Assembly: GCA_007117135.1 (NCBI GenBank)
Contig: SKHB01000022.1
Coordinates: 62,001 to 126,000, forward strand
Direction: 5' to 3'
DNA length: 64,000 nt
From: Microbacteriaceae bacterium
GTDB lineage: Bacteria; Actinomycetota; Actinomycetes; Actinomycetales; Microbacteriaceae
Part shown: in pieces, positions 1 through 64,000 of the stretch
Position numbering within the stretch: position 1 is the stretch's first letter
Layout: each line of letters begins with the position of its first letter
Made by a program: the position numbers and the translations under genes
Notes under the pieces: model-generated
What the model saw: only the letters and a program-made list of their open reading frames with translations
Told to the model about the DNA's origin: nothing
Database searches by the model: none

Positions 1-1425
1 TTGACGCAGCTCTTGGCCTTCCGGGCCAACAACGGTGAACAAAATATCGGTCAAGGTGTCAAAGTCTCGCCAATAGGAACTCCCGCTTCCCTCTCCCAAA
101 ATCTCTCCGTAACCGGTGACAGTATCGGCGGGACTGAGAATCAGGAGCTGGGATTGTCTGGCCAACCGGGTGGCTCCAACGGTTGGCTGCGGAAAACTGG
201 GCAAAACAGTGTCGGGGGCGAGAGTCACCGAGTAGTGGAGGCGATAGTTCGCCCGGGGGGACTCCTGTCGCAGTAACACCCCCAGGGAGGGGGCGTCTTC
301 AACGGCCGTGTCTTGAATGACAGCAAAAACAACGCGGGGCCATTCCCGGTTTTGCTGGGGAACAAGTAGCCTCACCGGCCCTTCCGGAACAGGGACAAGT
401 GTTCCCAGGTCAGTGTCTGCGTTGCGAAGACGGTAGGCAGCCTCGCGCATGGTGAGAGCCGGATCTCCCACTCGTGGCCCCAACAGGGAGGTGTCGAGTG
501 TTTCGTCTGCCGCGACAATTTGTCGAGCTATTCGGGCCATGATTCGCTCAAACTGCGCTTCAGTGACCACCGGGTAGGGCGCTGGTCCTTCTCCCTCAGC
601 GGTTAGAATTTCTTCCCCCACAGCGACTGGCTCGACTTCACTGGCGCACGACGCCAGTCCACCCAGCCCCAAAATCGGGATGATGACAATTGCCGTTCTT
701 TTCGCCGCTCGGCGACCTCGGGGCTTCGCTGAAGCTTTCGACGGCTTCATCAACTTAGCTGAGCCCGCCCTTCGCTTCGGGGCTGTGATGGGTTTCGGCT
801 TCTTTGGGCCCCGGCGCCGTCTGATTCGAGTGAGCGCCATAACAACGAGAGCCGAACCGGCGACAAAGAGCAGCGTTCCGAGCAGAATCAGGAGTGAAGA
901 AAGGGGGGTGGTGTTATCCAGTGGCCAACTGATTGTTACCTCGCCTGGCGCTCGTGACTGACCGGTCGAGAAAATGGCGACGGAGATTCCCTCCCCGGCA
1001 GTCAGGGACACTCTCACCGGTTGGTCGTCACGATACTGCTCAAACCACAGGTCAGAACCCAACGGGTTCGGGACCTGTGATTCTGACCCCAACCGCGGGA
1101 TTGCGAGAAGCTCGTTGATGCCCTGGTCATAAACGATGGCTGTGTGACGAGCGGGTTGAAGCCACGCCAACACGTCGACGGTTCGGCCGTATACGAGTGT
1201 GACTGTCGGTTCTTCCATGAACTCGTCGGGGTACACGGTGATGAGCTGGCGGCCCGGGTACGCCGATAGGACAGACCCGTCGATGACTAACGCGGGTGCT
1301 GTGTGTTCAATTGATACCTGCCGTTCAACACTGTCCGGGCCGGCAAAAACTGTACGCAGTGCTACACCAGCGGCAAGGGTAACCACCGAAAGCATGAGGA
1401 CCAAAACAGCGGAAACTAACCGCAC
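1..1425 (-). CDS. Hypothetical membrane/lipoprotein-like protein, truncated by the left edge of the window
   Basis: Read directly on the minus strand: GTG at 1425 (VRLVSAVLVLMLSVVTLAAGVALRTVFAGPDSVERQ...) stays open to position 1. Absent from the ORF track because no stop lies inside the window. Central TM segment (LSSLLILLGTLLFVAGSALVVMAL) followed by a basic stretch. Confidence 0.7.
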   Translation of the reverse strand, partial: MRLVSAVLVLMLSVVTLAAGVALRTVFAGPDSVERQVSIEHTAPALVIDGSVLSAYPGRQLITVYPDEFMEEPTVTLVYGRTVDVLAWLQPARHTAIVYDQGINELLAIPRLGSESQVPNPLGSDLWFEQYRDDQPVRVSLTAGEGISVAIFSTGQSRAPGEVTISWPLDNTTPLSSLLILLGTLLFVAGSALVVMALTRIRRRRGPKKPKPITAPKRRAGSAKLMKPSKASAKPRGRRAAKRTAIVIIPILGLGGLASCASEVEPVAVGEEILTAEGEGPAPYPVVTEAQFERIMARIARQIVAADETLDTSLLGPRVGDPALTMREAAYRLRNADTDLGTLVPVPEGPVRLLVPQQNREWPRVVFAVIQDTAVEDAPSLGVLLRQESPRANYRLHYSVTLAPDTVLPSFPQPTVGATRLARQSQLLILSPADTVTGYGEILGEGSGSSYWRDFDTLTDILFTVVGPEGQELRQ

Positions 1426-1571
1426 CGAGACCCCTCTCTCTGCTGCGTATGTTGGTGACGTATTTGCCGACTCTCCAGGGTAGCTGATGGCCGGTTAGAA
1501 GCAGTTTGCCGAAGTCACTACACTTTTGAGGAGGGGCATACCCCCCGCCACAGCTTTCGAGGAGATTACGC

Positions 1572-2861
1572 GTGAGCGTTGACGATTCCGAATTCACTAC
1601 CGAACTTCGCGGCTATAAGCGCAGCGAGGTCGATGAAGCAGTCGGTGAGCTTCGTGGCGAGCTCATTAAAGCCAACAAGGACAGGGCCCGCGCCCTCGAA
1701 GACCTCAAAAAAGTCCGCGAAGAACTCGCCGAAATCAGTGCCACCGCTCGGGAGTCATCGTCTCCCAGCTATTCCGGCCTGGGCGGTCGGCTCGAAGCGA
1801 TGTTGCGTATTGCCGAAGAGCAAGCGACGCGCATTATTTCCCAAGCAGATATCGACGCCGACCTTATTCACGACCGTGCCAAACGCGAATCAGAAGAGCT
1901 TTTGTCCGACGCCACGGCGCAGGCACAGCGCCTCATCAACGATGCACAATCTGATGCTCACGCGACGATTACCGAGGCAACTGCCCGCTCCGAACAGATG
2001 CTGGCTGAAGCCACAGAGGAAGCACAGCGAACAAAACAAGAAGCCATTGAAGAAGCTGCCGCAATCCGAGGGCAAGTCTCCACCGAGTCCGCCAAGATGC
2101 GTGCCACCGCGAAGCGGGAGGTGGACGCCCTTCGGGCGCAAGCGGAACGTGAAATGGCTGAGAAAAAAGTGGTCGCGGACCGTGAACTCGGCGAGGCGAA
2201 ACGCCTGCGAGCCGAATTAGAGCGGGACATCGAAGTGGAACGAGCCACCCACGAACTCACTCTTCGAAAAATTCAAGAAGAGGCGGCCCTCGCAAAAACC
2301 ACGATGGAGCGCGAGGTGGCGCAGAAGACGGCAGAACTTCGGGTGTTGAACGAAACACAGGAAGGAAAACTGCAAGCTGACGCCGAGCGGGCGCGCGCGG
2401 ATTTGGATATGGAGCTTGCCGCCAGACGCCACGAAGCCGAAAAAGAAGTTTTGGAGGCCCACCAGAAAGCTGTTGAACTCAACGAAAGTTTCCAACGGGA
2501 AGCTAGCCAACAACTTGACGACACGAAGGCGCGTCTCCGGCAGGTTCGCGACGACCACAAGAAGATTTCGGCAGCAATAACTGAACTCAACACCCACGGG
2601 AAGGCCGAAGCCGAAAAAGCACACCGTGAACTTATTGCCGACGCGGAAAAGAAAGCTGCCGGCATTATTGCTGATGCCGAACGGCAGGCAGAAGAAAAGA
2701 TTAGCCACATGGAGCGTCGTCTCGTCGAATTGCGGACAGAGCGAGACACCATTGCCGACTACTTGGCCTCCCTCAGGCAAGTAGTTCACTCTGTTGATCA
2801 GGCGGCGTCAGCAGTGACAGAAGCCCCTGCCGAGACAGAAGCGGACGAGAAAATTAGCTAA
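1572..2861 (+). CDS. DivIVA-like long coiled-coil protein (polar growth / cell-division scaffold type)
   Basis: 429 aa; N-term FTTELRGYKRSEVDEAVGEL resembles a DivIVA head, followed by a very long Ala/Glu/Arg-rich coiled coil. Confidence 0.75.
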   Translation: MSVDDSEFTTELRGYKRSEVDEAVGELRGELIKANKDRARALEDLKKVREELAEISATARESSSPSYSGLGGRLEAMLRIAEEQATRIISQADIDADLIHDRAKRESEELLSDATAQAQRLINDAQSDAHATITEATARSEQMLAEATEEAQRTKQEAIEEAAAIRGQVSTESAKMRATAKREVDALRAQAEREMAEKKVVADRELGEAKRLRAELERDIEVERATHELTLRKIQEEAALAKTTMEREVAQKTAELRVLNETQEGKLQADAERARADLDMELAARRHEAEKEVLEAHQKAVELNESFQREASQQLDDTKARLRQVRDDHKKISAAITELNTHGKAEAEKAHRELIADAEKKAAGIIADAERQAEEKISHMERRLVELRTERDTIADYLASLRQVVHSVDQAASAVTEAPAETEADEKIS

Positions 2862-3588
2862 CGTCGGATGGCCCGTCGACATATTCGGTGGGGAGCGGAA
2901 GTGCCGACGGGTTCACCTGAGCAACTATCAAACTGAGGACTTCCCGAGTGTAGTTTTCGCCCACGAAAAGGTGCTTAGCGCCGGGCACATCAATAAAAGT
3001 TATACGGGGAACCACCGAGAATTTCAGCTTCGCTGGCTCGGGCGGCAAAAACGTGTCATGTTCTGGCACGATTGCGACCAACGGTTCGGTGACGTCCTGC
3101 CAGGCCGACAGGTCTTCGGGTGTGGTGCGGTGAACCGGCGGAGCGAGAAGGATTGCCCCGGCAAATCGTCCCCGGTGAGACAATGCGTGCTTCAGAATGA
3201 CCTCCGTGCCAAACGACCACCCCACCAACCACGGAGCAGGCAGGCCGCGTCTCTCAGTCTCGTCGAGAGCTGCATCGAGGTCGTTTGCCTCGGCAATCCC
3301 GTCCCCAAACTGCCCGTCGGATGTCCCCCGAGGGGAAGACACTCCTCGGAAGTTGAAACGAAAAGTGGCCAGCTGTGCAAGCGCGGGGAGACGATTCGAC
3401 GCTTTCCGAATCAGGTGAGAGTCCATGAAACCCCCGGCGGTGGGCAGAGGGTGGAGAAAAAGAAGAGTGCCCAACGGTGGGCCGTCGACCGGTGTTGCTA
3501 CCTCTCCGACGAGGGTAAGCCCATCTGCGGTCACAAAATCAATGTCGGTTCTGTTCGCCGGCAAAACAGTTGAGCTTCGAATGTCCAC
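2854..3588 (-). CDS. Alpha/beta hydrolase
   Basis: 244 aa; LLFLHPLP, GWSFGTEV nucleophile-elbow-like motif, C-terminal PGAKHLFVG histidine. Confidence 0.75.
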   Translation of the reverse strand: MDIRSSTVLPANRTDIDFVTADGLTLVGEVATPVDGPPLGTLLFLHPLPTAGGFMDSHLIRKASNRLPALAQLATFRFNFRGVSSPRGTSDGQFGDGIAEANDLDAALDETERRGLPAPWLVGWSFGTEVILKHALSHRGRFAGAILLAPPVHRTTPEDLSAWQDVTEPLVAIVPEHDTFLPPEPAKLKFSVVPRITFIDVPGAKHLFVGENYTREVLSLIVAQVNPSALPLPTEYVDGPSDVS

Positions 3589-3597
3589 GGATGCCTC

Positions 3598-3885
3598 CTA
3601 AAAAATTCTCCAACAGTGTGTATGCCAGTGGCGGCGATCGGCGACAGCCTGGTCAGCTCCCATGATGGAGTCCTCCTGCCAGGCGACGACGTGCGCGACG
3701 CCAATTGACACCACCAGTTGGCATCCGGGGCATCGGTATTCTTTGACAGCCCGGGACTCGCTGATGGGTTGAACCACGTAAGTGTTGCCCCGTTTTGTTT
3801 CCCGCCGCCGAAAGCCTGTTTTCAGCCGCTCAATATTGTCCAAGAAGTCATCGTCGTGTGATTCCCGGCGGTGACGGCGTGGCAT
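3598..3885 (-). CDS. Conserved actinobacterial small protein with zinc-ribbon-like CPGC motif
   Basis: Start chosen at MPRRHRRESHDDDFLDNIERLKTG; EYRCPGCQLVVSIGVAHVVAWQED. Confidence 0.65.
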   Translation of the reverse strand: MPRRHRRESHDDDFLDNIERLKTGFRRRETKRGNTYVVQPISESRAVKEYRCPGCQLVVSIGVAHVVAWQEDSIMGADQAVADRRHWHTHCWRIF

Positions 3886-4475
3886 TAGTACCAGTTTCTT
3901 TGGGTGAAGAAGTCCCACGCTGCGCAGGGGGAGCCGTAACGTCCCTGAATGTACCCAAGCCCCCAGCGAATCTGGGTTTCCGGGTTGGTCGCCCAGTCCT
4001 CACCGGCGGACGCCATTTTCTCAGCCGGCAGGGACTGCGGGATCCCGTAGGCACCACTCGAACGGTTGAGTGCAAAGTGGTTCCACCCTGATTCGCGTCG
4101 CCATAGTTCGTGCAAACAGTCAAACTCGTTCGCTGGATACCCCATCGTGACCAACATTTGATAGGCAATCATTTGCGACGTGCCAGGGTCTGGGGTTCCT
4201 GTTGCTGGAGCTTGGGCAAACCGCCTCGATACGCTCCAGTCATCGTCGCGGACAATTCCCGCTTCCTGTCCGACAACGGCGAACTCGGTCGTGCCCGATT
4301 GGGTGCCTTCGGTGACAGCCCAGTCAGATGCGTCAGAGGTTTGGGGAACGATAAGCGGCCACGCCATCAACATGGCGACAAACGCCATGGCAAGCGTCGG
4401 AACGACGTCGTGTCGAAAAGACAAGCGTCGTCTGGTTGGCGGGAGGGCGTGGCGCCCTGTCGATTGGCGAAACAC
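3885..4475 (-). CDS. Lytic transglycosylase-like secreted protein
   Basis: 196 aa; N-terminal TM/signal; C-term ESGWNHFALNRSSGAYGIPQSLPAEKMASAGEDW...QIRWGLGYIQGRYGSPCAAWDF is SLT-like. Confidence 0.8.
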   Translation of the reverse strand: MFRQSTGRHALPPTRRRLSFRHDVVPTLAMAFVAMLMAWPLIVPQTSDASDWAVTEGTQSGTTEFAVVGQEAGIVRDDDWSVSRRFAQAPATGTPDPGTSQMIAYQMLVTMGYPANEFDCLHELWRRESGWNHFALNRSSGAYGIPQSLPAEKMASAGEDWATNPETQIRWGLGYIQGRYGSPCAAWDFFTQRNWY

Positions 4476-4507
4476 AGCGTGCTTAGTCTAGCGGGGGTAA
4501 TTCTGAG

Positions 4508-5095
4508 TTATCGAACGGCGAGCATGACCGAAACTGTTTCATCGAGCACTTGGTCGACCTGAATTTCGTCATATCCGCCCAGAATGGTGCGGAATTTTTG
4601 GTTTCTCACTGTGGCAACAGACAGCGGTTCTTGGCCTTGAAAATAGGCCACCAGCCGCTGACAAAAATGGTCTACATCGCTGGGGTGATAGCCGTGGTGG
4701 AGAATACCAATCCGGCGAAACTTATGCTTTTGGGGCCTGGCGACACGGTCAAGAATGTCTTGGGCCTGCTGCCTGATTGACTGGTAGTAGTCAGTTTCGC
4801 CGACCTCTTTCGTCTGGCCTTCCCTCTCGCGCTTGGCAAAAGCTTCTTCTAAACGCCACAGCGCTTGGTCGACAGCTTCGGTGTCGTAACCACCTTTGCC
4901 CACCAGAGGGAACACCACTTGTCGAATATCGGAGCTGGTGAGCTCTCCCTCTCCTGCCTCGTAAACAGCCCTGGCTGTACTCAAAAACGTGTCTACAGCT
5001 TCCGGCTCATAACCGGGAGAGCCGGGCGGGGACGAAGGAAAGGCAACGCTCACGCCCCTATTGTGCCTGGCTGAAGCGTGTTTTGCCCACTCCAC
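4508..5095 (-). CDS. DivIVA-domain repeat protein
   Basis: 195 aa with four GYxxxxVD motifs (GYEPEAVD, GYDTEAVD, GYHPSDVD, GYDEIQVD). Confidence 0.75.
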   Translation of the reverse strand: MEWAKHASARHNRGVSVAFPSSPPGSPGYEPEAVDTFLSTARAVYEAGEGELTSSDIRQVVFPLVGKGGYDTEAVDQALWRLEEAFAKREREGQTKEVGETDYYQSIRQQAQDILDRVARPQKHKFRRIGILHHGYHPSDVDHFCQRLVAYFQGQEPLSVATVRNQKFRTILGGYDEIQVDQVLDETVSVMLAVR

Positions 5096-5119
5096 ACGGC
5101 TTCGTGGACAAAAACTTTG

Positions 5120-6106
5120 TTACAGGATGATTTGGTAACTGACAAAGATGACGGCCATTGAGGGCACGACCGAGTCGAGACGGTCGAGGAATCCGCCGTG
5201 GCCGGGTAACCAGCTGGAAATATCTTTCACCCCGATGTCTCGTTTGATCAAAGACTCCACCAGATCACCAAGTGTTGCCGAGGCGACGAGGGCCAGCGCA
5301 ACGAAAGCACCTGTCAGCCAGCCGGTTCGAATCATGTACTCCCCGAGGAGGGCTCCCGCAATGACAGCAAGAACCACCGACCCGGCTAACCCTTCCCATG
5401 TTTTCCCGGGACTAATTTTGGGGGCAAGCTTGTGTTTTCCAAAAGTCAACCCGGTGACATACGCTCCCGTATCAACAACCACAACGATGATCACTGCTGC
5501 CAAGACCCACCACTGGCCACCCGGCAGAGTTGACAGCACAATGGCGAAACTCGCCAGAAAAGGAATATATGCGAGGACGAAAATGCCTCGAGCGACATCA
5601 TCAACAGCATCCGGGCGCGCGCTGCGGGCGAAGGCAGCCAACCCGAATCGAGCCAAGCTGACAACAGCGATAGCCCCCAACAGTGACCACAACACCCCCA
5701 CAGGCCCATAGAGGTAGGCGCCAGTCAGTGGAAGAAGTGACAGTGCCACCATCCCGATGCGGCTCAGTCGGGCCCCTGCGCCCCGGAGGGCTGTGACCAG
5801 TTCGGTCACCACCACGCCCACCAGTAACGCGACAAATAAGGTGAAAGCCAGTGGCGAAAATATGAGGGCAGCCAGAAAACTGAGACCCAGAGTCAGCCCG
5901 ACAACAACCGCCTGCCACAGTGGTCGGCCAGCTTTTTCGTCGATTTTCTGGTTGGCTTCACGAACCTGGTGCTCAATGTCGTGAACAACACTCTCGAGGT
6001 CTTCTAACGCCCGCTCCAGCCCTGTCCCCGCGATGGCGTCCTGTAGCGGGTTCCTCTTCTCGTCGCTATCGGAAGCGGAATCGTCGCGGCGGTCCAGTGA
6101 GCTCAT
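5120..6106 (-). CDS. cdsA: Phosphatidate cytidylyltransferase
   Basis: 328 aa polytopic; C-term SPGKTWEGLAGS...GDLVESLIKRDIGVKDISSWLPGHGGFLDRLDS signature. Confidence 0.95.
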   Translation of the reverse strand: MSSLDRRDDSASDSDEKRNPLQDAIAGTGLERALEDLESVVHDIEHQVREANQKIDEKAGRPLWQAVVVGLTLGLSFLAALIFSPLAFTLFVALLVGVVVTELVTALRGAGARLSRIGMVALSLLPLTGAYLYGPVGVLWSLLGAIAVVSLARFGLAAFARSARPDAVDDVARGIFVLAYIPFLASFAIVLSTLPGGQWWVLAAVIIVVVVDTGAYVTGLTFGKHKLAPKISPGKTWEGLAGSVVLAVIAGALLGEYMIRTGWLTGAFVALALVASATLGDLVESLIKRDIGVKDISSWLPGHGGFLDRLDSVVPSMAVIFVSYQIIL

Positions 6107-6661
6107 TTAGACCTCGAGCAGTTCCGCTTCTTTCTTTTTCAACGCGTCATCAATGTGATCAATGTGTTGCTTGGTGAGGTTTTCGAGTTCTTTTTCCGCG
6201 CGGGCCACCTCGTCTTCGCCCACCTCGGAGGTCAGAGAGTCTAAGTCGTCTTTTGCTTTGCGGCGCAGAGAACGAATGGTGACCCGACCATCTTCTGCTT
6301 TTTGGCGAGCAATTTTGACGTATTCGCGGCGACGCTCTTCGTTAAGCTCGGGCATGGTCACGCGAACAACGTTGCCGTCATTGGTGGGACTCGCCCCCAG
6401 GTTGGGAAAAGAAGCGATGGCTTTTTCGATTTCTTTCAACGCCGATTTGTCATAGGGCGTGACCACCAGTGTTCTCGCTTCCAGGGTTTGCAAACCGGCA
6501 AGTTGGGCGAGAGGGGTGGGAGTTCCGTAATAGTCCACCATGATTTTTTGAAACAGTGCAGGGTTTGCGCGCCCCGTTCTCACTGTTTGGAAATCGTTTT
6601 GAACAACCTCTACGGCTTTGTTCATTTTGTCGCGCGCTTCTTGGAGCACATCTTCAATCAT
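6107..6661 (-). CDS. frr: Ribosome recycling factor
   Basis: [40 protein letters not shown]; syntenic with pyrH-tsf-rpsB. Confidence 0.97.
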
Positions 6662-6699
6662 GGAAAACCTCCTCACCCCAGTCTAGTAACAGGTGCCAG

Positions 6700-7407
6700 C
6701 TAGGAGACGAGAGTCCCAATGGGTTCACCGAGAATAGCTTTCGTCACATTACCGGCGGGCTCCATGCCGAACACCCTCATCGGCATGCCGTTATCCATAC
6801 ACAAGCTAAACGCTGTCGAGTCAACAACTTTAAGGCCCCTCACCAGGGCGTCTTGGTAGCTCAAGTTGTCAAACTTGGTGGCACTGGGGTCAACCTTCGG
6901 GTCGGCTGAATACACCCCATCGACGCCATTTTTCGCGACAAGCACCTCTGTTGCCCGGATTTCTAGTGCGCGCTGCGCCGCGACGGTGTCCGTAGAGAAA
7001 TAAGGCAAACCCGCCCCAGCGCCAAACACAACCACACGTCCCTTTTGCAGGTGGCGCACCGCGCGAAGGGGGATATAGGGCTCCGCCACCTGGGTCATGG
7101 AAATGGCCGACTGGACTCGAACGGGGGCGCCTGCCTGCTCAAGGAAGTCTTGCAACGCGAGGGCGTTCATCACGGTTCCGAGCATCCCCATGTAGTCGGC
7201 GCGTCGCCGGTCCATTCCCCGTTGGCTCAACTCCGCACCGCGGAAAAAGTTTCCACCGCCCACCACAACCGCCACTTCGACGCGATCGGACGCTTCAGCT
7301 ATTTCCCGGGCAATTTGGGCAACAACATCGGGGTTGACTCCCAATTGCCCCCCTCCGAATGATTCACCGGAAAGTTTGAGCAATACCCGACGTTTCGCTG
7401 AAGCCAT
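6700..7407 (-). CDS. pyrH: UMP kinase
   Basis: [12 protein letters not shown]...[11 protein letters not shown]...[14 protein letters not shown]. Confidence 0.97.
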
Positions 7408-7467
7408 TGACCAGGTTCCTCTCCTGCCAGCCTCGGTGCGGCTACTCCTATTGTGGTCCTGTGTGGG

Positions 7468-8295
7468 CTAGGCGCCGACTTTGAAACGCGCGAAACCCTG
7501 AATAGTCAGGCCAGCCTGGTCAACAACCTGGCTGATGGTGAGCTTGTTGTCGCGAGCATATTCTTGGTCAAGCAGTGCAACCTGCTTGAAAAATGCTCCT
7601 AAACGGCCCTCAACGATCTTGGGAAGCGCAGCGTCAGGCTTGCCTTCGTTGCGGCTAATCTCCTCAACAATGGCTCGCTCCTTGTCCACAACGTCTGCAG
7701 GAACCTCATCCCGGGTTAAATACTGCGGGTCTGCGAAGGAGATGTGCTGAGCGATGCTTCGGGCAGTGTCTGCATCCGACCCCTGGTACGCCACCACCAC
7801 GCCGACCTGCGGCGGCAAGTCTTTGTTTGTGCGGTGTAAGTAGACAGCGAAGCTGTCGCCACTCACCGCGGCAACACGACGCAACTCAACCTTTTCGCCA
7901 ATGATGGCAGCCTCGTCGTTGATGAGGTCCGCCACACTCGCCGACCCGGCCGACGCGGCGAGCGCCTCGTCAAGGGTCCCCGCTTTCGCTTGAACAACGG
8001 CTTTCATGACGGTGTCGGCAAGGGAGATGAATTTGTCGTTTTTGGCAACAAAATCGGTCTCACAAGCTAACTCGATGAGGTATGCGACGCCGCTGTCTTC
8101 TGCCGCGTGGACGAGACCCTCACTGGTGGAGCGGTCGGCGCGTTTAGCGTTTCCCTTTGCTCCTTTGAGGCGGAGAATTTCGGTGGCTTTCTCTACGTCG
8201 CCGCCGGCTTCAACGAGAGCGTTCTTGGTGTCGACCATGCCGGTCCCCAACAGCTCACGTAGCTTCTTGACGTCTTCTAACGAAATGTTCGCCAT
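7468..8295 (-). CDS. tsf: Elongation factor Ts
   Basis: VKKLRELLGTGMVDTKNALVEAGGDVEKATEILR. Confidence 0.97.
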   Translation of the reverse strand: MANISLEDVKKLRELLGTGMVDTKNALVEAGGDVEKATEILRLKGAKGNAKRADRSTSEGLVHAAEDSGVAYLIELACETDFVAKNDKFISLADTVMKAVVQAKAGTLDEALAASAGSASVADLINDEAAIIGEKVELRRVAAVSGDSFAVYLHRTNKDLPPQVGVVVAYQGSDADTARSIAQHISFADPQYLTRDEVPADVVDKERAIVEEISRNEGKPDAALPKIVEGRLGAFFKQVALLDQEYARDNKLTISQVVDQAGLTIQGFARFKVGA

Positions 8296-8315
8296 GGTGT
8301 ATCCCTATCGGTTGT

Positions 8316-9356
8316 TTAACTGTCTTTTTTGTCGTCGGCGGCAGCGGCCTTCTTGGCGGGTGCCTTCTTGGCAGGAGCTTTCTTTGCGGGCTCGTCTGCA
8401 GGCTGATCGGCTTTTTTCGCTGCGGGCTTTTTCGCGGGAGCCTTTTTTGCGGGAGCTTTTTCAGCTTTTTCAGACTCGTCGTCTGTGTTTGCCGCATCGG
8501 CAGTCGCCTTCTTTGCTGGCGCTTTCTTGGCAGGCTCCGCCGCAGTTTCTGGTTGGGCAGGGGCGTCGAGAGCGGGAGCCTGTTGGGCGTCACCTGCTTC
8601 GAGTAGTTCACGCTCCCATTCGGCCAACGGCTCCACAGCGGAGACATTGCCTTCAGACTGGGGCTTCTGGTGGCGTTCGATGAGCCCCTCAGCGACGGCG
8701 TCGGCAATCACTTTCGTGAGCAGAGCCACAGAGCGGATTGCGTCGTCGTTGCCCGGAATCGGGTAGTGGAAGTCGTCGGGGTCAGCGTTGGAGTCGAGAA
8801 TTCCGATAACAGGAATACCCAATTTCTTCGCTTCGTCAATGGCGAGGTGCTCACGCAGTGGGTCAACCACCCAAAGAGCACTGGGGGTTTTTTGGAGGTT
8901 ACGAATACCCCCCAAAGATTTCTGCAGTTTGGTCATTTCACGGCGCTTCATCAGCAGTTCTTTTTTGGTGAAGCCCTGCGTGGTGTCCTCAAAGTTGATT
9001 TCTTCGAGTTCTTTCATGCGCCCTAGACGCTGCGAGACGGTGTGGAAGTTGGTCAACAGACCGCCGAGCCACCGCTCGTTCACATAAGGCTGGCCAACCC
9101 GAGTCGCCTGTTCAGAAATCGACTCCTGTGCTTGCTTCTTTGTGCCAACAAACAGGATGGTCCCGCCGTGCGCGACGGTGTCTTTCACAAAGTCATAGGC
9201 CTTGTCAATGAAGGCGAGCGACTGTTGGAGGTCAATGATGTGGATGCCGCTTCGCTCCGTGAGAATGAAGCGCTTCATTTTCGGGTTCCAACGTCTGGTC
9301 TGGTGACCAAAGTGAACACCAGCGTCAAGAAGCTGGCGGATGGTAATGACGGCCAT
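8316..9356 (-). CDS. rpsB: 30S ribosomal protein S2 with basic Ala/Lys/Pro-rich C-terminal extension
   Basis: True start at [32 protein letters not shown]-term KKAPAKKA repeats. Confidence 0.96.
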
Positions 9357-9631
9357 GGCCGTGTCCTTTCGTTTACGGTTCCTGCATGCCCGGCGGGCAT
9401 GCTCCTGGTGCCGCAACGACGACCGCCTTCTGCTTGGGCAGCAAATGTGGACCGATGGTCGACGCCGTGATTCGACACGCGAATTCAGCCACCGAAATGG
9501 CTGTGTGACGAGCATACCGGGACATCCCCCGGTGGCCAAACCCTGTCCACAACTCTTTCGATTCACTATTTTCCTCCAGCTCGACCTGGTGAGCGGCCAC
9601 CAGCTCAACGGTGATGAATCATGACGACATG

Positions 9632-10108
9632 AGATCACTCGCATGGTGGAGTCTTATCGCCTTCGCGACGGGACTTTTCGAGCCCCCCGCGCCCAGTTGG
9701 GTGTGGCCGGTCGGCGGACATCAGGTCATTGTGAGAGATTTCGCAGCCCCGGAGACTCCCTGGGGTCCCGGGCATCGAGGTATCGACATCGATGCCTCCT
9801 CTTCCTCGACTCTTCGCGCTCCGGTGTCGGGTCGTTTGCGGTTCGTGGGCGACGTTGTCCACCGCGGAGTGGTGACAATTGAAACCTCGGAGGGCTTCTT
9901 GGTCAGCATGGAACCCGTCACCATCGATGTGCCCTCAGGGTCCCGGGTCGTCGCAGGGCAAGTGCTCGGCAGCATCGATTCCGGCCACTGTCCTCGTCGC
10001 TGCCTTCACCTTGGACTCCGAATTGATGGCCGCTATGTGTCCCCGGCGAAATTCTTGGGTGTTGAACGCCGAGCCGTACTTTTACCCTGGGTTCACGCCC
10101 TCGGGTGA
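9632..10108 (+). CDS. M23-family (LytM-like) peptidase
   Basis: [38 protein letters not shown]...CLHLGLRID. Start codon approximate. Confidence 0.75.
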
Positions 10109-10998
10109 GCCAAGCGATAAGCGTTTCGCAATCTTTCGATGGAGACGTGTGTGTACAGCTCGGTGGTGCCGATCGACGAGTGGCCGAGAAGTTCTTGAAC
10201 ACTTCGCAGGTCCGCCCCGTTGTCGAGCAGATGAGTAGCAGCTGTGTGCCGAAGAGTGTGAGCACCCCGGGGCCCAGCACCTGGGTAGGGTTCCAACACT
10301 CGAGAAACCAGATCGTAAACGGTTCTCGGGTTGATCCGCTTTCCCCGGGTGCCAACAAAAAGGGCATTCCCGCTTGCCTCTGTGAATAGGACTGGACGAC
10401 CCTTCTCCAAGTATTGACTGATTGCGTGAAGGGCCGGCCTCCCAACCGGAACAACTCTCTCTTTGTTGCCCTTTCCGACCACTGTCATGGTCTGCTGATG
10501 AAAATCAACAGCCCCGACATCCGCCCCACACACCTCCCCCACGCGAAGCGCAGACGAATACAACAGTTCGACAATCGCCCAATCCCGAAGCGCGGACGGG
10601 TCGCCGGTTGATGCTCGATCATGCAGTGATGCGAGCGCTTCCTCAGCTTGCCCAGCACTCAAGACCCGGGGCAGCTTCCGGGGGCTTTTCGGCGGGTGGA
10701 GGGAAGCCGCAGCATCGGTGGGCAGAAGGTTTGCGGAATGTGCCCAATGGGATAAGCCTCGAAGCGAGGATATGCGACGCTTCAGCGTGCTCGCTGCGAG
10801 GCCAGACTCAGCCTGCTCCCATACCCACTGCCTCATTACCTCGCGGTCACACTCGTCGAGACCGCTTACTTTTTCTCGCTCACAAAACTCGACAAACGCC
10901 CCCAAATCAGCCTCGTACGCGGCAAGACTGGCAGCAGATAGCGTCCTGGATGCTTGGCGGTGATCCAGGTAGCGGGCGACCAGCTCGCGGGGGGTCAT
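10093..10998 (-). CDS. xerC: Tyrosine recombinase XerC
   Basis: 301 aa; HTLRHTAATHLLDNGADLRSVQELLGHSSIGTTELYTHV; ALRVGEVCG. Confidence 0.93.
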   Translation of the reverse strand: MTPRELVARYLDHRQASRTLSAASLAAYEADLGAFVEFCEREKVSGLDECDREVMRQWVWEQAESGLAASTLKRRISSLRGLSHWAHSANLLPTDAAASLHPPKSPRKLPRVLSAGQAEEALASLHDRASTGDPSALRDWAIVELLYSSALRVGEVCGADVGAVDFHQQTMTVVGKGNKERVVPVGRPALHAISQYLEKGRPVLFTEASGNALFVGTRGKRINPRTVYDLVSRVLEPYPGAGPRGAHTLRHTAATHLLDNGADLRSVQELLGHSSIGTTELYTHVSIERLRNAYRLAHPRA

Positions 10999-11054
10999 GG
11001 GTTAAGCATCCGGCTCGACACTGCTCGCTTCCTGATGCCACGCCGTTGATTGTG

Positions 11055-13103
11055 TTAGTGCCGTTTGACGGGAACCAGAGGCTTTCTCGGCCACCAGAAC
11101 TTGTCTCCAATGCTGAAGGCAAGGGCCGGGACAATCACTGTGCGCACTAGCAATGTATCGATCAACACACCAACACAGACAATCACGCCAATTTGTGTCA
11201 GCGTAATCAGCGGCAGGACCCCCAAAACAGCGAACACCGCTGCCAACAAGACCCCGGCGCTCGTTATGACAGCGCCAGTCGCTGCGAGTCCCCGAATCAT
11301 ACCTTTTCGAAGTCCCACGGTGTCGGCCTCTTCTTTGGCTCGGGTGACCAAGAAAATGCTGTAGTCGACGCCGAGTGCAACGAGGAAGAGGAAACTCAGC
11401 AAAATGACATTGGTGTCGAGGGCCGGGAATCCAAAAAGGTTCTGAAAAATAATCCAGCTCGCGCCGAGTGCCGAGAAATAACTGGCCACGACTGTGGCCA
11501 GCAAGATAACTGGAGCAACGAGTGCCCGCAGCAATAGAACGAGCACGAGGAACACCAAAACAAGAATTAGGGGAATCACGAGTGCTTGATCGGCGGCCGT
11601 TGCGTCGGCCAGGTCAGCCGATTGAGCATCAATTCCTCCCACCAGCGCCCCTCCGGACGCTACATCGTCGAGGAAGAGACGGAGATCAGCGATTGTCTGG
11701 CGCGCTTCGGGGCTCTCGGCAACACGGTCCAGGACGACGTTAATTCGAACTAGGTCGTCGGTCTCTTCAGCGATGGTGGCCTGATCAACACCGTCGAAGC
11801 TGGCAATCGCGTCTCGGACCTTATCAGCTTCGGTGGCAGGCGCTATGACGATAGCGGGGGATCCCGCTCCGGCAGCAAAGCCTGCCTGAAGAACCTCTTG
11901 GCCGATGACTGACTCCGGCTTCTGCATGAAGCGTTCTGTTTGGCTAAGCCCGGTTGTGACGCCACCAAGGTTTGAGGCGAGGATTCCCAAAAGGGCCAAG
12001 CCTCCAATTGCGACAAAGATGGGCGATTTCGCGACCGACTGTCCTAGTTTTCCCCAGACACTTTTTTCTACCGGGTCCGGAGATCCCTCTTTCGGCACCA
12101 AAGGCCAAAACAACCAGCGTCCAAAAAGTACCAACGCCGCTGGGAGAACAACCAACCCGGCAAACATCGCGACAACGATTCCGTAAGCACCAGCGAAACC
12201 GAGCGCGCGGTTGCCCTCTAAGCTCCCAAGTAACAACGTGAGCAGGGCTAATGCGACCGTTCCCCCACTGGCCAACACCGCTGGACCTGCCTGGCGGACA
12301 GCCTTCGTCATGGCGTCGCGCCTGGATGCAAAGAGCCGTAATTCGTCCCGGTATCGAGCGATTAGCAGCAAGGCATAGTTTGTCCCCGCTCCAAACACCA
12401 GCACTGAGACGATCCCGGTCACAGATGGGTCGAGGGAAATATCAAACGATTCAGCCACAACGGGCGCGCTGACGGCGACCACTCCATCCGCGATACCAAC
12501 AACGAGAAGGGGGACGAGCCACAGCACGGGGCTGCGGAATGTGACCAAGAGCAACACTGCCACTACTGCGGCGGTGAAGAGCAAAAGAGTCACATCTGCT
12601 CCGTCAAAAACGGCGGCAACATCTACCTCGAATCCTTCCGGGCCCGACAGGTAGCTAACAAGTCCCCCGTCGACGGCTGACGCGACTTCTCGAATCTCGT
12701 TTGCTCGCTCTGCTCGCTTATCAATGTCAGACACGGTGTCCAGCGGGATAGTGACGAGTGCGACTGTTTTGTCGTCTGATATTTGTGGCGGGAGAGGGAA
12801 ATCAAGAGTCGAAAACGCAGCGAGTTCGGTCGCGACCTCCGCTAAACGCCCCAAATCATCGTCGGTGAAACTTTCTCCAGGCTTTTCAAACACAACCAGC
12901 GCGCTTGTCCCCTCGCTACTGGGAAATTCGTCGATGAGGGCGTTGACTTGGGCCGACTCAGCGGAGTCGGGAAGCCCCACGCTCGGTGCCTCATTATTTT
13001 CGACGCCGGCTGTCTGGAGGAAGACGAATCCAGCAACAGCAAAGAAGGCGACAACGACGCTCCAGGACGTTTTTGCCGACGTGAGAAACCTAATGAAGGG
13101 CAT
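11055..13103 (-). CDS. MMPL-family RND-type transporter
   Basis: 682 aa, two MMPL halves (VFGAGTNYALLLIARYRDELR; LFLVALGVDYSIFLVTRAKEEA). Confidence 0.9.
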   Translation of the reverse strand: MPFIRFLTSAKTSWSVVVAFFAVAGFVFLQTAGVENNEAPSVGLPDSAESAQVNALIDEFPSSEGTSALVVFEKPGESFTDDDLGRLAEVATELAAFSTLDFPLPPQISDDKTVALVTIPLDTVSDIDKRAERANEIREVASAVDGGLVSYLSGPEGFEVDVAAVFDGADVTLLLFTAAVVAVLLLVTFRSPVLWLVPLLVVGIADGVVAVSAPVVAESFDISLDPSVTGIVSVLVFGAGTNYALLLIARYRDELRLFASRRDAMTKAVRQAGPAVLASGGTVALALLTLLLGSLEGNRALGFAGAYGIVVAMFAGLVVLPAALVLFGRWLFWPLVPKEGSPDPVEKSVWGKLGQSVAKSPIFVAIGGLALLGILASNLGGVTTGLSQTERFMQKPESVIGQEVLQAGFAAGAGSPAIVIAPATEADKVRDAIASFDGVDQATIAEETDDLVRINVVLDRVAESPEARQTIADLRLFLDDVASGGALVGGIDAQSADLADATAADQALVIPLILVLVFLVLVLLLRALVAPVILLATVVASYFSALGASWIIFQNLFGFPALDTNVILLSFLFLVALGVDYSIFLVTRAKEEADTVGLRKGMIRGLAATGAVITSAGVLLAAVFAVLGVLPLITLTQIGVIVCVGVLIDTLLVRTVIVPALAFSIGDKFWWPRKPLVPVKRH

Positions 13104-13175
13104 TTCTAACTGTCTTTCTGGAAGGAGTGACGAGATAGTGGAAGCAGAAAGGTATTTCGATTATCATATATTTTT

Positions 13176-13652
13176 ATGGTCGAAGCAAATAATGATTCCG
13201 GGTCCGTCAGGCCACCAGTTCATGCTGCGACGGCGGCCCTCCGTCAACTCACTGAAGTGACACGCGCGTTCGAGAGTCGACTGCAACAGGAGTTGACCGT
13301 CAATCCCACAGACTTGCTTGCCATGCAACATCTCATTTCTCGAGGCCCTATGACCGCGAGCGCACTGGCACAAGCCATCAACCACTCCCCCGGTGCCACG
13401 ACGACTGTGATTGATCGCCTAGAAGCCCTCGGTCATGTTCGTCGGGAGAGCGAGCCACACGATAGGCGTGTCACGCGGGTCGTCCCCACTTCGGAATCTC
13501 AAAAAAAGGCGGAACGAATCCTCTGGGAGATGATTCACGTTCTTGACGACGCCGTGACGTCTCGAAACCCTTCGGAACAAAAGGTGATTACGGAGTATCT
13601 GCTTGATGTCGTGGAGCGCTATAGGGAGGTATCAGGGCTTAGCGATCAATAG
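13176..13652 (+). CDS. MarR-family transcriptional regulator
   Basis: 158 aa; MTASALAQAINHSPGATTTVIDRLEALGHVRRESEPHDRRVTRVVPT winged helix; divergent from the MMPL transporter. Confidence 0.88.
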   Translation: MVEANNDSGSVRPPVHAATAALRQLTEVTRAFESRLQQELTVNPTDLLAMQHLISRGPMTASALAQAINHSPGATTTVIDRLEALGHVRRESEPHDRRVTRVVPTSESQKKAERILWEMIHVLDDAVTSRNPSEQKVITEYLLDVVERYREVSGLSDQ

Positions 13653-14562
13653 TTCGGTTGAAATCAGACGCCTTATTGGAAAACATTTCTCGTCGGCTCT
13701 CAGGGGACAAGGCCTCAATCTGGGCAAGGAATTCAGCCGAGAAACCATGAACCTCAGGCATTTCTTCTAAACCCACGTGAGAAAAAACAATTTGGTCGTT
13801 GTACACATTCACCAGCGAAGCTGCTTGGCCTCGGTCCGAAGAAACAAGCAACCGATCCTTGTCACCCAGTAAGTCAATGTTGTAACACATGCCGGCAGCG
13901 ACAGAGACGGGAACTCCATGAGTTGCGCTAAAGCTGATGTGGTGCAGGTGGCCGGCAAGAATTCCTCGAACATCGGAGCCGGAAATTGCCCCCCAGAAAG
14001 CGTCCTGTTCATCGAGCTCGATGATTCCCATCAGCGGCGCCGGCGCAGGAAGTGGCGGGTGGTGCATTGCAATCAGGGTTCCCTGAGGCGCTGGAGTCTC
14101 AAGTTGTCGGCGCAACCAGGCCAACTGGTCATCAGTGAGTTGACCGTGGTGATAACCGGGAACTGACGTGTCGAGAGATACCAGCCGAAGGCCCTGCCAC
14201 TGATAGACGTGGTCCTGGGGTTCCATTGACGCTGCTTGCCCGAACAAGACTTCGCTGAACGGTTCACGCTTATCGTGGTTGCCCATCACCCACACCACTT
14301 CGGCGCCCAGTGAGTGTGCCCACGGGTTCACAATTCCCGCTAGCTTTTCGTAAGCCTCCGCCTCACCCACATCAGCTAAGTCACCGGTGATGATAATCGC
14401 AGCAATATCTAGCCCACTGCCAGAAACTTTGTGAAACAGCTGATCGAGTTTTCTTTCTGTCTCCAACACCCCAAACAGCGGCCGGTCTCCACCGAGCAAG
14501 TGGGTGTCACTCAGGTGCAGAAGCGACAGGAGAGGGGGCGGATGTTGGCCAAAAGATGACAT
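13639..14562 (-). CDS. Metallophosphoesterase (CpdA-like)
   Basis: LLHLSDTHLLGG...IITGDLADVGE...VMGNHDKRE...GHLHH. Confidence 0.88.
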   Translation of the reverse strand: MSSFGQHPPPLLSLLHLSDTHLLGGDRPLFGVLETERKLDQLFHKVSGSGLDIAAIIITGDLADVGEAEAYEKLAGIVNPWAHSLGAEVVWVMGNHDKREPFSEVLFGQAASMEPQDHVYQWQGLRLVSLDTSVPGYHHGQLTDDQLAWLRRQLETPAPQGTLIAMHHPPLPAPAPLMGIIELDEQDAFWGAISGSDVRGILAGHLHHISFSATHGVPVSVAAGMCYNIDLLGDKDRLLVSSDRGQAASLVNVYNDQIVFSHVGLEEMPEVHGFSAEFLAQIEALSPESRREMFSNKASDFNRTIDR

Positions 14563-14605
14563 TCCACCAGGCTAGTTGGAAAACACTGATTTCCGTGTAA
14601 ATTTT

Positions 14606-15592
14606 TCACAAACCGGCAGGCCTGTCCGCAGGAGTCATGTTCACCACCCGGTAGCGATCGGCACCCCATTCCTCTACCAGGCGATAGCAGCCAGCGTTTT
14701 TGTGGTCTTTTGGCCGGGACACCACCGCAGACACATCACGCCCCAAAGCTTTGGCGTGGCTTGCGGTGTTGAGTGATCCCGAACGCTCTGCCGCTTCCAC
14801 CACCACAAGCCGGTCAGACAGCGCCGCAATGACTCGGTTCCGGTGAAGAAAAGATGCACCAGTGATGGAGTGACCAGGCGGCGTTTCGGTGACCACCACG
14901 CCACGATGCGCCACCCTCTGCACCATCTGAGGTTGCCACGACGCCGGACGGTCACTCGCTGTAGCGAGAACCATGACCTGGGGAGCGTTGAGTTCTGCGG
15001 CGCTCTCGTGAGCGGCCCAATCGATGCCCCGTGCGCCGCCAGACACAATCGCGTACCCCCAATCGACTGCCCTGCGAGTCAGCGCGCCAGTGGTGTTGAG
15101 GCCGTCTCTGCTGGGTGACCTGGAGCCGACCACTCCAAGAGTGGGGACACTGTCAAGAAAAACGGCATTTCCCCGTGCAAACAGCACAGTGGGTTGGTAA
15201 GGGCCGAGGTCATACAGTCTCTCGGGCCACCCTGGCGTTTGTGGAGAAAGAACTGCCAGGCCGAGAGTTCTGGTGAGCGCTTGGACCGACGCCACAGCTG
15301 CCTGGCGGGGAGGCGTGGGGTAGCGCCGACGAAACGACTCGATGTCAGCGGGAGTCACGTCAAGAAGTTCCGCCAAACCTCTCACTCTGGCGCAGCTTCT
15401 CCCCGCCCACATTTCTGCAAGCGCGCGCCTCGCCCCGAGATTTTCGATTGCCTGCCAGACAATTCGATCCCCGGGGGTGGCAACGGTTGTCCAGGCTACC
15501 CGCGACCACACTTCATCATCGTCAGGAATGTCTCTTGCATCGGTCACAACCGCATTGTTGCCCGACCATTTCGCGTCGCGTGGCAAGTCCAC
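14606..15592 (-). CDS. dprA: DNA-processing protein DprA
   Basis: LGVVGSRSPSRDGLNTTGALTRRAVDWGYAIVSGGARGIDWAAHESA. Confidence 0.9.
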   Translation of the reverse strand: MDLPRDAKWSGNNAVVTDARDIPDDDEVWSRVAWTTVATPGDRIVWQAIENLGARRALAEMWAGRSCARVRGLAELLDVTPADIESFRRRYPTPPRQAAVASVQALTRTLGLAVLSPQTPGWPERLYDLGPYQPTVLFARGNAVFLDSVPTLGVVGSRSPSRDGLNTTGALTRRAVDWGYAIVSGGARGIDWAAHESAAELNAPQVMVLATASDRPASWQPQMVQRVAHRGVVVTETPPGHSITGASFLHRNRVIAALSDRLVVVEAAERSGSLNTASHAKALGRDVSAVVSRPKDHKNAGCYRLVEEWGADRYRVVNMTPADRPAGL

Positions 15593-15636
15593 GAAATGGG
15601 AAGATTCGCGCTCGCCCTGTGAGCTGTGGACAGGGG

Positions 15637-15981
15637 TTATTCTTCGAGTGCGAGATCTTTGGGAAGTTTGAGTTCTTTCTTACCGAGCTCTTCGACGTTG
15701 ACATCTTTGAACGTCAACACTTTCACCGACGAGACGAACCGGTCCGAGCGGTAAATGTCCCACACCCAGACGTCATTCAAGGTGAGCTCGAAATAAAAAT
15801 CGTTGCCGCGTTCTCGAACAATTTGAGTGACATCATTGGCGAGGTAGAAGCGCCGCTCTGTTTCCACGACAAATTGGAACTGGGACACCACATCTCGATA
15901 TTCCTTGTAAAGAGCGAGTTCCGCTTCGCGGTCATAGTCATCGAAGTCGTCCATCGCCCGCAGTCTAGTCGCTTGATGCAA
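15637..15981 (-). CDS. DUF2469 family protein
   Basis: MDDFDDYDREAELALYKEYRDVVSQFQFVVETERRFYLAN; next to rnhB as is usual in actinobacteria. Confidence 0.85.
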   Translation of the reverse strand: MHQATRLRAMDDFDDYDREAELALYKEYRDVVSQFQFVVETERRFYLANDVTQIVRERGNDFYFELTLNDVWVWDIYRSDRFVSSVKVLTFKDVNVEELGKKELKLPKDLALEE

Positions 15982-16627
15982 CGAGCCGCTGTGGGTGCAC
16001 GAAGCTGCGACGGTGGAGGGCAGTCAGACCATGCTCACGAAGAGCCTCCATATGCCGAGCCGAGCCATACCCTTTATGGGAATCAAAACCATACGCCGGG
16101 TGTTTCGCGGCAAAACGTCGCATCAAACTATCTCGCTCCGCTTTCGCCACTATCGACGCCGCAGCCACACTCACACAATCCCGATCAGCCTTCACCTGTG
16201 TCACGACCGGAATAGGTGCGGGCAGGACCGCTGACAGCCAATCCTGCGACCCATCGAGTAACACAATCGGTGTCGTCCCCTCAGCAAACCGTCCAACCAG
16301 TTCAGTGACCGCTCGAACGGCGGCCACTCCAAGCGCCGGAACAATTCCGTTCCGATCAATTTCGTCAGGCTCAGCGTGGCCGACCGCCACCAGACTCACC
16401 CACTGTTTGACCGAAGCGGCGAGGCCATCTCTCGACTTTTCCGGAACCAACTTCGAATCGCGAATTCCCACCGGTGGCTCGCCCGCTCCCGGCCACCAGG
16501 CAACCGCACCCACGCTCACAGGCCCGGCAAGTGCACCTCGCCCCACCTCGTCCACACCAATGACAACAGAAAAACCTTGCACAATGAGCCTCTGCTCCAC
16601 CTTTAGGTGGGGAAGCGCTGCAGTCAC
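15965..16627 (-). CDS. rnhB: Ribonuclease HII
   Basis: VVIGVDEVGRGALAGPVSVGAV...VKADRDCVSVAAASIVAKAERD. Confidence 0.93.
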   Translation of the reverse strand: MTAALPHLKVEQRLIVQGFSVVIGVDEVGRGALAGPVSVGAVAWWPGAGEPPVGIRDSKLVPEKSRDGLAASVKQWVSLVAVGHAEPDEIDRNGIVPALGVAAVRAVTELVGRFAEGTTPIVLLDGSQDWLSAVLPAPIPVVTQVKADRDCVSVAAASIVAKAERDSLMRRFAAKHPAYGFDSHKGYGSARHMEALREHGLTALHRRSFVHPQRLVASSD

Positions 16628-17343
16628 GGGAGACCTTGGAAGGTTGTCGGGAAGTTGCCCAGCCATTGCCACCTGTCGATCGGCCAGCTAATGACCACTG
16701 CCCGCCCCACGACGTTGTCGAGGGGAACAAAGCCGCCACCCGGCTTATCTTGGTTCGCCCTCGAATCAGCAGAGTTGTAGCGGTTGTCACCCATCACCCA
16801 CAGGGCATTGTCTGGGACGGTGACAGAAAAACTCTGCCCCGAGGCGGCATCCACGCCATCAGGGAGTTTCAAATACGGCTCATCGAGGGCAACCCCGTTC
16901 ACCGTCATTGCCCCCAAGGCGTCGCAACACACCACGGTGTCGCCCGGCACCCCAACGACGCGCTTGATCAAGTGCTGTTCCCCCGAGGTGTCTCGCATAC
17001 CCAAACGCTGACCCACCCAGTTGAACAGGCGACTCAGTGGGTCATTTTCTGACACCACCCCGGACGGTAACCAACCACCCGGATCAACAAACACCACAAC
17101 GTCACCGCGGTTGACCCTAAACGGTCCGGGAGTCAACTGACTCACAATGACCCGGTCATCGATGGCCAGTGTCTGCTCCATCGACGATGTGGGAATGTGA
17201 AACGAACGGACCAGGAAAGTCTTCATCAAAAAAGAGACGACCAAAGCGGCAACGACGACGATTACGATGTCGCGCAAAACAATGAGCGTTGCGTGACCAA
17301 AGCCACCAACTTTTCTCCGGCTACCCACGAAGGTCACCACCAC
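16624..17343 (-). CDS. lepB: Signal peptidase I
   Basis: FHIPTSSMEQTLAIDDRVIV...LIKRVVGVPGDTV...WVMGDNRYNSADSR. Confidence 0.95.
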   Translation of the reverse strand: MVVTFVGSRRKVGGFGHATLIVLRDIVIVVVAALVVSFLMKTFLVRSFHIPTSSMEQTLAIDDRVIVSQLTPGPFRVNRGDVVVFVDPGGWLPSGVVSENDPLSRLFNWVGQRLGMRDTSGEQHLIKRVVGVPGDTVVCCDALGAMTVNGVALDEPYLKLPDGVDAASGQSFSVTVPDNALWVMGDNRYNSADSRANQDKPGGGFVPLDNVVGRAVVISWPIDRWQWLGNFPTTFQGLP

Positions 17344-17391
17344 AGCCGTCCATCACGCCGACCAGTCTAGGCCTGGCGCTTGAAGGAGAGT

Positions 17392-17739
17392 TTAGGATTC
17401 GCGCTTTTCGCGAATCTTTGCCTTCTTCCCACGAAGACTGCGGATGTAATACAGCTTGGCGCGGCGCACATCACCCCGAGTGACAACTTCGATGTGGTCA
17501 ATGATCGGCGAGTGGACAGGAAACGTCCTTTCGACGCCCACCTGGAAGCTCACCTTCCGGACAGTGAAGGTTTCTCCAATGCCGTGACCCTGCCGGGCAA
17601 TAACAACACCCTGGAACACCTGAATACGAGAGCGGTTACCTTCAACAATGTTGACGTGAACTTTGAGTGTGTCTCCGGGACGGAAATCCGGAACATCGGT
17701 GCGAAGGGACGCCGAGTCGACGAAATCGAGGGTTTGCAT
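17392..17739 (-). CDS. rplS: 50S ribosomal protein L19
   Basis: [51 protein letters not shown]. Confidence 0.97.
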
Positions 17740-17951
17740 AATTTTCTTCCTACCTGCACCACGGGTTGCGATCGGGTATGTGAGTGTCACAGAGGTTTCT
17801 ATGACCAGTGCCGGGGCCTTCCTCCCCCGTGGCGGAGATAGCCGAATGGCACGAACACTTATATTGCCACAGATGGTACCGTGAAGCCAATTAGTGAAGT
17901 GTCTCCCGGCCCAAGTTCTCGGGGAGCCACAGGAATGTTGAGGTGGTCACA

Positions 17952-18584
17952 ATGATTGAAAACACAACCGAAGTTGTTGAACTGCGCACCGTGCCCGTCC
18001 AGCAGCGAAGCAACCAGCGCATGCAGAATTTGCTCGATGCCGCAGCCGGAATTATTGCAACCGAAGGTATTGATGCTGTCACCACCACCAGCGTCGCTTA
18101 CAAGAGCGGGTCTTCGGTGGGCGTGATTTACCGTTATTTTCCCAACATTGACTCGCTGCTTCGAGCCCTCGCTCACAGAAACCTGCAACGCTACCTCGCC
18201 CGTGTGGAAGAGGGAAGCGACAAATCCCCATCCGAGCCGTGGTCTTCGTGGGACCTCACACTCGACAGTTTTGTGGAGATGTGCCGCAGCGAACCAAGTT
18301 TCCGCCAGCTCGGGTTCGGAGACATCATCAACGACCGCTTCTTAGACAACGATGTATCCAACAACACTGTTGTGGCGAAAGCGTTCGCCGGCATGGTGTC
18401 AGAAACTCACAGCATTCCCGTCACCGACCACATGTTTTTTCACATCGAATCAGCCGTCTGGATGGGAGATTCACTGATGAAGCGAGCATTCCGATCGGAC
18501 CCCCTCGGCGATGAGCGCTTCGTCGAAGAAGCACGACGAGTAATTGGTGACTACCTGCGCACCAACGTTCCCATCCCTTCGTAG
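17952..18584 (+). CDS. TetR-family transcriptional regulator
   Basis: QRSNQRMQNLLDAAAGIIATEGIDAVTTTSVAYKSGSSVGVIYRYFPNIDSLLRALA; SD-like TTGAGGTGG upstream of ATG 17952. Confidence 0.88.
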   Translation: MIENTTEVVELRTVPVQQRSNQRMQNLLDAAAGIIATEGIDAVTTTSVAYKSGSSVGVIYRYFPNIDSLLRALAHRNLQRYLARVEEGSDKSPSEPWSSWDLTLDSFVEMCRSEPSFRQLGFGDIINDRFLDNDVSNNTVVAKAFAGMVSETHSIPVTDHMFFHIESAVWMGDSLMKRAFRSDPLGDERFVEEARRVIGDYLRTNVPIPS

Positions 18585-19363
18585 TGGTTTTTCGAAAGCG
18601 CCATCCATCGGCTGACGATGTGATGCCTGCTGGACAGTTTGTGGCAGGCGTGCTCAGCGCTTTGGAAGCTGCTGCGACACCGGGTGTCAACCTGTTGGAA
18701 CTTGATCGAATCGCATCGGGCATGATTGCCGACGCCGGTGCCACGAGTTGTTATGTGGACTACCACCCCTCATTTGGCGGCTCACCGTTTGGCAAAGTAC
18801 TCTGCACCTCTGTCAACGATGCCGTATTGCATGGCCTACCGCGAGACCAAGTGCTCGCTCCAGGCGACCTACTCTCGGTCGACTTTGCCGTGTCATTGAA
18901 TGGCTGGGTAGCCGACTCAGCGCTCAGCGTTGTTGTTGGTGACGGCGCTGACGCTGACCGCCAGCTCATCGCCGCTACCAGGGAAGCCCTCCAAGAGGGA
19001 ATCAATCAGGCGATTCCCGGAAACCGGGTGGGGGATATTTCCGCGGCCATTGGTGTGGTCGGTAAAGACTACGGGTACCTCATCAACACCGACTTTGGCG
19101 GTCACGGTGTTGGTCGCACCATGCACGAAGACCCATCCATTCCCAACGATGGAACTCCTGGAACCGGCCCCAAACTTGTCCCCGGGATGGCTCTTGCCAT
19201 TGAACCGTGGTTTATGCACACCACCGACGAGATTGTCACCGACGAGGATGGCTGGACACTTCGAAGTGTTGATGGCTCACGCGGTGCCCATTCCGAACAC
19301 ACCGTGGTGGTCACAAAAGATGGCCCCGTTATCGTGACCAGGCGCCACGACGAAGACTTCTAA
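18584..19363 (+). CDS. map: Type I methionine aminopeptidase
   Basis: CTSVNDAVLHGLP...GDLLSVDFAVSLNGWVADSA...GHGVGRTMHEDPSIPN...GMALAIEPW. Confidence 0.93.
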   Translation: MVFRKRHPSADDVMPAGQFVAGVLSALEAAATPGVNLLELDRIASGMIADAGATSCYVDYHPSFGGSPFGKVLCTSVNDAVLHGLPRDQVLAPGDLLSVDFAVSLNGWVADSALSVVVGDGADADRQLIAATREALQEGINQAIPGNRVGDISAAIGVVGKDYGYLINTDFGGHGVGRTMHEDPSIPNDGTPGTGPKLVPGMALAIEPWFMHTTDEIVTDEDGWTLRSVDGSRGAHSEHTVVVTKDGPVIVTRRHDEDF

Positions 19364-19401
19364 TCTTTTGGTCGTAGGTTCGATCCCCGCCGAGGGCACC
19401 A
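19352..19401 (+). other. Degenerate 3' fragment of tRNA-Arg(TCT) (anticodon arm, variable loop, T arm, acceptor 3' strand, CCA); possible attachment-site scar
   Basis: gaaga-CTTCTAA-tcttt anticodon arm, tggtc variable loop, gtagg-TTCGATC-cccgc T arm (one A-C mismatch), cgagggc acceptor strand, A, CCA. No canonical 5' acceptor/D-arm half; that DNA is map coding sequence. Confidence 0.7.
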
Positions 19402-19421
19402 AGTCTTTGTATGGTTTCGCC

Positions 19422-19476
19422 TGATGCGTGACATTACGTGTCCGGGTGATGGGCGACATGTGTTCGCTTGATGCGC
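19422..19476 (+). repeat. Iterated TGATG-containing motif at a presumptive IS481-type element end
   Basis: TGATGCGTGACATTACGTGTCCGGG / TGATGGGCGACATGTGTTCGCT / TGATGCGC in tandem immediately upstream of a transposase-like ORF. Confidence 0.5.
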
Positions 19477-19934
19477 AGCACTTCATTCATGTTGACAGAG
19501 ACCAGAGATATAGAACAACGTTATCAAGCCGTTTTGGGGGTGATTCGGGATGGTGTCCCAATTGTTGAGGTGACCCGTCGTTTCGATGCGTCGAGGCAGG
19601 CTGCGCATCGGTGGTTGCCATGGTATCGGGATGAGGGTGTTCAGGGGTTGAAGGACCGTTCTCATGCTCCGCCGAGGTGTGCTTATCAAACAGCTGCCGA
19701 GGTGGAGGTGTGGTTGGTGGAGGCTAGGCGGCGTAACCCTTCGTGGGGGCCGGGGCGTCTGGTGGATGAAGCGGCGAGGATCGGGGTGGGGTCGGCGCCG
19801 TCAAAGTCTGCGGTGTATCGGTTGTTGAAACGCCAAGGGTGATTGACTCGGAGGCGAGGAAACCCCGGGATTGGAAGTTTCGCCCTCAAGCGCGTTTTCG
19901 ATTTCCGAGGGGCAGGAGTGCCTCAAGTTCCTGA
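19468..19934 (+). pseudogene. IS481-family-like transposase remnant (N-terminal HTH only, frameshifted, truncated)
   Basis: VIRDGVPIVEVTRRFDASRQAAHRWLPWYRDEGVQGLKDRSHAPPRCAYQTA...SAVYRLLKRQG, stop at 19842. Homologous-looking sequence continues in another frame (VIDSEARKPRDWKFRPQARF...) to a stop at 19932-19934. Confidence 0.75.
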
Positions 19935-20151
19935 AGATCCACGCCGCTGCGGGAAAAGCCTGGGGAAGGGGCCATCTGTGCGGGTAGAACCTCGGGCACT
20001 GAACGCTGTCACAGCCACAGCGTTGTCTGCCCGCGACGACTGAATTCCGGTCTTTCTCGACGCCTCAGGTTTCAGTGGACATTGCAATTAGGGCTTCTGA
20101 TAGGACTGTAGCAAGCGGGAAATAACGCCGCCGGAATTCTCTCTCCACGGG

Positions 20152-20307
20152 TCATTCTCTTCCGCTCATTGAAATGCCTTTGAGGGTGAGGGGGTCGGCG
20201 TGGTGCACGATGCGGTCGATCATGGCGGGTGCAGCGGCTTGGTCACCAAACACAACACCCCATGCGGAAAAGGCCAGGCCTCGCTCTCGCCAATCTGACA
20301 CATAGTG
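20152..20307 (-). pseudogene. IS21-family IstB (ATPase helper) C-terminal remnant
   Basis: Minus-strand translation HYVSDWRERGLAFSAWGVVFGDQAAAPAMIDRIVHHADPLTLKGISMSGRE* matches the IstB C-terminal pattern (FGD..vA.AMIDRlvHHA..l.lKG). Confidence 0.75.
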
Positions 20308-20876
20308 AAGAAGCTCGGAGCTTTAGAGTTTGCGCCTGTCGGAGATTGATTCCGGAACCCCCTCTAGGTGAACATGCCCCCGTTTGTCAGGGTCGGCTTC
20401 CGCGGGCATGAGCGAAGCGACCTAACAGGGTGGAGGTCATTTTGGAAAAGCAGATAGCACCACTCAGAAAACTCGATTCCAGGAAATGTGGTGATTGCCG
20501 TCTCCAAGCGCGATTGGGGAAGGGCCGTCGTGGAGCCGTCTACCTGGCTAAGAATGATGGTGCCCAGTTTGCTGAACAGGCACCCCGGGAATCTTTGCAT
20601 GATCAACTGACTTAACGAGAACGTTTGAAATGGGAGATAACCTCTTTCGAGCCAGTGGAATCGCCGTTTGTCGCGCGAAACTTTGACTCAGGGTGTGACC
20701 GGGGCCGTGCTTGGTTTCCTAACGAATACTTCAAAGGCCCCGGCCTAGGTGAGTTGGTTTCGCGAACAAGGCCCCTCTTCGATTGGGGCTGGACTGATCT
20801 GGCAGAAGGATTTGTCAGCAGGATATGCTCCCGTGAAAAACTTCTCGTTCGGTAATATCCCGTGTAGCCGGGATAA

Positions 20877-21092
20877 CTAGGTGAGTTCCGCGACGAGACT
20901 GATTCCCACTCGGTCGCGGGTTTTCAATCGGGACGAAGATTCTAGAGCTGATTCATCAAAGACAGAAGCACCCTTCCCTTGGTTGGAGTCAAAGACCCCT
21001 TTTCTCACGAGTTGAACTCTCCACGGAGTTTGGGCTATTCGTCGGCCCTGATAGTCCGAGACACACCCTGAACGGTCTTCGCAGGCACTCAT
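20877..21092 (-). CDS. Hypothetical 71-aa ORF directly downstream of GT2; coding status uncertain
   Basis: ATG 4 nt after the GT2 stop; MSACEDRSGCVSDYQGRRIAQTPWRVQLVRKGVFDSNQGKGASVFDESALESSSRLKTRDRVGISLVAELT; no recognised family. Confidence 0.3.
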   Translation of the reverse strand: MSACEDRSGCVSDYQGRRIAQTPWRVQLVRKGVFDSNQGKGASVFDESALESSSRLKTRDRVGISLVAELT

Positions 21093-21096
21093 AGCC

Positions 21097-22092
21097 CTAT
21101 CCAACGCTAGACGATGGAGCGGGTTCAATGACGAGAGGTTTTCTTCGCCGCAAGAATCGAACAGCAGCCCTCCGAGGGCGACCGCGGCGGGCTTCGTTGA
21201 GGAAGCGTAGGCTGACCTGTTCCTCATTTTCAAGAATGTTTTGCCAAGTCAGCGACGTTTTAATGGTCTGTGGAAGCACGTCCCATTGGTTGAGGGCGTG
21301 GCGCCAGTGTCGTTGCGCGAGCACCTCGAGTGCTCGAGCGGTTGAGGAACCGGCTTGATACTCCCGCCGCGAGGAACTGATTGCCAGCCAACTGTGGAGG
21401 GCGCCGCGGATTACCCCCACGGGGTTTCCTCTTGTCGTCAGCGATCCCGGACGCAGCCTCCGATAGAACAACTGTTCGGGCCGGTAGGACACCCTATCGG
21501 CCCGAAGGGTGAGTTGGATAGTGAATACGCTGTCCTCAGACATGTCGTGCAATGGGTATCTGACAGCGCTGTCTCGAACAAGAGATCGACGAGACAACTG
21601 GAGGCAAGGGGAAAAGCTGTAAGCATTCGCGGCGAGTGCAGGCTCGAGGTAGTCAACCCCTTTCCACAAGCGGGTGGCCAGCTGGTGGCGCAGCCTCTGC
21701 ACCCGCCATCCTCCGTGACTTGTTCTCTCACCGTTAATCGACTCAAAGAAAAGGAGGTCAGCGCTGTCCCCACGCGCTCGGTGGACCAGACGCTCCAGTG
21801 CGTCCGGCACGATCCAGTCGTCCGAATCGAGAAAATACAGGTATTCCCCCCGGGCCTGGTCGATACCGAAGTTTCGGGCTGCTCCTGGCCCCTGGTGCTC
21901 TTGGCTCAGTAACCGAACCCGAGAATCGCTGTCTGACCGCGCACGAATAATTTCGACGGAGCGGTCACTCGACCCGTCATCAACACAAATGATGTCCAGC
22001 TTTGGGAGCGTTTGATTTTGGACGCTATCTAGACACTGATTCAGATAGTCCTGAGTATTCCAGACCGGAATGATGACCGAAACATCAGCCAC
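21097..22092 (-). CDS. Glycosyltransferase family 2
   Basis: VSVIIPVWNTQDYLNQCLDSVQNQTLPKLDIICVDDGSSDRSVEII...YLYFLDSDDWIVPDALERLV. Confidence 0.92.
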   Translation of the reverse strand: MADVSVIIPVWNTQDYLNQCLDSVQNQTLPKLDIICVDDGSSDRSVEIIRARSDSDSRVRLLSQEHQGPGAARNFGIDQARGEYLYFLDSDDWIVPDALERLVHRARGDSADLLFFESINGERTSHGGWRVQRLRHQLATRLWKGVDYLEPALAANAYSFSPCLQLSRRSLVRDSAVRYPLHDMSEDSVFTIQLTLRADRVSYRPEQLFYRRLRPGSLTTRGNPVGVIRGALHSWLAISSSRREYQAGSSTARALEVLAQRHWRHALNQWDVLPQTIKTSLTWQNILENEEQVSLRFLNEARRGRPRRAAVRFLRRRKPLVIEPAPSSSVG

Positions 22093-22122
22093 CCCAGCCC
22101 CCCAAGCACCCTGTCAACCTAC

Positions 22123-22215
22123 CTAACCTGACAGGTCGCTTCCAGGAAGGCTTGCCGCCGAAACCTGTCCAACCTTGGTGGCGTCGGGAGCTTCCCAGCT
22201 TTTCTTGGCATTCAT
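22123..22215 (-). CDS. Putative RiPP-like (lasso-type leader) precursor peptide, 30 aa
   Basis: Read by hand: ATG 22215, stop TAG 22123-22125; MNAKKSWEAPDATKVGQVSAASLPGSDLSG. SD GGAAATAGGAG 8 nt upstream of ATG. W-xx-P-x-A-xxx-G-x-V-xxx-S has the spacing of lasso leader YxxPxLxxxGxFxxxT. Cluster contains PqqD/B1-, B2- and HPr-kinase-like genes. Confidence 0.6.
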   Translation of the reverse strand: MNAKKSWEAPDATKVGQVSAASLPGSDLSG

Positions 22216-22443
22216 GTGATTTTCTCCTATTTCCTGTGGATGTGAGTCAGACTAACGCCAGACTCAGTATCTAGCGGTGCAAGTCTCCTGGGCTTGGTCA
22301 CGGCGCTTGCGCAACCGTACTCACCAGCGCTTGGACAACTGAAACCCGTACTTCTTTCCGCTGCATTCTTGGCTACCCTCTCTCCGGGTTCTCTTCAAAA
22401 GCGTATCGCAAGAGTCGCAGCCTGTGCAGTTAATGTTCGACCG

Positions 22444-23310
22444 CTATTCGGTGCCGGACAATCCACTCTGGATTGGTATCCACATCCCAGGTGGCGGGCT
22501 GGGCCAGGCTAGGGCGCCATGTCGAAACCACGGGTCCGGGTAACACACCAGGGATGCTTCACCAAGAAACCCCGCCCACCAACTCCAGGTGCTGTTCGCG
22601 ACAACGAGATATCGGGCCATACTCAGCAAAGTCAGCGACTCGATGGGCCGTGAACTCGGCGGGGGCCTCAGGACCTCAATCCTGCGCCCTCGTGCAAGGC
22701 CAGAAACCCAGGGCAACTCAACTCGCTCTTCTGTCGCGACGATGACCGGTGCGTTGGGTGGCGCGTGGCGCCAGACCTCCTCCAACGCTTTCAGGTAGTA
22801 GTGATGGGGCAAAACACCATGCTGGGGAAGGTGAACGTAGTCACCCCGTCGGATATGAATTCCGATAAACGGTCCCATTTCCCCCAAACGCGCTGACATC
22901 TCAAGAAACCACTTACTGGGGTGGGAGATAATCCGAACCCTACGGCGAATCTCCTCGGCATGTTCCTCAAAGTACCGGGTGATCTGGAAATATCCGCGGA
23001 GTCGCGCCCGAGGCGAAATGTGTGAAACCCTCAGTAGGAGTGGTGAGCACCTGTCGGTCACCAACCAGCGCGACGCCCCCGGGAGACCGGCCAGTCGGTC
23101 GCGATAATGGCTCACTTTCCTCCTGGAGGCTTTCGTTGCCGAGATTCCACTATCGAAGGAATCAAGTTCCCAGGCTCGTGGTGCAGTGGAGGGGTAATGG
23201 ACCGTGTCGGCTTCTAAGGAGACCCCTTTGGCATGAGCGAGCGACCATCCGGCAGCCCAGATAAACAACTGATTGCCCAAACCGCCTGCAGGCTCAATCG
23301 TTATCGCCAT
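22444..23310 (-). CDS. Glycosyltransferase family 11 (alpha-1,2-fucosyltransferase-like)
   Basis: MAITIEPAGGLGNQLFIWAAGWSLAHAKG...FIGIHIRRGDYVHLPQHGVLPHHYYLKALE...VVANSTWSWWAGFLG. Confidence 0.9.
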   Translation of the reverse strand: MAITIEPAGGLGNQLFIWAAGWSLAHAKGVSLEADTVHYPSTAPRAWELDSFDSGISATKASRRKVSHYRDRLAGLPGASRWLVTDRCSPLLLRVSHISPRARLRGYFQITRYFEEHAEEIRRRVRIISHPSKWFLEMSARLGEMGPFIGIHIRRGDYVHLPQHGVLPHHYYLKALEEVWRHAPPNAPVIVATEERVELPWVSGLARGRRIEVLRPPPSSRPIESLTLLSMARYLVVANSTWSWWAGFLGEASLVCYPDPWFRHGALAWPSPPPGMWIPIQSGLSGTE

Positions 23311-23396
23311 CTCAGCTAGCCCACGATTCTTGACAAATAAGAAGAGCGGATGTGTCAGACTCCATAGGACCACAATAGGACGGAGGAAAGAGCCAC

Positions 23397-24155
23397 GTGT
23401 TGCGCACAATCCGTCGGCATCGTGACCTCGCCTGGAGTTACCTCCGCTACCGACGAAACATAGGGACCCGTGGGGGACATAAGCCCCCATCACCTATCGA
23501 TATCCCCAAGGCGCAGGTTGTTCACCTGACGGAACGGTTAGATCGAGCAAAGCATTTTCGCGAGGAGTTTTCCCGTATTGGACTAGACCATGTGATCTTC
23601 GAAGCGACGAAACGCTCCGATGGGGTACTCGGGTGCGCGCTGTCGCACCGTCGCCTTGTGGAGTCCACACACCCAAACGAGGTCACATGGGTCTGCGAAG
23701 ATGACATTACTTTCGATGCCTCCGGTACTACGCTCACCGAGACTCTCAGGTCATTCATTGCTCACCCCGGACTCGATGTCCTCGTGCTTTCGCACAAAAC
23801 ACCCGGCCCCACCCTGCCCATCTCTACAGACTTTGCTCTAACCACCTCCTCTCAAACCACAGCGTCTTATCTCTTCAAGCCGTCAGCAAGAAAAGCGCTG
23901 ATCGGGTCATTTGATCAATCCGCCCTCATGCTCGGTCTAGGAACCCCACCTGAGGTTGCGGCCATAGACATTCACTGGAAGCAATTGCAGGTGTCGCAGC
24001 TGGTTTTCTGTGTTCCACGAAAGGCATTGGCGCATCAAGTGGCCTCCTACTCAGACGTCCAACGGCGGGAGGTCGACTACTATGACAACTCTCGGAATCT
24101 GAAAAAATCGCACGTAGATTTAGGTTTTCGGGCGGGCCCACATGAGGGAGGTTGA
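23397..24155 (+). CDS. Glycosyltransferase family 25-like
   Basis: VVHLTERLDRAKHFREEFSRIGLDHVIFEATKRSDGVLGCALSHRRLVES...WVCEDDITF; overlaps the next gene. Confidence 0.8.
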   Translation: MLRTIRRHRDLAWSYLRYRRNIGTRGGHKPPSPIDIPKAQVVHLTERLDRAKHFREEFSRIGLDHVIFEATKRSDGVLGCALSHRRLVESTHPNEVTWVCEDDITFDASGTTLTETLRSFIAHPGLDVLVLSHKTPGPTLPISTDFALTTSSQTTASYLFKPSARKALIGSFDQSALMLGLGTPPEVAAIDIHWKQLQVSQLVFCVPRKALAHQVASYSDVQRREVDYYDNSRNLKKSHVDLGFRAGPHEGG

Positions 24156-24988
24156 TCGTGCTGGAGACATTTCCCCTTTCACTGTGTCCGACCGGTATGG
24201 TTCCGACCAGGGCCGACTCACCATATGTCCCAATTAGCCCGACGGAAATTGCCGACCAGGTCGCGGAGTGTGCAGAGTTTGGCGTGACCTCGGTTCACCT
24301 CCATGCACGTTCCGATACGGGCGAGCCAGCTTGGCAGCAGGATATCTTTGCCGACATCATTTCCCGAATTCGCCAGGTCACCCCAGATCTTGTTATTTGC
24401 GTTACGACTTCTGGCCGGCGGGAAAGTAGCCTGGAGAAACGCTCGGATGTCCTGTCTCTAGACGGGAACCTCAAGCCCGACATGGCCTCTCTAACGCTTT
24501 CGAGCATGAACTTCGCGACCAGCGCCTCGGTAAATGACCCCGAGACAGTGCAGGCTCTGGCGAGGACGATGCTCAAGAAAGGCATCATCCCCGAGTTGGA
24601 GATTTTTGATACAGGCATGGTGAACTATCTGAACTACCTTCGCCACAAGGGACTTCTCGCGGAACCCCTCGTTGTGAACTTTATTCTTGGAGGCATTGCC
24701 ACCGCGCAGGCCACCCTCCTCGATTTGGGAAGCCTGGTTGAGCGTCTGCCTGACGGTGCCATCTGGTCGGTGGGAGGTATTGGAAGGGCGCAACTTCCCG
24801 CGACAACCATGGCGCTTGCTGCTGGCGGAGGGGTCCGAATCGGTTTGGAGGATAATCTCCACCTGGACTCTTCCCGGTCGAGACTGGCGACCAACAAGGA
24901 CCTAGTTGCACGCATCGTTGAGATTGCTAATCAACTAGGTCGCTCACCAATGAAACCCGATCAATTTAGGGCGGTACTCGCCCGATGA
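24152..24988 (+). CDS. BKACE-family (3-keto-5-aminohexanoate cleavage-like) protein
   Basis: CPTGMVPTRADSPYVPISPTEIADQVAECAEFGVTSVHLHARSDTGEPAWQQDIFADII...GIIPELEIFDTGMVNYL...GGGVRIGLEDNLHLD. Confidence 0.88.
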   Translation: MIVLETFPLSLCPTGMVPTRADSPYVPISPTEIADQVAECAEFGVTSVHLHARSDTGEPAWQQDIFADIISRIRQVTPDLVICVTTSGRRESSLEKRSDVLSLDGNLKPDMASLTLSSMNFATSASVNDPETVQALARTMLKKGIIPELEIFDTGMVNYLNYLRHKGLLAEPLVVNFILGGIATAQATLLDLGSLVERLPDGAIWSVGGIGRAQLPATTMALAAGGGVRIGLEDNLHLDSSRSRLATNKDLVARIVEIANQLGRSPMKPDQFRAVLAR

Positions 24989-25749
24989 GTGAATCTCTCC
25001 TTCTCATTGGCGAGCCAAATAATGGTGCCAGGGAGATTTACGAGACCTCCCTGCTCCTAGGTTATCGGCCGGTGTTTGTGCTCGCCGATGGGGGAGCGGT
25101 CCCAGGCGGCTGGGACCAATATTGCTGGGAGACCCTCCCCCATGAGCTGAAAAACTATCCGGCGTTTCTCGCCGCAGCAATTATTCCCGAGGAGCTTCGC
25201 TCCCTACGGATTGATCGACGGTGGCTGGTGGCCGAGCAACGCGCAATTGCGGACGCTGCCGCCCACGGAGTGTCGAACTGGACCACCCTGGTTCATCCCT
25301 CAGCCCAGGTAAGTCAATCTGCAGAAATCGGACGCGGCGTGTTTATTGGTCCACTGGCGAGCGTGTCGAGTTCGGCCAGAGTGGGAGATTTCGCCGTGGT
25401 CGGCAGAAACAGCTCTCTGGGACACGATTCCACCCTGGGTGATTTCAGTCGCCTGGGGCCAGGCGCCGTCGTCCCCGGTGCGGTGACCATCGGCGCAGGG
25501 GTGGTCATTGGACCGGCGGCAACCGTCATCAATGGAATACGGATTGGAGACGGAGTATTGGTGGGAGCAGGCTCAGTCGTCACGCGTCACATTCGACGCC
25601 CGATTCAAGTTATGGGAAACCCGGCCCGGCCACTACGGAGACCCCTCAGCATGGTTCGACGTGCTCTGAAAAGAGTCACCCGGAGGTCCCTCATTAAGGC
25701 CGGTTTGTATGGGCGAGCCCGCGATGCCTACCGCAGAAAATTCGGCTGA
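24985..25749 (+). CDS. NeuD-like sugar O-acetyltransferase (left-handed beta-helix)
   Basis: N-terminal Rossmann-like domain; hexapeptide repeats GRGVFIGPLASVSSSARVGDFAVVGRNSSLGHDSTLGDFSRLGPGAVVPGAVTIGAGVVIGPAATVINGIRIGDGVLVGAGSVV. Confidence 0.88.
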   Translation: MSESLLLIGEPNNGAREIYETSLLLGYRPVFVLADGGAVPGGWDQYCWETLPHELKNYPAFLAAAIIPEELRSLRIDRRWLVAEQRAIADAAAHGVSNWTTLVHPSAQVSQSAEIGRGVFIGPLASVSSSARVGDFAVVGRNSSLGHDSTLGDFSRLGPGAVVPGAVTIGAGVVIGPAATVINGIRIGDGVLVGAGSVVTRHIRRPIQVMGNPARPLRRPLSMVRRALKRVTRRSLIKAGLYGRARDAYRRKFG

Positions 25750-25778
25750 TTGGCTCCAGGACGCTTCTCCTCACCGAG

Positions 25779-26984
25779 CTAAATATCTGAATTCGTCCGT
25801 CCTCGAAGTAGCCGGCCAAGCTGCCACAAGAAAGCCTGCACCATGCCGATTCGCCGAGGATGGTCGGCTGTCTTGGGAAACCACACGAGCCCCCGAGCGA
25901 TCATGCGGACGATGAGGGCACGCCTGGAGGAGTAGCGCGACAGGTGCCGAAAATTCCTGCGTAGCGGCCCACCGCCCCCGCGGTTGAGAACCGTGGAAGG
26001 CTCGCCAGGGCCGTGGGAACGTTGAAACATGTCGAACATCGCAACAACATTTCTCGTGCTCGGGTCAGGGAGGCCACCGAGTTCAGGCAAACGGAGACCA
26101 AAAAGGGTTTCGCAGAAACAGACAAGGTCAGCAATGACTTGCCTGGATGCCAAGGGGAGGTCGATGAGGACCCCTCCATCCGCTCGGGCACATAGCCGGA
26201 TAAAGTCGATTAGCCGGCGCAGTGAATGGCAGTAGTCGAGGTAGAAGTGGTAGGCGGAGGCAGCCAAGGCATCACTCGGGTGAAGAGTGCGGATCTCCTG
26301 CCCGCTCAAGCCCACCGTGACGGCGCGACGGAGAAGAGAGCTTGCATCGGGAAGCATCTCAGGTTCTGTCGCCACCCGCCAGTGAACGTCTACTTCAGCC
26401 CAATCCGACCGGTAGGGCAATTCGCGATTGCGGAAACAGACAAACGACCATCCAAGCTTCGAACGAGGACCCAGCGCATAGACGGGGTGGAAACCCGAGC
26501 GTGTAAGCATTCGATCGACGAGGGGGGCGTCCTCTGGTCGAATCAGCACGTCAACATCACCTGCGCCACGAATTGAAGCTTCGGCTGCGCTCATCATCGC
26601 AAGTGGCCACCCTTTGAACACCAGGTGGTCAATGGATTCCTCCGATAAGAGCCGAGAAATGCGAAGCGTCCAGGCGTGGAGGCTTAGTGTAGCGATCTCG
26701 AGGTCGAATTCAGACAGTCGAGACCCCTCCTTGCGAATCTCCCCGATGAGCCCTGGGGTGAGCGAAAAGAATTCGGAATGATGTCGAACAAATCCGGTGA
26801 GACGTTCGCGCTCAACAAGTACGGCGAGTGCTTGGACGGAGACTGCTCGGGGTGGGATCAATGGTGGCTCGGCGGTCCGAATCAGCGAAAGTTCCGTGGC
26901 GAGACTCTCAGCGATTAACTGAATCAGCAGATCACGTTCCAGGTTCACGTTCGAACCCTGACGCCTCGCATCTTGGCTCATCAA
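25779..26984 (-). CDS. Nucleotidyltransferase family protein (NTP_transf_5-like)
   Basis: SIDHLVFKGWPLAMMSAAEASIRGAGDVDVLIRPEDAPLVDRMLTRSGF...WAEVDVHWRVATEP; ATGA overlap with the B2 gene. Confidence 0.85.
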   Translation of the reverse strand: MMSQDARRQGSNVNLERDLLIQLIAESLATELSLIRTAEPPLIPPRAVSVQALAVLVERERLTGFVRHHSEFFSLTPGLIGEIRKEGSRLSEFDLEIATLSLHAWTLRISRLLSEESIDHLVFKGWPLAMMSAAEASIRGAGDVDVLIRPEDAPLVDRMLTRSGFHPVYALGPRSKLGWSFVCFRNRELPYRSDWAEVDVHWRVATEPEMLPDASSLLRRAVTVGLSGQEIRTLHPSDALAASAYHFYLDYCHSLRRLIDFIRLCARADGGVLIDLPLASRQVIADLVCFCETLFGLRLPELGGLPDPSTRNVVAMFDMFQRSHGPGEPSTVLNRGGGGPLRRNFRHLSRYSSRRALIVRMIARGLVWFPKTADHPRRIGMVQAFLWQLGRLLRGRTNSDI

Positions 26985-27475
26985 TCCTTGGCACTAGTTG
27001 CAGTTGGGACGGTGGAGTGCCCTGACAAGCGGAACATAGTGGCGGGGAAGAAACCTTCCTTCTCGAGCTCACCAATGATTGTTTCCCTTCGGGAAATCAG
27101 CCAGGCGTGTGCCGGCCAGTTGGCATTACCTTCTGGTTTCAAGCCAATGACCACGTCGCCGGGAATGTTCCAGGATAGGAGGATGCGCTGCCCGGTGAAC
27201 GCCCGAGCCAAGCACGATGGTTTCCACGGCAGTGCCCTGGACGCCCGATAAATGGCTTCCTTCAATTCGTTGTGTCGAGAATTGGTCTCCTCCGAACCCA
27301 GAAGGGTTGTCGGCTGAGAGTCGGGAACTGGGCCCGGAGTGCCCAAGAGGGAACCCCACCAGGTCATCGGGACCGCCCGCTGAAGAAACGTGCCCACGAT
27401 TAGAAGCAGCCATGCCTGCACCAGAAGGGGAACTCTGCGCCGCGGAGCATCAGGGCCGGAGATTGTTTCGCTCAC
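26981..27475 (-). CDS. Lasso-peptide biosynthesis B2-type (transglutaminase-like) protein
   Basis: PWKPSCLARAFTGQRILLSWNIPGDVVIGLKPEGNANWPAHAWLISRRETIIGE: Cys/His arrangement of B2 proteases, N-terminal hydrophobic helix. Confidence 0.82.
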   Translation of the reverse strand: MSETISGPDAPRRRVPLLVQAWLLLIVGTFLQRAVPMTWWGSLLGTPGPVPDSQPTTLLGSEETNSRHNELKEAIYRASRALPWKPSCLARAFTGQRILLSWNIPGDVVIGLKPEGNANWPAHAWLISRRETIIGELEKEGFFPATMFRLSGHSTVPTATSAKD

Positions 27476-27513
27476 GCCACCACTCTAGAGAATCGCGCGT
27501 GCAATAATGTACT

Positions 27514-27780
27514 GTGCGGACCGTAGAGAGACACCCAGATGCCGTTGACGCCACTGTCGAGGATGAGCTGGTCGTGATGAACATCCAATCTCTTGACTAT
27601 TACCGATTCAACGAGGTGGCCAGAACCATTTGGGCTTTGCTTTCTGAAGGACCCCGAACTGAAGACTCAATTTGTGAGGCGCTTCTCCAGGAATACGAGG
27701 TGGACGATAGCGAGTGTCGGGCTTCGGTGGCGACATTCCTCGACGATGCCCTGACACGCCATTTTCTGCGTTCCGTGTGA
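27514..27780 (+). CDS. PqqD-family (RiPP recognition element / lasso B1-like) protein
   Basis: DELVVMNIQSLDYYRFNEVARTIWALLSEGPRTEDSICEALLQEYEVDDSECRASVATFLDDALTRHFL; divergent from B2. Confidence 0.85.
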   Translation: MRTVERHPDAVDATVEDELVVMNIQSLDYYRFNEVARTIWALLSEGPRTEDSICEALLQEYEVDDSECRASVATFLDDALTRHFLRSV

Positions 27781-28781
27781 CTGATCAGGTCTCAGGTCGG
27801 TTTTTCCTTGCCTTTGGCAGGGTCATCGAATCGGATATCGACCTTCCTCTACTGGCGGAAATTAAAAGTTCAGAGATCCTGAGAGTCGAAGCGCAAATCG
27901 TCGTGGATAATAACCCGATTCCTGTCCCACCGGCTCTAATTTCAAGGAATCCAGCACAGTCCATCACCTTTCACAGAGGACCAAGCCAGGTGGTGGTAGT
28001 GATGCATCAGCTCGGCTGGTTAGCCCGCCTGTGGTCCGCCTCCACCACAATCACACTTCACCCCATTGCCCGGGGAGTGACGAGCCGTGGCGGAGCGATT
28101 AGGACGGCGAATCGAGTGCTTAGTGACAGAGTGGTGACGAACGTGTTGCCCTATCTCCCGCAGCTCTGGGGACTGTGGGGAATCCATGGAGCACTTCTCG
28201 ACACCCCGGGAGGGGGAGTGATGCTCCTTGGACCAAGTTGGTCTGGAAAGTCCACGCTTAGTCAAGTACTCGCACGAGATCACGGGTGGTGGATTCTCGA
28301 CGACGACACCTCTATGGTGACCGAGATAGAGCCACCTTGTTCTTTCGCTCCCATGGGTGCCAAAGCACGATTACGTGAAGACGCGGCAATGTACCTCGGA
28401 ATTGATATCGATAGTTTGGAGAGTTACTCCGGGCGCAAAGGCATTCTGAGTAACGAGGTGCAGCCCCGCCCTCATGCTTCTCAGGGCGTCCAAGCCTTTG
28501 TCACCGTGAAACCGGTGGACGCCCCGGTGCGTACCATCAGCGCACGAACGCGACCTGAATGCACTGCACTCTCCGGGTTGGAGGCCATGCATTCGATTTT
28601 CGAAAGCTTTTTCAGCATCGAGTCCGACCTGCGGACAGTCATTCAGCGCCAGCTATCACTTTCCGCCAAACTGTCCCGAATTCCTCACGTAAGCGTCCGT
28701 TACAGTAGAGGCCTTCACACGCCAGAACAAACTGCGCAGGAAATTGCCAGTGCGATTGGGCCCTTTTTGGAAGTTAAGTAG
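27777..28781 (+). CDS. HPr-kinase-like P-loop protein
   Basis: GTG at 27777 overlaps the PqqD stop (GTGA); Walker A GPSWSGKSTLSQVLARDHGWWILDDDTSMV; overall HprK-related architecture. Confidence 0.8.
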   Translation: MTDQVSGRFFLAFGRVIESDIDLPLLAEIKSSEILRVEAQIVVDNNPIPVPPALISRNPAQSITFHRGPSQVVVVMHQLGWLARLWSASTTITLHPIARGVTSRGGAIRTANRVLSDRVVTNVLPYLPQLWGLWGIHGALLDTPGGGVMLLGPSWSGKSTLSQVLARDHGWWILDDDTSMVTEIEPPCSFAPMGAKARLREDAAMYLGIDIDSLESYSGRKGILSNEVQPRPHASQGVQAFVTVKPVDAPVRTISARTRPECTALSGLEAMHSIFESFFSIESDLRTVIQRQLSLSAKLSRIPHVSVRYSRGLHTPEQTAQEIASAIGPFLEVK

Positions 28782-29137
28782 CACTACGTCCGCCGACGTC
28801 TGCTCCTGCCGTTGCTGAACATTGAACGCAATTGAACAACAGGAGCGATTGAGATCCTCGCTCGACGCGGAGGATGACCATTAGGCAACTAAGGCACCTT
28901 GCCTCCACGAGCGTCCTGCAGTCTTGCACCTACAACGCCCCCCAAAAATAGATGGGAGTGACCTGACGACCGTCCGCCGGACACTGCCCCCACTGGTACT
29001 GATGGCTGTCCACTAGTGACAGTCGCCACAGGTCCCAATGTGGCGAGCGCTGAGCACGACGTTGTGGGCACGGCCCTGGACTTGCTTGCCTACTCCCCCG
29101 TGCATACGAGGAAAAAGACTCTCTTGCCCAAATCGTT

Positions 29138-29821
29138 CTAATCCTCAGTCAAAAGGTCTGGCCGCATCTCGCGGGTTCTTTTTTTCGCCTGTTCGGCTCG
29201 CCAAGAACGAATCTCCCCGTGGTGACCGCTCAGCAACACATCCGGGACGGACAACCCCCGCCACTCGGCAGGTTTCGTGTATACCGGGTATTCCAGTAAA
29301 CCGTCCTCGTGGCTTTCCTCGACAAGCGACTCGGGGTTACCCAGCACTCCAGGAATCAACCGGCCAACGGCCTCCACTATCGCCAAAACGGCCACCTCGC
29401 CACCGTTCAACACATAGTCACCCACGCTCACGCTCAGCACGTCGTGCGTCTGGGCGTAGTAGTCAATGACCCGCTGGTCAATGCCCTCATACCTGCCACA
29501 AGCAAACACCAGGTGGTCCACGCCGCTCAACGCCTTTGCGGTGTCCTGGTGAAAAAGACGACCAGAGGGCGTGGGAACGACCAGGGTGCTGGTGGGAGTC
29601 AACACCTCATCCAGCGCCCTCCCCCACGGTTCGGGCATCATGACCATGCCGGCACCCCCACCATAGGGAGAGTCATCAACGGTCTTGTGAACATCTTCAG
29701 TCCACGACCTCAGGTCGTGGACTCGAACGTCGAGCAAACCCTTCTCCCGGGCTTTGCCTAACAGCGACACGTCGAGCGGAGCAAAATAGTGGGGAAAAAT
29801 GGTGATGATGTCGATGCGCAC
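29138..29821 (-). CDS. trmD: tRNA (guanine-N1)-methyltransferase
   Basis: [61 protein letters not shown]. Confidence 0.97.
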
Positions 29822-30423
29822 TACTCGGTCTCGCCTTCTGTGCCCTCGCCAACAGTGCGATCCTCGAAGAGCCCCCCGGGCGGAGTGATAGTCACCCGCG
29901 CCTGCTCAACGTCGACCTCCGGGACAAACTGCTTCACAAACGGCAGGAGCACTTCTTCACCGTCTGCCATCGCGATTGCAAGAAGATCTTGGGACGGCAA
30001 GTGGTCCACCCGAGCAATCCGGCCAATTTGGTGGCCATCACGCCAGACCGCCAAACCCACCAGTTGGTGGTCAAACCAGGCGTCGTCTTCTTGCGGTCGA
30101 GTATCGACATCATCCGACACCCACAAAATCGCCTTCACCAAACCTTCTGCTTGGGTGCGGTCATCAACACCGTCAAAAAATGCCACAGCTTGTGCGTTAT
30201 AGAACCGCAGCTCCCGAACAACCAGTGTTTGGCCAAACCACGGCGAATCGGTGGGAACTTGGACACTCAGCGTTGTCCCGGGCTTAAATCGAAGTTCCGG
30301 GTCGTCTGTGTAGAGCTCCAATTTCAGGCCGCCTTTGAGGCCGTGAGCTTTCACGAGGCGAGCAACACGAAGTTCAACCCGCTGTGGTTTGGGAGCGGGA
30401 AGGCTGCCCTTCCGCTCGGACAT
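29821..30423 (-). CDS. rimM: Ribosome maturation factor RimM
   Basis: [28 protein letters not shown]...[19 protein letters not shown]. Confidence 0.95.
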
Positions 30424-30659
30424 TAGGAATCCTGGTCGACGACGTCGACCCGAACCCTACGCTTCCCGGCCAGGGCCGACACCACCGTCCTCAACGCTTT
30501 GGCTGTGCGACCAGACCGGCCGATGACACGACCTAAGTCGTCCGGGTGAACTCGAATTTCGAGAATGTCACCCCGCTGGCTAGATACCGACGTCACACTC
30601 ACCTCGTCGGGGTGATCAACAATCTTCCCGACGAGGTGAGTGAGCGCACGTTCTAACAC
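30423..30659 (-). CDS. KH-domain RNA-binding protein (KhpA-like)
   Basis: 78 aa; LEIRVHPDDLGRVIGRSGRTAKALRTVVSALAGK. Confidence 0.93.
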   Translation of the reverse strand: MLERALTHLVGKIVDHPDEVSVTSVSSQRGDILEIRVHPDDLGRVIGRSGRTAKALRTVVSALAGKRRVRVDVVDQDS

Positions 30660-30661
30660 GA

Positions 30662-31360
30662 CTAGTTGTCGTCCTTCTTGGGTTCTTCTTCGGCAGCCGT
30701 CGCCTCGTCGGCAACGGCGGCTTCCTCTGCGGGGGCGGCTTCAGCGGGCGCAGGTGCTTCTTCAGCAGCCGGCGCTTCGTCCACAGGAGCAGCCTCGTCA
30801 GCAACGGCGGCTTCCTCTGCGGGGGCGGCTTCAGCGGGCGCAGGTGCTTCTTCAGCAGCCGGCGCTTCGTCCACAGGAGCAGCCTCGTCGGCAGCGGCGG
30901 CTTCCTCTACGGGAGCCTCTGTCGCAGGAGCGTCGGCGCTGACCGGAGCCTCTTCGGAGACCTCGGCGACTGCGGGAGTTGCTTCAGCTTTCGGAGCCTC
31001 TTCCTTCTTGGCGGACTTGGGGCGAAGAACGGGCTTCTTTTTGGCGTCTGCCTGGAATTCAGGTTTCGGCTCAGCAACCTGAACAGTGCTCTTCGCACCT
31101 TTCTCACCTTTAAAGGTTCCCCAGTCGCCGGTGAGTTTCAAAATTGCCATGACCTGTTCGGTGGGCTGGGCGCCCACACCAAGCCAGTACTGGGCACGAT
31201 CCGACTTGACCTCAATGAAAGAAGGGTTTTCGGTCGGGTGGTATTTTCCGATTTCTTCAATAACTCGACCGTCACGCTTGGTGCGTGAGTCGGCGACGAC
31301 GATTCGGTAGTAGGGCGCACGAATTTTTCCCATGCGCTTCAAACGGATTTTGACAGCCAC
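30662..31360 (-). CDS. rpsP: 30S ribosomal protein S16 with acidic repeat-containing C-terminal extension
   Basis: [47 protein letters not shown]; long Ala/Glu/Pro tail. Confidence 0.96.
30711..30890. repeat. rpsP: Two near-perfect 90-bp tandem repeats encoding 30 aa of the S16 tail (degenerate third copy follows)
   Basis: gcaacggcggcttcctctgcgggggcggcttcagcgggcgcaggtgcttcttcagcagccggcgcttcgtccacaggagcagcctcgtc at 30711 and 30801; degenerate restart at 30891. Confidence 0.93.
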
Positions 31361-31523
31361 TTTTCTCCTGTGGTTTGTGGGCGGTGCAAGGCTCAGTGTC
31401 CAGGTGGGGACCGGCTCTGAGTAAGCGTGTGGTGGCGTCAACACCTGATAGAGGGTCGGGTGAGGACGTCCAGCCCCCTATTGTGTCAGATTCTTCGGCT
31501 GTTCGATAACTGGAAAGGGATTT

Positions 31524-33002
31524 TCAGCTGCCTAAACCGAAACTGGACCCCGACGACGGCGCAGATGGTGGGTTGTGACCCAACTGTTCCATTGCTCGCT
31601 TCGCGGGGTTGCCCGACCGGGGTGCCTTCTTTTTCGTCTTCGATTTCTTTGTTCTCGCGCCGGGGATGGGACCCATACCAGGAATTCGGGGAACACCGCC
31701 CTTGGCCACTGTTTTCATCATTTTCTGAGCTTGCTCAAACCGAACAATCAACTGGTTCACATCCGTCACCGTGGTTCCTGAACCTCCGGCGATTCTCTTG
31801 CGTCGGGACCCGTTGAGAACCTTCGGGTTGAGCCGCTCCCCGGGTGTCATGGAGCGAATAATGGCTTCCGTCCTGCTGATATCACCCTCATCGATCTGAT
31901 CGATCTGCTCTTGCATGCCCCTCGCGCCCGGCAACATTCCCAGCATGGACTGCAGCGAACCCATTTTTTTGACCTGCTGCAACTGATCCAGGAAGTCTTC
32001 CAACGTGAACGTCTCGGAGCGGAACTTTTCTTCCAACTCGCGCTGGGTTTCCTCATCGAACGCCTTTTGAGCCTGCTCGATGAGGGTAAGAATGTCACCA
32101 AGGTCAAGAATTCGTTTGGCCATGCGATCGGGGTAAAAAACTTCAAAGTCTTCCGGTTTTTCGCCCGTCCCCACAAAAAGAATGTCGCGGTCGGTGACCC
32201 CCTTGACACTGAGCGCAGCGCCACCGCGAGCGTCACCATCCAGTTTCGTCAACACCACACCGGTGAAGTCAACCCCTTCCCGGAATGCTTGGGCGGTGTT
32301 CACCGCGTCTTGACCAACCATGGCGTCGAGGACAAAAAGCACCTCGTCGGGGGTCACAGCTTTTTTGATTGCCGCTGCCTGAGCCATCATTTCTTCGTCA
32401 ACACCCAAACGTCCAGCGGTGTCAATGATGACAACGTCGTGAAGCTTGTCGGTAGCGTGTCGAAGGGACTCTTTCGCCACCTTGACTGGATCTCCCACCC
32501 CGCTACCGGGTTGTGGAGCAAAGACGGGAACACCTACCTGACCGCCCACCGTCTGAAGCTGGTTGACCGCACCTGGCCGCTGCAGGTCACAGGCGACAAG
32601 GACGGGAGTGTGGCCCTCATTTTTTAGGTAAAGGGCAAGCTTTGCCGCCAATGAGGTTTTCCCCGCGCCCTGCAAACCTGCCAACATGATGACCGTCGGC
32701 GGGGTCTTCGCTAAAGCTAACCGCCGCCCGGTGCCGCCAAGGATGGCTTCCAGTTCTTCCATCACGATCTGCACAACCTGCTGAGCAGGGTTCAGCGCTT
32801 TACTGACTTCCTCCCCCAGGGCTCGTTCTTTGACTGTTTGGGTGAAAGACTTCACCACGTCGAGGGCGACGTCGCTCTCCAGCAGGGCGCGACGAATGTC
32901 CCGAACGGTTTGGTCAATATCGGCAGGTTTTAGCGAACCTCGTTGCCGGAGGGACTTAAAGGTCTCGGTCAGACGATCTGAGAGGGAACCAAATGTTGCC
33001 AT
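31524..33002 (-). CDS. ffh: Signal recognition particle protein
   Basis: MATFGSLSDRLTETFKSLRQRGSL...GLQGAGKTSLAAKLA...DTAGRLGVDEEMM; M-domain. Confidence 0.97.
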   Translation of the reverse strand: MATFGSLSDRLTETFKSLRQRGSLKPADIDQTVRDIRRALLESDVALDVVKSFTQTVKERALGEEVSKALNPAQQVVQIVMEELEAILGGTGRRLALAKTPPTVIMLAGLQGAGKTSLAAKLALYLKNEGHTPVLVACDLQRPGAVNQLQTVGGQVGVPVFAPQPGSGVGDPVKVAKESLRHATDKLHDVVIIDTAGRLGVDEEMMAQAAAIKKAVTPDEVLFVLDAMVGQDAVNTAQAFREGVDFTGVVLTKLDGDARGGAALSVKGVTDRDILFVGTGEKPEDFEVFYPDRMAKRILDLGDILTLIEQAQKAFDEETQRELEEKFRSETFTLEDFLDQLQQVKKMGSLQSMLGMLPGARGMQEQIDQIDEGDISRTEAIIRSMTPGERLNPKVLNGSRRKRIAGGSGTTVTDVNQLIVRFEQAQKMMKTVAKGGVPRIPGMGPIPGARTKKSKTKKKAPRSGNPAKRAMEQLGHNPPSAPSSGSSFGLGS

Positions 33003-33060
33003 AGTGTCCCCCACGATACCCCGGCTAGATGACAGACGCTTTACTGCCTAGGCTAAGAGC

Positions 33061-33579
33061 ATGACAGTGTTGCCCTACCACCACCACACCCCCCAGATTG
33101 CGGGCTCTGCTTTCGTCGCTGAAAATGCTTCCGTCATTGGTGACGTTCACATCGCCGAAAACGCGGTCATCTTGTTTGGCGCGGTCATGCGAGGCGACAT
33201 TGAAGCAATCTATTTCGGCGAAGGCTCCAACCTGCAAGACAACTGCGTCATTCACACTGACGAAGACTTTCCCACCCGTGTGGGCAAATATGTCAGCATC
33301 GGTCACAGCGCCGTCGTTCACGGCGCCACTGTGGAAGACAGATGCCTGATCGGCATGGGAGCAGTTGTTCTCAACGGCGCGGTCATCGGTGAAGGTTCCC
33401 TCGTGGCGGCCGGATCAGTTGTCCTCGAAGGATCACAAATTCCGCCGGGGTCACTGGTGGCAGGTATTCCCGGGAAAGTTCGGCGACCTCTCACCGACGA
33501 AGAAAAACAGCACATTATTTCGAATGCCGAGAAGTACATTGCCCGCGGCGCCATTTACCGGGAGATTCCAGGCGCCTAA
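33061..33579 (+). CDS. Gamma-carbonic-anhydrase-like hexapeptide-repeat protein
   Basis: ASVIGDVHIAENAVILFGAVMRGDIEAIYFGEGSNLQDNCVIHTDEDFPTRVGKYVSIGHSAVVHGATVEDRCLIGMGAVVLNGAVIGEGS. Confidence 0.9.
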   Translation: MTVLPYHHHTPQIAGSAFVAENASVIGDVHIAENAVILFGAVMRGDIEAIYFGEGSNLQDNCVIHTDEDFPTRVGKYVSIGHSAVVHGATVEDRCLIGMGAVVLNGAVIGEGSLVAAGSVVLEGSQIPPGSLVAGIPGKVRRPLTDEEKQHIISNAEKYIARGAIYREIPGA

Positions 33580-34445
33580 CCGATGAGAGTTTTAGCGAAC
33601 TGACCCGGCGAAAAACCTGCCATATCGTCGAGGGTTTCCCCGGTTCCAATAAGTTTCACCGGCAAGTTCGTCTGATTCATCACACCCAATACGAAACCGC
33701 CCTTCGCTGAGCCGTCGAGTTTTGTGATCACCAAACCGGTCACCCCGGCGTGGTCGAGGAACGCTTGCGCCTGCGCCACCCCATTTTGCCCGGTTGTGGC
33801 ATCGAGAACGAGAAGAACTTCTGAAACTGGTTGCAGTTTTTCGATGACTCGCCGAACCTTATGCAACTCGTCCATCAGGCCCGCTTTCGTGTGGAGCCGA
33901 CCAGCCGTGTCAATCAACACGATGTCGATTCCCTCGTTCGTGGCTCGCTGAACTGCTTGGAAGGCAACCGAAGCCGGATCTTGACCGTCCTTTTCTGGCA
34001 AAGTGATGGCGGCGCCGGCTCGCTCAGCCCAAATGGCCAACTGATCAACGGCAGCCGCGCGAAAAGTGTCGGCCGCTGCAATCATGACACTGCGACCAGC
34101 GCGAATCAGATAGTGGGCAAATTTTCCAATAGTGGTGGTTTTCCCCACACCGTTCACCCCCACAACCATGACGACAGCAGGGCGGTGGGTGAGCGTCAGA
34201 GTGGAATCTTTTTCGGCCAGTTCCTCTTCGATGTGGTCGCGGAGAATATCTCGAAGCAGGTCTGCTTTGGTCGTGCCGATACGTTCCGCCTCAGCGCGAA
34301 CACGAGACACGGCATCCTCGGACCATTCAACGCCGCAGTCTGCCAAAACGAGAGTGTCTTCTAACTCTTGCCAAGTTTCTTCGGTGATTGTTTGGTCGGC
34401 AAAAAGATTCTGCAGAGCTCGACCAAGCGACCACGACTGTGCCAT
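33576..34445 (-). CDS. ftsY: Signal recognition particle receptor FtsY
   Basis: VGVNGVGKTTTIGKFAHYL...AADTFRAAAVDQL...ITKLDGSAKGG. Confidence 0.96.
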   Translation of the reverse strand: MAQSWSLGRALQNLFADQTITEETWQELEDTLVLADCGVEWSEDAVSRVRAEAERIGTTKADLLRDILRDHIEEELAEKDSTLTLTHRPAVVMVVGVNGVGKTTTIGKFAHYLIRAGRSVMIAAADTFRAAAVDQLAIWAERAGAAITLPEKDGQDPASVAFQAVQRATNEGIDIVLIDTAGRLHTKAGLMDELHKVRRVIEKLQPVSEVLLVLDATTGQNGVAQAQAFLDHAGVTGLVITKLDGSAKGGFVLGVMNQTNLPVKLIGTGETLDDMAGFSPGQFAKTLIG

Positions 34446-34466
34446 GTTGAGCCCTCGTGTTCTTCG

Positions 34467-34625
34467 CTATTCGCCGTCGACGGGAACCACGCCCACAATG
34501 GGCGACACTTCCGGGGTGTTCACCGGTCCGGCGCCACGCTCAATCATGGCTGACGTAAAAACGGCAACACTCAAAATCCCGGACACCGCGATCAGCATCC
34601 AACCCACTGCTTGCTTACCACCCAC
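34467..34625 (-). CDS. Small predicted membrane protein (52 aa)
   Basis: Hand-read: VGGKQAVGWMLIAVSGILSVAVFTSAMIERGAGPVNTPEVSPIVGVVPVDGE*; one TM helix; fits the smc-ftsY gap. Confidence 0.55.
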   Translation of the reverse strand: MGGKQAVGWMLIAVSGILSVAVFTSAMIERGAGPVNTPEVSPIVGVVPVDGE

Positions 34626-34667
34626 GGTGCCACACTACCTGGTCGACCTTCAGGGTCAAAGAGTTCA

Positions 34668-37600
34668 TCATCCTTGGTCAACAGTTTCTCGAACACGCTG
34701 CCCCACAACAGCGCTCACCCCGTCGTCTCTCATCGACACCCCGTAGAGCGCGTCAGCGATTTCCATGGTGCGCTTTTGGTGAGTGATGATGATCAGCTGC
34801 GAGTCGCGCCGCAAATCTTCCATGATGGTCAGCAACCGACCCAGGTTCGCATCATCCAGTGCGGCCTCGACCTCGTCAAGGATGTAAAAGGGGCTTGGTC
34901 GGGCGATAAAAATGGCAATCAGAAGCGCAACAGCCGCCAGAGATCTTTCACCACCAGATAGCAGTGACAACCTTTCGATCTTCTTTCCCCGAGGCTTAAC
35001 ACTCACCTCAACACCGGTGGTGAGCAGGTTGTCTGGGTCAGTGAGCTTCAGTGACCCTTCGCCTCCGGGGAACAAAATGGGGAAAACACGATCAAACGCG
35101 ACCCTCGTGTCTTCGAACGCTTCCGCAAAAATACCCTGCATTGTCTCATCGAGGTCATCAATGATGGCCAGCAGGTCCTGCCGTGAGGCAGTCACGTCTT
35201 CTAGCTGTTCAACGAGAAATTGGTGACGTTTCTCCAGGGCATCGAATTCTTCCAACGCGAGCGGGTTAACTCGACCCAACTGGCCAAGTTTCCGCTCAGC
35301 TTGTCGAAGTCTGGCTTCTTGCTGCTCACGGTTGAATGGCACAGGGTCCCCAGAAGCGATGTCCTCATCATCGGCGGGGTCCGGCGGAATCGTCTGGTCG
35401 GGACCGTATTCGGCAAGCAAAACCTCTTCCGACAGCCCCAATTCTTCTGCGGCCCTCTCAACAATTTGGCCAAGCTGCAATTTCCGCTCATACATGTTCA
35501 TTTCAACGCTGTGAACACTGTCAGTGAGCTCCTGAAGTCTTGCCCGCAGTTCCGATTCGCGACCGCGCAGTTGGCTGAGTTTTTCTGCAGACTGGGCTCT
35601 CTCCGCTTCACCACGCGCCACGATCACCGACGACTCGTCCACGCTTTTCGCAGCAATTGCCTGCAGCGCCGGCATGAGTGCGAGGACACGCTTCGCCTTC
35701 GCGTGCAGGGCTATGCGTTCAGCCTGCTTTTTCCGGTGCACCTCAGCTTGGGCAACTTCCGCCTCACGTCTCGTGTGCGCGGCTTTGAGTTCCTCGACTG
35801 CTTGACGCAAATCCCCCCGAGCTGCCTCAAATGTCAACCGGGCTGCGAGTTCTCCCTCTCTGGCCGCTTCGAGGGTCTGATCAGCTTTCTCTCGCGCACT
35901 CTCGTCGACATCGGGGATGTCTTCCGAGTCCACCTCAGACAGCGCCCCGCGGCTTGTCTCTTCGGCTTCAATGGACTGTGCCAAAGAATCTTTGGCAAGC
36001 TCCAACCGTTCCGTCAGCCGCTCACACTCGGATCTCGCCGCTTGACGCATCGCCGACAGCCCAGACACTTTCTCCGAAAATTGAGACCTTTGGGCTTCCA
36101 CTTCGCGTAGCTCGGCCAGACGCCTCTTTACCGACGCCTGAGCCTCCGCAAACTTTTCCTGCGCACTCTCAGCCTCACGATGAACGCGTTCCAAGGTGGT
36201 GGTGACATCTCGAAGGATTGCTGTTGCTTGGTCCCGCTCGGCACTCAACTCAACAATGCTCCGGGAGCGTCCAGCACCCGACTGCACGACAGTGTCGGAG
36301 AACACATCCCCAGCGACCGTGACAATGAGTGCGCCCTCGGGGAGGTCTTTACTGCGGGATGTCCAGTGCGTCGAAACGGCGTCTAAGCTTTCTGCGATGA
36401 ACGTACTGCGGAGCACCCGCATCACCCCAGCAGGGCCCTTCACCACATCAGAGGCGGGAATCAACCCCGCCGGTGCAACAAGTGCGACAGGCGCGTCGTC
36501 GTCGGCGACAATCATGTCGACCCGGCCGTCAGTCCGGCCAGACACGCTCGACGCGACGCGGTAAGCATCTGACCTGCTCTCCACCAACAGTGCATCTGCG
36601 AGTGAACCTAACGCCCGGGCAACAGCTGCCTCATACCCGGGGGTAATGGTCAAAGCATCAGCAACACGCCCACGGATACCCGACTCTCCCGCCATGTCGG
36701 TCGGCAACGTGTCTGCCTCGATGGCGAGAGTCAACGCTGACACTTTCGCAGCCAACGAGTCCCGTTCCCGCTCAAGTTGGTGGGCGGTGGCGCGAGCGCT
36801 GTCAACACTTGTCGAAGCAGCTGACTCTTCATCCCACGCCTCTTGGAGTAGTCTTTCTGCTTCTTCGTAGGCGCGTTGTGTCTCAGCGTCTTCGCTGTCT
36901 CCAAGTTCTCGCCACTTCGCCTCAGCTTCGCTGAGGCGCTCCGTTGCGGCGCTCAATTGCGCATCAACTCGTTCGCGTTCAGCTTCAGCTGCTTCGACCC
37001 GAGAACGCGCCACCTCGCTGGCCGTGGTCAACTGCTGCCGCTCCTTCAGCCACTGGTTGCGCGCTTCTTGGGCCTGCTGAATTCGAGATTCGGCAGCCTG
37101 CTTGGCTGCGTGAGCTGTTGCGGTGTCTGCGGCGAGAATTCCGAGTGCGGATTCCGCCTCAGCTACAGCGGTCTCGCGGTCAGCGATGACGGACTCCAGC
37201 CGAGCAATTTCCTCATCGGTCACCGTCAAGACCACTAACTGTGCCTGGTCGCCTTCGGCAAGTAGGGCGGCGCGCTCAGTGGCGAGGGCGTGAAGGGAGG
37301 AAATTTTCTCGGCTGCTCGCCGAATGTCATAATCTTGCTGCCTGGCGCGGTCAACTGCGTCGTTGCCCAGTGAGGCTTCGAGCCGTTCGCGCTCTGCCTG
37401 AACAGTAGTCAGCTCGCCACTGACGACGGTGCGCTCGGCGTTCCGGTCTCCTTCGTCTTTAGCGAATGCCTCCAGTTGACGTTTCAGTGAGTTGACATCG
37501 TCGGCAAGAAGGCGCGACCGGGCATCTCTCGCAACCGCTTGAATAGTTTGAGCTTGCTTGGCCACTTGCGCTTGGCGGCCCAGCGGGGTGAGCTGACGGC

Positions 37601-38195
37601 GAATCTCTCCGGTGAGGTCATTGAGCCGGGTCAGGTTTGCTTCCATTGCTTCGAGCTTGCGCTGAGTTTTTTCTTTTCGCCGTCTGTGCTTCAAAATTCC
37701 AGCTGCTTCTTCGACAAAGCGACGCCGGTCTTCAGCAGAGGCGTGAAGGATGCTGTCTAACTGGCCTTGACCAACAATGACGTGCATTTCTCGACCCAAA
37801 CCGGTGTCGCTCAAAAGCTCTTGAACATCCAACAGCCGGCACGGCTCCCGGTTGATCGCATATTCGCTGCCGCCGTGACGAAATAGTGTTCTCGAAATAG
37901 TGACTTCGGTGTAATCGATGGGGAGTTGACCGTCAGAGTTATCGATTGTCAGTGACACTTCCGCGCGGCCAAGAGGACCCCGCGATTGGGTCCCCGCGAA
38001 GATGACATCTTCCATCGACCCGCCGCGAAGAGTTTTCGCTCCCTGTTCCCCCATCACCCAGGCGAGTGCGTCAACAACGTTCGATTTTCCGGAACCGTTT
38101 GGACCGACAACACACGTAACACCTGGCTCGAACACGAACGTGGTCGGTTCGGCGAAAGACTTAAACCCCTTGATGGTCAGGGATTTGAGATGCAC
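34668..38195 (-). CDS. smc: Chromosome segregation protein SMC
   Basis: 1175 aa; MHLKSLTIKGFKSFAEPTTFVFEPGVTCVVGPNGSGKSNVVDAL...LSGGERSLAAVALLIAIF...FYILDEVEAALDDAN. Confidence 0.97.
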   Translation of the reverse strand: MHLKSLTIKGFKSFAEPTTFVFEPGVTCVVGPNGSGKSNVVDALAWVMGEQGAKTLRGGSMEDVIFAGTQSRGPLGRAEVSLTIDNSDGQLPIDYTEVTISRTLFRHGGSEYAINREPCRLLDVQELLSDTGLGREMHVIVGQGQLDSILHASAEDRRRFVEEAAGILKHRRRKEKTQRKLEAMEANLTRLNDLTGEIRRQLTPLGRQAQVAKQAQTIQAVARDARSRLLADDVNSLKRQLEAFAKDEGDRNAERTVVSGELTTVQAERERLEASLGNDAVDRARQQDYDIRRAAEKISSLHALATERAALLAEGDQAQLVVLTVTDEEIARLESVIADRETAVAEAESALGILAADTATAHAAKQAAESRIQQAQEARNQWLKERQQLTTASEVARSRVEAAEAERERVDAQLSAATERLSEAEAKWRELGDSEDAETQRAYEEAERLLQEAWDEESAASTSVDSARATAHQLERERDSLAAKVSALTLAIEADTLPTDMAGESGIRGRVADALTITPGYEAAVARALGSLADALLVESRSDAYRVASSVSGRTDGRVDMIVADDDAPVALVAPAGLIPASDVVKGPAGVMRVLRSTFIAESLDAVSTHWTSRSKDLPEGALIVTVAGDVFSDTVVQSGAGRSRSIVELSAERDQATAILRDVTTTLERVHREAESAQEKFAEAQASVKRRLAELREVEAQRSQFSEKVSGLSAMRQAARSECERLTERLELAKDSLAQSIEAEETSRGALSEVDSEDIPDVDESAREKADQTLEAAREGELAARLTFEAARGDLRQAVEELKAAHTRREAEVAQAEVHRKKQAERIALHAKAKRVLALMPALQAIAAKSVDESSVIVARGEAERAQSAEKLSQLRGRESELRARLQELTDSVHSVEMNMYERKLQLGQIVERAAEELGLSEEVLLAEYGPDQTIPPDPADDEDIASGDPVPFNREQQEARLRQAERKLGQLGRVNPLALEEFDALEKRHQFLVEQLEDVTASRQDLLAIIDDLDETMQGIFAEAFEDTRVAFDRVFPILFPGGEGSLKLTDPDNLLTTGVEVSVKPRGKKIERLSLLSGGERSLAAVALLIAIFIARPSPFYILDEVEAALDDANLGRLLTIMEDLRRDSQLIIITHQKRTMEIADALYGVSMRDDGVSAVVGQRVRETVDQG

Positions 38196-38235
38196 TGTTC
38201 CTCCGGGGCGGTGGCGCCAAACTAATTAGCTTCCC

Positions 38236-39144
38236 CTAACTTACCCGCTTGCGGCTCAAACGCTGGCAACGTGGGCAGCGGTGCGAAGAACGGTTCTGGA
38301 ACGCTTCTTTCACCATGACAGTCCCACACTTCGCACACGGTTTGCCCTGCTGGCCATACGCGTTCAACGACTGGGAAAAATAGCCACTTTGGCCATTGAC
38401 GTTCACATATTGCCAATCAAAACTCGTACCGCCATCGTCAAGCGCCTGCACAAAAACATCACGGATGGCGCCCAGCAGCTCCCGCACCTTTTGTGGTGTG
38501 AGGCCTGAACATTCCCGGTTGTAATGCAGCCCCACCCTCCAAAGTGCCTCGTCAGCATAGATGTTCCCCACGCCACTGACCAGAGTTTGGTCGAGCAGCG
38601 CTGACTTTATTCCTGTTTTTTTGCGACGAAGCCGTCGAATAAAGTCGTCATCACAAAAAGCTGGGTCGAGAGGGTCTCGTGAAATGTGTTGGGCGCGCGA
38701 GGGAATTACTGGCGCATCAGACCCTGAGCCACCGGGCTGACCATCGACTGTGGGGACAAGGTTGTCTAATGCCATGTAACCGAAGATGCGCTGATCAACA
38801 AAGCCCAACGTGACGGCGCCACTCGGAGGGCGAGAGAGGCCAAGAGTGATGCGACACAGTTTCCCAAAATCATCAGGAGTGTCACCAATCAGAATTTGAC
38901 CAGACATTCCCAGGTGCGCAACCAGCGCCGTGTGATCATCATCGAGCTGCCACCACAAAAACTTTCCCCGCCGAACAATTCGTCGAAGTTTGCGCCCTTC
39001 AAGACGGTAAACGAAATCCTCGACGGGGCCAGGGTGGCGCTTCAGGGAGCGAAGCTCTGACACCCCAACCACGTCCACGACCCAATCACCAGTGAATGGC
39101 TCTAAGCCTCGGCGAACCACTTCAACTTCGGGCAGTTCCGGCAC
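38236..39144 (-). CDS. mutM: Formamidopyrimidine-DNA glycosylase
   Basis: MPELPEVEVVRRGLEPFTGDWV...GVGNIYADEALW...C-terminal Cys4 zinc finger. Confidence 0.96.
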   Translation of the reverse strand: MPELPEVEVVRRGLEPFTGDWVVDVVGVSELRSLKRHPGPVEDFVYRLEGRKLRRIVRRGKFLWWQLDDDHTALVAHLGMSGQILIGDTPDDFGKLCRITLGLSRPPSGAVTLGFVDQRIFGYMALDNLVPTVDGQPGGSGSDAPVIPSRAQHISRDPLDPAFCDDDFIRRLRRKKTGIKSALLDQTLVSGVGNIYADEALWRVGLHYNRECSGLTPQKVRELLGAIRDVFVQALDDGGTSFDWQYVNVNGQSGYFSQSLNAYGQQGKPCAKCGTVMVKEAFQNRSSHRCPRCQRLSRKRVS

Positions 39145-39869
39145 TACTGCCCTGTCAGAAAGGCGAGTGCACGCCTAGCTGCCTCAATTTCAGCGTTTTT
39201 TTTGCTGGATCCTTTGCCTTCGGCGAGAACTGTTCGCGGGTCTCCGGTTTGTGTCCATCCCGGCATGGTCACCTTTGCGGTGAACACTTTTTCATGGTCG
39301 GGACCGGTTTCGCTGAGATCATAGACAGGTGGCCCCACCTGTTGTTCAGCCGCCCACTCCTGTAGCGCAGTCTTCGGGTCCTGGTCAGCAGAAAACGTTG
39401 CTTCGTTCCTGACCATGTCGCCCCAGAGCCGCTCCACAAGAGCGTTTGCGGCGTCATGTCCTCGCGCAGAAAAAACAGCGCCAATGACAGCTTCAAGCGC
39501 GTCGGCAAGTAGAGATGCTTTTTCCCGGCCACCGGTGAGCTCCTCACCGCGACCCAATAACAAATACTCCCCCAGTCCAATGCGCCGGGCGATATCTGCG
39601 AGAGCGTTTGTGGACACGACAGTGGCTCGCCGTTTGGCGAGCTCGCCTTCGGGGATATCGCGATACGTGTCGTAGAGCAGCCAGGTCACTGATTGCCCCA
39701 GAACAGCGTCACCGAGAAACTCGAGGCGCTCGTTGTTTGCACCACCGCCGTTTTCGTAAGCAAAAGACGAGTGCGTCAGGGCAAGCCGCAAATCGGCTTC
39801 GTCGATGTCAACATCGAGCCGTCGCCGGAGATCACCGAGGGACGGCGTCGAAGCCGGGTTGCTGCCCAT
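39144..39869 (-). CDS. rnc: Ribonuclease III
   Basis: NNERLEFLGDAVLGQSVTWLLYD...C-terminal dsRBD GKGSSKKNAEIEAARRAL. Confidence 0.96.
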   Translation of the reverse strand: MGSNPASTPSLGDLRRRLDVDIDEADLRLALTHSSFAYENGGGANNERLEFLGDAVLGQSVTWLLYDTYRDIPEGELAKRRATVVSTNALADIARRIGLGEYLLLGRGEELTGGREKASLLADALEAVIGAVFSARGHDAANALVERLWGDMVRNEATFSADQDPKTALQEWAAEQQVGPPVYDLSETGPDHEKVFTAKVTMPGWTQTGDPRTVLAEGKGSSKKNAEIEAARRALAFLTGQ

Positions 39870-39880
39870 TGCCAGAAACG

Positions 39881-40084
39881 TTAGGCGTCGGAAACGCGAC
39901 GACCCTTGTATTCCATGAACAGTGGGGTGCCAGCCTGGTCTTCCACCACGTGGGCGCGGTGGGGCAAGCGGTAAACGGTGCGACCGTTCTCCACACTTTT
40001 CACCAGGGTGGGAACTTCAGCCTTCCACTGCGAACGGCGTGCGTGAGTGTTCGCGCGGGACTTTTTGCGCTTGGGGACTGCCAT
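39881..40084 (-). CDS. rpmF: 50S ribosomal protein L32
   Basis: [29 protein letters not shown]. Confidence 0.96.
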
Positions 40085-40105
40085 GATATTTTTCTCTTCT
40101 TTTCT

Positions 40106-40651
40106 TCAGATGTGGGGGTATCCCGACTCGCCTCCGGGCGAGTTCTCGGGGAAGACGTCCTGGAGCTTTGTCCACCGGGGATCGATGGCTGTGGTGTCGG
40201 CGGCAGCCGACTCTGCGTCCCGTTTCTCACCCGTTTCCGGGTCTAATCCGGGGCAGTCAGACGAACAAACGGGTTGGAACGGGAGTTCCACGACCACCTG
40301 GTCTCTCACCACCTGGTCCAGGTCTATTTCGTCCTGAACCACCTCGTAATCGTAGCTGTCATCCGCCAAATACGCGAATAGCTCCTGAATGTTCGCAGAG
40401 ATGGGGATCGTGGTGGGCTCTAAACACCTCACACAGTCAGCGTGTGCATCCGTTGTGATGGTGCCGGAAACCAGGATGCCCTCATGGACGCTCTCCAACA
40501 TCAGTGACAGGTGAAGGGGCTCACCCTCCCGCACCACGCATACGGCTTCGCCGTAATGGGTCGGGGCGGCGACATCTTTTTCCAGGGTCTCTGACATTCC
40601 CGGTTTGTTCATGAGAGCTTTGACGGGAATCGCAAAAGGGTTAGTGGACAC
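40106..40651 (-). CDS. DUF177 (YceD-like) protein
   Basis: Upstream of rpmF; CVRCLEPTTIPISANIQELFAY...VCSSDCPGLDPETGEKRD. Confidence 0.9.
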   Translation of the reverse strand: MSTNPFAIPVKALMNKPGMSETLEKDVAAPTHYGEAVCVVREGEPLHLSLMLESVHEGILVSGTITTDAHADCVRCLEPTTIPISANIQELFAYLADDSYDYEVVQDEIDLDQVVRDQVVVELPFQPVCSSDCPGLDPETGEKRDAESAAADTTAIDPRWTKLQDVFPENSPGGESGYPHI

Positions 40652-40662
40652 GAGCCCCGAGT

Positions 40663-41976
40663 CTACTGTGAGACGCTTGCAAAAACCTTGTCGAGAATGG
40701 CGAGACCCTCTCTCACCTGTTCTTCGCTGATAATCAGCGGGGGAACGACGTGCATGCGGTTTTCCGCGAAGAACCCGAGCACACCATGGTCCAACGCCGC
40801 CGTTTTCAGTTTCCCAATAAACGCCGCATCCACAGGGGTTTTCGTCGCCCGGTCTGACACCAGGTCCAACGCAAAGAACACACCGAGTCCGCGGACTTCG
40901 CCGATGACGTCGTGTTTGGCTTGCAGCTCGAGAAGCCCGGGGCCCAGCAGTGTGTCACCGATAATGCGAGCGTTTTCAAGCATGCCCTCGTCTTCCATCG
41001 CATCCAAAGCGGCAATGATGGAGGCCATTGCAAGTGGGTGGCCAGAGTAGGTGAGGCCACCCGGGAAAACGGTGTCGTCGAAGTGTTGTGCAATTTCAGG
41101 AGTGAAAATCACGCCACCTACCGGCACATAGCCAGAGTTCACCCCCTTCGCAAAAGCGATGAGGTCGGGGGTCACCCCAAATGGCTGATGGGCGAACCAA
41201 TAGCCTGTCCGACCAAATCCAGCCATTACCTCATCGGCAATGTAGACAATGCCGTACTTGTCGCACAGCGCTCGCACACCTTGCAAATACCCCGGTGGCG
41301 GAACCATGATTCCGGCCGTGCCCGGAACACTTTCCAACAACAATGCTGCGATGGTTTGCGGGCCTTCCGACTGAATCACCCGTTCAAGGTGGTGAAGGGC
41401 GCGCTCAGATTCTTGTTCTTCACTGGCGGACCAGAATTCGCTGCGATAAAAAAAAGGCCCAAAAAAGTGCCGGTGGCCTCGGGAATACTCGTTCGGCATT
41501 CGACGCCAGTCACCGGTCGCGCCAATGGAAGCGCCCGTGTTGCCGTGATAGCTGCGGTAGGTGGAGAGCACCTTGTCGCGCCCAGTGAACAGCCTCGCCG
41601 CCCGAACAGCATTCTCCACAGCATCAGCACCCCCGTTTGTGAAGAACACTTTCGAGTAGGCACTTCCGGCTTTTTCAAGAATCTTCTTCGCCGCAATACC
41701 CCTCTCCAGCACGGCATGCTGGGGAGCAACGGTGGCCAGTTTTTCTGCCTGCTCTTGGATTGCTTTCACCACTTTGGGGTGCGAATGGCCAATATTGGTG
41801 TTCACCAATTGGCTCGAAAAATCGAGAAGGCGCCGGCCGTCGTGGTCAAAGACTTCGCACCCGGAGGCATGGGAAATGACGAGGGGTTTGAGCGCCCCCT
41901 GGGCAGACCAGGAGTGAAAAACGTGTTGGCGGTCGAGGTCAAAAGCCTCCTGGTTTGTTCCAAGAGTCTTACTCAC
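40663..41976 (-). CDS. Class III (PLP) aminotransferase
   Basis: VFFTNGGADAVENAVRAARLFTGRDKVLSTYRSYHGNT...IADEVMAGFGRTG...AFAKGVNSGYVPVGGV. Confidence 0.9.
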   Translation of the reverse strand: MSKTLGTNQEAFDLDRQHVFHSWSAQGALKPLVISHASGCEVFDHDGRRLLDFSSQLVNTNIGHSHPKVVKAIQEQAEKLATVAPQHAVLERGIAAKKILEKAGSAYSKVFFTNGGADAVENAVRAARLFTGRDKVLSTYRSYHGNTGASIGATGDWRRMPNEYSRGHRHFFGPFFYRSEFWSASEEQESERALHHLERVIQSEGPQTIAALLLESVPGTAGIMVPPPGYLQGVRALCDKYGIVYIADEVMAGFGRTGYWFAHQPFGVTPDLIAFAKGVNSGYVPVGGVIFTPEIAQHFDDTVFPGGLTYSGHPLAMASIIAALDAMEDEGMLENARIIGDTLLGPGLLELQAKHDVIGEVRGLGVFFALDLVSDRATKTPVDAAFIGKLKTAALDHGVLGFFAENRMHVVPPLIISEEQVREGLAILDKVFASVSQ

Positions 41977-42041
41977 GAGTTATCGTCCCTTTTCTCACCA
42001 CTCGCCCGCGGAGTGGTTGCCATAAGCCTAAACGTAAATCC

Positions 42042-42533
42042 TCAGGGAAGTTCGTGACGTTGGAAAAAATCTCTCACCGATGGGGGAACATAGGGGCTGA
42101 CGTCACCGCCCAGACTTGCGACCTGTCTCACTAGGGAGCTTGACACATGAGCGTGGGCCGGGTCGGGGAGCATAAACATGGTCTCCACCGCCGCCAAATT
42201 GCGGTTCACAATAGCCATGGGGGTCTCGTAAGACACGTCCACTTGAGACCGGATTCCTTTCAGCAAGACTTTCGCTCCAACATCGGTGCAATAGTCCACC
42301 AGCAACCCAACATTCCAACTGGTCACCACCACCGACTCGGAGAGTCCTTTTTCCCGGACAGCTTCTTCCAACAGGCTGACCCGCTGGGCGATGGGAAGCA
42401 TCGCTGATTTATCAGGGTTATGCACAACAACAACGTGGAGTTCGTCAAAAAGGTTTGCCCCGCGGGCAATAACGTCAAGATGCCCCAGGGTGACGGGGTC
42501 AAAAGATCCGGGGACAACAGCGACCAAAGACAT
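42042..42533 (-). CDS. coaD: Pantetheine-phosphate adenylyltransferase
   Basis: [42 protein letters not shown]. Confidence 0.96.
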
Positions 42534-42594
42534 GGCACAAGCCTATCCGCAGGCGTGTTTCTCGCGGGTAAACGCCGCCTAAGAATTTCCCCTG

Positions 42595-44760
42595 TCAGCT
42601 TTTCGACAAAAATTCCCGTTCCCGATCCTCGAGCCGTCGATCGAGCGCCTGCCGCAGGGCGGGAACATCGGCGAGGTCCGGGGACGCGTCGAGGGTGGCT
42701 TTCGCGACCGACCGAGCTTTCTCAATGAGCTCGTGATCTTTTCTCACCCGTAACAGTCTCAAACCACTTCGGCCACCCGACTGGCGAACCCCCAACACGT
42801 CCCCTTCGTGTCGAAGCTCCAAGTCGATATGTGACAGTTCAAAACCGTCGGTTGTTGATGCCACAGCATCTAACCGCTGTCTCGCAAGGGTGTCTTGTGG
42901 TTGCCGGGACACCAGTAAGCACAGGCCGGGGTGACTTCCCCGGCCCACCCGCCCACGAAGCTGGTGTAACTGGCTGATACCAAACCGGTCAGCATCCATG
43001 ACGACCATCATGGTGGCGTTGGGCACATCAACGCCCACCTCGATGACAGTGGTCGCAACAAGCATGGACACCTCGCCAGACGCAAACCGTGTCATCGCCA
43101 AATCTTTTTCCTCAGCCGGTAACTTGCCGTGAACAATCGCAGTGGTCACTCCGGAAAACTCTGGCATCTGGGTGATCTCTGTGTGCATGCCCGTGACACC
43201 AATCGCAGGCAACTGTGTATCCGTCGACTCTTCGTCGCCGCTCTCCTGCCCCACAACACCGTCTGCCACTTCACCCGGCTCGATAGCAGGACACACCACG
43301 AACACTTGACGGCCCTGACCAATTTCTTCCTTCGCCCTCGCCCACACCCGCCCATACCAGTCAGGCGTATCGTCGAGGGCAACGACGTGGGTGGTGATGG
43401 GGTGACGTCCCGATGGAACATTCGAAATGGTCGACACATCCAAATCGCCAAAAACAGTCATGGCTACCGTCCGTGGGATGGGGGTCGCAGTCAGCACCAA
43501 AAGGTGTGGGTGCGACCCTTTTTGGCGCAGTTGATCTCTTTGCTCCACCCCGAAACGGTGTTGCTCATCGATCACCACCAGTCCCAGATCAGCGAACTGA
43601 ACAGTGTCAGACAACAGTGCGTGTGTCCCCACCACCAACAACGACTGGCCAGATGCCGCCATCAACAACGCCTTCTTCTTTTCCGCCGTTGTCAGCGACC
43701 CGGTGAGCAACACCGGACGAACTTTGCCGGCCAGGTCGGGCCCCAGAGTGTGGTGGATGGAGCGAAAATGCTGGGTGGCTAACACTTCTGTGGGGGCAAG
43801 GAGAGCTGTTTGCCCACCGCTTTGGGCAACTTGCAACAGTGCTCGAATGGCAACAACCGTCTTCCCCGAGCCCACTTCACCGTGAACGAGGCGGTGCATG
43901 GGGTGACCAGACTCAAGGTCGGCGCTAATTTCTTTCCCGACGTGAACCTGGTCGTCGGTGAGAGTAAACGGCAGGTGCTCGTCAAACTGTGTGACGAGAT
44001 GTCCAGGTGACCTGACAGTGCTCCCCACGCTCAAGGCTTCTTGGCGTTGTTGCAAAAGGGCCAGTTGCAACACAAACGCTTCGTGAAAGCGAAGGGTGTC
44101 TCTGGCCTGCTGCCACTGCTCAGTGGATTCCGGCTGGTGAATGTAGCGAACAGCGGTGTTTTTGTCGAGCAGGCCCTCGGAGGCCACAATGCTGTCTGGA
44201 ACAGGATCGTCCAGCGGCTCCAACTGTTCAAGAACAATGCCAATTGCTCGGGCAATTTGCCAACTGGCGAGAGTCGACGTGGCAGGGTAAAGGGGAATGG
44301 GCGTGTTCGCCCACTTTTCCGATTCTTCCCCGCTGATGTCGCCGGAAAAGAGCTCATAGTCGGGGTGGGTGAGTTGTTTTCCCCCGCGAAAGGCTCCAAC
44401 TTTCCCGGCAAAGATTCCCCGAACACCGGGGTGAAGGTCTTTTTTTCGCCACGCCTGATTAAAAAACGTCAACGTAATCAGTCCGGTGCCATCGGTGATG
44501 GCGACCTCCAGCAACGATCCTCGACGCTGGCGCATAGGTCTTTCACTGACCGACACCACTTCGGCAACGATACTGACCGGCTCGCCAAGGGGCGTTCCCT
44601 GCAAGCTGGTCAACTCTCCGCGGGTCGCATACCGCCTCGGGAAGTGTTCCAACAGGTCGGACACCAGGGTGTATCCAAAGGCACGCTGAATTGTTTTGGC
44701 CGACCGGTCGCCGACCACATCTTTCAGTGCGGTTCTCTCTGTCACACCCACACACCTCAC
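42595..44760 (-). CDS. recG: ATP-dependent DNA helicase RecG
   Basis: 721 aa; MHRLVHGEVGSGKTVVAIRALL...VIDEQHRFGVEQRDQL...TATPIPRT...QLRGRVGRGSHPGLCLL. Confidence 0.95.
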   Translation of the reverse strand: MRCVGVTERTALKDVVGDRSAKTIQRAFGYTLVSDLLEHFPRRYATRGELTSLQGTPLGEPVSIVAEVVSVSERPMRQRRGSLLEVAITDGTGLITLTFFNQAWRKKDLHPGVRGIFAGKVGAFRGGKQLTHPDYELFSGDISGEESEKWANTPIPLYPATSTLASWQIARAIGIVLEQLEPLDDPVPDSIVASEGLLDKNTAVRYIHQPESTEQWQQARDTLRFHEAFVLQLALLQQRQEALSVGSTVRSPGHLVTQFDEHLPFTLTDDQVHVGKEISADLESGHPMHRLVHGEVGSGKTVVAIRALLQVAQSGGQTALLAPTEVLATQHFRSIHHTLGPDLAGKVRPVLLTGSLTTAEKKKALLMAASGQSLLVVGTHALLSDTVQFADLGLVVIDEQHRFGVEQRDQLRQKGSHPHLLVLTATPIPRTVAMTVFGDLDVSTISNVPSGRHPITTHVVALDDTPDWYGRVWARAKEEIGQGRQVFVVCPAIEPGEVADGVVGQESGDEESTDTQLPAIGVTGMHTEITQMPEFSGVTTAIVHGKLPAEEKDLAMTRFASGEVSMLVATTVIEVGVDVPNATMMVVMDADRFGISQLHQLRGRVGRGSHPGLCLLVSRQPQDTLARQRLDAVASTTDGFELSHIDLELRHEGDVLGVRQSGGRSGLRLLRVRKDHELIEKARSVAKATLDASPDLADVPALRQALDRRLEDREREFLSKS

Positions 44761-44801
44761 GGTACACAGGTGAATGGCTCTTCGTCGGATACCGTGGGGC
44801 T

Positions 44802-45371
44802 GTGACGCGAATCATTGCGGGTCAGGCGGGTTCACTGCGGTTGGAGGTCCCTCAAGGTCCCACCCGGCCGACCAGTGAACGGGTGCGCGAGGCCATGTTT
44901 TCAGCCATCGAACACCTCGTTCACCTTGACGGCGCAAGAGTTCTTGACCTCTACGCCGGTTCAGGGGCTCTCGGGCTCGAAGCTGCCTCGCGCGGCGCCA
45001 CACATGTCACCTGTGTTGACTCGTCCAAGAAGGTCCGACCCGTGTTGGCCTCCAACATTGCCAAAATTCAACGGTCTTTGGGGGAGGGCCACACTTTTTT
45101 GGCGGTCACGTCACCGTCAGTCACCTACTGTGAAAACATTCCTCCTGGCGTGTTTTTCGACCTGGTGATGATGGACCCTCCGTATGACGTTGCGCCCTCG
45201 GAGATTATTGACTGTTTGGAGGCGCTAGGAAAGAATCTCAGCGGTGACAGTCTGGTCGTTGTCGAGCGGGCAAAGAAAAGCCAGGAACTGCTGTGGCCCG
45301 AATCCTTCCAAGTCATCAAAGAAAAAACCTACGGCGATACGGTGGTGTTTTTGCTCACTCACCGGCGGTAA
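44802..45371 (+). CDS. rsmD: 16S rRNA (guanine966-N2)-methyltransferase
   Basis: VTRIIAGQAGSLRLEVPQGPTRPTSERVREAMFSAIEHL...VLDLYAGSGALGLEAASRGA...MMDPPYD. Confidence 0.94.
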   Translation: MTRIIAGQAGSLRLEVPQGPTRPTSERVREAMFSAIEHLVHLDGARVLDLYAGSGALGLEAASRGATHVTCVDSSKKVRPVLASNIAKIQRSLGEGHTFLAVTSPSVTYCENIPPGVFFDLVMMDPPYDVAPSEIIDCLEALGKNLSGDSLVVVERAKKSQELLWPESFQVIKEKTYGDTVVFLLTHRR

Positions 45372-46315
45372 GGATCCCAGCCACCCAGGTCCTCGCTGGG
45401 AACCTCAGCGTTGATGGTCACCACCCCGGGCCGATCCGAACCGTCCACCACTCGTCCCACAACCACAAACCCCTCCGGAACATCAAAACCTGCCGGAAAA
45501 CAAGCGAGCAGTCCATGGTCTTCACCTCCGGTCAACGCGTGATGATCGGGGATGGCGCCACTGTCAAAATCCATCGACACTCCGCTTGCTTTTGCCATTC
45601 GCCTTGCGTCAAGGAGCAAACCATCACTCACATCCATCATCGCGGTCGCCCCCGCCAGGGCCGCCAAGGGCCCCAGGTGGAGAGGCGGTGTGGGACGAAG
45701 GTGCCACATCACCGCATCAGATGTTTCACGAAGGAGCGCGGGGTTAGCTCCTGGGTCGAGAAGCTCTGCAAGCCCCCTCGAGGAAAGCCCCAGATGCCCG
45801 GCATGGGCAACAACATCGCCGGGTGTTGCGCCGGACCGTGTCACAGGTCCGCGACCTTCCATATCCCCCACCACGGTGACAGACAGCATCACCACAGACG
45901 CACTAGACAAATCGCCACCCCATACTCCGCAGCCCGGAGCCATGCTCTCTAAACCGGCGCTGACTCCTCGAGCAATGTCTTCGACGGCAGAAATTCCCAT
46001 CGTGTCGGGCATTGCCAGTCCAATGATGACCCCTTTGGGCGCTGCGCCCATCGCCGCCACATCAGCGAGGTTGCTCGCCATCGCCTTCCACCCCACATCA
46101 AAACCTGTCGACCACTCCACGCGAAAATCTGGCCCCTCGACCATCAGATCCATTGTTGTCACCAGCGAATCGCCGGTCCAAGTGACGACCGCCGCATCGT
46201 CTCCCGGGCCAATGTGGACTCCCCGGCCGGGTGTCAGAAGGGGAAGAATACGCTCCAAAACAGCTTGTTCTCCCAGGTCTGCGACGGTCGGTAATTGGGT
46301 CCAGGCGGAGGGCAT
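45359..46315 (-). CDS. thiL: Thiamine-monophosphate kinase
   Basis: MPSAWTQLPTVADLGEQAVLERILPLL...IGPGDDAAVVTWTGDSLVTTMDLMVEGPDFR...MMDVSDGLLLDA. Confidence 0.92.
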   Translation of the reverse strand: MPSAWTQLPTVADLGEQAVLERILPLLTPGRGVHIGPGDDAAVVTWTGDSLVTTMDLMVEGPDFRVEWSTGFDVGWKAMASNLADVAAMGAAPKGVIIGLAMPDTMGISAVEDIARGVSAGLESMAPGCGVWGGDLSSASVVMLSVTVVGDMEGRGPVTRSGATPGDVVAHAGHLGLSSRGLAELLDPGANPALLRETSDAVMWHLRPTPPLHLGPLAALAGATAMMDVSDGLLLDARRMAKASGVSMDFDSGAIPDHHALTGGEDHGLLACFPAGFDVPEGFVVVGRVVDGSDRPGVVTINAEVPSEDLGGWDPYRR

Positions 46316-46332
46316 GACACCACGGTAGCCTG

Positions 46333-46812
46333 TTGTGTGTGTGGAAGAAGGTGTTGACGGGGTGTCTTGCCCTCGCCACAGTGATTCCTCTCGCCGCCTG
46401 TTCTCCAACAGTCCGGCTGGAACCGGCAGATCTGTCGAACGCCGTGGAATGCGCGAACATGATGGTGCGACTTCCGGATACCGTCGACGGCCTGGAACGC
46501 AGACGGGTTGATGCCCAATCAACAGCCGCCTGGGGTCTCCCGACTGCTGTGTTGCTCCGGTGCGGTGTCCCCCGTCCTGGCCCCTCCACGCTGCTGTGTG
46601 TCACTGTCGACGGTGTGGACTGGCTGATTGACGAAGGGGATGCGCCGCGCTTCGTGTTCACGACGTTCGGCTTAGACCCAGCCACCGAAGTGATCGTCGA
46701 CTCTGAGTTGGCTTCGGGCACCGCTGCACTTCGAACAGTATCGGGAGCTGTCGCCGCACAATCCGAACCGGTTGCCCGATGTGTGGATGCTTCGGACATT
46801 TTGAGCGACTAA
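46333..46812 (+). CDS. DUF3515-family lipoprotein-like protein
   Basis: N-terminal lipobox-like LAACSPTVRLEP; GLPTAVLLRCGVPRPGPS...VDGVDWL. Confidence 0.8.
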   Translation: MCVWKKVLTGCLALATVIPLAACSPTVRLEPADLSNAVECANMMVRLPDTVDGLERRRVDAQSTAAWGLPTAVLLRCGVPRPGPSTLLCVTVDGVDWLIDEGDAPRFVFTTFGLDPATEVIVDSELASGTAALRTVSGAVAAQSEPVARCVDASDILSD

Positions 46813-46813
46813 C

Positions 46814-47941
46814 TTAGCCAGACATTCCTGTCAGTTTTTGGGCGATTCCTCCCGCTGAGCGAAGAGCGACACCTTGGGAAAACCCTGCCTGTGGCCACAC
46901 CACTCGGTGTTTTACTGCCTCGGTGAGAGCGTCGTGGAGGACGTGGAACGCCGTCGTCGTCTGCGTCCACAAATACAGTGACAGCGCCCCCGGGATGGTG
47001 TTGACTTCGTTGACAAAAAGGTCCCCCGTCGCCTCGTCCCACAACAAATCCACCCGGACAACCCCGGTCAACCGGGTGACGTCTGCCACCTGCCGCACCA
47101 ACTCTTCGGCCCGTTTCGACAACTCTTGAGGAACATTGGCCGGAAACTCGCGCGGCGCGTGGGTGAGACCCCCGCCGGATCCCTGCAAATACTTTTCCTG
47201 GTAGCTGTATAACCCCGTGGCGCTTGCGGTGTCTCGAAGGGGTCTCTCCAGCGGGGTGAATTGCAGCTGCGGGTAGGTTCGGAAAGCAATGTTGAGATCG
47301 ACAAGCTCTGGCCTGTAAGGCTCAACAACAGCACCATTTTTCAAGTGAACACTCGACATCAACGCTTTCGCCGTGTCAAGGTTCTCCACCACCTCAATGC
47401 CGATTGATGACCCTCCGAAGCGGGGCTTCACAATATAGGGGCCAGGGAAAGCCGGGGGGTGCATGTCGGACAGGTGGGTGCGGGGCAGAGTGGGAATGCC
47501 TGCTCCGGCCATCATCGCGCCAAAGGCCAGCTTGTCCATACCTACAGCACCCGCATAGAGGGTGGACCCGGTGTGGGGGATATCAAGAAGTTCCATCACA
47601 AAGGCAGCGCCGCCGCCTTCACCAGCGCCCCCGTGAAAACACAGCAGGGCAGCCTCAAGGCCAAGTTTTTTGTGGCCAAGGCCCTTTTTCACCCAAAACC
47701 CGGCAGATTCACCGATTTTGACCTCGAGGGCCTGGGCTCCTGGAGGCGGACCTTCGAGATAGTCTTTCGCTTCAGTATTTTGGGGAACCTGATGCCACAC
47801 CCCTGACGGAGAAAAATAGATCGGCACCACCTGGTATCCGCCGTCGGCCAGAACACGTTCTGCCTGCAAACCGGTGAGAATAGAAATTTCGTGTTCGGGG
47901 CTTGGCCCGCCAAAAATAACGGCAACTGTTCCCAGGCTCAT
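46814..47941 (-). CDS. ddl: D-alanine--D-alanine ligase
   Basis: VIFGGPSPEHEISILTGLQA...YIVKPRFGGSSIGIEVV...FVNEVNTIPGALS. Confidence 0.95.
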   Translation of the reverse strand: MSLGTVAVIFGGPSPEHEISILTGLQAERVLADGGYQVVPIYFSPSGVWHQVPQNTEAKDYLEGPPPGAQALEVKIGESAGFWVKKGLGHKKLGLEAALLCFHGGAGEGGGAAFVMELLDIPHTGSTLYAGAVGMDKLAFGAMMAGAGIPTLPRTHLSDMHPPAFPGPYIVKPRFGGSSIGIEVVENLDTAKALMSSVHLKNGAVVEPYRPELVDLNIAFRTYPQLQFTPLERPLRDTASATGLYSYQEKYLQGSGGGLTHAPREFPANVPQELSKRAEELVRQVADVTRLTGVVRVDLLWDEATGDLFVNEVNTIPGALSLYLWTQTTTAFHVLHDALTEAVKHRVVWPQAGFSQGVALRSAGGIAQKLTGMSG

Positions 47942-47971
47942 CGGTTGTCCTCACTGGTTGCCCGAATGGGT

Positions 47972-49528
47972 TTAGGGATAGTGATCGGGCAGGTCGTTTT
48001 CGTAGAGGATAACGTCAAATTCAGCCGCAGATTCGGTAACAAACCGGACAGCCTGATTCCGGGTCAGGAAAGTTGTCGTGCTGTCGCCTCCGCCCGCCAC
48101 CAACGCACTGCGATTTGTGAGCCCAACAGGAACCAACTGCCCGCCCAAGTCCGCTACCAATTCGCCCAGTTGGCGGTTTCTCTCCTCCTGGACGGGCCCC
48201 AGTTCAACCATGCCCGGGGTGACAACAAAAAATGTGCCTCCCCGTTTGGACGCGAGAGCAGCGGCTGCTTCGACTGCTCGTTTCGCTCCTATCGGGTTGG
48301 AGTTATACGTGTCATCGATAACGGCGACACCCTTTGGTGTTTCAGCAACTTCCGTTCGGTGAGCCGCGACAGGGAAAGAAAGTGTTTGAGGGATGGCGAG
48401 TGACGCGGGAATATCGAGCGCCCACGCAATTCCCAGGGCCACAGCGACATTGACCGGGTGGGTGAGACCCTCCAATTCAATAGTTTCGGGCAGTGCGTCG
48501 AGCCCATAACGAACCACGCCCGCTTCGGGGTCAATCGATACGTCGGCTTCGAGCCCTTCGGCGCTGACGGTGACAACAATCGTTCCGCGGGAGCGGCACG
48601 TGTCAGCAAGGCCGACAAGCTCCGGCTGGTCAACCGGCAACACCACCACCGACGCATTTTCGGTGATCTCCGATTTGGCTCGGAAAATTGCTTCTGTGGA
48701 ACCCAGTCTTTCCAAATGGGCTTCGCCAATCACCGTGATGGCGGAAATATATGGCGGGAAGTGGTTGATGAGCTCCCGGATGCGCCCCTCAGCGTTCATC
48801 CCCATTTCAGCAACAAACACTTCAGTTCCGGGCGTGAGTTTTTCATTAACAGACTTCGATAAACCCATCATGTTGTTGAAACTCGCCGGCGAAGCCAACA
48901 CTGAATACTTGGTAGACGCGAGATGAGCAACGTAACCCTTGGTGGAGGTTTTGCCGTATGACCCGGTGATGGCGACAATTTGGGGGTTTACTTTTTGCAG
49001 CCTCTCTTTCGCCTGGTTCAGAAACTTCCTTTGAGCAAGCTTTTCCAGCGGCCACATCAGAGCTGTTCCCGCGTCAACAAGAAGGGCCAGCAAGAAAATG
49101 GGCACCAATATTCCTGCCGGGCCAAGCAGGTAGACACTCGCCCCACCAACAATCGCAAGGAAAAACAGTGTGGCCATTGCCAACCGGATGAGCCGACCGG
49201 TCAACGCCAACGGTTTTGTTACTCCCCGAATGGGAAGCCGCCACGGCGCCCACATGGCCACCAGAGGGGCCAGGGGAATGAGCCACGCCAGTTGCGCAAC
49301 ACCGAGCACGTGGGCGAACACACCCACGAGAGCCAGTACTAACGACACCACCCACAACACGACGGTGAATGGGCGCCTAGACAACCAGAGTCGCTCAACT
49401 CGGAGGGTTTCCCCCGGCAAATACTGGACCCTTTGTGCGACCCGCAACCATCGAGACAATCCGGCAGTCAGCGCAACGACACCTGTCGCAAGTGTGGCGA
49501 CAAAAATGATTGTGGCGGTTGAGACCAT
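47972..49528 (-). CDS. Mur ligase family protein, MurF-like with N-terminal membrane region
   Basis: IVAITGSYGKTSTKGYVAHL...VFVAEMGMNAEGRI...DDTYNSNPIGAKRAVEAA. Confidence 0.88.
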   Translation of the reverse strand: MVSTATIIFVATLATGVVALTAGLSRWLRVAQRVQYLPGETLRVERLWLSRRPFTVVLWVVSLVLALVGVFAHVLGVAQLAWLIPLAPLVAMWAPWRLPIRGVTKPLALTGRLIRLAMATLFFLAIVGGASVYLLGPAGILVPIFLLALLVDAGTALMWPLEKLAQRKFLNQAKERLQKVNPQIVAITGSYGKTSTKGYVAHLASTKYSVLASPASFNNMMGLSKSVNEKLTPGTEVFVAEMGMNAEGRIRELINHFPPYISAITVIGEAHLERLGSTEAIFRAKSEITENASVVVLPVDQPELVGLADTCRSRGTIVVTVSAEGLEADVSIDPEAGVVRYGLDALPETIELEGLTHPVNVAVALGIAWALDIPASLAIPQTLSFPVAAHRTEVAETPKGVAVIDDTYNSNPIGAKRAVEAAAALASKRGGTFFVVTPGMVELGPVQEERNRQLGELVADLGGQLVPVGLTNRSALVAGGGDSTTTFLTRNQAVRFVTESAAEFDVILYENDLPDHYP

Positions 49529-50277
49529 CAGTGGTCAGCCTTTCCTAGCGGCGTCGCTACAGCTTTTGTAATTGCCCGAGCGAGTGCGGTTTCGAGTTCC
49601 TGGTCAAGAAGATGGGCAGAGCCGCTCACCACGGTGAGGGTCGATGCGGCCAGAACGCTGTCCGCTTTTTCCGCCAGGGTCAGGGGCGCTGGGGCATCAT
49701 TTTTGCCCCACACCAATTCGACGTGGTGGTCGATCCGTGCCAAGTCATCGAAATAGTCTTCGTTGACTGCTTTCACTAACACCTGACGCATAACCCCTTG
49801 AGCAGCCCGGTAGTCAGCAGAACCAAACTGTTGGCGAAGTTTGTCGACCCGTTTTTCTGTGACCAGGCCCACTGAGTGAAGGGTTTTTGCCAATCGCAGT
49901 TGCAGTGGCGGTTTCTTCTGCGAATGGCGTTTTCCGAAGGGAACCCCCGTGAGCACCATCGACTTCACCAAGTGGGGATAGTGTGCAGCTAGTCGGACGG
50001 CGATACGGCCGCCAAACGAGTGGCCGACAATCACCGGTGGGCGCTTGGGGTCGATACCCTGCGTCAACCACGTTGCGTAATCTCCGGGTGACCATGGTTC
50101 CGGTGGCGGTAGGGCTGAGCCGAAACCGGGAAGGTGAACGGCGAGTGCATTCATTCCCGCCAAGATTGTCGAAAAATCTTTCCCCGTTCGCCCCCACCCG
50201 TGCAGGGCAATCACATCAACAGGGCCATCACCGAAACGCTCGGCAACAATGGCGCCCTGGGCGAGACTGGTCAGCAC
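49528..50277 (-). CDS. Alpha/beta hydrolase
   Basis: VIALHGWGRTGKDFSTIL...VIVGHSFGGRIAVRLAAHYPHLV. Confidence 0.85.
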   Translation of the reverse strand: MLTSLAQGAIVAERFGDGPVDVIALHGWGRTGKDFSTILAGMNALAVHLPGFGSALPPPEPWSPGDYATWLTQGIDPKRPPVIVGHSFGGRIAVRLAAHYPHLVKSMVLTGVPFGKRHSQKKPPLQLRLAKTLHSVGLVTEKRVDKLRQQFGSADYRAAQGVMRQVLVKAVNEDYFDDLARIDHHVELVWGKNDAPAPLTLAEKADSVLAASTLTVVSGSAHLLDQELETALARAITKAVATPLGKADH

Positions 50278-50281
50278 TCCC

Positions 50282-51286
50282 CTACTCTCCCACGACCTCG
50301 TCGGAGTCTGTGGCAAGGTGCGGCGCGAGCTCTCTGGGGTTCAGTGTTCCCTCCAATACCTGTCCCACCTGGAAGATAATTGGCATGGTCACCCCACGTG
50401 ACTCGGCTAGCTCGAGGATTGGCGCGACAGCTTGGATTCCTTCAGCTGTTTGATTCATTCGTCTCACCACGTCCGCTAATTGGAAACCTTGCCCAAGTAA
50501 ACGCCCGGCGGTGTTATTTCGAGACAGGGGCGACTCGCAGGTTGCGATCAGGTCACCCAATCCCGCGAGGCCCGCCATCGTTTGAGGCTCTGCACCAAAA
50601 GCGGCGGCAAATGCGCTGATCTCGGCGAGTCCGCGGGTAATGATTGACGCTTTCGTGTTTTCCCCGTACCCCACACCGTCGGCAATGCCCACGGCAAGAG
50701 CAATGAGGTTTTTTAGTACCCCGCCAAACTCTGTTCCCACGACGTCATAGTTCACGAAGGTTCGAAAGTAGTCGGTGCGGCAAGCGGTGGCGACTGCTTT
50801 TGCGACGTCCCGGTTTATCGACGAGGCGACAGACGCGGTGGGTTGTTCTTTTGCTATTTCCAAGGCAAGGTTTGGGCCCGACAAGACGGCGATTTTTTGT
50901 GGGTCGACACCTCCGGCCTGTTGAATTACTTCAGACATTCGAAGGCCGGTGCCCGCTTCAACGCCTTTCATCAGACTGACGACGATTGGCGCCTGGGCCA
51001 AATCGGATTGGGTCGCCTCCAAGTTTGCTCGGAGGGACTGGCTGGGAACAGACCAGAAGACGATGTCGGCACCATGAATTGCTTCTGACACGTCAACGAC
51101 AGCTCTCACGTTAGACGGCAAATTGATACCGGGAAGGTAGTCAGAGTTTCTCGATGTTTCGTTGATTTCTCTGGCCAGTTCGGGGCGCCGTGCCCACAGA
51201 GTGACGTCGTTGCCACCGTCACCCAACACTTTGGCCATGGTGGATCCCCAGGAACCTGAGCCCAAAATACTCACTCGGGTTGTCAT
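50282..51286 (-). CDS. gpsA: NAD(P)H-dependent glycerol-3-phosphate dehydrogenase
   Basis: MTTRVSILGSGSWGSTMAKVLGDGGNDVTLWARR...AGLAGLGDLIATCESPLSRN. Confidence 0.96.
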   Translation of the reverse strand: MTTRVSILGSGSWGSTMAKVLGDGGNDVTLWARRPELAREINETSRNSDYLPGINLPSNVRAVVDVSEAIHGADIVFWSVPSQSLRANLEATQSDLAQAPIVVSLMKGVEAGTGLRMSEVIQQAGGVDPQKIAVLSGPNLALEIAKEQPTASVASSINRDVAKAVATACRTDYFRTFVNYDVVGTEFGGVLKNLIALAVGIADGVGYGENTKASIITRGLAEISAFAAAFGAEPQTMAGLAGLGDLIATCESPLSRNNTAGRLLGQGFQLADVVRRMNQTAEGIQAVAPILELAESRGVTMPIIFQVGQVLEGTLNPRELAPHLATDSDEVVGE

Positions 51287-52014
51287 GATTGCCCTTCCCG
51301 TTTCGCCCTCGGACGACCACTGCCGGCCGGGGGGTGTTCGCCTCTCAACTCACCCAGTAGGCGGCTGATTTCTGCCATCAGGTCATCGGTGGCGTCTTGC
51401 AGAAGTTCGCGGGTAATCGGCCTGTTTCGATACCGGTCAAGGTCCATTTCTGGGCCGACTAACACATCAACTTTGGGGCGGGGAATCAGTCGAATTTTTG
51501 CTTCATATCTGCCCATGAAACTCTGTGACCCCCAGTGGGCTGCCGGGTAGACAGGGATACCACCCTCTAAAGCCATTCTCACGGCCCCCGTCTTTCCCGA
51601 CATCGGCCACAAATCAGGGTCTTCGGTGAGGGTCCCCTCCGGGTAGATAATCACCCCTTGGCCTTTTTCCACCAACCGCTTTGTCGCTTCCAAGGGTTGG
51701 TGTGTTTTCGCATTCGCGCCCCGCTCAACCGGAATGTGACCGGCGGCGCGAAGATACACCCCCAACACCGGGACGCGGAACAAAGATGCTTTGGCGAGAA
51801 ACCGAGGGATGCGGCCAAGCCGCCACGTGGCGACACCCATGATCACCGGGTCGGCTTCGGAATAGTGGTTGGGAGCGAGAATGAAGGGACCGGTTTGGGG
51901 TAGTGCCGACTCGGGACGAATCCGAAGCGTAATGATGGCCCGAAAAAGGGGCAACACCACCATCTGGGTGAGTCTCCAGATGACTCCCGGGCCTCGCTGC
52001 CTCGTCCACGCCAC
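51283..52014 (-). CDS. plsC: 1-acyl-sn-glycerol-3-phosphate acyltransferase
   Basis: FILAPNHYSEADPVIMG...IIYPEGTLTEDPDLWPMSGKTGAVRMALEGG. Confidence 0.92.
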   Translation of the reverse strand: MAWTRQRGPGVIWRLTQMVVLPLFRAIITLRIRPESALPQTGPFILAPNHYSEADPVIMGVATWRLGRIPRFLAKASLFRVPVLGVYLRAAGHIPVERGANAKTHQPLEATKRLVEKGQGVIIYPEGTLTEDPDLWPMSGKTGAVRMALEGGIPVYPAAHWGSQSFMGRYEAKIRLIPRPKVDVLVGPEMDLDRYRNRPITRELLQDATDDLMAEISRLLGELRGEHPPAGSGRPRAKREGQS

Positions 52015-52016
52015 AG

Positions 52017-53390
52017 TTAGCCAACCCGTGGTTCAAACGACGCACCCAATCCCGCCAGTTTGGGCAACAGGTGTTCGTAGCCGCGGGAAATAATGCCCAC
52101 GTTTTCGACAGTGCTCTGTCCGTCTGCAGCGACAGCCGCAATCACGTGGCTAAAGCCCCCACGAAGATCGGGAACCCTGACCGTGGCGCCGTGCAGGGGG
52201 GTGGGCCCAGTGATCACCGCGGCCTGTTCGAGGGGCCGTCGCGGAACCCGCCGAGTAATGGACGCAATGCCCTCCTTATGAACGGTGATGTTCGCCCCCA
52301 TGTCGATGAGCGCGTCGGTGAAGCCAAAGCGATTCTCATAGACAGTTTCGTGAACGATTGACACTCCCTCTGCCTGCGTCAAAGCAACCACCATTGGTTG
52401 TTGCCAATCGGTCATAAACCCCGGGTGAACATCGGTTTCAATGACGACCGGTTGAAGGGCAGATCCCGGGTGTCGAAATTCGATGCCATCATCGGTGACG
52501 GTGAATTCGCCACCCACTTTTCGATAAACGTTCAAGAACGTCATCAGTTCCTGCTGTCTGGCCCCTCGAACAAAAATGGTGCCCCGAGTGGCGAGTGCTG
52601 CCGCCGCCCAGCTAGCCGTTTCACTCCGATCAAAAATAGCGGTGTGACGGTATCCGGAGAGAGAGTCAACGCCCTCAATCAGGATGGTGCGGTCTGTTTC
52701 TACCGAAATGATGGCACCCATTTTTTGCAAAATAGCAATCAGGTCGGTGATTTCCGGCTCGATGGCGGCGTTTCGAAGCTCGGTGACGCCGGCCGCTCGA
52801 ACAGCGGTCAACAACACTTGTTCGGTTGCGCCGACGCTGGGGTAGGGCAGGTCGACCTGGGCACCCGTCAGGCGCCTCGGGGCTCGGAGGGAGATTCCTT
52901 CGTGGCTTTTTTCGAGCTCTGCCCCAAAAGCGCGAAGGGCGTCCAGGTGGAAGTTAATGGGGCGGTCACCAATCCGGCAACCCCCCAGGTCAGGAATGAA
53001 CGCTTCCCCCAACTGGTGAAGAAGTGGACCGCAGAAAAGAATGGGAATCCGGGATGACCCCGCGTGGGCATCAATTTCAGCGAAGTGGGCTGATTTCACT
53101 CCCCGCGGGTCAAGAGTCAACTCACCACTCGCACTGTCCGTGACGAGAACGGCGTGCGCTTCAAGAAGCCCCCGGACAACCGCCACATCGCTAATGCGGG
53201 GCACGTTGCCTAACACGCTGGGTTGGTCAGCAAGGAGAGCCGCAACCATCGCTTTCGTGACAAGGTTTTTTGCACCGCGAACATCGACAGAACCCAGCAG
53301 CGGTTTTCCACCATAAAAATCAACCGTGTCGACGCCGGCAAATTCATCCGACACGACCGGCACCGCAGGCTCGGTTGACACGTGGTTCAC
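52017..53390 (-). CDS. murA: UDP-N-acetylglucosamine 1-carboxyvinyltransferase
   Basis: GGKPLLGSVDVRGAKNLVTKAMVAALLAD...VIETDVHPGFMTDWQQPMVVALTQAEGVSIVHETVYENRFGF. Confidence 0.95.
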   Translation of the reverse strand: MNHVSTEPAVPVVSDEFAGVDTVDFYGGKPLLGSVDVRGAKNLVTKAMVAALLADQPSVLGNVPRISDVAVVRGLLEAHAVLVTDSASGELTLDPRGVKSAHFAEIDAHAGSSRIPILFCGPLLHQLGEAFIPDLGGCRIGDRPINFHLDALRAFGAELEKSHEGISLRAPRRLTGAQVDLPYPSVGATEQVLLTAVRAAGVTELRNAAIEPEITDLIAILQKMGAIISVETDRTILIEGVDSLSGYRHTAIFDRSETASWAAAALATRGTIFVRGARQQELMTFLNVYRKVGGEFTVTDDGIEFRHPGSALQPVVIETDVHPGFMTDWQQPMVVALTQAEGVSIVHETVYENRFGFTDALIDMGANITVHKEGIASITRRVPRRPLEQAAVITGPTPLHGATVRVPDLRGGFSHVIAAVAADGQSTVENVGIISRGYEHLLPKLAGLGASFEPRVG

Positions 53391-53993
53391 CTAAGCTCCA
53401 GGCACCGGCAAAGTCGTGGGGAGCCACGGTTCTCGGCGTGATTCAAAACGATCAATCTCATCGTTATGGCGGAGGGTGAGACCAATGTCATCAAGCCCCT
53501 CCATCAATCTCCAGCGGGTGTAATCGTCGATGTCAAAGGCTGACACCACCGCTCCACACCGTACCTCACGCTGTGCCAAATCAACGGTTACCGGGATGTT
53601 CGGTGTGGTTTCCACCACTTCCCACAAAGCCTCCACAACGCTGTGTGGAACCTGGGCGGTGACAAGGCCTTGCTTTCCCGAGTTTCCCCGGAAAATGTCA
53701 CCAAAGCGGGACGAAATAACCGCGTCAAAACCAAAATCGCGAAGCGCCCATACTGCGTGTTCCCGGCTAGACCCGGTACCAAAGTCCGGGCCGGCAATCA
53801 GAATTTTCGCCGACTGGTAGGGCTCGATATTGAGAACAAACTCCGGGTCTTGGCGCCACTGATGGAAAAGACCGTCCTCGTAACCGGTTTTGGTGACACG
53901 CTTGAGAAACTGTGCCGGGATGATTTGGTCCGTGTCGACGTTTGAGCGGCGAAGGGGGGCTCCCCCTCCGGTGATAACGGTGACTTTGTCCAT
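53391..53993 (-). CDS. leuD: 3-isopropylmalate dehydratase small subunit
   Basis: [26 protein letters not shown]...[21 protein letters not shown]. Confidence 0.96.
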
Positions 53994-55435
53994 TACGCGC
54001 CCACCTCCGCTGTCTCGCTGACATCTGAGGGGCTAGACAGTGTGCCCCGAATAGCAGTGGCCGCGGCAACAAGCGGGGACACCAGGTGGGTGCGACCGCC
54101 TTTCCCCTGTCGACCCTCAAAATTCCTATTCGATGTGGAGGCGGCTCTCTCGCCGGGTTGCAGCTGGTCAGGATTCATCCCCAAGCACATCGAACACCCG
54201 GCAAATCTCCACTCAGCACCAAACTCTTCAACGATTTTGTCAATGCCTTCCGCTTCTGCTTCGAGGCGAACGCGGGCAGAGCCGGGAACTACCATCACCC
54301 GCACACCGTCAGCCTTCTTCTTACCTTTGATGATGCTGGCAAAAGCACGAAGATCGTCGAGTCTGGAGTTTGTGCAAGACCCCATGAACACGACGTCAAC
54401 GGGGATGTCTTTCATCGGGGTTCCGGGAGTGAGCGCCATATATTCCAAAGCACGCTCAGCCGCGTGCCGATCGGCTTCGTCGGTAAAGCTCTCCGGCCCG
54501 GGGACGACGTCATTCAACGACACTCCCTGCCCCGGGTTTGTCCCCCACGTCACAAAGGGTTCGAGTTCGTTGGCGTCCAAAAACACTTCCGCGTCAAAAA
54601 CGGCGTCGTCGTCAGTGCGAAGCGTTTTCCAGTACTCGACAGCGGTCTCCCAGTGTTCGCCCTGGGGGGCGTGTGGTCGGCCCTTCAAATACTCAAAAGT
54701 GGTCTCGTCGGGGGCGACCATTCCCGCCCGTGCACCTGCCTCAATAGACATGTTGCAAATGGTCATTCGGCCATCCATCGACAGTGACCGAATAGCACTG
54801 CCGCGATATTCGAGCACGTATCCTTGACCACCGCCCGTGCCAATTTTTGCAATGACCGCCAAGATGATGTCTTTGGCGGTGACACCTGGCCGAAGTGTTC
54901 CCTCGACAGTAATCGCCATGGTTTTGAAGGGTTTCAACGGAAGAGTTTGTGTGGCCAATACGTGTTCAACTTCGCTGGTACCAATGCCAAAAGCCATCGC
55001 ACCAAATGCGCCGTGAGTAGACGTGTGACTATCGCCACACACCACGGTGATTCCGGGCATGGTCAAACCGAGCTGCGGGCCAACGACGTGGACGATGCCC
55101 TGTTCGATGTCTCCGAGGGAGTGAAGGCGGATGCCGAATTCTTCCGCGTTTTTCCGGAGTGTCTCAATCTGCAATCTGGAGGTTGGTTCGGCGATGGGTT
55201 TGTCAATATCAATGGTCGGCGTGTTGTGGTCTTCAGTGGCAATGGTGAGGTCCGGCCTGCGAACGGGGCGGCCTGCGTGACGCAGCCCATCAAAAGCTTG
55301 CGGGCTGGTCACTTCGTGAACCAAGTGCAGGTCGATGTAGATGAGGTCGGGTTCGCCATTTTCGCCACGTTTGACCAGGTGGGATTCCCACACCTTTTCA
55401 GCGAGAGTCTTACCGCCACTCACAGAAACCACCAC
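53993..55435 (-). CDS. leuC: 3-isopropylmalate dehydratase large subunit
   Basis: [44 protein letters not shown]...[35 protein letters not shown]. Confidence 0.97.
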
Positions 55436-55533
55436 CTTTGATTTTCGCTATTCCAGATTGCTCGAGGCTTCCCCACCACAGGTCACCTCGCGAGCCACAG
55501 ACTGCCTCTTAGGGTAACACCGGAGACTGGCGT

Positions 55534-56553
55534 CTACTTGTCCTCATCGACGCGCCTCGGCAGCTGGATGGCGCCGGTTTCGACGTCTTTTCGCAGTTTG
55601 ATGAGGCTCGCTGTGACCGCAACCGTCATTGCCATGACGATGACGGCGAGAGATTCCCACGTGCCAATGTCTGGCGCCCAGGGAACATTCTCGCCGCCGT
55701 TAATGAAGCCCAGCTCGTTTTCGTGGAGAGCGTGCAGAAGAAGCTTCACGCCAATAAAGGTGAGGATAAAGGCAATGCCGAAGTGAAGGTAGGCAAGTTT
55801 GTCGATGAGGTGACCCAGCAAAAAATACAGCTGTCGCAGCCCCATGAGGGCAAACACATTGGCGGTGAACACAATGAATGGGCTCTTGGTGATTCCATAA
55901 ATTGCGGGAATCGAATCAACAGCAAACACCAGGTCGGCTGTTCCCAAGGCAATTAACACCGCGAGAACTGGTGTCCAGCGCTTGCGGCCGTCAATGGTGA
56001 TTTGCAACTTTATGCCGTCATATTGGTCAGTCATGTCCAGTCGGCGTCTGAGAAAGCCGATCAGTTTATTTTCCCTCTCCACATCATCGTCGCGGCCGGA
56101 GAAAAACTGCTGCAACCCAATAACGAGGAGAAATAATCCAAACAGGTAGAAAATCCAACTGAAGTTTGCAATAAGTGCAGCCCCCAAGAGGATGAAAATG
56201 CCGCGGAAAACAATCGCCATCAAGATTCCGATCATCAACACTTCTTGCTGGTATTTCTTTGGAACGGCAAAAAAGCCAAGAATGAGGACAAAAACGAAGA
56301 GGTTGTCAATGGACAGGCTGTATTCGGTCACCCAACCGGCCAAAAATTCGGCCCCGTATTTTGGCCCGGCAACAACAAACATTAGCCCCGCAAAAATGAG
56401 CGCCAACGTCACATAAAACGCGACCCACAGGGCCGACTCTTTCACCGATGGATGGTGAGGCCTCAAGACCGCGTAGGTGAGATCGCCCAACAAAACGATG
56501 GTGATGGCAATGAGGGACCCAATTTCAAACCAGAGAGGAAGCTCTACCGTCAC
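55534..56553 (-). CDS. TerC-family integral membrane protein
   Basis: AGWVTEYSLSIDNLFVFVLILGFF...ALGTADLVFAVDSIPAIYGITKSPFIVFTANVFALMGLRQLYFLL. Confidence 0.94.
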   Translation of the reverse strand: MTVELPLWFEIGSLIAITIVLLGDLTYAVLRPHHPSVKESALWVAFYVTLALIFAGLMFVVAGPKYGAEFLAGWVTEYSLSIDNLFVFVLILGFFAVPKKYQQEVLMIGILMAIVFRGIFILLGAALIANFSWIFYLFGLFLLVIGLQQFFSGRDDDVERENKLIGFLRRRLDMTDQYDGIKLQITIDGRKRWTPVLAVLIALGTADLVFAVDSIPAIYGITKSPFIVFTANVFALMGLRQLYFLLGHLIDKLAYLHFGIAFILTFIGVKLLLHALHENELGFINGGENVPWAPDIGTWESLAVIVMAMTVAVTASLIKLRKDVETGAIQLPRRVDEDK

Positions 56554-56627
56554 AGAAACTTCACCTTCCTCCCAGGCCTCTCAGGGACACCTCAAGCCTA
56601 ACGAGGGACCCGCCAAGAAAATGGTGA

Positions 56628-56658
56628 GGCCTCCCACCCCGATAGGGGGTGGGAGGCC
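56628..56658 (-). terminator. Strong intrinsic-terminator-like hairpin downstream of tRNA-Glu
   Basis: GGCCTCCCACCCC-GATA-GGGGGTGGGAGGCC perfect ~13-bp stem; on the minus strand followed by TCACCATTTTC. Confidence 0.75.
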
Positions 56659-56660
56659 GG

Positions 56661-56736
56661 TGGTGACCCCAGCGGGATTCGAACCCGCGTTACCGCCGTG
56701 AGAGGGCGGCGTACTAGGCCGCTATACGATGGGGCC
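56661..56736 (-). tRNA. tRNA-Glu (anticodon CTC)
   Basis: GGCCCCATCGTATAGCGGCCTAGTACGCCGCCCTCTCACGGCGGTAACGCGGGTTCGAATCCCGCTGGGGTCACCA; full cloverleaf and encoded CCA. Confidence 0.97.
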
Positions 56737-56778
56737 GTCTCGCAACGTGTCTCAGTATCGCATGGGCCGGGCCCTTCA

Positions 56779-57702
56779 TCAAAACCCGGGCGCCTCGGCT
56801 AGGACGGGCAGTATTCCCGGCAACACCCGAATGTCAACGGGCAGTGGCCCCACCCGCTCACCATCGGCGTAACCGACAATGTCGTCCACCTCAATGCGAA
56901 CGCTTTGAGCCGGACGGATAGTGACAGCGGGGTGGTCAAGGTGTGAACCGGAGAACACTTTCGGGTAAAGCTTCACAAAAGACCCTCGACCAAGTGGTGC
57001 GACGGTGAACACCTGCAAGACACCATCGTCGATGGCGGTGTCCGGCACAATTCGCATTCCTCCGCCAAAACTTTCCGCGTTCGCCACCGCCACCAAGAGT
57101 GCTTCTTGCTCATAACAATGATTGTCAACAGTGAGTCGGTAGGACCGGGCTGTCAGAGTAGACAGCTCTAAGAGCATGGCCACCGTGTATCTGCTGGTTC
57201 CGCGGGGAAAACGAAGCTGGTTTGCCCGTTCGTTGACCAACGCATCGAAACCGGCTGAATACACCGCGCCAAACCTGCTCACGACATCGCCGTGGCGGGC
57301 CTCACCCAGGTCGATGCGACGAGGGCCCGACCCAAGTGAGCGAACAATGTTGTCAACCGCTGACAGGGGATTAGCTTGGTCCATGCCCACCGCACGGGCA
57401 ATGTCATTGCCGGTGCCCGCGGGAACGATTCCCAACGGGGTATCGGGATGATCCATCAACACCTGAAGGGCAGTGTGAACCATCCCATCGCCGCCCACCA
57501 CAATCAGTGCCCCATGAGGATTATCCAACCGTCTGCGAAGAGCACTGCGGAGTTCACCATCGCTCCCGCAAACAATAACGTCGACGGTGAAGCCACGGCC
57601 TCGGAAAGCATCCACCGTTTCCTCTGCAAGCTTCTTCGCTTTGCCTTTGCCCGAAGTGGGGTTCACGGCAACCACTAACGCGTGAGATGACGGCTGTGCC
57701 AT
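56779..57702 (-). CDS. Diacylglycerol kinase-family lipid kinase
   Basis: VVAVNPTSGKGKAKKLAEETV...LIVVGGDGMVHTALQVL...GIVPAGTGNDIARAVGMD. Confidence 0.92.
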   Translation of the reverse strand: MAQPSSHALVVAVNPTSGKGKAKKLAEETVDAFRGRGFTVDVIVCGSDGELRSALRRRLDNPHGALIVVGGDGMVHTALQVLMDHPDTPLGIVPAGTGNDIARAVGMDQANPLSAVDNIVRSLGSGPRRIDLGEARHGDVVSRFGAVYSAGFDALVNERANQLRFPRGTSRYTVAMLLELSTLTARSYRLTVDNHCYEQEALLVAVANAESFGGGMRIVPDTAIDDGVLQVFTVAPLGRGSFVKLYPKVFSGSHLDHPAVTIRPAQSVRIEVDDIVGYADGERVGPLPVDIRVLPGILPVLAEAPGF

Positions 57703-57749
57703 GGGATAACAATAGGGTGTTGCCGAGTCCGATTGGATAGATTTTATTT

Positions 57750-58841
57750 ATGCCGTCTCGCCGCGTGGTGATCGCTCCAGACTCGTTCAAAGGCACCATG
57801 AGCGCCCAACAGGCGGCCCGAACAATTGCTGCCGGGTGGGCGGACGCCAGACCCGGCGACGACGTGTCTATTTTTCCGATGGCTGATGGCGGGGAGGGCA
57901 CACTCGACATCGTAAAAAGCGCCACTCCCGGCTCTCGAGTAGTCGAGGTTGGTGTGGTGAATGGGCCTGATGGGAAACCGACACCCAGCCACTACCTGGC
58001 CCTTGATAGCAAAACGGCTCTCGTGGAATTGGCGGTGAGCGCAGGAATCACCCTCATGAATCCGCTGAACGCCTTGACAGCAACCACCCGTGGGCTTGGC
58101 GAAACAATTCGCGCAGCCCTTGATGACGGGATTCGGCACGTGATTATTGCACTGGGTGGCTCAGCCAGCACCGACGCCGGTATGGGTGCTCTTCAGGCTT
58201 TGGGGCTTCGAGCAACAACGGCCAATGGGGATGAAGCCGGCGTTGGTGGAGCCTCTGTGGAGGACATTGTGGCGTGTGACACGTCCCAATTGCGCATCCC
58301 CGACAAGGTCACGATCCTCCGGGACACGACGGCAACATTTCTGGATGCGCCGGGCATGTTTGGCCCCCAAAAGGCGGCGACACCCGAGGACGTCACCCGT
58401 TTAGAAAACTCTTTTAGGCATCTTCTTCGACTCACCGGTGACACCACAAACCACCTCATCCCAGGAGCTGGGGCAGCCGGTGGATGTGGTTGGGGGTTCG
58501 CTCATTTTCTCGGCGCGACAATCATCGATGGCGCACAGGCGGTGGCGGATGTGATTGGAGTAAGGGAGGCAATTCTTTCCGCAGATGTGGTGGTCACTGG
58601 CGAGGGAAGGTTCGACGCCACAAGCATGACGGGCAAAGTAACGGGAGCCATCATCTGGTTGGCTCACAACGCCAATGTTCCTGTTGGCGTTGTCGCCGGT
58701 GTTGTTGATTTAGCGACGTCGGAGAACATTTCGTGGTCATCCCTTGCTGATCACGCAGAAAACATTGACAGCGCTGTCGCGTCACCGGAATTTTTTGCCA
58801 AGAAAGCTGCCACAGCGCTCGCGAAGAAAATGTTCCAATAG
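57750..58841 (+). CDS. Glycerate kinase
   Basis: VVIAPDSFKGTMSAQQAARTIAAGWADARPGDDVSIFPMADGGEGTLD...HVIIALGGSASTDAGMGALQALG. Confidence 0.94.
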   Translation: MPSRRVVIAPDSFKGTMSAQQAARTIAAGWADARPGDDVSIFPMADGGEGTLDIVKSATPGSRVVEVGVVNGPDGKPTPSHYLALDSKTALVELAVSAGITLMNPLNALTATTRGLGETIRAALDDGIRHVIIALGGSASTDAGMGALQALGLRATTANGDEAGVGGASVEDIVACDTSQLRIPDKVTILRDTTATFLDAPGMFGPQKAATPEDVTRLENSFRHLLRLTGDTTNHLIPGAGAAGGCGWGFAHFLGATIIDGAQAVADVIGVREAILSADVVVTGEGRFDATSMTGKVTGAIIWLAHNANVPVGVVAGVVDLATSENISWSSLADHAENIDSAVASPEFFAKKAATALAKKMFQ

Positions 58842-58861
58842 TCCACAACATGCGGACGATG

Positions 58862-58936
58862 TGGCTGGGGTGCCTGGACTCGAACCAAGAACAACTGAAC
58901 CAGAATCAGCCGTGTTGCCAATTACACCACACCCCA
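58862..58936 (-). tRNA. tRNA-Gln (anticodon CTG)
   Basis: TGGGGTGTGGTGTAATTGGCAACACGGCTGATTCTGGTTCAGTTGTTCTTGGTTCGAGTCCAGGCACCCCAGCCA; cloverleaf and CCA. Confidence 0.96.
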
Positions 58937-58980
58937 CTGTGGTTCGGGCCCCTGAGGGCCCCCCATAGCCTAGCGCACGC

Positions 58981-60477
58981 CTAGAGGGTGGCGCGAAGCG
59001 ACAAAAGCCTCGCCAGAGCAGACTCTTTACCGAGTATCTCCATGGATTCAAAAAGTGGTGGGCTGACTCGGCGCCCCGAGACCGCCACCCGCAGTGGGGT
59101 AAAGGCGTGTCGAGGAGACAACTCCAACCCCTCCACGAGGGCCTCCCGCAGGGCAGCCTCAACAGTTACTGTCGACCAGGTGTCAAGCGGCTCTAACACC
59201 TCCACCGCCTTGTCTATGACCTGACCCGCTCCGTCACTTAACGTTTTTTGCGCCTCCTCAGTGACAACAAGATCGGAGTCGTCAGTGAAGAGAAACGCCA
59301 CCATATCTGCCACTTCACCAAGCAGATTCACCCGGGGCTGCACGTGAGGAAGGATGAAATCCAGTGTCGCCTGGTCCCGCGTGTTCACATCGGAGCCGAT
59401 AAGACCGGCTTGTTCGAGGTACGGAAGGCAGCGTGTTAGGAAGTCGTCCGGCGCGAGCGCACGTAGATGGTCGGCATTGATGGCTTCGGCCTTTTTGAGG
59501 TCGAACCGGGCCGGGTTGGGGTTGACCTTTTCAATGTCGAACGCGTCAACCATTTCCGCCAACGTGAACACGTCTCGGTCTGGTCCAATCGACCAACCCA
59601 GGAGGGCCAAATAGTTCAAGAGACCCTCAGGGATGAATCCGCGGTCGCGGTGAAGAAACAGGTTGGACTCTGGGTCACGTTTGGACAGTTTTTTATTTCC
59701 CTCCCCCATCACATAGGGCAAGTGTCCAAATCGTGGGATGCGGTCAGTGATGCCAATGTCAATAAGTGCTCGGTATAGGGCAATCTGCCGGGGAGTAGAC
59801 GACAGGAGGTCTTCTCCGCGCAGTACGTGGGTGATGCCCATGAGCGCATCATCAACGGGGTTCACGAACGTGTACAGGGGCGCTCCGGTGGGCCGGACAA
59901 CGACAAAGTCGATTGTTGAGCCGGCGGGAAAACTAATCGGCCCTCGAACCAAGTCATCGAAACCGAGATCATCGTCAGCTACTCGAAGGCGAAGAGCTGG
60001 CTGCCTCCCCTCTTCGATAAATGCTTGGCGTTCAGCGTCGGTCAGGTGGCGCTCGTGGTTGTCGTATCCCTGTTGGGGATCTCGGCCGTTGTCAATATTG
60101 CGCTGCCTCATCTCATCAGCAGTGACAAAACTTTGGTACAGGTGACCGGCATCGACGAGTTTCTCGATGATGTTTTGGTAAATCTCTCCGCGTTCAGACT
60201 GCCGGTAGGGGGCATGGGGGCCACCGACTTCGACACCCTCGTCCCAGGTGAGACCCAGCCAGGAGAGAGCTTCCAAAAGTTGCTGGTAGCTGTCTTCCGA
60301 ATCACGTTCGGCGTCAGTGTCTTCGATGCGGAAGACAAAACTGCCACCATTGTGTCTGGCCCACGCCCAGTTGAAGAGTGCTGTCCGGACAAGCCCCACA
60401 TGCGGCGTTCCGGTGGGAGAGGGGCAGAAACGGACGCGAACGTCGCTTCCCTGTGCAGTGTGAAAAAGGTCAGTCAT
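58981..60477 (-). CDS. gltX: Glutamyl-tRNA synthetase
   Basis: [52 protein letters not shown]...KLSKRDPES. Confidence 0.96.
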
Positions 60478-60489
60478 GGTGAGGTCAGT

Positions 60490-61725
60490 CTAAGCGGGCG
60501 TGGCCGCACGTGTCTGTCTGACCGCCCACAACACGGCAACGAGAACGCCGGCAACCAGCGCAAGGGACACCAGTGAAAGCCCCCCATAACCGACCATCAG
60601 TAGCACCACGCCACTGAGTGCTCCCCCGATAGCTCCCGAACCACTCATCACCACGTCAGACCGACCCTGCACGACCGTTCGTCTGTCGAGTGATGTCGAT
60701 TCGGTGAGGAGGGCAGAAGCGGCAACGGTCGCAGCGGACCAGCCAAGTCCCAAAAGAATGAGGCCCGCGAGAACGGTGACCTCGCTCCCGCTTCCAAGCC
60801 CCGTCAAAAACAAACTGAGCGCCAAAATCATTTGCCCCAGGACAATCACTTGAACCCGACCAAATTTGTCAGCGAGCAGACCAAAAACAGGAGAGAGCGC
60901 ATACATGCCCGCAATGTGAAGTGAAATGGTGAACCCCACCAGTGCCAGGGATGCACCGTGGTCGACTAAGTGAACAGGTGTCATGGCCATCACCGCGACC
61001 ATCGTGGCGTGACTGAGGGCTAAAGAAATAAAGGCAAGCCGGCGAAGCCGGGGAGCATCAGCCGCTGCCTCTGGCTTCACTGACGCCTTTTGTGCGGCCG
61101 TGCCCATCTCCAAGGCCAGCCGCAGAGGATCTGGTCGCAAAAAAATTCGATACCCGAACCCCGCCGCGATTTGAGCACATCCGGCAATCAGAAATGGGCC
61201 GGCGAGAGCCGGCAATCCCCAGGTTGCTCCCCAGGTTTCACCGAGAGACACCAGGTTGGGCCCGCCCACAGCACCCACCGTTGTTGCCCACACCACCAAA
61301 GACAAATCTGTGGCGCGGGTGTGAGGTGTCGACAGGTCTGTCGCTGCAAAACGTGCTTGCAAGTTGACCGCCGTCCCCACCCCGATGAGAAAGATGCCGA
61401 TTAGCAACAAGGGAAATGAGCGAATTGCTGCGGCGAGAATAATGGTGCCAGCGCCCAGCGCCGCCACCCATGCCCCCACAGCCAGTGACCATGACCGGCC
61501 ACTCACCGCAGCCAGTTTCGCAAGCGGAATCGACGCCGACGCAGCCCCCAGGGTGGCAAGAGTTGCCGCCATTCCCGACCACCCGGGTGAACCAGATAAA
61601 TCCGTCGCCAGCAGTGCGCCGACGGACAGTGTTTGCCCCATCCCCACACCGGAGAGAACCTGGCCAGCCATGAGCACTCTCCTCACCCGCAGGCGTGTAG
61701 CCTCCGGGTGGGTGTCGTGCACCAT
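60490..61725 (-). CDS. MFS transporter
   Basis: 12-TM pattern; LSPVFGLLADKFGRVQVIVLG; start set at MVHDTHPEATRL. Confidence 0.88.
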   Translation of the reverse strand: MVHDTHPEATRLRVRRVLMAGQVLSGVGMGQTLSVGALLATDLSGSPGWSGMAATLATLGAASASIPLAKLAAVSGRSWSLAVGAWVAALGAGTIILAAAIRSFPLLLIGIFLIGVGTAVNLQARFAATDLSTPHTRATDLSLVVWATTVGAVGGPNLVSLGETWGATWGLPALAGPFLIAGCAQIAAGFGYRIFLRPDPLRLALEMGTAAQKASVKPEAAADAPRLRRLAFISLALSHATMVAVMAMTPVHLVDHGASLALVGFTISLHIAGMYALSPVFGLLADKFGRVQVIVLGQMILALSLFLTGLGSGSEVTVLAGLILLGLGWSAATVAASALLTESTSLDRRTVVQGRSDVVMSGSGAIGGALSGVVLLMVGYGGLSLVSLALVAGVLVAVLWAVRQTRAATPA

Positions 61726-61726
61726 A

Positions 61727-62512
61727 TTAGGAGTCTGTCCGATCGTCGCGGTTGACAGCTGGGTTGACCAGCGAACCAATCCCCTGAATGCGGATTTCAA
61801 CGTCTTGCCCGGCAACGAAACCGCCGAGCCCGGACGGTGTTCCCGTCAAAATCACGTCTCCTGGAAGCAGCGTCCACACGTCCGAACAGAACTCAATGAT
61901 TTCAGGAATGGAGTACACCAGGTCGCTGGTGGAACCGGTCCGCCGTGGTTCACCGGCGACGAAGGTTTCGATCAACAGGTCGCTGGGATCAATCTCGGTA
62001 TCAATCCACGGACCCAGGGGGCAGAAAGTGTCGTAGCCCTTCGCTCTCGCCCACTGGCCGTCAGCAAACATGACGTCTCTAGCAGACACGTCATTGGCAA
62101 TGGTGTAACCAAAAACAACGCTCTTCCAGTCTTCTTTTTTGACACGCTTTGCCACCGACCCGATGACGACAGCCAACTCACCTTCGTGAACGATGCGCCC
62201 CTCAATGGGAGGAATCACAATGGGATCTCCGGGGCCGACCACTGCCGTATTGGGTTTCAAGAAAATCAGCGGGTTGTCGGGGCCTTCGTGAGCCATGTCT
62301 TTGGCGTGTGCCGCATAGTTCATGCCGACACAAATCACTTTTGAGCGCGGAATAACCGGGGCGAGTAGCTGGGCGTCGGCCAGCGACACCCTCTCCCCTG
62401 TGGTGTCCCAGCCATGAAACATGGGGTCGCCCGCGAGAACCACCAGGTCATCGCCGTCGACAATGCCGAAGCGCGGTTCACTTCCGCTCTGACTAAATCT
62501 GGCAACCTTCAC
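61727..62512 (-). CDS. Fumarylacetoacetate hydrolase-family protein
   Basis: KVICVGMNYAAHAKDMAHEGPDNPLIFLKPNTAVVGPGDPIVIPP...HEGELAVVIG...GYTIANDVSARDVMF...DVILTGTPSGLG. Confidence 0.93.
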   Translation of the reverse strand: MKVARFSQSGSEPRFGIVDGDDLVVLAGDPMFHGWDTTGERVSLADAQLLAPVIPRSKVICVGMNYAAHAKDMAHEGPDNPLIFLKPNTAVVGPGDPIVIPPIEGRIVHEGELAVVIGSVAKRVKKEDWKSVVFGYTIANDVSARDVMFADGQWARAKGYDTFCPLGPWIDTEIDPSDLLIETFVAGEPRRTGSTSDLVYSIPEIIEFCSDVWTLLPGDVILTGTPSGLGGFVAGQDVEIRIQGIGSLVNPAVNRDDRTDS

Positions 62513-62525
62513 GTCTTCACCGTAC

Positions 62526-64000
62526 CTAGGAATCGCCCGCGGCGTCTTGCCTTTTCTGTCTGGACAACGCTCTCGCCCGATCATTCTGGTCGAGAAGCAC
62601 CTTCCGAATCCGAACAACCTCCGGGGTGACCTCGACACATTCGTCGTCTCTCGCGAACTCCAAACATTCTTCCAAGGTCAGCTGACGAGGCGGAGTGAGT
62701 TTCTCTAACTCCTCGGCCGTCGACGAGCGAATGTTGTTGAGCTTTTTCTCTTTCGTAATGTTGACGTCCATGTCTTCGGGTCTCGAGTTTTCACCCACCA
62801 CCATGCCTTCGTACACTTCATCAGTGGGAGAGACAAAGAACGACATTCTTTCCTGCAGGCTCATCATCGCGTTCGTGGTCACAGCACCACTGCGGTCAGC
62901 AACAATTGACCCCGTCTGACGTGTGACAATTGAGCCCGCCCATGGCCCATAGCCGTGGGCAAGGGCGTTATGAATTCCAGAACCTCGAGTCAAAGTGAGG
63001 AACTCGGTGCGGAAACCAATCAAGCCTCTGGAGGGGACAATGAACTCCATCCGGACCCACCCTGTGCCATGGTTGGACATGGTTTCCATGCGACCCTTAC
63101 GCGCGGCCAACAGTTGGGTGACACCCCCCAAATATTCTTCAGGGACGTCGATGGTGAGCGCTTCAAACGGTTCATGAGTTTTCCCATCAATGGTTTTCGT
63201 GACCACCTGGGGTTTCCCGACCGTCAATTCAAAACCTTCACGCCTCATGTTTTCCACCAACACGGCAAGAGCAAGTTCGCCCCTGCCTTGAACTTCCCAG
63301 GCGTCGGGCCGGCCAATATCGACCACGCGAATCGACACGTTTCCAATGAGTTCTCGGTCAAGTCGGTCTTTCACCATCCGAGCGGTCAGTTTGTGGCCCG
63401 ACACTTTTCCGGCCAATGGTGACGTGTTTGTTCCAATGGTCACCGCGATGGCAGGTTCGTCCACCGTGATGGCCGGAAGCGGCCTCACATCAGCGACGTC
63501 ACACAAACTGTCACCAATGGTGATCTCTTCGATGCCCGCAACAGCGACAATGTCTCCCGCGTATGCCCGATCAGTGGGGATTCGCTCGAGGGCAACAGTC
63601 TTCAGAAGCTCGGTGATTCTCACCGACTTTGCTTCACCGTCTGATCCCACCCAGGCAACGGTTTGCCCCTTTGAAATCTCGCCGTGGAAGATGCGCAGCA
63701 GGGCGATTCTTCCCAAAAATGGGGACGCATCCAAGTTGGTGACGTGTGCCTGAAGGGGGTGGTCGTCGTCATACTCAGGTGCGGGAATTCTTGTCAGAAT
63801 CGCTTCAAACAGGTCATCAAGGCTGTCTTTGTTGGGCAGTTCACCGTTAGCTGGCCTGTCCCAGCTGGCTGCGCCTGCGCGACCAGACGCATAGATGACC
63901 GGCAAATCCAAAATACCGTCGACGTCGAGGTCTGGAACGTCGTCGGACAAATCTGACACCAGCCCCAGCAACAAGTCTTGTGATTCGGCGACCACTTCAT
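62526..64000 (-). CDS. typA: GTP-binding protein TypA/BipA, C-terminal part (truncated at right window edge)
   Basis: Domain II-V sequence: NLDASPFLGRIALLRIFHGEISKGQTVAWV...VEVQGRGELALAVLVENMRREGFELTVGKPQVV...FIVPSRGLIGFRTEFLTLTRGSGI. The N-terminal G domain lies outside the window. Confidence 0.94.
   Translation of the reverse strand, partial: EVVAESQDLLLGLVSDLSDDVPDLDVDGILDLPVIYASGRAGAASWDRPANGELPNKDSLDDLFEAILTRIPAPEYDDDHPLQAHVTNLDASPFLGRIALLRIFHGEISKGQTVAWVGSDGEAKSVRITELLKTVALERIPTDRAYAGDIVAVAGIEEITIGDSLCDVADVRPLPAITVDEPAIAVTIGTNTSPLAGKVSGHKLTARMVKDRLDRELIGNVSIRVVDIGRPDAWEVQGRGELALAVLVENMRREGFELTVGKPQVVTKTIDGKTHEPFEALTIDVPEEYLGGVTQLLAARKGRMETMSNHGTGWVRMEFIVPSRGLIGFRTEFLTLTRGSGIHNALAHGYGPWAGSIVTRQTGSIVADRSGAVTTNAMMSLQERMSFFVSPTDEVYEGMVVGENSRPEDMDVNITKEKKLNNIRSSTAEELEKLTPPRQLTLEECLEFARDDECVEVTPEVVRIRKVLLDQNDRARALSRQKRQDAAGDS

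Follow-up and report, generated by a model that had tools for sequence, protein, structure and literature searches.

A candidate precursor gene for a cyclase-less, lasso-derived RiPP in an actinobacterial genomic island

The open reading frame at 22123-22215 of the window (the whole 64,000-nucleotide stretch of DNA analyzed here) probably encodes the precursor of a cyclase-less RiPP of lasso descent, which the enzymes of the surrounding island would process. Its 30-residue product, MNAKKSWEAPDATKVGQVSAASLPGSDLSG, consists of a leader with a WxxPxA RRE motif followed by a core of 7-9 residues, PGSDLSG or SLPGSDLSG. Ordinary gene calling misses this gene.

A gene island between map and trmD

The island (19364..29137, ~9.8 kb) separates map, which ends at 19363, from trmD (at 29138). 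All 8/8 congeners examined have map next to trmD, and here the two genes are ~9.8 kb apart, so the cluster is an insertion. The following features are relevant to the proposed pathway:

21097..22092, minus strand: GT2 glycosyltransferase (PF00535, E=1e-36)
22123..22215, minus strand (22215→22123): candidate precursor ORF, MNAKKSWEAPDATKVGQVSAASLPGSDLSG, 30 aa, ATG start, TAG stop
22223..22235, minus strand: Shine-Dalgarno region of the candidate precursor, GGAAATAGGAG
22444..23493, minus strand: GT11-family glycosyltransferase (PF01531, E=2e-11)
23397..24155, plus strand: GT25-family glycosyltransferase (PF01755, E=2e-7)
24152..24988, plus strand: BKACE, beta-keto acid cleavage enzyme (PF05853, E=2e-82)
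24985..25749, plus strand: NeuD/PglB-type hexapeptide acyltransferase (TIGR03570, E=6e-37, under the curated cut-off; PF00132, E=1e-19)
25779..26984, minus strand: NTP_transf_5 nucleotidyltransferase, a PsmN/LppN-type tailoring enzyme (PF14907, E=1e-24; GAGDVDVLI motif)
26981..27475, minus strand: B2 transglutaminase-like leader peptidase (PF13471, E=2e-11; NF033537, E=7e-13)
27514..27780, plus strand: PqqD-family discrete RRE, B1 (PF05402, E=5e-18)
27714..28781, plus strand: HprK-type RiPP kinase (PF07475, E=0.005, a weak match below the cut-off; H146/K167/D185/D186)

The sequence-only reading had credited the island with PqqD, B2 and HprK-like proteins, and profile matches identify all three, the kinase with its catalytic residues intact. 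The island thus holds both a discrete B1 (RRE) and a B2 leader peptidase. Its RiPP genes are all open and overlap tightly, B2 with NTP_transf_5 and PqqD with HprK. By inspection, the true start of the GT11 gene is probably an ATG near 23310 (MAITIEPAGGLGNQLF). No transporter was recognized among the island ORFs of at least 70 aa, and nearby, lepB, beside rplS (16624-17343) and outside the island, is the sole signal peptidase read.

Several other features of the region were recorded. A segment at 19354-19403 resembles a tRNA 3' half, overlaps the end of map and occurs as a single copy in the genome; it is a possible attachment-site remnant of the island. Transposase and IstB-like fragments (IS481/IstB-like debris) occupy the left end at 19468-20301. 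BKACE lies near a NeuD-type acyltransferase both at 24152-25749 and at L103:7494-10306, so that at least two genomes of the genus have this pairing in a sugar locus; it suggests that a surface sugar carries an unusual acyl group. In another congener (G003), PqqD-like, HprK-like and NTP_transf_5 genes share a sugar locus in which no B2 was seen up to the contig end (L035:3759-8452). Beyond the island, the ribosomal protein bS16 ORF (30662-31444, 260 aa in all) has a long, repetitive, Ala/Glu/Pro-rich C-terminal extension.

The island is rare. With the kinase as query, no close homologue was found among 60 relatives or in genome contigs, and the PqqD and B2 queries returned no close homologue from viral contigs and from plasmids, respectively. 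Distant relatives of B2 were found among 396 genomes of the class, and a narrower B2 alignment (A3) recovered only 6 loci from genome contigs, at 38-40% identity. The sequence-only reading had looked to ORFs with the leader motif in related genomes for support; our searches found no close homologue of the window peptide.

The candidate precursor and its leader

The signals around the ORF are as the sequence-only reading described them. The sequence upstream of the start is AGGAAATAGGAGAAAATCAC-ATG, with GGAG 8 nt before the ATG, and the GT2 start at 22092 leaves a 30-nt gap after the stop codon of the co-directional ORF. An overlapping out-of-frame ATG ORF at 22119-22211 has no motif and a poorer SD spacing. 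A search for a sigma-70-like promoter near the gene found none, and an Rfam search of the island revealed no RNA element.

The lasso-leader spacing proposed at the outset is also correct, with the register W1..P4..A6..G10..V12..S16. Alanine at position 6 had been considered a weaker replacement of leucine, but it belongs to the published motif for discrete RREs, [Y/W]xxPx[L/V/I/A/F/Y] (PMC13381572), which WEAPDA fits, a feature shared with lasso peptides. At position 16, Ser takes the place of the Thr that is usual in lasso leaders.

We scored the leader with a 14-column PSSM built from 14 precursors near B2/PqqD/NTP_transf_5 genes of other genomes, holding out the window peptide. The peptide reaches 14.4 bits on this matrix, whose training precursors were themselves picked by the [YW]xxP motif, and 7/14 of these precursors score below it in leave-one-out. 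When the window was re-sampled 60 times with a second-order Markov model, SD-preceded ORFs scoring at least 14.4 bits arose at 0.033 per 64 kb, which places the score beyond chance. In the non-coding parts of the island, the ORF is the sole SD-preceded one with [YW]xxP. The NF033521 leader model matched nothing else in the genome, and NCBIfam and Pfam left the peptide unmatched.

Cyclase, core and comparison with known systems

No PF00733 (asparagine-synthase/lasso cyclase) match was found in the genome, a MAG that is 86.5% complete, so that a distant cyclase may have escaped the search, and the island has no lasso cyclase gene. The macrolactam cyclase of lasso peptides is therefore missing from what we could search, and the core is equally ill-suited: its Asp stands at position 4 or 6, and there is no space for more residues before the stop codon and the GT2 start. 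The SLPGSDLSG core has paeninodin-like spacing. Neither PGSDLSG nor SLPGSDLSG can form a classical ring and tail, as the sequence-only reading had already argued for [L]PGSDLSG. The window system thus has lasso parts yet is not a lasso peptide system, because no cyclase was found in the MAG and the core is too short for a ring of 7-9 residues plus a threaded tail. A larger core gained by TAG readthrough was rejected, as only two codons are added before a TGA, and no other frame before GT2 supplies one. We likewise rejected a lasso peptide with its cyclase elsewhere in the genome, given the missing ring residues and the missing PF00733 match in the 86.5% complete MAG.

Catalytic residues are intact in the kinase and, for Cys and His, in B2. 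In an alignment of eight RiPP-type kinases, His146, Lys167, Asp185 and Asp186 of the window kinase are the only invariant charged residues; for PadeK-type kinases, the reported catalytic motif is His-Lys-Asp-Asp (PMC9266682). Alignment of B2 shows Cys88 and His123 to be conserved. Gly135 is invariant in the B2 subfamily of the window and stands near what we take to be the expected position of the third catalytic residue, Asp. The RRE offers a possible link between enzyme and peptide. In LppB, Asp70 bonds the leader Tyr (PMC13381572); the window RRE keeps Asn33 and has Ser at the D70 equivalent, and its leader has Trp. Comparator loci with Tyr leaders retain Asp at this position, and the W-leader locus L062 has Gln, as in paeninodin-type PbaB1, while the W-leader loci L064 and L061 keep Asp. 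The correlation suggests, but does not settle, that the window RRE and peptide belong together.

The best match to the window cluster is the lpp clusters of Bacillota. LPPs are linear peptides, polyphosphorylated on core Ser3 by HprK and made with no macrolactam cyclase; they were published in 2026 as a Bacillota-confined family using a signal-peptidase-type leader peptidase (PMC13381572). Both systems have a discrete RRE, a [Y/W]xxP leader, an HprK kinase, an NTP transferase, no cyclase and sugar-gene surroundings, and the LPP gene set of RRE, HprK kinase and NTP transferase without a cyclase is present in the island. The window differs in being actinobacterial and in having a B2 cysteine-peptidase-type gene in place of the SpI-like (SipW-type) LppS, of which the island has none. 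It also lacks the MsbA-like exporter of LPP clusters and the LPP leader consensus beyond YxxP, and its core has 7-9 residues against 45 in LppA. The window system would work like an LPP but falls outside the published LPP definition, having no SpI-like peptidase and no MsbA exporter and not belonging to Bacillota.

Phosphorylated, glycosylated lasso peptides of the paeninodin/pseudomycoidin type share the WxxP leader, B1, B2, an HprK with H-K-D-D, and NTP_transf_5, which in its PsmN-type form adds hexose to phospho-Ser. Here, the peptide ends in ...LSG, so that Ser is penultimate and Gly C-terminal, and the C-terminal Ser acceptor of the paeninodin family is missing, as are the cyclase and a ring-capable core. 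The window system has paeninodin-type parts but neither cyclase nor C-terminal Ser. Among Microbacteriaceae, the lasso peptides of L037-L043 have leaders in the register of the window peptide (MAYEAPTITEVGRFSDITLG...) but differ in the PF00733 matches of their loci and in a longer core after the leader.

Cyclase-less sets of the same enzymes recur in other Actinobacteria. G573, a complete genome with no PF00733 match, encodes an ABC exporter, NTP_transf_5, the precursor MESTTRTAYTAPVLETLDIAETRGVGIDIGIGIGIGS (...GIGIGIGS), B2, HprK and PqqD. The kinase is present in 31/299 genomes of its family, and 25 of these 31 have zero PF00733 matches; the remaining six have theirs on a different contig or at a distance of >90 kb. 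Twenty-nine of the 30 loci of this family (L104-L133) have a YxxP-leader precursor of 33-49 aa, all ending in Ser (L118 with one extra spurious ORF; L130 with a spurious candidate alone). B2 and PqqD matches occur in 30/30, that for B2 in L130 standing apart from the kinase. Two groups of these precursors that align without gaps gave pairwise pN/pS of 0.32 and 0.60, values consistent with genes under selection. We found no description of this Ser-ending group (29 loci, one family) in the literature searched, the coverage of which was partial, and it is apparently undescribed.

The window cluster resembles G573, G377 and these relatives in its single short RRE-motif precursor, B2, HprK and PqqD, in having no cyclase gene near the cluster and, where flanks were examined, in NTP_transf_5 too. 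The differences are a Trp leader instead of Tyr, and a precursor that sits beyond the sugar genes, 4.8 kb from B2/PqqD, instead of directly before B2. The L066/L065 core is about 14-16 residues long, glycine/Ile-Asp-rich and has an invariant C-terminal Ser, against 7-9 residues and a Ser-Gly end in the window. L066 also has an ABC exporter, and the kinases are about 20% identical to that of the window. Other loci with B2 genes encode short W-leader peptides (L063, ...WSAPEVTQVSIVDVDLILSSPT; L061, WQPPTVDEVALVEDARAISQV). In two B2-containing clusters, an HprK-like kinase domain is fused with a GT2 glycosyltransferase (L061:16731-19142) or with a sulfotransferase (L062:9619-11472), which supports a coupling of phosphorylation with further decoration. 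The comparators show that Actinobacteria have short-core, cyclase-free lasso machinery, and they leave the window ORF itself unproven. The window peptide, a putative precursor, would be an extreme short-core relative of the group.

Proposed pathway, alternative readings and meaning

We propose that the discrete RRE (PqqD) of the island captures the WEAPDA motif. The core region contains Ser22, Ser26 and Ser29, and the HprK-type kinase would phosphorylate one of them, once or more, with Ser26 and Ser29 the likelier acceptors and Ser22 the less likely one. NTP_transf_5 would then add a hexose or nucleotidyl group to the serine phosphate, and one or more island glycosyltransferases, above all the adjacent GT2, may extend or decorate it, NeuD and BKACE perhaps supplying an acyl group. 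Cleavage by B2 near Ala21-Leu23 would remove the leader and release a linear phospho- or glyco-peptide of 7-9 residues. No lasso would form, with the cyclase absent and no room for a ring plus tail. We infer every enzymatic step by analogy with LppK, which phosphorylates core Ser3 of LppA (PMC13381572), and with PsmK/PsmN, in which Ser is phosphorylated and hexose is then added (PMC9266682). The earlier suggestion of a minimal RiPP-type precursor rather than a lasso gains from the missing cyclase, the NTP_transf_5 partner, the intact kinase, the cyclase-less actinobacterial clusters and the LPP precedent (PMC13381572); the likely chemistry, phosphorylation followed by glycosylation of a core Ser, did not form part of it. 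Several findings count against our reading: peptide, kinase and island have no close homologue, the core is below the comparators' length and ends in Ser-Gly, the island has no exporter, B2/PqqD lie 4.8 kb off, position 16 is Ser and the MAG is incomplete.

This reading can be extended, tentatively, to a peptide-primed glycan system. A ribosomal peptide with almost no core would serve as a phosphorylated carrier on which the island glycosyltransferases build and modify an oligosaccharide ending at the cell surface, that is, as an RRE-guided, genetically encoded glycan primer of 7-9 residues derived from lasso machinery by cyclase loss. Three glycosyltransferases, NeuD and BKACE share the island, with GT2 directly behind the peptide; the kinase-to-GT2 fusion of L061 and the recurrence of BKACE with NeuD in the congener sugar locus L103 point the same way, and capsule loci also harbour LPPs and paeninodins (PMC13381572). 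However, polymerase, flippase and exporter are absent from the island, and the co-location may only reflect the insertion of a mixed cassette. We consider this extension unlikely.

Slightly less probable still is a decaying lasso/paeninodin-type cluster, which would have arrived as a full set and then lost its cyclase and exporter while the core was truncated, leaving the 30-aa ORF as a remnant. The insertion-sequence debris at the left end, the cyclase not found in the genome, the exporter not found in the island, the very short core and the rarity of the island would fit such a history. Yet the remaining RiPP genes are open and tightly overlapping with their catalytic residues kept, and cyclase-less short-core sets recur in other Actinobacteria. 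Least probable, and in our view improbable, is a chance ORF with the true PqqD/B2/HprK substrate elsewhere in the genome or a larger protein: the peptide has no homologue, is not adjacent to PqqD/B2 and offers little coding signal in 30 codons, but only about 0.03 equally good SD-preceded ORFs are expected per shuffled 64 kb, this one falls inside the island, and neither the island nor the NF033521 search of the genome yields another candidate.

Altogether, to judge from the window island and the 29 comparator loci, cyclase-free lasso machinery exists in Actinobacteria too; a B2-type gene probably supplies its peptidase, and its cores may be as short as 7-9 residues. The shortness of the precursors makes them easy to overlook. 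The invariant C-terminal Ser of the comparators, together with the kinase/NTP_transf_5 pair, allows a direct biochemical test, and the association with glycosyltransferases is relevant to the purpose of phosphorylated RiPPs.
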